Origin: Myxococcales bacterium 68-20
Lineage (GTDB): Bacteria > Myxococcota_A > Polyangia > Polyangiales > Polyangiaceae
Length of the DNA stretch: 32,225 nt
Assembly: GCA_001899635.1 (NCBI GenBank)
Contig: MKVQ01000047.1
Span: forward strand, 1-32,225
Direction: 5' to 3'
The notes beneath the pieces were generated by a model. The model saw only the letters and a program-made list of their open reading frames with translations, was not told where the DNA came from and made no database searches. A program made the translations under genes and the position numbers. Shown piece by piece: positions 1 to 32,225 of this stretch (its first letter is position 1; every line of letters starts with the position of its first letter).

Positions 1-90
1 CCTGTCGTGTGTAGCTCTGCGCAGCTTCCCGCCGCGTAACCTACGACCTCGCGACTTGAGCCGGTCACTTCATGTAACTAGTCTCGGCGC

Positions 91-774
91 GTGAAGCTCG
101 TCGCCCTGTCCGTCGCATCGATCGCGCTCGTTGCCTGCCGCAGCTCCGAGCCTGCGCCTCCGCCGACGAGAACCGTCGACGTCGTGAAGACCGACACGGC
201 GTCCACGATCGCGCACGAGGCTCCGAGCGTGGACGCCGAGGCGAGCACGAGTGCGAGCACGCGCCCGACCGCGGAGCCGCCGCCGTCCGGCACCTATGCC
301 GTCTCGATCAGCGATCGCTCGAACACGTGCCCCGCGATCGACGCGGGCGCGTGGGAGAGTCAGCCGCTCTGGGTCCTGGTCCAGCCCGCGAAGGACGGCG
401 CGTGGAAGGCGAACCTGCCGGTGAACACCGGCGTCGGCTCGCCCGGGCTCGACCGACATGATCTGCTCCTCGACGTCGGGCGCGTCGAGCGTTCCGCGCT
501 CAGGCCCGATCGCACGTGTGCGTACGAGATCGCGCGCGAGATGCAGGTCCTCGAGGTGAGCCCCTCGAAGATCGTCGTCCGCGTGCGCTCGGAGTACTCC
601 GATGCGGTCCGCTGCACGCTCCCCCGGCGACCGGTCTCGTGCAATCGCGACGCCGTCGTCACCTACACGCTGGCGAAGCCGTTCTGCGCATCACGATGCA
701 TCGCGCAGATGACGCTGGCCCGCGACGGCGGCGTCGATGCCACCTGCCACTGCCCCGATGCGGGCGCCCCCTGA
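91..774 (+). CDS. Putative lipoprotein, function unknown
   Basis: A 227-aa protein starting at GTG. The N-terminus is a lipoprotein signal: K2, a short hydrophobic stretch and a lipobox ending L-V-A-C with Cys16 as the lipidated residue. A Pro/Ser/Thr-rich linker follows to about residue 70. The remainder is a compact domain with paired Cys residues, including a C-terminal C-x3-C and C-x-C cluster that suggests disulfides in the periplasm or at the surface. I do not recognise the family. The signal and the G/C-ending codons support expression, and the next gene lies 66 bp downstream on the same strand. No function can be assigned. Confidence 0.75.
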   Translation: MKLVALSVASIALVACRSSEPAPPPTRTVDVVKTDTASTIAHEAPSVDAEASTSASTRPTAEPPPSGTYAVSISDRSNTCPAIDAGAWESQPLWVLVQPAKDGAWKANLPVNTGVGSPGLDRHDLLLDVGRVERSALRPDRTCAYEIAREMQVLEVSPSKIVVRVRSEYSDAVRCTLPRRPVSCNRDAVVTYTLAKPFCASRCIAQMTLARDGGVDATCHCPDAGAP

Positions 775-840
775 GGACGTCGGGCTCGGCTGTTCGCGCC
801 ACTCGTTCACGCGCGCGCTCTCGTCTACCATCACGAGTCC

Positions 841-1731
841 ATGAAGCTCTCGACCCCGCTCGCTCGAAGGCTCGGCCTCAAGTACCCATTCGTCTCCGCG
901 CCGATGTTCATCATCTCGAACAAGGAGATGATCGTCGCCGCCGCCGAGGCCGGCATCCTCGGGTGCATGCCGTCGCTCAACGCCCGCACCGCCGAGAAGC
1001 TGCGCGAGGACCTCGCGTGGATCCGCCAGCGGACCGACAAGGCGTTCGGGATCAACATCACGATCGGCCTCACATCGCCGGAGCGCGTCGAAGCCGACAT
1101 GGCGCTCTGCATCGAGTTCGGCGTCCCGGTGATCCTCACGAGCTACGGCAATCCCACCGCGCTCGTGAAGCAGGCACACGAGCACAAGCGCCTCGTGTTC
1201 CACGACGTCATCAGCCTCGCTCACGGGAAGAAGGCGGTCGCCGCCGGCGTCGACGGGATCATCGCCGTCTCCGCGGGCGCGGGCGGTCACGCAGGGCGGA
1301 TCTCTCCGTACGTCCTCGTGCCGTGGTTGAAGGAGGAGCTGAAGGTCCCGATCCTCGCCGCAGGTTGCATCAGCGACGGACGTCAGGTCGTCGCGAGCCT
1401 CAGCCTCGGCGCAGAGCTCTGTTACATCGGCACGCGCTTCATCGCCTCGGCCGAGTGCGGTGCCGTCCCGGCGTACAAGGAGAGCGTGGTGAACGCGTCG
1501 CCCGAGGACATCGTCTACACGGACGCGGTCTCCGGCATCCACGCCAACTTCATCAAGCACACGGTGCCGGAGGGCTTCACGGCCGATCGCAGCCCCGACG
1601 GAGCGAAGCGCTGGAAGGACATCTGGAGCGCCGGCCAGGGCGTCGGCCTCATCCACGAGGTGAAGCCGATGGGCGCGATCGTCGAGGACCTCGCCCGCGA
1701 GGCCCACGACACGCTCGCCGCGTTCGGCTGA
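841..1731 (+). CDS. Nitronate monooxygenase (2-nitropropane dioxygenase family)
   Basis: A 296-aa flavoprotein of the nitronate monooxygenase / NPD family, which oxidises nitronates using FMN and oxygen. The N-terminal 'P-x-V-S-A-P-M' segment (residues 16-22) opens the TIM barrel. The signature G-A-G-G-H-A-G at 146-152 carries His150, the catalytic base in characterised members. Phosphate-binding loops follow at A-G-C-I-S-D-G (174-180) and G-T-R-F (197-200). Length and motif order are normal for the family, so the gene looks intact and cytoplasmic. Some relatives act on other substrates, such as enoyl-ACP in FabK, so the exact substrate is not established. ATG start; no clear operon partner. 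Confidence 0.9.
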   Translation: MKLSTPLARRLGLKYPFVSAPMFIISNKEMIVAAAEAGILGCMPSLNARTAEKLREDLAWIRQRTDKAFGINITIGLTSPERVEADMALCIEFGVPVILTSYGNPTALVKQAHEHKRLVFHDVISLAHGKKAVAAGVDGIIAVSAGAGGHAGRISPYVLVPWLKEELKVPILAAGCISDGRQVVASLSLGAELCYIGTRFIASAECGAVPAYKESVVNASPEDIVYTDAVSGIHANFIKHTVPEGFTADRSPDGAKRWKDIWSAGQGVGLIHEVKPMGAIVEDLAREAHDTLAAFG

Positions 1732-1851
1732 ACGAAGCGTCGCGATCTCGCGCGCTGCGAGCGCGATGATTCTTCGTGATGCCGCGGAGTTCGGCGCGCG
1801 CCGGCTTCTCGCGGCTGCGCTCGCGGACTTCCGTGGTAGCGTCCGGCGCCC

Positions 1852-2670
1852 ATGGAGAGGCAGCTCTATCTCCGGATCGCCGCGCTCGCGGCGATCGCAA
1901 CATCCCTCGCCCTCACCGGTGGCGCAGAGGCCGCGCCGAAGAAGGTGACGGCGACGACGAAGTCGAAGCTTCAGCGCGCACCGAAGCCGAGCGGCCCGCT
2001 CCCTTGGTGCGCCGAGGAGCTCGAAACGCTTCCGAACGGTCTCTGTCACATCGACGGCGGTCAGAAGGACGGACGGCGCACGCTCGTCGTCTTCCTCCAC
2101 GGCGCGATCGCGAAGGACGTCGACTGGCAGTGGCTGCAAGCGCGCGCGCTCGCGCGTCAGGCGAAGCAGAGCAAGTTCGAGGCGGTGTTCGCGCGCGCTC
2201 CGCTGGGCCCGAACGGCTACGTGTGGCCGGGCACCGCCGCAGCCCAGGACGCGTCGGAGCAGGACCTGATCGACGGCTGGAACGAGGCGCGCGCATTCCT
2301 CGAGAAGCGGAACGGAAAGCCTTACGACGAGGTCTTCCTCATGGGCTTCTCGAGCGGCGCCTACTTCGTGAGCTCGCTCGCGCTGCGCGGCCGGGCGAAG
2401 TTCGACGGCTACGCGACCTTTGCGGGCGGCGGCGGTGGATGGCGTTCACCGGTCGACGTCGCGGTGAAGGCGCCGGTCTACGTCGGCGTCTGCGCCGATG
2501 ATCGGCAGACCGCGAGCCACTCGCGCGCGTTCGGCGGAACCCTCGCCGCGCGCGGCTGGCCGAACCGCGTCGACGAGCAGAAGGTCGGCCACATGTTCTC
2601 GGACATCCACGTCTCCCACGCGCTCACGTACCTCCGGAACGCGCGCAAGCCCTCCCGCACGCAGGACTAG
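1852..2670 (+). CDS. Secreted alpha/beta hydrolase
   Basis: A 272-aa protein with an N-terminal signal peptide (basic start, hydrophobic core about residues 8-22, A-x-A near 25-28). The mature part is an alpha/beta hydrolase. The F-L-H-G oxyanion strand is at 81-84, the nucleophile elbow G-F-S-S-G at 165-169 (Ser167), the acid is probably Asp216 or Asp217, and the catalytic histidine is in V-G-H-M (His247). The fold resembles the PHB-depolymerase/carboxylesterase branch. The substrate cannot be read from sequence; an exported esterase or peptidase role is the likely range. It is convergent with folB, whose stop lies 57 bp downstream. Confidence 0.8.
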   Translation: MERQLYLRIAALAAIATSLALTGGAEAAPKKVTATTKSKLQRAPKPSGPLPWCAEELETLPNGLCHIDGGQKDGRRTLVVFLHGAIAKDVDWQWLQARALARQAKQSKFEAVFARAPLGPNGYVWPGTAAAQDASEQDLIDGWNEARAFLEKRNGKPYDEVFLMGFSSGAYFVSSLALRGRAKFDGYATFAGGGGGWRSPVDVAVKAPVYVGVCADDRQTASHSRAFGGTLAARGWPNRVDEQKVGHMFSDIHVSHALTYLRNARKPSRTQD

Positions 2671-2727
2671 ACTAGGTCCCGTCCCGCGCCGGGAGGCTGT
2701 GGCCCGGATACGTGGAGTCGTCGAAGC

Positions 2728-3096
2728 TCAGTCGCGCGACGCGACGAGCTCGACGACGGCGCGATCGACGCTGTGCGAGGTCGGTACGCGGAGCTTGGTC
2801 GCGCCCACCCGCACGCGGAGCGCCGGGGTCGTCTCGAGGAGACGATCGACGAGCCGCTGCGCGTAGGTCTCGAGCAAGTGATAGGGCTCGGCGAGCCCTT
2901 CCTTCACGACGAGGTCGGCGATGACGCCGTAATCGACGGCGTCGCGCCGGAGGTCACGGCGCGGAAGCGCGGCGACGGGAAGCGTGAGCTCGACGTCGAC
3001 GAGGATCTCTTGCGGGATCGACCGCTCCGAACGCGAGGCCCCCATGTTGGTTCGGAAGCGGATCGAGTGGAGCCGGATCGTGTACTCGGTGACCAT
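2728..3096 (-). CDS. folB: Dihydroneopterin aldolase
   Basis: A 122-aa protein matching the FolB family in length and pattern. FolB converts 7,8-dihydroneopterin to 6-hydroxymethyl-7,8-dihydropterin plus glycolaldehyde in folate synthesis. Visible landmarks are the early S-E-R-x-I-P-Q-E segment (residues 23-30), the V-D-Y-G motif at mid-protein, the L-L-E-T-Y-A motif carrying the pterin-binding glutamate, and a C-terminal Lys before a Pro (T-K-L-R-V-P). It stands alone, without folK or folP beside it. ATG start at 3096. Epimerase activity shared by some homologues cannot be excluded. Confidence 0.88.
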   Translation of the reverse strand: MVTEYTIRLHSIRFRTNMGASRSERSIPQEILVDVELTLPVAALPRRDLRRDAVDYGVIADLVVKEGLAEPYHLLETYAQRLVDRLLETTPALRVRVGATKLRVPTSHSVDRAVVELVASRD

Positions 3097-3233
3097 GCAT
3101 CATTTCTTCGGGCGGGGCGCGCCAGGGGTCGGCGGCGCGTGACGATTCGACCACCGCTGCTCACCACGTCGGCCGCGCGGACACGGTGCCGGCAGGGCTC
3201 ACGGGGAACGAGCATGATGGCGGCGGGATGTTC

Positions 3234-3578
3234 TCACGAAGCGGGCTCCATGGGCCACGGCTCTCGCACGATCTCGTATCGCTCGTGATCGAATCGGGAG
3301 ACGCCGAGGTGAGCACCGCCCTCCCCGAGCACGTAGCCACATCGTTCCCCGACGCGGGAGAGGGCCATCGCCATTCTCGAGCTCGGCGCGGCGCTCGACC
3401 GAGCGCGCGTCGACACTCCCCGCGCTCCATTGCGAACGCGGTCGAGCACGCCCTCCGGTTCAGACGACATCGCGTCCCAGCCACGAGGGCAGCCGGCGCT
3501 CGAGGTCATCCGTATGGCTCGAGGGTTGGCGCTGGAGAAGCCCAGGCAACCCCGAGAAGTCGCGTTATTCCTTAACAT
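3234..3578 (-). CDS. Doubtful small ORF in a poorly coding stretch
   Basis: An open frame of 114 codons whose ATG (3578) lies in an AT-rich island. The last 40 or so codons favour G/C at third positions and read like protein (…RFDHERYEIVREPWPMEPAS), but the first half does not, and other frames of the same strand stay open as well. I recognise no family. It may be a genuine small gene, the tail of a decayed gene, or a chance frame. It is listed because the surrounding stretch, roughly 3100-3890, otherwise holds no convincing gene. Confidence 0.22.
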   Translation of the reverse strand: MLRNNATSRGCLGFSSANPRAIRMTSSAGCPRGWDAMSSEPEGVLDRVRNGARGVSTRARSSAAPSSRMAMALSRVGERCGYVLGEGGAHLGVSRFDHERYEIVREPWPMEPAS

Positions 3579-3605
3579 TTACGCATATTTACAAACCCAC
3601 TCAAC
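3565..3605. other. AT-rich island with 10-bp-phased direct repeats
   Basis: About 40 bp strongly richer in A/T than anything around it. It contains two copies of ATTTAC, at 3577-3582 and 3587-3592, one helical turn apart. Such phasing is common in activator or response-regulator sites and at promoters. No regulator is identified, and the target could be the minus-strand ORF or the sigma-factor operon. Confidence 0.35.
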
Positions 3606-3616
3606 AGACCAAGTGC

Positions 3617-3657
3617 CCCAAGACGCTCCGACAATCTTGGGCTGAGCTATTTTTTTT
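3617..3657 (+). terminator. Terminator-like hairpin with T-tract
   Basis: CCCAAGA (3617-3623) and TCTTGGG (3635-3641) form a 7-bp stem with an 11-nt loop. A run of eight T (3650-3657) follows after an 8-nt gap. The gap is longer than ideal for an intrinsic terminator, and no clear plus-strand gene ends just upstream, so it may mark the end of an unrecognised or lost transcript. Confidence 0.4.
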
Positions 3658-3892
3658 CTTCGGCCGTGACCCCTTCTTCGGAGCCCGAACGACATGACAG
3701 GGAAGGATGGCCCTCTCCCTCGAAGGTTGCGGGCTGTCGAACGCGGAAAATCGCGTGGCGAACGAGGAGAAGGACGTGCTTCAAGTCGCACCTCTGCCGA
3801 TGGCAACGCCGTCCCGTGCAGCCCGAGAGGCTCCGCGGTCCGGTGTTCGTCTCGCCACGGAGCGATGGGCCGGACTCTGCTACGCAGGGGAC

Positions 3893-4546
3893 GTGTCTTC
3901 TGAAGACGCCAATGCCATCGATCCGTTGAGCTCACTCGCGGCGAACGCTCGCGATGGCGATGCCTTCGCCGTCCGCCGCCTGCTCGACGCCGTCGCGCCA
4001 CCGATGCTCAACGTCGTTCGCGCCGTCCTCGGCGGCGGCGACCGCGATGCCGAAGATGTCCTCCAAGAGGCACTCGTCGGCGTCATTCAGGGTCTCGCTT
4101 CGTTCCGTGGCGAGTCCTCCTTCCTCCACTTCGCACGCTCCATCGCCCTCCGCCGCTCTCTCGATCAGCGCCGCAAGCGCGCTCGTCGCGGCCCGGAGGT
4201 CGCCCTCCACGCCGAAGCATCACACGACGACGACGAATCACGCCCGCAGGGGCTCGAGGATGCCCTCCGCTCGGAGAACCGATCTCCGGCGGCGAGCGCC
4301 CTCGCCGCTCAACGGCGCGAGGCCTTCCGATCCCTGCTCGCCGAGCTCCGACCGGAGCAAGCCGAGGCCTTCGCGCAGCGTGTCCTTTTTGGCTATTCGA
4401 TGCAGGAAATCGCGCTCCAGACCGGAGCGCCGCTCGATACGGTGAAGAGCCGCCTCCGCCTCGCGAAGGCCGCCCTCCGTTCGCGCATCCAGGATGACCC
4501 TACTCTTGTCGAGCTCTCGGAGACGGACGATGACGACACCCCGTGA
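3893..4546 (+). CDS. ECF-type RNA polymerase sigma factor
   Basis: Region 2 is visible as E-D-V-L-Q-E-A followed by a Phe/Arg-rich helix and the R-R-K-R-A-R-R stretch (about residues 25-95). Region 4 is R-P-E-Q-A-E-A-F … G-Y-S-M-Q-E-I-A … D-T-V-K-S-R-L-R-L-A-K (about 150-200), the usual -35-binding helix-turn-helix. I place the start at the in-frame GTG at 3893 (217 aa). The frame is open further upstream to an ATG at 3707, but that extension has mixed third positions and no sigma homology. The protein ends in an acidic D-D-D-D-T-P tail. The downstream TPR gene starts inside its 3' end, so the two are translationally linked. Confidence 0.85.
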   Translation: MSSEDANAIDPLSSLAANARDGDAFAVRRLLDAVAPPMLNVVRAVLGGGDRDAEDVLQEALVGVIQGLASFRGESSFLHFARSIALRRSLDQRRKRARRGPEVALHAEASHDDDESRPQGLEDALRSENRSPAASALAAQRREAFRSLLAELRPEQAEAFAQRVLFGYSMQEIALQTGAPLDTVKSRLRLAKAALRSRIQDDPTLVELSETDDDDTP

Positions 4547-5462
4547 CCCGCTCGCCGATGCGCTTCGTGAAGCGCTCGCGTCCGAGCGCCTCTCACCCGG
4601 TGCTCGTGCCCACGACGACGCGCTGATCGCCCGTGCGATCGCCCGCGCGACGACGACGCTCGCTGCGGCGAGTCCCTCCGCCGATGCTTCGTCGAAGGTC
4701 GCAACGGCGTCCGTCGCCGAGGCATCGAAGTCGGCGAGCGCGAGCCAGTCCGTACGCGTCCTCGCCCTCACGGCCCGTCCTTCCTCGCGGGTCTTCCGTG
4801 TCGTGCTTCCGCTCGCCGCGGCGTTCGCAGCGTCGCTCGCCATGGCAGCGGTCTACGTGTCGTCCGAGAGCCCGGAGATCCCGGAAGCTCCGGTCGAGAC
4901 GTCGGTGCCCGAGGTTACGAACCCGGAGCCCCTCGCGACCACCACCACGAATTCGCCTGTGGAGACCAACGCGGATCCGAGCATCTCGGTCCACGACCTC
5001 CCCAGTGCCAAGACCTTGGCCGCCGTCACGTCGGATACTGTTTCGTTCTCCCCTCCCCCCCCTGCGGACAGTCCCGTGACGGCGGCTGAGCTATTTCGCG
5101 ACGCGAACGCGGAGCGTCGAGCCGGCCACATCGAGAAGGCCTCCGACCTCTATACGGCGCTGCAGAAGCGCTTCCCCGACGCGCCCGAGACGCAGGCCTC
5201 GCGCGTCAGCCTCGGCCGATTGCTCCTCGATCGGCAGGGCAACGCTGCGGGCGCCCTCGCGCAGTTCGACGCCTACCTCGCTGGAGCCCCCGCCGACGGC
5301 GGGACGCTCGCCGAGGAGGCTCGCGTCGGTCGCGCGCTCGCCTTGGAGAAGCTCGGCCGTAAGGCCGACGAACGCCGCGCATGGGAAGAGCTCATCGCGC
5401 GGCACCCGCAGAGCTTCCATAACGCGCGCGCCAGCGAGCGGCTCGAGGTCCTGGATCGATAG
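4530..5462 (+). CDS. Membrane-anchored TPR protein partnered with the ECF sigma factor
   Basis: A 310-aa protein. Its ATG at 4530 lies 17 nt inside the sigma gene, which indicates co-translation. Layout: a cytoplasmic N-terminus of about 85 residues rich in Ala and Ser, one membrane helix at about 88-110, an acidic/Pro/Thr linker, then TPR-like helices from about 185 to the end (A-E-L-F-R-D-A-N-A-E-R-R-A-G-H … D-L-Y-T-A-L-Q-K-R-F-P, then repeats of the same form). The tail resembles BamD/YbgF-type TPR domains. Position and topology suggest it controls the sigma factor across the membrane. It lacks the H-x3-C-x2-C motif of zinc-containing anti-sigma factors, so that role is inference. Confidence 0.75.
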   Translation: MTTPRDPLADALREALASERLSPGARAHDDALIARAIARATTTLAAASPSADASSKVATASVAEASKSASASQSVRVLALTARPSSRVFRVVLPLAAAFAASLAMAAVYVSSESPEIPEAPVETSVPEVTNPEPLATTTTNSPVETNADPSISVHDLPSAKTLAAVTSDTVSFSPPPPADSPVTAAELFRDANAERRAGHIEKASDLYTALQKRFPDAPETQASRVSLGRLLLDRQGNAAGALAQFDAYLAGAPADGGTLAEEARVGRALALEKLGRKADERRAWEELIARHPQSFHNARASERLEVLDR

Positions 5463-5555
5463 CTACCGATAGTGACGGTTTTTCCACGCGGGCGCTGGTT
5501 GCGCTCCGCTTGTGAAACGGTGGCTCAGGCACGATAGTGGCTGAGGAGGCCACTG

Positions 5556-6734
5556 GTGAGACCACGCGACGGAGGACGGTCCGCGCTGCGGAGGCCGCGG
5601 GTCTTCGCGGCGATCCTCCTTTCCGTCGTCGCCGGGGTCACGTTTTCCACCGAGCGAGCCGCCGCGCGAGAGACGACGGCAACGCGCTTCGCCGTGGCCG
5701 AAAGCACGAAGCGCCGATTGGTCTCGGTGAAGATTGCCGGCGACACCACCTCGGTCGCCGCGGTCCTCGATGTCCTCCGCGAACGCACCGGCGGCACGGA
5801 GACGGACACCGAGCTCGAGGTCGTGCCAACGATCGACCGCGCGAGCATCGTCACTCCCGGTCCGTCGAACGAGCGGCAGCTCGCACGGATCTGGATCGAC
5901 CTCAGGGAGCCGCGGGGCCGCGCGAACGAGCGCATGCCCGTGACGCTCTACGTGGTCGACGGCCCGTGGGAGCGAGTCCTCGTGCGTCCGGTGACGCGGG
6001 AAGCGAATCCCGAGGTCACTTGGGAGGAGATCGGTCACATCGTCGAGCTCGCGCTCGGCGCTCTGCGCGCCGGGGAGAGCATCGGTGTCGGCCGCGCCGT
6101 CGCGCGCGAGCAGCTATTGCCGACTCCGGAGCCGCCGCCCCCGCCCCCTCGAGCGCGCGAGGCCCCCCCTCGCGCGCCACCGCCTCCAAATCCGTGGCGA
6201 CCGCACGTCCGCGCCGGTGCCTTCTACTCCGTCTCCACGTACGGCCCGGGGCTCGAGCTCGCGAGCGGGCCTGGCGCAGTCCTGCAGCTCCACTCCAACT
6301 CCGGCCGGCTCGACTTCGGCGCCACGCTTACGGCCGAGTATCGCTTACCATCGACAGTGGAGCGTGGCGCCGCCGTCGTAACGTTCGAAGGCGGAGCGTT
6401 CCACGTGATGGCGAGCAGCGCCTACTCGTTCAACAAGCGCCATCAGCTCTCGCTCGGGCTCGGCGGAGGCGCCGAGCTCGTCAACGTGACCGGAGCAAGC
6501 ACTCAGCTCGAGAGCCTGCGCTTCGTCGACGGTGACATCGACTTCATCCCCGCTGCGCGTATCATCACTCGATACAGCCACGCGGTGTCGACGTTTCGCC
6601 TTTTTGCGGGTGCGGGCGTGGACCTCACCTTCCGGAACCTGCGCTACCTCCTCTCCCGAGGTGACGACTCGGTCATCCTCTTCGAGCCGTGGGTCGCGCG
6701 CCCGTTTCTGCTGCTGGGGATCGAGACGAACTGA
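5556..6734 (+). CDS. Secreted barrel-like protein, third gene of the sigma operon
   Basis: A 392-aa protein starting at GTG 5556, with a good ribosome site (GAGGAGG, 5543-5549). A signal peptide occupies about residues 12-37, ending A-A-A-R. Residues 38-185 form an unrecognised domain. A Pro-rich hinge (P-E-P-P-P-P-P-P …) spans about 189-215. The C-terminal 180 residues alternate polar and hydrophobic positions with many Gly and aromatic residues and end in F-L-L-L-G-I-E-T-N, as expected of an outer-membrane beta-barrel. It follows the TPR gene by 93 bp and probably belongs to the same operon. No enzyme motif is seen. Confidence 0.65.
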   Translation: MRPRDGGRSALRRPRVFAAILLSVVAGVTFSTERAAARETTATRFAVAESTKRRLVSVKIAGDTTSVAAVLDVLRERTGGTETDTELEVVPTIDRASIVTPGPSNERQLARIWIDLREPRGRANERMPVTLYVVDGPWERVLVRPVTREANPEVTWEEIGHIVELALGALRAGESIGVGRAVAREQLLPTPEPPPPPPRAREAPPRAPPPPNPWRPHVRAGAFYSVSTYGPGLELASGPGAVLQLHSNSGRLDFGATLTAEYRLPSTVERGAAVVTFEGGAFHVMASSAYSFNKRHQLSLGLGGGAELVNVTGASTQLESLRFVDGDIDFIPAARIITRYSHAVSTFRLFAGAGVDLTFRNLRYLLSRGDDSVILFEPWVARPFLLLGIETN

Positions 6735-7177
6735 GACGGACCTCACGCCGCGCTCCTTTCTTGCGCGGTGCGTGACCCGGAATCTTCGGAGCGACGACAA
6801 AGAAGCAGTGCGGTGTCCACTGCCCGCACGCAGCCACAGATGCGTCTTCGGCTGATCGCGACCCCCGACTACGCCCGTGATCGCTTGCAGTGCGCCTCCG
6901 ATTCGATCACGGCCTTCCTCACGCGGGGCGCGAGACCGTCGTGTAGCAATCGAACGGCTCGCGGGGCGACGCGCCGAGATCACGGCCCCGCGCTTACGTT
7001 GTCGACGCTAGTGAGAGCGCCCGCGCGACCGCCAGTCTTGGCCAAGCGCAAGTCGATCACAATCCCTGACCCCGATCACATTTTGTCGACGACAGAACAA
7101 TGACGGCGCGGCGACGAGCTCTCCTCCGAGCGCACGCCTTGAGTATGAAACCACCTTCGCTAGCTGGCTCACTCTCC
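6735..7177. other. 443-bp intergenic stretch with possible control elements
   Basis: No convincing gene. Near the right end, just before the Cys-rich lipoprotein gene, are a 10-bp palindrome CTTGGCCAAG (7037-7046) and two direct copies of CGATCACA (7054-7061 and 7073-7080) 19 bp apart, close to two helical turns. They could be operator half-sites. No matching promoter hexamers were found with good spacing. Confidence 0.25.
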
Positions 7178-7909
7178 ATGAAGCTATCGCTCGGCACAGC
7201 CCTCGTCGGCGTCGCCGTAGCGGCGTGCAGGTCGGATCAGGTGCTCGCCTGGCAGGACATGCCAGACGCTGAGCCGCCGAACACGAGCCGCGACGTCGAA
7301 GTGGCCCAGGACGCATCGGCGGCGACGTGCGGGAACGGCGAAGTCGAGGCGGGCGAGGATTGCGACGACGGCAACGTCGTGGACGGCGACGGCTGCAGCG
7401 CGATTTGCGAGCTCGAAGCGCTTGCGAGCGGGTGCCCCGGGACCCCCTTTCCGCTCAAGGGCACCGACGAATCGAGGACGGGCAGCGTCACAGGCGATAC
7501 CTCGGCGGCGAAGCACACGCTGGAGAGCAAGACGTGCGGCGGCAGCAACGGCAAGGACGTCGTGTACGCGCTCGAGTCCGATGTTGCCGGTCGCGCGGAC
7601 GTCCGCCTCTCAGCCGAGTGGGCGGCGATCCTGTCCGTTCGCAAGGCGTGCGACGACTCCGCCAGCGAGACGAGCTGCAAGGCCGTCCCGGCGACCGGCG
7701 GGCAAGCCGAGCTCGCGGTCCCGCTCGCAGCGAAGGGGCGCCTCTTCCTGATCGTCGACGGCGTCGCCGGACAGAGCGGCAAGTTCGACCTCGACGTGAC
7801 CGTTTCGCCCTCCCCCTGCGGCGACGGCGTCGCCGTTCATCCGGAGGAGTGCGATGACGGCAACACAGTGGACGGCGACGGATGCTCGGCGAGCTGCATG
7901 CTCGAGTGA
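7178..7909 (+). CDS. Cys-rich repeat lipoprotein (DUF4215-type repeats)
   Basis: I place the start at ATG 7178 (243 aa) because it gives a clean lipoprotein signal: K2, a hydrophobic core and V-A-A-C with Cys17. Two copies of the roughly 30-residue repeat C-G-[ND]-G-x8[16 protein letters not shown] are present, at residues 51-80 and at the very C-terminus (214-243). These are the DUF4215 / 'myxococcus cysteine-rich' repeats of surface proteins. Between them lies a beta-rich domain of about 130 residues resembling a pre-peptidase C-terminal-like sandwich. The protein is probably anchored in the outer membrane; its ligand is unknown. An in-frame ATG at 7100 would add residues that spoil the signal. 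Confidence 0.75.
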
Positions 7910-8091
7910 GGTCCCCCCGGCACGCCGGCATCCGTCCCGGCATCGGCGTAGCCAGCGACCGCGCGCTCCGAGGCCCCTCGACGATGGGTGTCCCGACGCT
8001 CGCCGCGACGATCGGGCCCGATCGCGAATATGGCTGAGCTGCTCGAACGAGAATCGATCGCGTCGTGACCCATTTTTCTCGTCGGAGCGAC

Positions 8092-9453
8092 ATGGACAAA
8101 GGCCGCTCCGAAGGACGTGACGCGACCAAGGCAGCACGACGACAAATGACGCGACGCAACGAGGACAGCGGACTCATCGATCTCGACGCACTCATGCGCG
8201 AGGCCAACGGATCCGAGACGGAGTCCGGTTCGGAAGCTCAGCCACAGGCCGCTTCGACACCGGCGACATCGGCGCAGCCCGCTTCGGCACCGGCCGCTTC
8301 GGCACCGGCCGCTTCGGCGCAGCCCGCTTCGCCGGCGCCGGCTCTCACTCCACCCCCGGTGGCGATGCGTCCAGAGGCGCTGCCGCCCTCGTCCGCTGCG
8401 CCGTCGGCTTCCGCGTCGAGCGCGGTCCCCAGCCCGCCTCCCACCGTCCGCCCGCCCGCGGCCGTCGCCCGTGAGGGCGTACGGAGCTCGTACGAGAGCG
8501 GCGACGAGCTGCGCATCTCCAGCATTGCGAGCGAACCGCCCCCGGCAGTCGCGGCAGTCGCGACGCCGAAGGTCGTGACGCCGAAGACCACGAAGGCCGT
8601 CCCGCCGGCGCCGGTCACCATGCCGTCGAAGCTCGAGCCCGACTCGCTCGACCCGCTGACGGCCGACGCCGCCAAGACCGACGAGCGCCCCGTCGTCGTC
8701 GCGAAAGCCGAGGAGGCGTCCGCGTCGTCTTCGACGAAGGCCGAGCCCGCTCGGAGTCGCAAGGGCGTGGTCGCCGCGCTCCTCGCCGCCGCCGCTCTGG
8801 CGGGTGTGTTCATGTTCATGCGCGGACAGAGCACGCCCCCGCCCGCGCCGGAGACGACCCAGCGAACGCCGGCGGTCGACGAGGCACCGAAGGCTGCCGC
8901 GACGGCGGCTCCCACGGAGGAGCCGAGCGCGGCCGGTCCGAGCGCAGAAGAGCCCGCTCCCGCCGCGGAGGAGACGCCCGCGACCGCCCCCGCCACGTCG
9001 GGGGCGCGCCCCGCCGCTGTCGCGAAGGGCAAGCCGGCCGCTCAGGGTCCGGCTCCGGCGGCGACGCTGACCGAGAGCGCGCTCGAGGCGTCCAAGGGGT
9101 CCGCCGCCGGCGACCTCGGCGACGCGATGCGCGGCGCGGTCGGCCCGCGCGAACAGGCGGAGGACAAGGCGACCGAGAAGCCCACCGGGCCGAATGCCGC
9201 GCAGGTCCGACCGTCGCCCGGCGCCGTCGTCGGCGCGCTCGGCACCGTGCTCCCCGAGGCGCGCGCGTGCCTCGGCGCCGACGATACGGTCCGCAGGGGC
9301 CTCATCGTCTTCAAGTCGGACGGCACCGTCGCGCGCGTCGACATCAAGGGCTCGAAGCCGGAGGACGATTGCGTCCGGACCGCGCTCTCCAAGGCCAAGG
9401 TCGCCCCGTTCGTCGACGAGACGTTCTCGACTCCCGTCACCGTCCGCCCGTAG
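8092..9453 (+). CDS. Ala/Pro-rich single-pass protein with TonB/AgmX-like C-terminal domain
   Basis: A 453-aa protein; ATG 8092 has GGAG four bases upstream, and a GTG at 8065 is an alternative. The first 45 residues include the N-E-D-S-G-L-I-D-L-D-A-L segment. A low-complexity Ala/Pro/Ser region follows (about 45-125), with a second linker to about 220, then one membrane helix (about 225-243). A periplasmic linker leads to a folded C-terminal domain (about 375-453: G-A-V-V-G … A-C-L-G … G-L-I-V-F-K-S-D-G … D-D-C-V … F-S-T-P-V-T-V-R-P). That domain resembles the AgmX/PglI or TonB C-terminal fold of myxobacterial motility and energy-transduction proteins. Its exact partner is unknown. Confidence 0.65.
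   Translation: MDKGRSEGRDATKAARRQMTRRNEDSGLIDLDALMREANGSETESGSEAQPQAASTPATSAQPASAPAASAPAASAQPASPAPALTPPPVAMRPEALPPSSAAPSASASSAVPSPPPTVRPPAAVAREGVRSSYESGDELRISSIASEPPPAVAAVATPKVVTPKTTKAVPPAPVTMPSKLEPDSLDPLTADAAKTDERPVVVAKAEEASASSSTKAEPARSRKGVVAALLAAAALAGVFMFMRGQSTPPPAPETTQRTPAVDEAPKAAATAAPTEEPSAAGPSAEEPAPAAEETPATAPATSGARPAAVAKGKPAAQGPAPAATLTESALEASKGSAAGDLGDAMRGAVGPREQAEDKATEKPTGPNAAQVRPSPGAVVGALGTVLPEARACLGADDTVRRGLIVFKSDGTVARVDIKGSKPEDDCVRTALSKAKVAPFVDETFSTPVTVRP
8266..8331 (+). repeat. 15-bp tandem repeat coding for Ala/Pro linker
   Basis: Two identical copies of the 15-bp unit GCTTCGGCACCGGCC (8281-8295, 8296-8310), flanked by a diverged copy on each side (8266-8280 and 8311-8325). They encode five-residue A-S-A-P-A-type units. 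The length is a multiple of three, so slippage would change linker length without a frameshift. Confidence 0.7.
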
Positions 9454-9583
9454 TCGCGCCTCCCCTTTCGCCGGCGGGGACTCCGGTCCCATGAAGCCGA
9501 ACCGCCTCGCCTCGTCGTGCAGCCCACGGCGGGGCTGATGGCGTTCGGCTCCGGACGGACCGCGACGTCGGCCGCACGCAGCG

Positions 9584-9589
9584 TATACT
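9584..9589 (+). promoter_or_regulatory. Possible -10 element (TATACT) before the Cys-rich anchored protein
   Basis: TATACT at 9584-9589 is a good -10 match in GC-rich surroundings. Transcription would begin near 9596, which puts the ATG at 9609 in the message and the GTG at 9594 outside it. The region 17 bp upstream (CGCGAC) is a poor -35, so the call rests on the -10 alone. Confidence 0.3.
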
Positions 9590-9608
9590 GCGCGTGCGCC
9601 GGCTCCCG

Positions 9609-10544
9609 ATGGACGACCTCGACGACGACGGACCGAAGAAGACTCCGAAGGCCACGATCGTGCGCCGCTCGATCGTGGCCCTCCTCGCCCTCGCGTGCGC
9701 CGGCGGGTGGCTCTACACGCGCTACCTCGTGAAGAAGGAGACGCTCGGCGGGGCGTGCTCCTACGACATGCACTGCCGCAGCGAGGCGCCGCGATGCCTC
9801 AAGCAAGCGGTCGACGCGAGCGGCGTCTGCAGCCGCCCGTGCGATACCGACGGCGACTGCGCTCCCGACATCAAGTGCGTGAAGGTCGAGCTCGATGAGC
9901 GCGACGAACGCGGGCGCCCGCTCGAGGGCGGCTACTGCTTCCCGCAGGCGCTGCTCGACGCTCGGAAGAAGAAGAAGGCCGGCGACGACGGCGCAACGCA
10001 GGCGGCGCGGTCGGACTCGTGGATCGACGTTCCGCAGGCGCCCGGGCAGCTCGAAGGCGAGGTCGTCGTCGAGCGCGGCGGCGCGAAGACGACCTACGAG
10101 GTCAAGGGCACGCTCCTCCGCGTCGTCACGAACGCGAGCAAGCAGAAGCGCACCATCGTGGATACGTCGACGCTCCGTGTCTACGTCGTCGACGACGACA
10201 AGAAGACCTTTGCCGCCTCGCAGATCGCGACCGGCCCGGGCGAAGCGCGGGTGACGAAGACCGACCGCAAGGACAAGGTCGCCGATCGCGAATGCGACGT
10301 CTGGCAGATCGAGGAAGGGAAGACGACGCGCGAAGCATGCGTCGTCCAGGGCGCGGCGTTCATCGATCCGTCCGGCCGCGTCGCCAGCGCCTGGGAGAAA
10401 GAGCTCGCGGTCCGCAGCGTCTTCCCGCTCCGCGTCCTCGAGGGCGACAAGCCGAAGCTCGTGACCTCCAAGATCGACGCTCGGCCCCTCGACGCGTCGC
10501 TGTTCGTCATCCCGAAGAGCTACAAGAACCTGGCCGCCCGCTGA
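9609..10544 (+). CDS. Membrane-anchored Cys-rich protein of unknown function
   Basis: 311 aa from ATG 9609. An acidic/Lys N-terminus is followed by one signal-anchor helix (about residues 19-36), which exports the rest. Residues 50-115 are Cys-rich (G-G-A-C-S-Y-D-M-H-C … C-S-R-P-C-D-T-D-G-D-C), a disulfide-type module common in myxobacterial surface proteins. After a Lys-rich linker, residues about 135-311 form a beta-rich domain with D-R-E-C-D-V-W and a C-terminal 'L-F-V-I-P-K-S-Y'. This resembles DUF4412-like or outer-membrane lipoprotein-sorting folds that carry hydrophobic ligands. The resemblance is from memory and not firm. It follows the TonB-like gene on the same strand after 155 bp. 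Confidence 0.65.
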   Translation: MDDLDDDGPKKTPKATIVRRSIVALLALACAGGWLYTRYLVKKETLGGACSYDMHCRSEAPRCLKQAVDASGVCSRPCDTDGDCAPDIKCVKVELDERDERGRPLEGGYCFPQALLDARKKKKAGDDGATQAARSDSWIDVPQAPGQLEGEVVVERGGAKTTYEVKGTLLRVVTNASKQKRTIVDTSTLRVYVVDDDKKTFAASQIATGPGEARVTKTDRKDKVADRECDVWQIEEGKTTREACVVQGAAFIDPSGRVASAWEKELAVRSVFPLRVLEGDKPKLVTSKIDARPLDASLFVIPKSYKNLAAR

Positions 10545-10853
10545 CGCGGGGTCGAGCATCGGACGTCGAGGATTCGCGTCGGACGCCACGTGCGGAAAGG
10601 CCGGATCACGGCATCGGCGATTCGATGGGCGCCTTCGTCCGCTACTCGCTCCTCTTCGCCGTCGGCTCGGAGCAGGCCCGCAGTACATGAGCTACGGCAT
10701 CGATGTCGGAAGCCGGCGCGTCGGCTCGAAGTCCACGTTCCCTGCCCTCGCTCTCGTCGTCGGCGACGTCGTCTGACCGCGACGTCGCCGCGGGTCACGG
10801 GCTCGCTCGCTCGCGGTCCCGGCGCGAGCCGTGCAACCAGCTCGCTCGTGGCG
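10545..10853. other. 309-bp gap containing a strong hairpin
   Basis: No gene recognised. The AsmA-like reading frame is open through part of this stretch, but the extra residues are Arg/Ser-rich and lack coding character. The one clear structure is the perfect inverted repeat listed at 10761-10790. Confidence 0.5.
10761..10790. repeat. Perfect 11-bp inverted repeat, 8-nt loop
   Basis: CGGCGACGTCG (10761-10771) and CGACGTCGCCG (10780-10790) are exact reverse complements separated by TCTGACCG. No T-tract follows, so it is not a classical intrinsic terminator. It may be a transcript structure upstream of the AsmA-like gene or a dyad protein-binding site. Confidence 0.6.
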
Positions 10854-13652
10854 ATGGATGACGCAGATCCCCCGCGGCGCCCTCGTGCCGTGCCTCCGTT
10901 GGCGCGTCGCCGGCGCTCGCGCTTCCGGGGCGTGCGCGCGGCGATCGTGGCGATTTTGTCGCTCTACGTCGCCTACGTGGCGGCCATCAACGTCGTTCTT
11001 TCCACGTCACTCTTCGATCGAATCATCAACCATGATCCCGAGACGCTCGACGTGCGCTACCGCCGGGGATGGTCGCTCTTCCCCGGGAGCATCCACGCTC
11101 GGGACCTCCACATCCGGGCGAGCGACAGCAACGTCGAATGGCTCCTGACCCTCGACGAGGTCACGTTCGACGTCTCGCTCCTCGGCCTCGCGCGGCGTCG
11201 CTTCGATGTCGCTCACGCCCACGGCCGCGGCATCACGATGCGCGTGCGCCAGAAGCTCGACGCGTCCCCCGACTCCGTCGAGCAGGTCGCGTGGCTCCCG
11301 CAGATCGCGGGCTTCCCCGCCTACTCCGTCCGTCCTGCCGGACCGCCGTCACCGGAGCGCTGGGACGACACGCACTACGCGCTCTGGACCGTGCAGCTCG
11401 AGGACGTCATCGCCGACGACGTTCGTGAGGTGTGGATCGATGGCGGGAGGTTCGAAGGCAACGCACGCGTCACCGGACGCTTCTACCTGAAGCCGATCCG
11501 TGCGGTGGACGTTGGGCCGACGCACGTCGACGTCCGCGAAGGCCGGATCACGGCGGGTCGTTCCCTCGAGATCGCGAAGCACGTCGCGGGTACCTCGGAC
11601 GTCACGATCGATCGCTTCGATCCACGTTTCGTCGAGGGCGCAGATGTCCTCCGCCACGTCACGATCGGAACGGAGCTCGCGGCGTCGTTCGCGGATCCGG
11701 CCACACTCCCGTTCACGATGCCGGGTGGCGTCCACGTGTCGACGGAGATCGATGCTCCCCGTCTCGCGGTGAACGTAAAGCGCGGCGCCGTGACGACAGG
11801 CACCCGCATCGAGCTCGCGACGAAGCGCGTCCAGGTCTCGAAGGACGACCTCATCGCAACCGCGGCAGTCCAGGCTGCCGTCACGGTAGCGAACGACGGC
11901 GCGGGCGATCGACTACGCGCCGACCTCACGCTCGACGACCTCACACTCGTGCGCGCCGATGCCGCGCGCGTGCTCCGGGCTCCACGCGTCACGATCGGCG
12001 CGGACGCCAGAGAGCTCGATCTCACGACCGCTCCGCTCCACGACGTCCACGCGACCGTGCACCTCGACGACGTCGAGCTCCCGGACGCGGCGGTCCTCGA
12101 CGCGTACGTCCCAAGCGCGACGATCGGGGTCCTGGCCGGCTCGGCTCGAGCAAGCGCCCGTGTCGAGCTCTTCAGCGCGGAAGAACGCGCTTCGGGCAGC
12201 CTCGACCTCCGCGCCGACGCACTCGCCTTGCGGCTCGGTCGGATGCAGGCCCGTGGCTCCGTCACGGTCGCCGCGTCGTTCGACGGCTATCGCTGGGAGC
12301 AAGGCTTCGTCGAGGACGCAAAGCTCTCCGCCGTCGTCGCTGACGTCAGCCTCGCCGCCGTGCGCGCTCCGGCGCCCCCGAAGCTCGCGGCCGGGACACT
12401 GCTGGTCGACGCGAGGGCATCGCGGATCGATGTCACCGATCCGCTGCGCTCACTCGAGGTTTCGCTCGAGATTCCGGACGCGTCGGTCGCCGGCGGGCAG
12501 CTCCGCGACGGAGTCGCGACCGCGCACTCTCGCTTCGCGCTCGACGGCCGGGTGACGATCGAGGACCACCTTGCACGCGGACGCCTCCATGCGCGCTCGG
12601 AGAACCTCGCCCTCGAGATCGGCGACTTGCGCGTCCGCGCGGCGGTCGAGGCGCGAGCGCGGGTGCGCTCCTCGATCCGGACGCTCGGCGACCTCGCGAT
12701 CGACGACGCGTCGATCGACGTCACCGGAGTCGCGATCTCGCGAGGCAAGGCACCACGTGCGCTCGCGACGATCAAGCGGCTCGCGGTGGCGCTCCGGAGC
12801 CCAGCCTTCGCCTTCACGGATCCATTCGCGCTCGCCGCCCCCTTCCCGCGCAGCGTGGACGGACGGCTCGTGATCGAAGGCGCCGCGATCCCGGACGCGC
12901 GGGCGATCGAGACCGTGCTCCTCCCCGCGGGCGGCGCGATTCGGATCGAGTCCGGCAGCGCGCGTGCCTCGTGTGATGTCCGGATCTCGTCCTCCACGCG
13001 CACCGGCTCCGGTAGCCTCGTGATCGACGTCGCGCGCGGGGGCATCGCCGTCCACGAGACGCGCCTCACCGGCGACTTCGGCCTCCGCGCGACCGTCGTT
13101 GGGTTCGACCCGGAGACGTCGACCCTCGATCTCTCCGGGTCCCATGTCACGATGCGCGCGGTCGCGGTGGAGCAGGCCGCTGCCGAGACGAAGCAATGGC
13201 GCGGCGACCTCGCCCTCGAGAGCGCGGCGCTCCGCTTGCGTCACGATCCCGGCCTCGACGCGATCCTACGGCTCGACGCTGACGACGCGAGGCCGCTCCT
13301 GGGCGTGCTGCTTCGAGACTCCGTGCCTGCAGTCCTCGTCGATCTCGTCGATACGCCGCACCTCGACGCGTACGCGCGGCTTCGCTTCGCTCCTCATGGC
13401 CTCGTGCTCTCCGACGTGTCGGCGAGCGGCGGCGACGTCGCGCTTCGCGGTGCCTACGCGCTCCGCGACCAGGACCGGCACGGCGCGTTCATCGTCGAAA
13501 AAGGCCCGTTTTCGGTGGGGCTCGGGCTCGGCAAAGACGGCGCGAAGCTCCGCTTCTTCAACCTCGACGCATGGCTCGGAGCTCAGGTGCGGACCATGAA
13601 GACCAAGGCCCGTACGCCCGCGCTCCAGCCTGAAGTCGCACCCGACCCGTGA
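10854..13652 (+). CDS. AsmA/TamB-like envelope protein
   Basis: 932 aa from ATG 10854 (GTG 10848 is also possible). A basic cytoplasmic N-terminus is followed by one membrane helix (about residues 26-48). Then comes the typical start of an AsmA-type protein: a R-Y-R-R-G-W-S-L-F-P-G-S-I-H-A segment and about 850 residues of repeated short beta-strands with the pattern 'V-x-L-x-D-L-x-L'. Such proteins span the periplasm as a beta-groove and are linked to lipid movement or outer-membrane assembly. The match is by architecture, since this superfamily conserves little sequence. The ACT-domain gene lies directly downstream. Confidence 0.65.
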   Translation: MDDADPPRRPRAVPPLARRRRSRFRGVRAAIVAILSLYVAYVAAINVVLSTSLFDRIINHDPETLDVRYRRGWSLFPGSIHARDLHIRASDSNVEWLLTLDEVTFDVSLLGLARRRFDVAHAHGRGITMRVRQKLDASPDSVEQVAWLPQIAGFPAYSVRPAGPPSPERWDDTHYALWTVQLEDVIADDVREVWIDGGRFEGNARVTGRFYLKPIRAVDVGPTHVDVREGRITAGRSLEIAKHVAGTSDVTIDRFDPRFVEGADVLRHVTIGTELAASFADPATLPFTMPGGVHVSTEIDAPRLAVNVKRGAVTTGTRIELATKRVQVSKDDLIATAAVQAAVTVANDGAGDRLRADLTLDDLTLVRADAARVLRAPRVTIGADARELDLTTAPLHDVHATVHLDDVELPDAAVLDAYVPSATIGVLAGSARASARVELFSAEERASGSLDLRADALALRLGRMQARGSVTVAASFDGYRWEQGFVEDAKLSAVVADVSLAAVRAPAPPKLAAGTLLVDARASRIDVTDPLRSLEVSLEIPDASVAGGQLRDGVATAHSRFALDGRVTIEDHLARGRLHARSENLALEIGDLRVRAAVEARARVRSSIRTLGDLAIDDASIDVTGVAISRGKAPRALATIKRLAVALRSPAFAFTDPFALAAPFPRSVDGRLVIEGAAIPDARAIETVLLPAGGAIRIESGSARASCDVRISSSTRTGSGSLVIDVARGGIAVHETRLTGDFGLRATVVGFDPETSTLDLSGSHVTMRAVAVEQAAAETKQWRGDLALESAALRLRHDPGLDAILRLDADDARPLLGVLLRDSVPAVLVDLVDTPHLDAYARLRFAPHGLVLSDVSASGGDVALRGAYALRDQDRHGAFIVEKGPFSVGLGLGKDGAKLRFFNLDAWLGAQVRTMKTKARTPALQPEVAPDP

Positions 13653-13717
13653 GATGCAACCTGGATGAAACACTGGTGCAAAGCGGTCGACACCGGATGC
13701 GTGCAACGCTGAAGGCC

Positions 13718-14473
13718 ATGTCCACCGAGGAGGAAGAGCTGCTCGCGACGTTCGTCGCCTCGATGCCTGCCGAGTATCGAGGTGCGTTCGACCACGAGGC
13801 TACGCGCGCGCACGAGGCCATCGTTCGCCGGCGCCATGGTCGCTCGACGCACGTCGAGATCTGGCGCGAGCTCGAGGGGCGCGTCGTCGCGATCTGCGTG
13901 GTCGCCGACGACCGACCGGGACTGCTCTCACGGATCAGCGCCGCCCTCGTCGCTCGGCAGATCGACGTCGTCAGCGCTCATGCGTATTGCCGGCCGCGGG
14001 AGGACGGCACGGTCGAGGCGGTCGACCTCCTCTGGATCCGGCGCCTGCCGGGACCAACGGGCGCCGTCGGGCCGATCCGGGAGAAGGACATCGTCGCGCT
14101 CGGTGAGGCGATCGACCGCGATGCGACCGAGGCCCCTACCGAGCCGATCAGCTCGCCCACGCCGCTCGCATCCGGGACCTCGGCTCGGGTGCGCTTCGAG
14201 ACCGACGAGAAGGACGGCTCCACGATCCTCACGGTCGAGGCGGTGGACCGGCCGGGCCTCCTCCTCGCGGTCACGCAGGCGCTCTTCCGCGCCGACGTCC
14301 AGATCGTCGGCCTCCGCGCGACCACCGAGCGCGGCTCGGCCGTCGATCGCTTCAAGCTCGCCGACGCCGACGGGACTCCGCTCCGGCGCGAGCGTCTCTT
14401 CACGCTCCAGATCGCGATCCTCGGCGCGATCGACGATTGCTCGTTCGCCTCACAGCGCAGGTCCGCGGGCTGA
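13718..14473 (+). CDS. Stand-alone double-ACT-domain protein (GlnD C-terminal-like)
   Basis: 251 aa from ATG 13718; a GTG at 13649 overlapping the AsmA stop and an ATG at 13697 are alternatives. Two ACT domains are evident. The first is V-V-A-I-C-V-V-A-D-D-R-P-G-L-L-S (about residues 55-70 onward) and the second T-V-E-A-V-D-R-P-G-L-L (about 170 onward). Both have the D-R-P-G-L-L ligand loop seen in the glutamine-sensing tail of GlnD (PII uridylyltransferase). The nucleotidyltransferase and HD domains of GlnD are absent, so it cannot modify PII itself. It probably senses an amino acid and may regulate a partner. Confidence 0.75.
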   Translation: MSTEEEELLATFVASMPAEYRGAFDHEATRAHEAIVRRRHGRSTHVEIWRELEGRVVAICVVADDRPGLLSRISAALVARQIDVVSAHAYCRPREDGTVEAVDLLWIRRLPGPTGAVGPIREKDIVALGEAIDRDATEAPTEPISSPTPLASGTSARVRFETDEKDGSTILTVEAVDRPGLLLAVTQALFRADVQIVGLRATTERGSAVDRFKLADADGTPLRRERLFTLQIAILGAIDDCSFASQRRSAG

Positions 14474-14531
14474 GGCGCTCGCGAACGTGGGGCTCGCGCC
14501 TCAATCACCTCGCCTTGGCGCTCGTCGAGTT

Positions 14532-15503
14532 TCAGACGCCGTCGACGAGGCGGCCCGAGCGATAGTCGTCCCACGCTTGGCGGATCTCGTCCTGGGTGTT
14601 CATCACGAACGGGCCGCCGCGGGCGACGGGCTCACCGAGCGGGCGGCCCGCGATCAGCACCATCCGACCCGACGACGCATCGCAGCTCGCGAGCACGCGA
14701 TCGCCGCGGCCGAGCACGGCGAGCTGACCTGCTCGGACCTCGGCGCGTGAAGGCCCGAGACGCACCGCGCCTTCGGTGACGAAAGCGAATGCGGTGTGCT
14801 CGGACGGGAGCGGCGCCTCGAAGCGCACGCCCTTCGTGACCGTGACGTCGAGGAAGAGCGGGGCGACGTCGATGCCGGTGATCGGACCGGTCCTACCGAA
14901 CGCCGTCCCCGCGACGACGCGCACGCGCGCGCCCTCCTGATCGAGCTCGGGGATGCGATCGGGCGCGATGTCCTGGTAGCGCGGCTTGATCATCTTGCTC
15001 GCGCGCGGGAGGTTCACCCAGAGCTGGAAGCCCCACATGAGGCCGCGCTCCTGCTTCGGCATCTCCGAGTGGACGATGCCGCGCCCGGCGGTCATCCACT
15101 GGGCGCTGCCAGGACGGAGCCGGCCGGAGTTGCCGACGCTGTCCTTGTGCTCCATCGCTCCTTCGAGCATGTACGTGACCGTCTCGAAGCCGCGGTGCGG
15201 ATGGCTCGGAAAGCCTGCGGCGTAGTCGTTCGGATCGTCCGAATGGAACTCGTCGAGGAGCAGGAACGGGTCGAGCATCGGCAGCGCGTGTCCGCCGAGC
15301 GCACGCTTCAGCTTCACGCCGGCGCCGTCGCGCGTCGGCTGTGCGTCGATGATGCGCTCGACGACGCGCGCGCTTCCCGACTTCGTCGCGAGCGCCTGCT
15401 CGTCCTTCGGCTCGGCGGACGCCCGGTTCGGTTCGGTGCGGCAGCCCACGAGCCCGGCGCCGGCCGCGCCGACGATCGCTTGCCTCCTCGAAAGAAGCTT
15501 CAT
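14532..15503 (-). CDS. Exported pirin-family protein
   Basis: A 323-aa pirin (bicupin). The metal-binding set is complete: H-P-H-R-G-F-E gives His101 and His103, and G-I-V-H-S-E-M gives His145 and Glu147. Pirins bind iron; some have quercetinase activity and others act as redox-dependent regulators. The unusual part is the N-terminus: S-R-R-Q-A-I-V-G followed by a hydrophobic stretch and L-V-G-C (Cys21). It reads as a Tat-type lipoprotein signal, so this pirin should sit in the envelope. It lies 24 bp after the RCC1 gene and probably shares the mgtE transcript. Confidence 0.85.
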   Translation of the reverse strand: MKLLSRRQAIVGAAGAGLVGCRTEPNRASAEPKDEQALATKSGSARVVERIIDAQPTRDGAGVKLKRALGGHALPMLDPFLLLDEFHSDDPNDYAAGFPSHPHRGFETVTYMLEGAMEHKDSVGNSGRLRPGSAQWMTAGRGIVHSEMPKQERGLMWGFQLWVNLPRASKMIKPRYQDIAPDRIPELDQEGARVRVVAGTAFGRTGPITGIDVAPLFLDVTVTKGVRFEAPLPSEHTAFAFVTEGAVRLGPSRAEVRAGQLAVLGRGDRVLASCDASSGRMVLIAGRPLGEPVARGGPFVMNTQDEIRQAWDDYRSGRLVDGV

Positions 15504-15527
15504 GACGTCAATCGTAGCCCACTCCGG

Positions 15528-16634
15528 TCAGCGGAATTGGATCTGTACCGGAACGGTGTGTTCCACGAACGAGCCGTCGCCGAGCTGGCCTCGGTCGTTC
15601 GCGCCCCAGCAGCGGACATACCCGCCCTCGAGCCGCGCGCACGTCCCGTCCCCGGCCGCAGCGATCTCCTTGCCCTGGACGAGGCCGACGACCACCCGCG
15701 GGCGGGTGCTGTTCTCCGTCGTCCCGATCGAGAGCTGATGGCTCTCGTTGGCCCCCCAGCAAGCGACCGTCCCGACGTGAAGGAGCGCGCAGGTGTGGCG
15801 GCGTCCGGCGGCGACCTGGATCACCCCGTGGAGCTCCGGGATCGAGACCGGCGTCGCCGAGTCGTGCGTTGTGCCGTCACCGAGCTGGCCGGCGTCGTTC
15901 TTCCCCCAGCAGCGAACCGTGCCGTCCTCGATCAACGCGCAGGTGTGATCGCCACCGGCGGCGAGCTCCTTGACGACGACCGAACCGAGCAGCGGCTCGC
16001 GCGGCGCGGCCACGGCGCGCCCGCGACAGACCACCTCCGCGTTCGAGCCGGCGCCCTTCTCGTACGCGGCGCAGGTATGAGCGGCGCCGAGCACGAACGA
16101 GCGCACGGGCACGCCTCGCGACCAGTCGCCATCACCGATCTGTCCCTCGTCGTTCGCGCCGAAGCAGCGGAGACGCTCACCGGCATCACCAGCTCGCACG
16201 CACGTGTGCGCGCCGCCGACGGCGACCGCCGCGCCGGTGCCGCTCGCGTCCGCGAGCGTGATTGGGCTGAGGCTGCTCGTGCTACCGGCCCCGAGCTGAC
16301 CACGGCTGCCGTCTCCCCAGCACTGCACCGTCCCTCCCTCGAAGACGCCGCAGCCGTGCCGCTCGCCGAGCGCGAGCTCCTTGACCTTGCCGGCGCCGAA
16401 GCTCATCTTCGTCGCCGACGCTCGCGCGGTCGTCGTCCCGTCACCGAGCTGCCCCGCGTCGTTCACGCCCCAACAGGCGAACGTCCCGCTCGTGCGATGG
16501 GCCGGCGTGTCGACGCAACCGCCGCTCGGTCCGAGCCACACCCGCTTCGCGATCGGCGGCTTGCTCCGCTTGCACCCCGCGAGCAGCGGAACCGCAACGA
16601 CGAGCCCCCCGGCGATGAGCAGTGTGCGGATCAA
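15528..16634 (-). CDS. RCC1-repeat beta-propeller lipoprotein
   Basis: A 368-aa protein starting at TTG 16634, which overlaps the mgtE stop as TTGA. The signal peptide ends L-L-A-G-C with lipidated Cys21. The rest consists of RCC1-type units with the pattern C-W-G-x-N-D-x-G-Q-L-G-D-G-T. Six are clear and one, around C-R-G-R-A-V, is degenerate, giving about seven blades as in BLIP-II-like propellers. Each blade carries paired Cys (C-W-G and H-T-C-A), probably disulfides. The protein should be a surface or periplasmic binding module. Its ligand and any link to magnesium transport are unknown. Confidence 0.85.
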   Translation of the reverse strand: MIRTLLIAGGLVVAVPLLAGCKRSKPPIAKRVWLGPSGGCVDTPAHRTSGTFACWGVNDAGQLGDGTTTARASATKMSFGAGKVKELALGERHGCGVFEGGTVQCWGDGSRGQLGAGSTSSLSPITLADASGTGAAVAVGGAHTCVRAGDAGERLRCFGANDEGQIGDGDWSRGVPVRSFVLGAAHTCAAYEKGAGSNAEVVCRGRAVAAPREPLLGSVVVKELAAGGDHTCALIEDGTVRCWGKNDAGQLGDGTTHDSATPVSIPELHGVIQVAAGRRHTCALLHVGTVACWGANESHQLSIGTTENSTRPRVVVGLVQGKEIAAAGDGTCARLEGGYVRCWGANDRGQLGDGSFVEHTVPVQIQFR

Positions 16635-18016
16635 TGGACGCCGTGACTCGCGAGGATGGACGCCATGACGATCTTGGCGACGTGGACGAAGATGATGATG
16701 CCGAGCACGTCGACGAGGCTGGCGATGAACGGCGTCGAGCTCGTCGCCGGGTCGAGCCCGACACGCTTGAGCACGATCGGCAGCATCGCGCCGACCACAC
16801 AGCCGGTCACCACGATCCCGACGAGCGTGAGCCCGACGGTGAACGCGAAGTCGATGTGCTGCTCGGGGTACATGAGCACGCGAGCCATGCCGAAGAGGCC
16901 GAGACCGAGGCCGAGCACGAGGCCCATCGCCAGCTCGCGGACGAGGATCCGATACCAGTCCCGCATCTTGATCTCTCCGACGGCCATGCCGCGGATGATC
17001 AGGGTCGAGGACTGCGAGCCGGAGTTGCCGCCTGCGGAGATGAGGAGCGGGATGTAATAGGCCGCGCCCTTGATCGCGTCGAAGACGGGGTCGTAGTAGC
17101 GGAGCGCCGTCTGGGTGAAGAACTCACCGAAGAAGAGGATGAAGAGCCAGACGCCGCGCTTCTTGATGAACGAGAAGAAGCTCGTACGGAAATACGGCAC
17201 GTCGAGCGGCTCGACGCCGCCGAGCTTCTGGACGTCCTCCGTCTGCTCCTGCGTGAGGACGTCGACGATGTCATCGATCGTGATGACCCCGAGGATCGTG
17301 CCCTTCTCGTCGATGACGGGCATGACGTTGAGGTCGTACTTGGCCATCTTCCGCGCGACCTCTTCCTGGTCCTCGAGCGGGGGCACGCTGATCACGTTCG
17401 TGGTGAAAATCTCGCTGATGGGCTGGAGCGGTGACGCGAGCAGGAGATCGCGCAGCGATGCGATGCCCATGAGGCGCTTCTTCTCGTCGAGCGCATAGAC
17501 GTTGTAGACGTTCTCGTGGTGGTTCTCGGCGTGCGCCCGGACGGCGTCGACCGCGGAGCGCACGCTCACCTCCGGGTTCACCGAGACGTACGCCGTCGTC
17601 ATCAGGTGACCGGCGCTCGTGTCCGGCCACTTCTCGATCTGGCGGACGTTTTCGGCCGCCTCGGGGTCGACCTCCTCGAGCTTCTCGAAGATGGCGTCGC
17701 CGACCGACTCCGGCAGGAGGCTGAAGAGGTCCGCGCGATCGTCCGGCGCCATCTCGCTGGCGATGTGGGCGACGCTCTCGAGCGGCATCGCCTCGACGAT
17801 CTCGCCCTGCTCCTCCTCGTCGAGGCGCTCGAAGATGGGGGCGGCTTCCTCGGCCGGGAGCCGGGCGAGCAGCTCGGCCGCCTCATCGGCGTCGAGATCT
17901 CCAACGAGGTCGGCGAGATCCTCGGGATGGATCTCCCCGAGCAGCTCGCGAACCTGGTCCGGATCCTCCTTGAGGACCTGCTTCAGGTCGGGGCCGAGCA
18001 GGGAGGCGAGACGCAT
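16631..18016 (-). CDS. mgtE: Magnesium transporter MgtE
   Basis: 461 aa, the normal MgtE length. A superhelical N domain (about residues 1-130, with repeated 'L-x-x-L-P-x-E' and 'D-D-R-A-D-L-F') is followed by two CBS domains (about 137-260: A-G-H-L-M-T-T … I-T-I-D-D-I-V-D-V). These form the Mg-sensing gate. About five membrane helices (285-461) hold the conserved pore motif G-G-N-S-G-S-Q (usually G-G-N-A-G-x-Q) and a late Asp in S-L-V-D-V-L-G. It imports Mg2+ down its gradient. There is no room for a long riboswitch leader, because the divergent cupredoxin gene begins 40 bp away. It appears to head a three-gene transcript with the RCC1 and pirin genes. Confidence 0.92.
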   Translation of the reverse strand: MRLASLLGPDLKQVLKEDPDQVRELLGEIHPEDLADLVGDLDADEAAELLARLPAEEAAPIFERLDEEEQGEIVEAMPLESVAHIASEMAPDDRADLFSLLPESVGDAIFEKLEEVDPEAAENVRQIEKWPDTSAGHLMTTAYVSVNPEVSVRSAVDAVRAHAENHHENVYNVYALDEKKRLMGIASLRDLLLASPLQPISEIFTTNVISVPPLEDQEEVARKMAKYDLNVMPVIDEKGTILGVITIDDIVDVLTQEQTEDVQKLGGVEPLDVPYFRTSFFSFIKKRGVWLFILFFGEFFTQTALRYYDPVFDAIKGAAYYIPLLISAGGNSGSQSSTLIIRGMAVGEIKMRDWYRILVRELAMGLVLGLGLGLFGMARVLMYPEQHIDFAFTVGLTLVGIVVTGCVVGAMLPIVLKRVGLDPATSSTPFIASLVDVLGIIIFVHVAKIVMASILASHGVH

Positions 18017-18056
18017 GTGACGCGCTGCACACTAACCGATCGAATAGACTGGCGCG

Positions 18057-18584
18057 ATGAACATGAGCATGCGCCTCGCCTCGATTTCGTCGGGTCTCGT
18101 CCTCGCGGCCGCGGCCGCGTTTGCGTGCTCGGACGACAAGACCTCGACCCCAGCCGGCACGGACGACGGGGGCTCCAGCAGCAGCAGCAGCGGCAGCAGC
18201 GGCAGCAGTACCGACGGCGGCAGCAGCCGCGTCGACGCCGAGGCAGGACCTGCGACGTTGAACGGCTGCACCGGCTTCGCCGACCGGAGCGCCGAAGGAG
18301 CGAGCCGCGTCGTCGAGTGGAACACGACGCTCTTCCAGCGCGAAGAGCGGTGCATGCAGATCAAGAAGGGCCAGAAGGTCACCTTTGCCGCGGACGCGAA
18401 CGGAGCGACTCCGGGGGACTTCACGATGCATCCCCTCTCCGCTCGGGGCGGCGACAGCCCGAACCCCGTCGACACCGCGCTCGATCAGGCTACCGGGGAG
18501 GTCACCTTCGCGGCCGCCGGCGACTTCGGGTACGTCTGCGACATCCACCCCGCGATGATCGGCGCGATCAAGGTCATCGAGTAG
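18057..18584 (+). CDS. Amicyanin-like blue-copper lipoprotein
   Basis: A 175-aa protein. A lipoprotein signal ends A-F-A-C (Cys24), followed by a Ser/Gly spacer (about 38-57) and a cupredoxin domain (about 70-175). Copper ligands are all present: His125 in T-M-H-P-L, then Cys161, His164 and Met167 in Y-V-C-D-I-H-P-A-M. The C-x2-H-x2-M spacing is that of amicyanin. It should be an electron carrier tethered to the envelope; its redox partner is not encoded nearby. It is divergent from mgtE with only 40 bp between. ATG codons at 18063 and 18069 are alternative starts. Confidence 0.83.
   Translation: MNMSMRLASISSGLVLAAAAAFACSDDKTSTPAGTDDGGSSSSSSGSSGSSTDGGSSRVDAEAGPATLNGCTGFADRSAEGASRVVEWNTTLFQREERCMQIKKGQKVTFAADANGATPGDFTMHPLSARGGDSPNPVDTALDQATGEVTFAAAGDFGYVCDIHPAMIGAIKVIE
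18177..18209 (+). repeat. AGC-rich microsatellite (poly-Ser/Gly linker)
   Basis: A run of AGC triplets with a few GGC interruptions encodes the Ser/Gly spacer between the lipid anchor and the copper domain. It is trinucleotide-phased, so length changes would keep the frame. Confidence 0.6.
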
Positions 18585-18658
18585 AGCCTCCCACCGGAGG
18601 GGCGGGGTCGACCGCTCGCGGCTGGCCGAGGCCGACCGGAAGCTCGTCCGCCGTAGGC

Positions 18659-20599
18659 TCACTTGAGGCGCATGCAGCGCGCGCCGAACGACCCGCCCTT
18701 GTTGCGCGGCGTCATGATCTGCGCCTTGTGATGCGTGACGCTAGCGTAGCCGAGGCCATAGCCCTTGTAGTCGAAGCGGTCGTTCGACTTCACGACGGTC
18801 TCGAGGAGGTTGCCCTTGAGGTCGAACCATCCCTCGTCGCTCGGAGCGATCTTCACGACGTCGGCCGCGATCCGCCCCGGCGGCGCGATCCGACCCGAGT
18901 CGTCCGCATCGCTGCCTGCCTCGTACCAGACGGCGTAGCAGGCCTTGCTGCTGTCGTCCGCCATGTTGATGCCGTTCGTGCAGTTGCCCGCGGAGCCGAT
19001 TCGCCCGTTGACGACATGCTGCATGACCTCTTCGGTCACGAGCTGGCCACCGTCCCACGCGCAGAACGCCGCGAACATCGCGAACGTCGTGCAGTTGAGC
19101 GCGCGCTGGTCCATCTGGGCCTGCGTGAACGCCCTGCCTGTGACGTTCTCGGGCGGCTTCGCGCTGATCGCCTGGATCGTGGCGGTCGGCATCCAGTAGG
19201 TCCCGACCCCGTACGACTGCTTCTCGTTCGAGCAGTTGAGCGCGTGGCTCGCCGCGTATTCGGGGTTGTACTCCGGGAAGAAGTGGTATTCGCCGAACGT
19301 CTGCGCGAGGCCGGGGTAGATCGTGTAGGTCCCCGAGCTCACGCTCCAGCTCGTCTGGGTGCGGACCGACAGGTACACGTCCTGGCCCGGGTAGAGAAAG
19401 CCCGAGAGCGGCTGCGACTGCGCCGGCGTCGGGTTCGCGATCGTGTACATCACGCCCGGCTGGTTCCCGAGCCCCGTGTTCGAGGGCAGCACCGCCTCCC
19501 AGGCGAGGTGCCAGCGTGCCGGCCGGTTGGCGGCCATGTACCCCTTGATGTCGGGGACACCGCCCTGCGCAGCAGTGACCGTGTCGACGAACGCACGCAT
19601 GCGGCCGGCCGTGATCTCGTATTTGTCGAGGTAGACGGTCTTGCCATCCTGCTGCGGGTAGTTCGTGACAGCTAGTGAGCGACAGCAGTCGGCGTCGCCG
19701 TTCGGACCGCACGTCTGACCGCCGTTGGTGACCCGACAGCTCGGCCCCGTCAGGCACTTGTTCGTGCCGCTGCACGCATTCGACGTGCAATCGGCGTCGA
19801 CGAGGCAGGCCTTGTCCCAGTCGCACTTCGGCGCGAGGCTGCCGCCACAGTCGACGTCGGTCTCGTCGCCGTCCTTGCGGCCCGCCTTGCGCGGCTCGCA
19901 GACGTCATCGGTGCAGAAGCGGCTGTCGCAATCCTCGCCTTGCTTGCAGGCCTTGCCTTCCGCGCAGCGCGGAGCATCGAAGCCGCCGCAGTCGACGTCG
20001 GTCTCGTTGCCGTTCTTCACCCCGTCCGTGGTCGTGGCCGGCGTGCAGGTCCCGGTCGAGCCGCAGATGCGGTTCACGCAGTCGTCACCGACCTTGCACT
20101 TCAGCCCGTCGGCGCACCTCGGCGCGTCGGTCGGCGCGCCGCCGCCACAATCGACGTCCGTCTCCGTTCCGTTCTCGACGCCATCGGTTGCGCTCGCCGG
20201 CGCACAGACGCCCGAGGCGCAGACCTTGTCCGCGCAATCGGTCGCCTCGACGCACGCCTTGCCCGCCGCGCAGCGCGGACATGCCGCCCCTCCGCAATCG
20301 ACGTCCGTCTCTCCGCTGTTCTTCGCGCCGTCGACGCACGTTGCTGGAGCACAGCCGTTGTCGATGCAGCGAGCCCCTCCGCACTCGCTGTCGTCGGTGC
20401 ACTTTCGCCCGGGCACGCACGCATTCGACTCGCAACGACCACCGCCACACTCGTCGTCGGTCGTGCACTTGGCTCCGATCGGCACCGTCGACGTGGCCTC
20501 GGCCGGCGGGGCGTCGGCAGCATCCGTCGTGCAGGCTCCCGTGAGGGCGAGAAGCGAGAGCGAGGCCAATCCGAGAACGAGCGCGCGTAGCGGGAACAT
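18659..20599 (-). CDS. Cys-rich lipoprotein with sulfatase-modifying-factor-like domain
   Basis: 646 aa from ATG 20599, chosen because AGGGG lies six bases upstream; ATG 20617 is an alternative. The signal ends L-T-G-A-C (Cys23). Residues about 40-290 carry Cys-rich modules with four copies of E-T-D-V-D-C-G-G alternating with 'C-x-D-D-x-x-C' units. The rest resembles the formylglycine-generating-enzyme (SUMF1) family: Y-L-D-K-Y-E-I-T near the start, D-L-K-G-N-L-L-E later, and a final K-G-G-S-F-G-A-R-C-M-R. The catalytic Cys pair of true enzymes is not evident, so it is more likely a binding or structural protein at the cell surface. Confidence 0.75.
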   Translation of the reverse strand: MFPLRALVLGLASLSLLALTGACTTDAADAPPAEATSTVPIGAKCTTDDECGGGRCESNACVPGRKCTDDSECGGARCIDNGCAPATCVDGAKNSGETDVDCGGAACPRCAAGKACVEATDCADKVCASGVCAPASATDGVENGTETDVDCGGGAPTDAPRCADGLKCKVGDDCVNRICGSTGTCTPATTTDGVKNGNETDVDCGGFDAPRCAEGKACKQGEDCDSRFCTDDVCEPRKAGRKDGDETDVDCGGSLAPKCDWDKACLVDADCTSNACSGTNKCLTGPSCRVTNGGQTCGPNGDADCCRSLAVTNYPQQDGKTVYLDKYEITAGRMRAFVDTVTAAQGGVPDIKGYMAANRPARWHLAWEAVLPSNTGLGNQPGVMYTIANPTPAQSQPLSGFLYPGQDVYLSVRTQTSWSVSSGTYTIYPGLAQTFGEYHFFPEYNPEYAASHALNCSNEKQSYGVGTYWMPTATIQAISAKPPENVTGRAFTQAQMDQRALNCTTFAMFAAFCAWDGGQLVTEEVMQHVVNGRIGSAGNCTNGINMADDSSKACYAVWYEAGSDADDSGRIAPPGRIAADVVKIAPSDEGWFDLKGNLLETVVKSNDRFDYKGYGLGYASVTHHKAQIMTPRNKGGSFGARCMRLK

Positions 20600-20844
20600 C
20601 GAGCACCCCTGCTGCATTTTTCGTTCGCAGCCGTAACGGGGTTCTTCGTGGCCCCCGCGATGAGCGTACAAGCAGCATTTGGTGCCCGGCGAGCGATCCC
20701 GAGAGGCTGACCCCGGTGGTCGAACGATCCATCGAGCCAGGGCGGCGACCTTTGCGAAGGCGCGTCCTGGGCGTCACGCGCGCGCTCTCACCGCTCCCGC
20801 CATCGTCGAGCAACCGCGTCGCGAGCGATGGCATCGGACCCTCC

Positions 20845-21723
20845 GTGACCGCGTTTTTCCCTCCGCGCTTCTTTGGAAAGACCGGCCTGATGGTCGGACG
20901 CCTCGGCCTGGGATCGAGCTACGGGCTCCCGGGCCGAGAGGTCGAGCGTGCCTTCGATCACGGAGTGAACTTCTTCTTGTGGGGCTCGCGCCGTCGCCGG
21001 GACTTCGGCCTCGGCGTACGCAACCTCGCGCGCACGAACCGCGAGGACATCGTGGTCGCCGTCCAGACGTACACGCGGATGGCCTCGCTGATGGAATGGT
21101 CGGTCGACCGCGCGCTCCGCTCGCTGCGCACCGACTACGTCGATGTCCTCTGCCTCGCGTGGTGGAACGGGCCGACCCCGCGTCGCATCGTCGACGCCGC
21201 GCTCGAGCTCCGCGCGAAGGGCAAGGTGCGGAGCCTCATGGTGTCGTGCCATCACCGGCCGACGTTCGAGACCTTCATCGCCGACCCATCGTTCGACGCG
21301 CTGATGCTCCGCTACAACGCGGCTCATCCCGGCGCGGATCGCGAGGTCTTCCCGCTCCTCGGCGGGCCGAACCGCCCCGGCGTCGTCGGGTTCACGGCGA
21401 CGCGCTGGGGCACGCTCCTCGATCCGCGGCTCGTCCCGTCGACCGAGCCCGCGCCGCGCGCCTCGGACTGCTACCGGTTCGCGATGACGAACCCATACGT
21501 CGACGTGACGCTCACGGGACCCAAGAACGCCGCCGAGCTCGACGAGGCGCTCTGTGCCCTCGCGCGTGGCCCGATGGACCAGGCCGAGCTCGCCTGGATG
21601 CGCCGCGTCGGCGCGCACGTCCGCGACGCTACCGCCAAGCCGAAGCGGGTCGGCCTGCTGGATCTCGTCGACCGGGTGGCCACCTCCTCGCTCTGCAAGC
21701 CGAAGGAGCTCCCCGGCGGCTGA
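20845..21723 (+). CDS. Aldo/keto-reductase homologue lacking the catalytic tetrad
   Basis: 292 aa from GTG 20845; GTG 20716 is also in frame but adds residues without homology. The fold markers of the aldo/keto reductase TIM barrel are present: G-K-T-G-L-M-V-G-R-L-G-L-G, N-R-E-D-I-V-V, S-L-R-T-D-Y-V-D and G-K-V-R-S-L-M-V-S. All four catalytic positions differ: Leu45 for Asp, Arg50 for Tyr, Gln74 for Lys and Ala105 for His. In their place are distinctive N-F-F-L-W-G-S-R-R and A-W-W-N-G motifs. The rest reads intact, so this looks like a divergent subfamily rather than decay. It is convergent with the sulfatase-like gene, 9 bp apart. Confidence 0.75.
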   Translation: MTAFFPPRFFGKTGLMVGRLGLGSSYGLPGREVERAFDHGVNFFLWGSRRRRDFGLGVRNLARTNREDIVVAVQTYTRMASLMEWSVDRALRSLRTDYVDVLCLAWWNGPTPRRIVDAALELRAKGKVRSLMVSCHHRPTFETFIADPSFDALMLRYNAAHPGADREVFPLLGGPNRPGVVGFTATRWGTLLDPRLVPSTEPAPRASDCYRFAMTNPYVDVTLTGPKNAAELDEALCALARGPMDQAELAWMRRVGAHVRDATAKPKRVGLLDLVDRVATSSLCKPKELPGG

Positions 21724-21732
21724 GCGCGCGGC

Positions 21733-24555
21733 TCACTTCGCCGTCGCGTTCGAGCCGTGCGCGTAGCCCCACTCGCGAAGGAGCCGCGCCATCTCCTCGG
21801 CGCCTTCGTCGCTCGCCGCCCCGCCCTGCTCGCCGTCACCACCGCGACGCTCGCGCGCGACGAAGAGCCCGACGTCGCGCTGGGCGTCGATCATCGGCAG
21901 CGCGATCGACTGCGCCGCGAGGCGTGCCTCGTCCGTCGCCACGCCCTTCCTCAAGATGGGCGCGACGAGACCGAACGGACCGCCGAAGACGCCCTCCTCC
22001 GGCCACGGCTTGTCGTCGAGCCACAGCTCCCACGTCACCGGTGTGCTCGGCGGATCGATCACGATGTCGAACCCGACCGCCGCGGAGGGGCTCGTGTGGA
22101 GAGCAACCTCGATCTTGCCCTGCTCGGCCCGGAACGCGTCGCGGCCGAGCTCGACGGGAGTCACGTCGAAGGTCTTCGGCTTCGTCTTGCCGTCTCCGAT
22201 CACGATCGTGCCCGACGCCCGGCGTGAGGTCGGGCCGCCGGCGAAGCGAAGGCGGAGCATGGGTGGACTCTGCGCATCGGCCTGCGCGAGCGCCCCCTGG
22301 CGCTCGGACGAACCGGCGACCGGGACGTTCTTCAGCGCCGCCTCGAGGCGCGCCTTCATCTCCGCGACGACCTCGGGCTTGCTCGGGGCGAGATCCCGTC
22401 GCTCGCCCGGATCGTCGACGAGATCGAAGAGCTCGACCTCGGCCTCCCGCGTCTTGTCGCCCTGGGTGATGATGCGCGCTGCGCCCTCGCGGACGATGAG
22501 CCGCCAACGCCCGTACATGATCGCGCGCGAGCCTCGGCCCTCCGACACGACGACGCGCTCGTCGCTCTCGTCGCGATCCGCTTGCCCTTTCGCGAGCGGG
22601 AGAAGCGACTTGCCGCTCATCCGAGCATGATGCTCGACGCCGAGGAGATCGAGGACGGTCGGCGCGATGTCGATGCTCCGCACCCGCGCCTTCACCTCGG
22701 TGTTCGGCGCGATCGTGCCGGGCGCAACGATCAGGATCGGGACCTTCGTCGTCTCCTCGTAGTTGCTCGCCGCGTGGTGATAGCGGATGGGCATCTTGTC
22801 GAGCCCGCTCGTGCCCGCGTGCGCGGACGAGAGCGTCTCGCCGTGGTCCGCGGTGACGACGACGATCGTCCGATCGCGAAGGCCGGTCTCGTCGAGCTTG
22901 CGCATGAGAACGCCGATCGCCTCGTCGTCCTTCGCTGCCTCCGCCATGTAGAGGCGCGCGATCTCGTCCTTCGGTCCCGCCGGCGGCGGGGGCACCTTCT
23001 CGAGGTACTTCGCCGGCGGCTCGTACGGCTCGTGCGGCGAGTTGAAGTTCACGAAGGCGAAGAAGCGCGTGTCCTTGTTCTCCTCGATCCACTGCGCCGC
23101 GGACTTCGTGATCTCGAAGGTGTCGCGCGTGCGATAGCGGTGGTCGTCGACGCGCTCGAAGCCGAGGTCGACACCGACCGGCGCGTAGCCGACGATGAAG
23201 TAGTTGTTCACGAACGCGCGCGTCGTCATCCGCTGCCGTCGCAGCGCCAGCGAGACGAGCGGCGGGTCGGAGCCGTAGAAGCGTTCGGCCACGGACGGCG
23301 TCACGATCCAGTCCTTCGTGCCGATGCCGAGCTCACTCGAGCGCGCACCCGCGAGCATCGCGAGCGTCCCCGGCCGCGTCCACGTCCCGGCGGAGTACGC
23401 ACGCGTGAAGCGAGCGCCTCGCCTCGCGAGGTCGTCGATCTCCGGCGTGAGCCCGGGGACCCTCGGCAGGAGCGCCTCGAGCGGCGGATGCGGAGCTGCG
23501 TGCTTCGCGGCGTCGTCGGCGTCGTCGTGGAAGCTCGCGATGACGTCCGGCCGGAGCGCGTCGACGACGATCCAGAGGACGTTGTAAGGCAGCCGCGGGG
23601 TCGTCTTCGCGAGGATGGTGGGGTTGCCCCACAACGCCACGGGCGAGCTCGGGGTGGTGAGCGCGTCCTCCCGCACGACGCCGGCGTCAGGCGAGGGCTT
23701 GCCGTTGCCCGACCCTCCGTAGGACCTCCCCGACGTCACCGGCTCGCGCGAACGGTCCGCTTTGTGGGCGTCGGCCGGGGACTCGGTCACCTTCGTCGTC
23801 TCGGTCGAGAGGACGAGCTCGACGTCCTGACCTGCAAAGGCGGACAGGTCGCAGCTCGCGTCGGTCCACCGCCGCGCGGCGCTCGGCTGGAGCTCGTGGC
23901 GGTAGACCTCGTGACGCGCGCCCTTGCTGTCGAGCACCGCGACGGCGAACACCGTCGCCTCGTCGGTCGCGTTGACCGTCCCCTCGGCGAACGTGAGCTT
24001 CGCGCCGTGCGGGACGTTCACGCGAAACGCGATCGAGCCGGGCGGCGGCGAGACGAAGGCCTCGCGCTGGTCGAAGCTGCCCTCGTTCATGTTCCACACA
24101 CGCGCGTCGGGCACCCACGTACCGTCGTTCCCGATGGACGTCGCCCACTGCATCTCCGACGCGCTCGCCCGAAGCGCGATCGTCGTGACGAACCGCGCGG
24201 CGTCGCCGGTCACGGGAAAGAACGGCGGCTTCTGCTGGCGCCAGTGCGCCTTCATCACGGCACGTGCTCCGTCGGCCCGCGGCATCTCGAAGCGCGCGCC
24301 GTTCGCGATCTCGACGAGCCTGACCGAGACCTCGTAGCCGTCACCAGGCTTCACCGGCGCGTTCTCGACGGCGCCCGCCGTGCTCGAAGGGCTCGAGGAT
24401 CCCGCGCTCGCCGGGCGCGGCGGCGAAGCCGGGGGCTCGGCTCCGCCACCGACGCGCCACGCGACGACGCCCAGTGCCCCGGCGGCGACGAGAACGAGCA
24501 CGCGCGGCACGACCGCGAGCGCTCGCTTCGAGAGCAGCTCGCGTCCGATCGTCAT
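21733..24555 (-). CDS. Sulfatase-superfamily hydrolase with N-terminal beta domain
   Basis: 940 aa; the ATG at 24555 overlaps the stop of the upstream sulfatase-like gene as ATGA. One membrane helix (about 13-36), a Ser/Pro linker, a beta-sandwich-like domain (about 75-260), a linker, then the alkaline-phosphatase-superfamily domain. Metal motifs are V-V-D-A-L-R-P-D (Asp342) and T-A-D-H-G-E-T. The nucleophile position reads T-W-T-R-P-G-T, so Thr403 replaces the Cys/Ser of C-x-P-x-R, and the Arg is Thr. A further beta-rich domain of roughly 150 residues ends the protein. It should act in the periplasm on a sulfate or, more likely, phosphate ester; the substrate is unknown. Confidence 0.8.
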   Translation of the reverse strand: MTIGRELLSKRALAVVPRVLVLVAAGALGVVAWRVGGGAEPPASPPRPASAGSSSPSSTAGAVENAPVKPGDGYEVSVRLVEIANGARFEMPRADGARAVMKAHWRQQKPPFFPVTGDAARFVTTIALRASASEMQWATSIGNDGTWVPDARVWNMNEGSFDQREAFVSPPPGSIAFRVNVPHGAKLTFAEGTVNATDEATVFAVAVLDSKGARHEVYRHELQPSAARRWTDASCDLSAFAGQDVELVLSTETTKVTESPADAHKADRSREPVTSGRSYGGSGNGKPSPDAGVVREDALTTPSSPVALWGNPTILAKTTPRLPYNVLWIVVDALRPDVIASFHDDADDAAKHAAPHPPLEALLPRVPGLTPEIDDLARRGARFTRAYSAGTWTRPGTLAMLAGARSSELGIGTKDWIVTPSVAERFYGSDPPLVSLALRRQRMTTRAFVNNYFIVGYAPVGVDLGFERVDDHRYRTRDTFEITKSAAQWIEENKDTRFFAFVNFNSPHEPYEPPAKYLEKVPPPPAGPKDEIARLYMAEAAKDDEAIGVLMRKLDETGLRDRTIVVVTADHGETLSSAHAGTSGLDKMPIRYHHAASNYEETTKVPILIVAPGTIAPNTEVKARVRSIDIAPTVLDLLGVEHHARMSGKSLLPLAKGQADRDESDERVVVSEGRGSRAIMYGRWRLIVREGAARIITQGDKTREAEVELFDLVDDPGERRDLAPSKPEVVAEMKARLEAALKNVPVAGSSERQGALAQADAQSPPMLRLRFAGGPTSRRASGTIVIGDGKTKPKTFDVTPVELGRDAFRAEQGKIEVALHTSPSAAVGFDIVIDPPSTPVTWELWLDDKPWPEEGVFGGPFGLVAPILRKGVATDEARLAAQSIALPMIDAQRDVGLFVARERRGGDGEQGGAASDEGAEEMARLLREWGYAHGSNATAK

Positions 24556-26786
24556 CGCGCCGGCTCCGACCGCTGGACCGGAACGAGATAGCCGTCCCGC
24601 TGCTCCATCGTCGAATCGCGGAGCATCCACGCCCAGAGCTCCGCGCGGAGCCGTGTGACCTCGTTCGGATGCGCGGCGGCGACGTCCTCGCGCTCGCCGG
24701 GATCCGCCTCCGTGTCGAAGAGCATGTAGCGCACGCCCGCGCGGGTCGGAACGTAGACCAGCTTCCAGCGCTCGTCGCGCACCATCCGATGCCTCGCCAT
24801 CCGCGTCACCCCGAGCATCTCCTTGCGGAGCACGATCTCGGCGTTGTGACGCGCGTCGAGCTCGGTGAGCCCCATGACGCCGGGATACGGCATCCGCAGC
24901 GCCGGCGGCAGACCGGGGATGTCCTCCGTGAACCACAGCTCCGTCTCGGCATAGGCGAAGCGGGGCGCGATCGGCTCGCCTCGCAGCGCGGGGACGAGGG
25001 ATCGCCCGTCGAGGTCCGTGGGCGGCTCGATGCCGGCGAGCTCGTAGAGCGTCGGCGCGAGATCGACGTCGCGCACGATCGCGCGCTCGTTCCTGCCTCC
25101 ACCGAGGCGTGGATCGTAGATGACGAGCGGCACGTGCGTCCCCTCGTCACCGAAGAGTTGATCGCCGTGCCCCTGCCCTCGCCCGGCGTCGAAGATCGTC
25201 TCCCCGTGATCGGCGGTGACGACCACGATCGTGCTCTCCGCGAGGCCGAGGCGGTCGAGCGTCTTCAACACGCGCCCCATCGCGTCGTCGACGGCGGTGA
25301 CCGCGCCGTCGTAGAGGTTCTGGATCTGGCGGACGTCGGCGGCGTCGGGCGCGATCTCGGCGGCACGGCCGAGCCCCATCGGCTTGTGGTACTTGAACCG
25401 GCCTCGATACGAGCGATCGGTGTACTTCGCGTAGTAGGGCGCCGGCGCGGCGTATGGGAAGTGCGCGGTCGAGAAGAACACGGTGACGAAGAAGGGGCTG
25501 TCCTTCATCGAACGAAGCGCCGTCTCGACGTCGTCAGCGAGGAGCCTCGGATCCGCGGCTGCGCTCAGCTCGCGCATCACCGGAAAGAGGCGGCGGCCGA
25601 GATGCGAGTGCAACACCGGCAACAGCGGCGTCTCGCGCTCGAGCACCTTCTGCCGGATGATCTGGCGGAAGTCGAAGGCCGGCGTATCGACGCGCTCGAA
25701 GCCGAGGTCGACCCGTCCGAAGATGTCGCCCGCGTAGTCGCTCACGACGCCCGTCGCGTATCCGGACTTCGCGAAGCGTCCCGGCAGCGCATCGAAGTCC
25801 TTCGCGCGCTCCTCCCACGTCGGGAACATCGACCGGATGCCGTGATGATGCGCATGGCGTCCGGTCAGGATCGTCACCCACGAGGAGAAGGTGCGTGGCA
25901 GCGAGACGTACGCGCGATCGAAGCGCGTCGACCGCGCAGCGAGCTTCGTGAGATTGGGAGCGACGCGCGGGTCGACGCGATCGGCGCGGAGGGAGTCGGC
26001 CGCGAGGACGAGGACGTTGAGCGGCTTGCCTGCCCTGCTCGCCGGCTCCGCCGCGCTCGCCGGTCCCGTCGCAGGTCCGGCGGCGTGCGCCAGCTTCGCC
26101 GTGCGCGGCCCCTCCACGAACATCGCGCCCGTCGCAGCGATCGCGAGCGCGGCGATCGGGGCGATGCTCGTCTTCGCGATGCGAGCCGCGAGCGTGCGAA
26201 GGGGACTTCGTGCGACGAGCACCACCCGACGCGCGACGTACGCGAGCCGTGCCGGGCGGACGTAGAAGATGGCGAGCACGAGCGCCGCGAGCACGACCCC
26301 GCGAGGACCGAGGGCGTCCGTCGCGATCACCTGCACGGTCCGGCGCAGACCACCCTGGTCGTACCAGCCCGCCGCATAGAGCTGTGGGGTGTCGGCCATC
26401 GCCCAGCCGACGAGCGCCGCGTGAAGGGCGGCGACGAGCAACGCCGACTCGACGAGCACGCCCGCCGGCGAGCGACGGGCCAGCTTCGACGCCGGGTGCC
26501 GGAGCCGCAAGAGGAGCTCCGCGACGAGCCCGATGACGAGCCCGAGGGCGATCGCCGTCGCGACGACGCCGATCTTCATCCGCGTCACCTCCGCGGGGAA
26601 CCTGCGCGCGATGAACGCCTCGACGGCCTCCGTGCGGCCGACGTCTCCGACGTCGACATCGATCCCCGACGAGCGCATCCCCGCCCACGCGGAGAGCGCA
26701 GCCACGTACGCCGCGCCGACGAGCGGCGGCGCTACGAGCGCGGCGCGAGCGCCGTGCGCGATCCGTCGGAGGGATCCCGGGAGCAC
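24552..26786 (-). CDS. Multi-pass sulfatase/LTA-synthase-like membrane protein
   Basis: 744 aa from GTG 26786; GTG 26873 is in frame but would overlap ykgJ-like coding and has atypical codons. About five membrane segments lie in the first 225 residues (near 15-34, 73-94, 109-129, 163-176 and 208-224). A periplasmic alkaline-phosphatase-superfamily domain follows: N-V-L-V-L-A-A-D-S-L-R-A-D (about 257-269) and T-A-D-H-G-E-T. The nucleophile site is R-T-F-S-S-W with Thr299, not C-x-P-x-R. Topology and Thr nucleophile match LtaS/OpgB-type phosphoglycerol or phosphoethanolamine transferases. Its stop overlaps the next sulfatase-like start, so the two are probably made together. Confidence 0.78.
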   Translation of the reverse strand: MLPGSLRRIAHGARAALVAPPLVGAAYVAALSAWAGMRSSGIDVDVGDVGRTEAVEAFIARRFPAEVTRMKIGVVATAIALGLVIGLVAELLLRLRHPASKLARRSPAGVLVESALLVAALHAALVGWAMADTPQLYAAGWYDQGGLRRTVQVIATDALGPRGVVLAALVLAIFYVRPARLAYVARRVVLVARSPLRTLAARIAKTSIAPIAALAIAATGAMFVEGPRTAKLAHAAGPATGPASAAEPASRAGKPLNVLVLAADSLRADRVDPRVAPNLTKLAARSTRFDRAYVSLPRTFSSWVTILTGRHAHHHGIRSMFPTWEERAKDFDALPGRFAKSGYATGVVSDYAGDIFGRVDLGFERVDTPAFDFRQIIRQKVLERETPLLPVLHSHLGRRLFPVMRELSAAADPRLLADDVETALRSMKDSPFFVTVFFSTAHFPYAAPAPYYAKYTDRSYRGRFKYHKPMGLGRAAEIAPDAADVRQIQNLYDGAVTAVDDAMGRVLKTLDRLGLAESTIVVVTADHGETIFDAGRGQGHGDQLFGDEGTHVPLVIYDPRLGGGRNERAIVRDVDLAPTLYELAGIEPPTDLDGRSLVPALRGEPIAPRFAYAETELWFTEDIPGLPPALRMPYPGVMGLTELDARHNAEIVLRKEMLGVTRMARHRMVRDERWKLVYVPTRAGVRYMLFDTEADPGEREDVAAAHPNEVTRLRAELWAWMLRDSTMEQRDGYLVPVQRSEPAR

Positions 26787-26845
26787 GGCCGGATTATGGG
26801 CGATCCGCAGCCGTTTTCTATGCTCGCGGCTCGCGGGGTCGGTGG

Positions 26846-27442
26846 TCAGCCTCGCGACCGCTGGGCTTGCCACTCCCGCGAGACGCGCGAGATCGGTCGC
26901 GGTCCGGGATCGGCGGGCGCGAACCGAGCCGAGAGCGCGGCGATGTCGCGCGCCACCTCGGTGATCGTCTCGCGCGGGAGCCCGGAGTCGGCGCGCTCGC
27001 CCACGGGTCCGCGCGCGCGCTCGCAGAAGAAGGTGCGGCAGCCGAACGGCCGTGATGCATAGACGAGGCAGCGGCCCTCATCGCCGAGGAGGGCGCAGCG
27101 CCGCTCGTCCTCGCCGTCGTCTGCATCGGCTTGTCGCGACCGCCTTGCCCCGCGCGCATGAGAGGACACGAGCGGGAGCGAACGCCGCTTCGGCAGGCCG
27201 CCGCGAGCTCTCACCGCGCGGTCGAGCTCGGCGACCTCGACCGCGGTCGGATAGGGCTCGCGTCCGGTCACCCCGAAGCGGCAGCAGTCGGTGCTCGCGT
27301 CGCATCCCCACCCCTCGAGCGCGCCGTCGATCTTCGCGTAGAGCGCGCGGAGCTCTTGAAGGAGTGGCGCCGATGCGGACGCGGTGCCAGATGAGCGCCC
27401 AGATGAGCGCGAGGATGCGCTGGGAGGCCGCGGTCCACGCAT
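26846..27442 (-). CDS. YkgJ-family Cys-cluster protein
   Basis: 198 aa from ATG 27442. Conserved cysteines are C47 and C53-C54 (C-D-A-S-T-D-C-C-R-F-G), then R-C-L-V-Y-x4-F-G-C-R-T-F-F-C. This is the pattern of the YkgJ/UPF0153 family, proposed to bind zinc or an Fe-S cluster. The mid-region is Arg/Asp-rich and low in complexity. The protein is cytoplasmic, with no signal. It is divergent from the MEMO1-family gene (59 bp) and 59 bp upstream of the sulfatase-like pair, so it may lead that transcript. Biochemical role unknown for the family. Confidence 0.75.
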   Translation of the reverse strand: MRGPRPPSASSRSSGRSSGTASASAPLLQELRALYAKIDGALEGWGCDASTDCCRFGVTGREPYPTAVEVAELDRAVRARGGLPKRRSLPLVSSHARGARRSRQADADDGEDERRCALLGDEGRCLVYASRPFGCRTFFCERARGPVGERADSGLPRETITEVARDIAALSARFAPADPGPRPISRVSREWQAQRSRG

Positions 27443-27466
27443 GACCTGTTCATAGTCGAAGCGCGG

Positions 27467-27494
27467 TTGGCCACTCCGAATTATCAGCTAAAAT
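27467..27494 (+). promoter_or_regulatory. Promoter for the MEMO1-family gene, possibly leaderless
   Basis: TTGGCC (27467-27472) and TAAAAT (27489-27494) are separated by 16 bp in a locally AT-rich gap between divergent genes. The GTG start begins only 7 nt after the -10, so transcription would begin at or within a base or two of the start codon, leaving no room for a ribosome site. Confidence 0.42.
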
Positions 27495-27501
27495 TCGTAA
27501 C

Positions 27502-28818
27502 GTGGCTTCAGCCTCGTCCCGCCCACGCCTTCGTCCGATCGAGACGGTCATCGTCCAGGATCGGCGTCTCGGACGCGCACTCTTGCTCCGCGACACCCAG
27601 GGCGTCGGGTCGCAGGCTCTCCTTCCGATGGAGGTCGTACCGATCCTCGGACGCTTCACCGGAAGGAGCACGTGTGAGGAGATCGCGCGCGAGGCCACGA
27701 CGGAGCTCGGCGAGGACGTCCCGGTCGACCTCGTGGTGAAGCTCGCGACCGAGCTCGAGGACGCCCTCTTCGTCGACGGCCCGCCGTACCGACGTGAACG
27801 CGCCCGGATCGAGCGCGAGTTCGCCGGGGCCCCGGTGCGCGAGGCGTCCCACGCCGGCGGTGCGTACCACGACGACCCGGAGGCTCTCGCCGAGTACATC
27901 GACGTCGAGTGCCTCGGCGTGCGCGAGCCCGTGCCGAGCTCGAAGCGCAAGGCCCGCACGAACGGTGCGACGCCCGGCGGCGCTCCGACGACGAGCAAGG
28001 CGCCGGCGCCGCCCAAAAGCCCGAAGAACGGCGGAGCCAGGCTCGTCGGCCTCGTCGCTCCGCACATCGATCCCTGGCGCGGCGCGCGCTGCTACGGCGC
28101 GGCCTACAACGCACTGGCCGCCGCGCTTCCCGCAGACGCCGACACCTTCGTGCTGCTCGGCACGTCCCATGCGCCGATGCGCCAGCCGTTTGCGCTCTGC
28201 CGCAAGGCCTTCGCGACGCCGCTCGGAGCAATGGAGGCCGACGTCGACTCGATCGACGCGATCGCCACCGCCTGCGACTTCGATCCCTACGCCGATCAGT
28301 TCAACCACAAGCGCGAGCACTCGCTCGAGTTCCAGGCCGTCTTCCTCCGCCATCTGCTCGGCCCGCGAAAGGCCCGCATCATCCCCGTCCTCGCGGGGCT
28401 CGGCGAGCACCAGCAATCGGGGGACTCGCCCGCGCGGTCGAGGTCCATCACGCGCTTCTTCGACGCGCTCCGCAAGGTGATCGACCGGCGCAACGCCGTC
28501 GTCATCGCGGGTGCCGACCTCGCCCACGTCGGCCCGCGCTTCGGCGATGCGCGACCGCTCGACGAGAGCGAGCGGTCACGGCTCGGCGTCATCGATCGCG
28601 ACTCGCTCGCACGCGCCGAGCGCCTCGATGCGGAGGCGTTCTGGCAGCACGTCTCGACGGATCTCGACACGCGCCGCGTGTGCGGCCTCGCTCCGATGTA
28701 CTCGCTCCTCCGCACCATCACCCCCGGTGCGCGCGGCGAGGTCCGCCACTACGAGCAGACCGTCGATCCCGAAGAGGGCTCGATCGTGAGCCACGCGGCC
28801 GTGGGCTTCTACGTTTGA
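27502..28818 (+). CDS. MEMO1-family protein (AmmeMemoRadiSam system B) with PqqD-like N-terminus
   Basis: 438 aa from GTG 27502. The C-terminal 260 residues are the MEMO1 domain, with candidate metal ligands His188 (A-P-H-I-D), His223 (G-T-S-H-A) and Cys394 (R-V-C-G-L-A-P-M), equivalent to His49, His81 and Cys244 of human MEMO1; N-H-K-R-E-H-S-L-E-F is also conserved. The first 95 residues resemble a PqqD/RRE-type winged helix (G-R-A-L-L-L-R-D … E-E-I-A-R-E-A … L-A-T-E-L-E-D-A-L-F-V-D). A Pro/Lys linker (about 145-178) separates the two. Usual partners (AmmeMemoRadiSam A and a radical-SAM enzyme) are not adjacent. Function of bacterial members is unsettled. Confidence 0.83.
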   Translation: MASASSRPRLRPIETVIVQDRRLGRALLLRDTQGVGSQALLPMEVVPILGRFTGRSTCEEIAREATTELGEDVPVDLVVKLATELEDALFVDGPPYRRERARIEREFAGAPVREASHAGGAYHDDPEALAEYIDVECLGVREPVPSSKRKARTNGATPGGAPTTSKAPAPPKSPKNGGARLVGLVAPHIDPWRGARCYGAAYNALAAALPADADTFVLLGTSHAPMRQPFALCRKAFATPLGAMEADVDSIDAIATACDFDPYADQFNHKREHSLEFQAVFLRHLLGPRKARIIPVLAGLGEHQQSGDSPARSRSITRFFDALRKVIDRRNAVVIAGADLAHVGPRFGDARPLDESERSRLGVIDRDSLARAERLDAEAFWQHVSTDLDTRRVCGLAPMYSLLRTITPGARGEVRHYEQTVDPEEGSIVSHAAVGFYV

Positions 28819-28843
28819 CGGTCCGCGCGTAGCGCGTGCGCGC

Positions 28844-29197
28844 TCAGCTCGGCGTCGGATCGCTCGCAGCGGGACAGCGTCGCGCGTGCCGGAGCAGCTT
28901 CCGCGGGGACACCCCCGCCCCGCATCGCTGGCATCGGATCGGTCCCGTACGCTTGGAGCGCGAGGCGACCGGAGCTGGGCGGTCGCGAAGGTCCGCAGGA
29001 GCGGACACGGCGGCGCCATCCGCACGCTCCTGTCGGCGACGCACGATGACGCCGTTGCGGAGGCGCCGCCCCCCGAACGGCAACGGCGCTTCGTCGCCCG
29101 GCCGCTCCCACAAGTGCCCGCCGTCCGGATCGACGCGCACGTCTGCGCCGTCGAGCGGGCGCGTGCGCCGGAGCCGATCCCAGTCGAACCTCGCCAT
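28844..29197 (-). CDS. Small C2HC zinc-finger protein
   Basis: 117 aa from ATG 29197, with GGTGG eight bases upstream. The N-terminal half (R-F-D-W-D-R-L … V-D-P-D-G-G-H-L-W) is unrecognised and fairly charged. The C-terminus has C-Q-R-C and H-A-R-R-C (Cys89, Cys92, His104, Cys108), which would bind one zinc. It is convergent with the MEMO1-family gene, 25 bp apart. It might bind nucleic acid or a protein. It is called a gene because of the zinc motif and coding-like codons; no family is identified. Confidence 0.55.
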   Translation of the reverse strand: MARFDWDRLRRTRPLDGADVRVDPDGGHLWERPGDEAPLPFGGRRLRNGVIVRRRQERADGAAVSAPADLRDRPAPVASRSKRTGPIRCQRCGAGVSPRKLLRHARRCPAASDPTPS

Positions 29198-29324
29198 CGG
29201 ACGAGCCACCGTAGCAGCCGCTGAGCCCCCACCCGCACGGCGTCGGAAAAGATGAGCTCGCCCCGTCCCTCGCCGGCGCCGCGACGAGAAAGAGCAAATC
29301 TGATCAATCCGACGACATGAGCTG

Positions 29325-29353
29325 TTGACGAGTCGAAAGGGTTCGCCTACTAA
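29325..29353 (+). promoter_or_regulatory. Promoter of the tRNA-Gly gene
   Basis: TTGACG (29325-29330) and TACTAA (29348-29353) are separated by exactly 17 bp, close to the sigma-70 consensus. Transcription would begin near 29360, about 28 nt before the mature tRNA. Confidence 0.65.
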
Positions 29354-29387
29354 TCCACCTCGTCGACGCGGTGACGCGTCACAGGTT

Positions 29388-29459
29388 GCGGGAGTAACTC
29401 AGTGGTAGAGTGCCACCTTGCCAAGGTGGACGTCGAGGGTTCAAATCCCTTCTCCCGCT
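29388..29459 (+). tRNA. tRNA-Gly (anticodon GCC)
   Basis: A 72-nt cloverleaf. The acceptor GCGGGAG pairs with CTCCCGC, with discriminator T at 29459. The D-arm ends in AGTGGTAGAG. The anticodon stem is CCACC/GGTGG with loop TTGCCAA (anticodon GCC). The T-arm is AGGG-TTCAAAT-CCCT. CCA is not encoded. The gene flanks a recombinase relic and is a likely integration site. Confidence 0.95.
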
Positions 29460-29482
29460 CTACAAAACGGTAAGAAAAGCGA

Positions 29483-29515
29483 GGCCGGAGTGACGACGAG
29501 TCACCCGGCCTTTTT
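29483..29515 (+). terminator. Intrinsic terminator after tRNA-Gly, overlapping the recombinase 3' end
   Basis: GGCCGGAGTGAC (29483-29494) pairs with GTCACCCGGCC (29500-29510) as an 11-bp stem with one bulged A and the loop GACGA, followed by TTTTT (29511-29515). The stop codon of the recombinase relic lies in the right arm. The opposite strand also has a T-rich stretch after the stem, so it may work in both directions. Confidence 0.8.
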
Positions 29516-30328
29516 CGATCCCTCACCACTTGCGGGGGCCGCCTCACCACTTCCCTCACCAGCTGCCGGCGCAGGGTTCGGGCCGAGGTCGAAGAGCCGG
29601 ATGACCTTTGCGCGCGCCTCCCGCTGCTCGCTGGCGTTCACCGACGAGTAGTGCTGCCGCATGCGCTCCGTGAGGTGCCCCGAGATGGACCGCGTCACCA
29701 CGTCGTTCACCTCGGCCGCCCTCGCGAGGTCGTTGAACGTCCGGCGGAGGGCGCGTTGGGTGATCTTCTTCTCGAGGCCGAGCTCGAGCGCGACGTCGTC
29801 GAGCGGCCTGTCGAGCACCGACGGCGAACGGAACTTCCCGTTCACGGCGGGGAACAACAGGTCGCTCTCTTTCTACTCGGGCGTGACGAGCTGGGTGTCG
29901 ACGTGCCGCCGGAGGACGTCGACGACCTCCTTCGGCAGCGTGATCGTGTAGCGCCGCTTCTGCTTCGTCGTGCGCATGACCTCCTCCCCGAGGGAATGCG
30001 AACGGCGAACGCGGAGCTTACCCTCGTTCCAGTCAACGTCCGCTTCGGCGCCGAGGCGTCGTAGCGGGCGCAACGATGACGGACGGAGGCCCGGCACGAG
30101 GCCTGTATAGACCATCGCGTAGTGCTCGGGATGCAGCTCCCGGAACTTGGCGAGGAACGCGGGGACCTCCTCGGGCGTGAGGCTGTTCGGCTCCTCGTCC
30201 GAGGAGATCTCGTGCTCGCTCGTGTCGAAGCTCGCCATCCCCTCAGTCGCGAGGTGCGGCAGCGTGAGCTGCCTCTTCGCGGCCTTGAGGGTCACCTTCA
30301 GGATGGCCAGCGAGCTGTTCAGCAACAC
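29501..30328 (-). pseudogene. Tyrosine recombinase (phage-type integrase) relic
   Basis: One continuous frame of 276 codons interrupted by a single in-frame TAG at 29873-29875 (codon 152). Protein sequence resumes immediately in the same frame (K-E-S-D-L-L-F-P). The catalytic set can be followed across the break: Arg82 in G-L-R-P-S, Lys122 in T-T-K-Q, Arg195 in R-A-L-R-R-T-F, His218 in S-G-H-L-T and Tyr227 in Q-H-Y-S. The usual N-terminal DNA-binding region is missing, because the frame begins at a GTG right after a TAG. It ends 41 bp from tRNA-Gly and probably integrated the original element there. Both lesions argue that it is inactive. Confidence 0.82.
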
Positions 30329-30338
30329 CTACCGTCCG

Positions 30339-30551
30339 TCAAGACGACTCGACGGCGACCGCCAGCGTCGTGCCACATCGATGGTTGCGGAGCTCGAGCC
30401 AGCCGCTCGCACCATCATCCTGGAAGCCGATGAACTTCAGCGCTCGCCACTCGTACTCGCCGACATCGCGCCCACAATAGGAGCACTGCTTCGACCACCG
30501 CCTCGTTGGCCGTTGACCGGCGCGCCTCCTCGACATCACGGCATGACTCAT
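30339..30551 (-). CDS. Small zinc-ribbon protein beside the recombinase
   Basis: 70 aa from ATG 30551 (ATG 30536 is an alternative). A C-S-Y-C-G knuckle is followed by an E-W-R-A-L-K-F-I-G-F-Q-D-D-G-A segment and then L-E-L-R-N-H-R-C-G-T-T-L-A. The second knuckle is H-x-C where related proteins have C-x-C, so zinc would be held by three Cys and one His. Proteins of this size and pattern occur next to recombinases in myxobacteria (from memory). It ends 10 bp before the recombinase relic on the same strand. The frame stays open far upstream, but only these codons look like protein. Confidence 0.55.
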   Translation of the reverse strand: MSHAVMSRRRAGQRPTRRWSKQCSYCGRDVGEYEWRALKFIGFQDDGASGWLELRNHRCGTTLAVAVESS

Positions 30552-30981
30552 GGGTTCACCCGATACCGATAGGCACCGCTCATGCCGCGCACCCGACGCC
30601 TCCGGTTGAGCGTTCCCCCGCGTCCATTCTGCATGTCGGCCGTCGTTCGCAAGGGACGACGAGGCGATCTCGCAGCGTGGACGCTGCAGCAGTGCTGAGT
30701 CCGCGCGACACCCGAGGGCGCTCATCGATGCGTGCTGCCTTCCCGCTTGCTCTTCGATGACGCGACTGTCATCGGATTCTCTGTCCCAACAACTCGTTCG
30801 GCGCGCTCGCACCAGCTTCCACGACCTACGGCGAGCCGGCGCGGGGACGTCCACCGTCTTTATGACTGACGTGCATGCCAAGACCGATCGCGCAGACAAT
30901 CGGGACGGACGCGCCGAGACGAGGTAGAAACGGATCTTCACCGCGAGAGTCGGTAAGCCGCGGCGGAAAAATTCGAAGGCC
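30552..30981. other. 430-bp stretch with no intact gene
   Basis: Short open frames exist in several phases, but none shows consistent G/C third positions or a known motif. It sits between the sigma relic and the zinc-ribbon gene and is probably decayed accessory DNA. Confidence 0.45.
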
Positions 30982-31405
30982 TCATCGACCACTCCTCCGT
31001 GAGTTGCGCTCGGATTGGCGCACACGGGCGATCGCCGTTCGGAGCTCGTCGCGCGCCCTGCGCAGCCGCGAGGCGACCGTCCCGGTCCGGATCGCGAGAT
31101 GCTCGGCGACCTCCGGACCGGTGCGCCCTTCGAGCTCGTAGAGGACGAATACGACGCGGAGCTCTTGATCCATCGTTCGAGGACGCGCTGGCTCGAGCGC
31201 TCCTTCCGATCGAGCGCGTCTTCGGGGCTGGGCTCCAGCGCAGCGGCTCTGTCGAGCTCCTCGAGCTGTGCGTTCCGAGCGGTCTGCCGCGAGCGACTCC
31301 GCCCGAGGTCGCGAGCCACGTTCGCACACGTCGCGCAAACGTACGCCTTCAGCTCCTGCTGGCTCCCGAGATCGTCGAACCAACGATCGGCGGCGAGCAG
31401 TGTGA
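30982..31405 (-). pseudogene. ECF sigma factor relic, frameshifted and 5'-truncated
   Basis: The 3' part (from ATG 31173 to the TGA at 30982-30984) encodes region 4: L-R-V-V-F-V-L-Y-E-L-E-G … T-G-P-E-V-A-E-H-L … G-T-V-A-S-R-L-R-R-A-R. The preceding part lies in another frame of the same strand (about 31405 to 31174): E-L-K-A-Y-V-C-A-T-C-A-N-V-A-R-D-L, then P-S-P-E-D-A-L-D-R-K-E-R and Q-R-V-L-E-R. One missing base between 31173 and 31174 restores 'V-L-E-R-M-D-Q-E-L-R', the normal sigma sequence. The D-x-V-Q-E part of region 2 is not found upstream, so the 5' end is also lost. Confidence 0.72.
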
Positions 31406-31616
31406 TCGGCCACTCCGATCCGGAAGATCTGCGGCCAGGAGTTCGGCAGCAGGAAACTTCGTGAGCCGAGGGCGGGCGGCTACGACGTACAGGCGCCGAT
31501 AGGACGAAGGCCAGGAGCTGCAACTCCCGGCCTTCCATGTCGAGCGAGGACGCGTCGACCGACGCAGATTCGCCCGAGATGAGCTCCAAGGCAACAAGTC
31601 GGCGCACCGCGAGGAC

Positions 31617-32225
31617 GTGCCCGACCAACGGCTTGCGATTTGCGCGCTCTGCATGGCGCTGTTTTCGATCTGCCGTCGATGCGATCGAGGCAACGTCTAC
31701 TGTGGAATCGGTTGCCGTCGCACCGCTCGTAGCGCGGCCTCTCGCGAGGCCCGGAGGCGTCATCGTCGGTCGGAGGAAGGCCGGCTCGATCACCGGGACC
31801 ACGAGCGCGCCCGCCGGGCCCGGCGTCGGCGCGTGGGGGATCCGGGTCCCGGGAAGTTGACCTCGTCGACGATGCTCGACGAGCCCGATCTCGCGCGCGT
31901 CTCCATGGCGGAGTCCGACGTCTCGACGGGCCAGGTCAACGATGAGCGACACGATCACGGTCACAATCGCGCCGGAGCCCGACCGGGTTCGGGTGCTGGC
32001 GACGACACCGTCGCACGACCTTCTGCAAGCGATTCTCGGCCCGATACGGACAGCGCACCCACGAGCGGTGGCGACCTTGCTCGAAGGTCTCGCCCTTTGG
32101 CATCAGCGCCCGCTGTCCGTTGTGCTCGCTGCGGACGACACGGACGATGGCACCGCCTTGGGCCTCTGCGACGCCCTCGGAGACGGGCGGACGCTGCACT
32201 ACGAAGTCGGCCTCGCGTTCCCGGA
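31617..32225 (+). CDS. Cys-cluster protein of the mobile-element-associated type (no stop in window)
   Basis: From GTG 31617 the frame encodes C-A-L-C-M-A-L-F-S-I-C-R-R-C-D-R-G-N-V-Y-C-G-I-G-C, then R-E-A-R-R-R-H-R-R-S-E-E-G-R-L-D-H-R, a pattern I remember from small proteins beside transposases in myxobacteria. The frame is open upstream to 31503 with no usual start codon, and downstream to the window edge with no stop. From 31942 it runs through another convincing gene in a different phase. It still encodes a C-A-R-C-G-R knuckle there, so either the overlap is real, the stop was lost, or a frameshift occurred. Confidence 0.45.
   Translation, partial: MPDQRLAICALCMALFSICRRCDRGNVYCGIGCRRTARSAASREARRRHRRSEEGRLDHRDHERARRARRRRVGDPGPGKLTSSTMLDEPDLARVSMAESDVSTGQVNDERHDHGHNRAGARPGSGAGDDTVARPSASDSRPDTDSAPTSGGDLARRSRPLASAPAVRCARCGRHGRWHRLGPLRRPRRRADAALRSRPRVPG
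31942..32225 (+). CDS. Partial ORF, accessory gene of a mobile element (runs off the window)
   Basis: ATG 31942 with AGGT five bases upstream. The visible 94 codons have strongly coding third positions and read S-D-T-I-T-V-T-I-A-P-E-P-D-R-V-R-V-L-A, then H-P-R-A-V-A-T-L-L-E-G-L-A-L-W-H. I recall similar small proteins ('A-P-x-P-D-R-V-R-V-L-A … L-L-E-G-L-A-L-W') among accessory ORFs of myxobacterial insertion elements. Function unknown. No signal peptide. The 3' end is beyond the window, as would be any transposase. Confidence 0.62.
   Translation, partial: MSDTITVTIAPEPDRVRVLATTPSHDLLQAILGPIRTAHPRAVATLLEGLALWHQRPLSVVLAADDTDDGTALGLCDALGDGRTLHYEVGLAFP

Follow-up and report, generated by a model that had tools for sequence, protein, structure and literature searches.

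What would two adjacent, sulfatase-shaped proteins, neither of which carries the motif of a classical sulfatase, be doing together in the envelope of a myxobacterium? Thr-nucleophile enzymes of the sulfatase fold (LtaS, EptA, OpgB, and others) modify the envelopes of many bacteria and, to our knowledge, the substrates of many superfamily members have yet to be identified. The two genes considered here, B and A, lie on the minus strand (as do all the features given below) of a window of 32,225 nt, i.e., the whole stretch analyzed, from Myxococcales bacterium 68-20 (contig MKVQ01000047.1). Gene B (24552..26786) encodes a 744-aa membrane protein, modeled as a membrane part (residues 4-203; 26178..26777; AlphaFold model and hydropathy) with five long helices (residues 20-37, 64-96, 107-132, 146-176, and 178-203 in the AlphaFold model) followed by a sulfatase-fold domain (about residues 254-740; 24567..26027), a layout resembling LtaS, YejM, and EptA, the last of which has a five-helix membrane part as well. 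Gene A (21733..24555) encodes a 940-aa anchored protein with a single N-terminal helix, the predicted signal anchor (residues 11-35; 24451..24525), and a sulfatase-fold domain (about residues 320-745; 22321..23598) that seems to be flanked by beta-rich parts on both sides (residues 62-305, 23641..24372, with a weak MAM/jelly-roll likeness, and residues 764-932, 21760..22266), the anchor and the beta domains being placed from the AlphaFold model, and both sulfatase-fold domains from the PF00884 profile, the AlphaFold models, and a structure search. These models (pLDDT of 85.8 for B and 85.3 for A) bear out the layouts proposed in the first-pass annotation of this DNA. The ATGA junction it had described is confirmed too: the TGA of B and the ATG of A share 24552..24555 (tcat on the plus strand), and a 4-base overlap is also seen among the loci of relatives (16 of 40, using script-chosen starts). 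Both are sulfatase-shaped proteins, probably of the cell envelope, and would face the periplasm.

The same annotation had noted that both proteins lack the C/S-x-P-x-R signature and show a Thr at the nucleophile position instead (T-R-P-G-T in A and T-F-S-S-W in B), and this stands: in phmmer alignments against solved sulfatases, T299 of B (PRTFSSW; 25890..25892) and T393 of A (WTRPGT; 23377..23379) fall under the C of the CxPSR-type motif. The predicted metal ligands are D264 (25995..25997) and D526-H527 (25206..25211) in B, and D332 (23560..23562) and D570-H571 (22843..22848) in A. Nearly all relatives have the Thr as well, namely 33/34 (A) and 30/32 (B) of the family rows reaching that position, and 16/17 (A) and 5/5 (B) of those from outside the family. 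As each protein would thus have a Thr nucleophile within a D/T/D-H site, neither should be a formylglycine sulfatase, and phosphoryl, rather than sulfuryl, chemistry would be expected of both. That they are ordinary formylglycine sulfatases whose nucleophile had merely been misplaced is hardly credible: their PF00884 membership (137.4 bits for B and 110 bits for A against a cut-off of 25, in scans of the mechanical ORFs, which start at a GTG further upstream; 137.5 bits for B when started at 26786) and their best matches, which are sulfatases both by sequence and by fold, speak for it, yet it is contradicted by the alignments, and only one of the 16 PF00884 matches in this genome (L080) has the classical set (CTAGR, DD, DN). 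The Thr does not, however, distinguish the two proteins, since 13 of these 16 matches have it; it is also present in 30 of the 59 Pfam seed sequences according to PMC5066984, where formylglycine formation from Thr is described as never demonstrated, and LtaS, EptA, MCR-1, and YejM are all named as Thr enzymes in PMC7576196. Thr by itself is ordinary; the pairing of A and B is not.

No NCBIfam profile cut-off is reached by A or B, which places neither of them in an already characterized subfamily covered by these profiles. LtaS (NF053595) gives 20.1 bits for B and 35.8 bits for A against a cut-off of 970; the EptA/phosphoethanolamine transferase profiles give 18.8 and 13.9 bits for B against cut-offs of 493-500, with no match listed for A at an E-value of 0.1; YejM/PbgA/LapC (NF038282) gives 28.4 and 28.6 bits for B and A, respectively, against 825; PehA/phosphonate monoester hydrolase (NF045661) gives 91.3 and 61.7 bits against 900; and choline sulfatase (TIGR03417) gives 105.5 and 84 bits against 433. 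The best-scoring NCBIfam profiles are those of arylsulfatase and choline sulfatase rather than LtaS or EptA, so that the “LtaS-like” label given to B applies to its layout, whereas its catalytic domain scores nearer to arylsulfatase, choline sulfatase, and PehA; two separate proteins of this genome (L081 and L089) are nearer to the EptA/MCR group than B is. By fold, the phosphonate monoester hydrolases and the dimeric sulfatases SpAS1/SpAS2 are close to both catalytic domains (4upl, with Z-scores of 31.3 for A and 36.4 for B), but these hydrolases, described in PMC5066984, use formylglycine where A and B have Thr.

The pair turned out to be conserved: among the 108 family genomes, both genes are found in 38, A alone in 1, and B alone in 2 (presence and absence being called with score thresholds of our own), and 31 of these 38 carriers have them as neighbors on the same contig, all such genome and locus counts being not independent of phylogeny. 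The phylum sample (377 genomes, family members included; thresholds outside the family of at least 450 bits for B and at least 350 bits for A) adds 12 carriers of both, with B found in 15 and A in 16 genomes outside the family; the two lie side by side in four of the 12 (G175, G222, G267, and, in reversed order, G247) and on different contigs in eight, A passes without B in four genomes (G231, G412, G290, and G271), B without A in three (G204, G167, and G317), and the scores of both form a continuum across the sample. Locus absences are to be read as lower bounds, as tblastn overlooked B of L051 (whose frame is open and Thr motif present), and the ORF choice by GC3 in the script can overlook genes, as happened with A in L207. 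In the tree, all A sequences make up one group and all B sequences another, each with a support of 100/100. Judging from the sequences, A and B are paired and co-inherited.

The recurring unit is wider than the two genes first pointed out. The first-pass annotation had suspected that the YkgJ-type CxxCxxCC protein gene upstream (198 aa; 26846..27442; 19.8 bits, below the Pfam cut-off of 23, relatives in L045 and L061 scoring 27.9 and 23.4 bits) belongs with the pair, and such a gene is indeed often found there (14/41 loci); on the other side, a gene for an MgtE magnesium transporter, which here lies 3.7 kb away (16631..18016), is the next downstream gene in many relatives, giving the recurring order YkgJ-B-A-MgtE. 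A natural empty site is seen in G054, where Memo is 154 nt from MgtE, with no A, no B, and no YkgJ match.

Some loci go further, as B and A are fused in them, A's anchor having no counterpart and the junction no hydrophobic stretch; both active sites are intact in one such fusion (L049), A is intact in another whose stretch covers only the end of B (L059), and two are degenerate (L046 and L060). Where both sites could be scored (26 family loci), 22 keep all eight listed residues in A and B, while in four, three of which belong to the genus of the window, catalytic residues are gone from both A and B, with frames open. The two sites are not always changed together: in L216 (G247), A carries D332C and T393S while B is intact. 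Compared with the window, A of L046 and L079 has a ratio of second-position to fourfold-site differences of 0.68-0.72, and A of the intact L061 and L062 one of 0.44-0.50; the ratio between L079 and L062 is 0.52, and the more distant intact rows L076 and L041 give 0.55-0.65. These values indicate at most relaxation in the degenerate pairs and are no proof of continuing selection. As A and B tend to be co-inherited, to fuse, and to lose their active sites jointly, they probably share one job, in agreement with their initial description as a coupled pair.

This bears on the possibility that the two are separate degradative phosphodiesterases or phosphatases sharing an operon by chance, e.g., for phosphate or glycan scavenging. 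Their closest profiles are those of hydrolases, many such enzymes are encoded in this genome, A and B are on different contigs in the eight outside-family carriers mentioned, and in L208, L214, and L215, which are of this split kind, the A-type gene adjoins, and is followed by, a GH13 alpha-amylase family gene with a glycogen-binding domain. Co-inheritance, fusion, and joint residue loss nonetheless point to one function, and B, with its five-helix membrane part, is unlike a secreted hydrolase; independent degradative roles are, on balance, unlikely.

That the pair works in the envelope without catalysis, or chiefly as a regulator, with B sensing a lipid and, together with A, controlling envelope assembly in the manner of YejM/PbgA/LapC (a single protein, for which we know of no A-like partner), seems improbable as well. 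The structural matches of B include full-length PbgA (6xlp) and the periplasmic domain of YejM (6vc7), with a Z-score of 32.7, but the 6xlp alignment to the B model (residues 1-727) has an rmsd of 23.1, the membrane part and the domain not being superposed together, and the YejM profile scores given above are far from the cut-off. The four loci with open frames despite degenerate sites would suit such a role, and would fit a structural one as well, while the retention of every listed residue in the other 22 argues against it. Also in favor of a regulatory pair, the LpxC family is found in 35/38 pair carriers versus 27/70 of the other family genomes (a Fisher test was run), and a flagellin control shows no such link (19/38 versus 38/70); against it, LpxC is without a match in two carriers, G034 and G035, although the Thr motif of A is retained in both, and that of B in G034, the one of the two in which this part of B was covered. 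YejM does share with B the five-helix membrane part, the Thr, the Asp at the first metal position, and the sulfatase fold; it is itself reported as a magnesium-dependent phosphatase, per PMC7576196, a further point against a non-catalytic pair.

Two acceptors can be set aside as unlikely. The OpgG family (PF04349), an indirect marker for the synthesis of osmoregulated periplasmic glucans, is found in 5/108 family genomes, none of them among the 38 pair carriers (nor was there a match in G000 by profile search), so that an osmoregulated periplasmic glucan is probably not the substrate; and the KdtA N-domain family is matched in only two of the 108 (G068 and G078), neither being a carrier, which speaks against Kdo-lipid A. 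Given the LpxC family in most carriers, a Kdo-less lipid A may still be the acceptor.

The reading we favor, tentatively and with a little less than even confidence, is that B and A are a periplasmic pair of Thr-nucleophile phospho-group transferases/hydrolases, forming one functional unit and acting in sequence. Both would belong to the alkaline phosphatase/sulfatase superfamily, depend on divalent metal, and work at the periplasmic face of the inner membrane, each via a covalent phospho-Thr intermediate, on one substrate sequentially or on a substrate and its product. B would most likely load its Thr from a phospholipid of the membrane or from a phosphodiester linked to lipid, and A, tethered by one helix and equipped with jelly-roll-like domains, would most likely transfer, redistribute, or hydrolyze that phospho group on some larger molecule of the envelope, the order of the steps being presumed. 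Glycan binding by A may be envisaged. As to the identity of its beta domains, against Pfam 11/27 members touch the immune-inhibitor-A MAM model with the N-terminal domain (best E-value of 0.0084; nothing firm), the C-terminal domain touches two families in one member each (nothing firm either, and none at all in A of the window), PDB sequences gave nothing firm for the beta domains, the structure search, run with whole A, listed mainly sulfatase chains and thus barely probed these domains, and in a search of viral models some CenC-like carbohydrate-binding entries turned up alongside many unrelated hits, the part of A covered not being given. A more elaborate version, quite doubtful in our view, would be a two-site relay, in which the phospho group passes from the Thr of B to the Thr of A or to the acceptor of A within one complex, neither activity being useful alone, in myxobacteria that show no Kdo-transferase family match and may assemble the outer surface of the cell differently; in some lineages the pair would have become a double pseudoenzyme with a structural or sensory role.

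Known systems offer partial likenesses to the proposed sequential pair. In Listeria, LtaP and LtaS are likewise two superfamily enzymes in one pathway, one starting and the other extending, but both are described as highly LtaS-similar (PMC2764115), whereas A has a single anchor plus a beta domain on either side of its sulfatase fold; their product is a Gram-positive polymer, moreover, and A and B are below the LtaS cut-off. The membrane/periplasm split of B and A resembles that of E. coli OpgB, whose membrane-bound form (phosphoglycerol transferase I) takes a phospholipid head group and whose soluble periplasmic form (II) moves it between glucans, these being, as described in PMC3818809, two forms from one gene rather than two genes. 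EptA/MCR have a Thr-nucleophile metal-dependent domain (PMC7576196), as B would, but the first metal position of B is an Asp instead of a Glu, and B reaches at most 18.8 bits with EptA-type profiles. No account of this A-B pair was found in the literature searched, which mostly did not cover subscription journals and is no proof of absence.

The B-A fusions, the empty site, and the double active-site losses, all found in relatives within one genus or family, are natural controls for the function of the pair and open it to direct tests, in a family with a Kdo-transferase family match in only 2/108 genomes.

Two neighboring minus-strand genes of the window, B (24552-26786, GTG start, 744 aa) and A (21733-24555, ATG start, 940 aa), overlap by a shared ATGA, and both encode a sulfatase (PF00884) domain according to the profile search. 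The AlphaFold model of B shows five long helices followed by the sulfatase fold (24 aligned sequences, pLDDT 85.8), whereas that of A shows a single helix and then the sulfatase fold with a beta domain on either side of it (35 aligned sequences, pLDDT 85.3). The window is an entire contig (32,225 bases) of an 11.9 Mb genome (G000), and the records of its relatives are labeled Labilithrix, Polyangiaceae, “Myxococcales”, Deltaproteobacteria and, in a single case, Sorangium cellulosum, which places the host among these myxobacteria. The pair noticed in the first-pass annotation is real, and the case for it turned out much stronger than had been thought there, as co-inheritance, fusion, joint loss and an empty site make B and A look, at the level of sequence, like a unit.

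Among the 108 genomes of the family, A (at least 190 bits, the next score down being 92) is found in 39 and B (omitting as paralogues L088-like matches of 34-37% identity, e.g., in G004 and G098, and a 75-bit match in G031) in 40, both being present in 38, only A in G004 and only B in G008 and G048 (Fisher 1.4e-25, phylogeny uncorrected). The two are neighbors on one contig in 31 of the 38 carriers, lie about 2 kb apart in G079, and are on separate contigs, some at contig ends, in six (G061, G045, G080, G042, G034 and G032). A phylum sample of 377 genomes, family members included, has B (at least 450 bits) in 15, A (at least 350 bits) in 16 and both in 12 genomes outside the family; the genes are adjacent in four of these 12 (G175, G222, G267 and, in reverse order, G247) and on separate contigs in eight (both at contig ends in G329), and G317 has a weaker A match (275 bits) beside B. 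B and A form a single open frame at four loci (L049, L046, L060 and L059, the B of the latter being cut by a contig end), none of which has a hydrophobic stretch at the junction, so that the fusions lack A's anchor and should have their two catalytic domains on one and the same side.

Alignment to solved sulfatases places T393 of A and T299 of B in the formylglycine column, and the sets D332, T393, D570, H571 (A) and D264, T299, D526, H527 (B) are nearly invariant among relatives. Both sites thus have one Asp plus Asp-His, as opposed to Asp-Asp plus Asp-Asn, the former being the residue set associated with phosphodiester enzymes. Thr itself, on which the first-pass annotation had leaned, is a weaker argument: it is ordinary in G000, as 13 of the 16 PF00884 matches there (15 of which exceed the cut-off) have Thr at the nucleophile position in the alignment. 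Of the others, L080 is the sole match with classical CTAGR, DD and DN (its Cys sits one column off in the alignment, and it was placed by motif), L090 has Ala, and the nucleophile of the below-cut-off L092 could not be placed. According to PMC5066984, Thr is also found there in 30 of 59 Pfam seed sequences, and formylglycine formation from Thr has never been demonstrated; the sites of LtaS, EptA, MCR-1 and YejM are given in PMC7576196.

When these four residues per protein are followed through the 26 family loci with both sites scoreable, all eight are kept in 22, and the same four loci (L079, L046, L058 and L060, from genomes G057, G058, G063 and G081) have at least one altered in A and at least one in B, the chance of which, if independent, would be 1/C(26,4), about 7e-5, phylogeny uncorrected. 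Although three of these loci come from the genus of the window, intact rows fall between them in quick trees. The frames of A and B remain open at all four, and gap events in A number 17-34 in comparisons with degenerate rows, as against 9-15 where both rows are intact (five comparisons) and 2 between the closely related L041 and L048. These are perhaps double pseudoenzyme pairs, from which the main rival of an enzymatic reading, a YejM-like regulatory role of the pair, gains. Outside the family, joint loss is not strict, as L216 has an altered A (D332C, T393S) adjacent to an intact B.

G054, a 98% complete genome of the window's genus, has no match to A, B or the YkgJ-type gene, and its Memo and MgtE genes adjoin, leaving an empty site; G059 also lacks the pair, its contig ending at that position. 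Memo and MgtE may therefore mark a site rather than being partners. The 41 loci surveyed comprise the window and 40 stretches from relatives, to which some genomes contributed two, and the counts are lower bounds, as many stretches end early. MgtE follows A downstream, in the same orientation, in at least 21 (within 102 nt in at least 10; on the opposite strand in none), Memo is divergent in at least 14, and a YkgJ-type gene precedes B by no more than 250 nt, again in the same orientation, in at least 14, being farther off in L075 and on the opposite strand in L078. The gene directly after A is often MgtE, with Memo divergent on the other side; the coordinates noted for this observation, which also takes in the Memo-MgtE neighbors of G054, are 16631-18016 of the window and L234:2669-5486. 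The YkgJ-type gene, tentatively grouped with the pair earlier, is not tied to it, as it also occurs in the pair-less G006 and G007. A 670-aa ORF of the window (18659-20671) has no Pfam or NCBIfam match, and G059 (L235) has a stretch 86% identical to the C-terminal part of this ORF.

No named NCBIfam family fitted either protein, every listed score being under its cut-off: arylsulfatase PRK13759 (B 117.8, A 100.5 bits vs. 481), choline sulfatase (105.5, 84 vs. 433), PehA (91.3, 61.7 vs. 900), LtaS (20.1, 35.8 vs. 970), YejM (28.4, 28.6 vs. 825) and EptA-type profiles (B 18.8 and 13.9 vs. 493-500). Two other G000 proteins, L081 and L089, have phosphoethanolamine-transferase profiles on top (84.5 and 68.1 bits, below cut-off). 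A tree built from 45 catalytic domains gives one group for A and one for B, each with 100/100 support and distinct from L081/L087/L089 and from L080; the distant L129 pair falls in both groups, and the paralogue L088 in that of B. L088 itself (732 aa, with Thr and five hydrophobic segments) follows, with a 4-base overlap, a 795-aa ORF that has no Pfam match (L238:7111-11693, on G000:C40), and the two may be a further coupled pair whose partner is of another type; a family 2 glycosyltransferase and a weakly matched YfhO lie in the same stretch. Sulfatase-family genes may also lie near each other in the Paenibacillus records L134 and L142, in both of which the match to A is longer than one gene, and in L142 A and B match two separate ORFs. 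Sulfatases and phosphonate monoester hydrolases are the top structural matches of both models (A vs. 4upl: Z 31.3, rmsd 2.8, 362 aligned; B vs. 6hr5: Z 37.8, rmsd 2.5, 349 aligned; B vs. 4upl: Z 36.4, rmsd 3.3, 397 aligned), and B also matches YejM/PbgA entries at Z of about 32 (6vc7: Z 32.7, rmsd 2.8, 322 aligned; 6xlp: Z 32.7 but rmsd 23.1).

To the extent that OpgG is a marker for OPG, OPG is an unlikely substrate, OpgG being found in 5 of the 108 family genomes and in no carrier (control positive in E. coli). In three genomes from a different family (L208:4469-9622, L214:6861-12490, L215:2861-8015), the A-type gene is followed by a gene of the GH13 alpha-amylase family that carries a glycogen-binding domain, which hints at a glycan. 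LpxC is matched in 62 of the 108 family genomes (61 above cut-off) but the Kdo-transferase N-domain in only two, neither a carrier (controls positive in E. coli, Caulobacter and Bacteroides), and the lipid A route of the family may be unusual. LpxC is commoner in carriers (35/38, missing in G064, G034 and G035) than in other family genomes (27/70), also by genus (18/19 vs. 16/29, Fisher 0.0035), which makes a lipid A-like acceptor possible, while flagellin, taken as a control, shows no link with the pair (19/38 carriers vs. 38/70 others). Relatedness may explain the LpxC link, and the Thr motif of both A and B is kept in G034, where LpxC has no match. Given the precedents of LtaP/LtaS (PMC2764115) and OpgB forms I and II (PMC3818809), the most economical reading would seem to be a split of labor, in which a membrane enzyme would load the head group of a phospholipid and another enzyme would pass it on.
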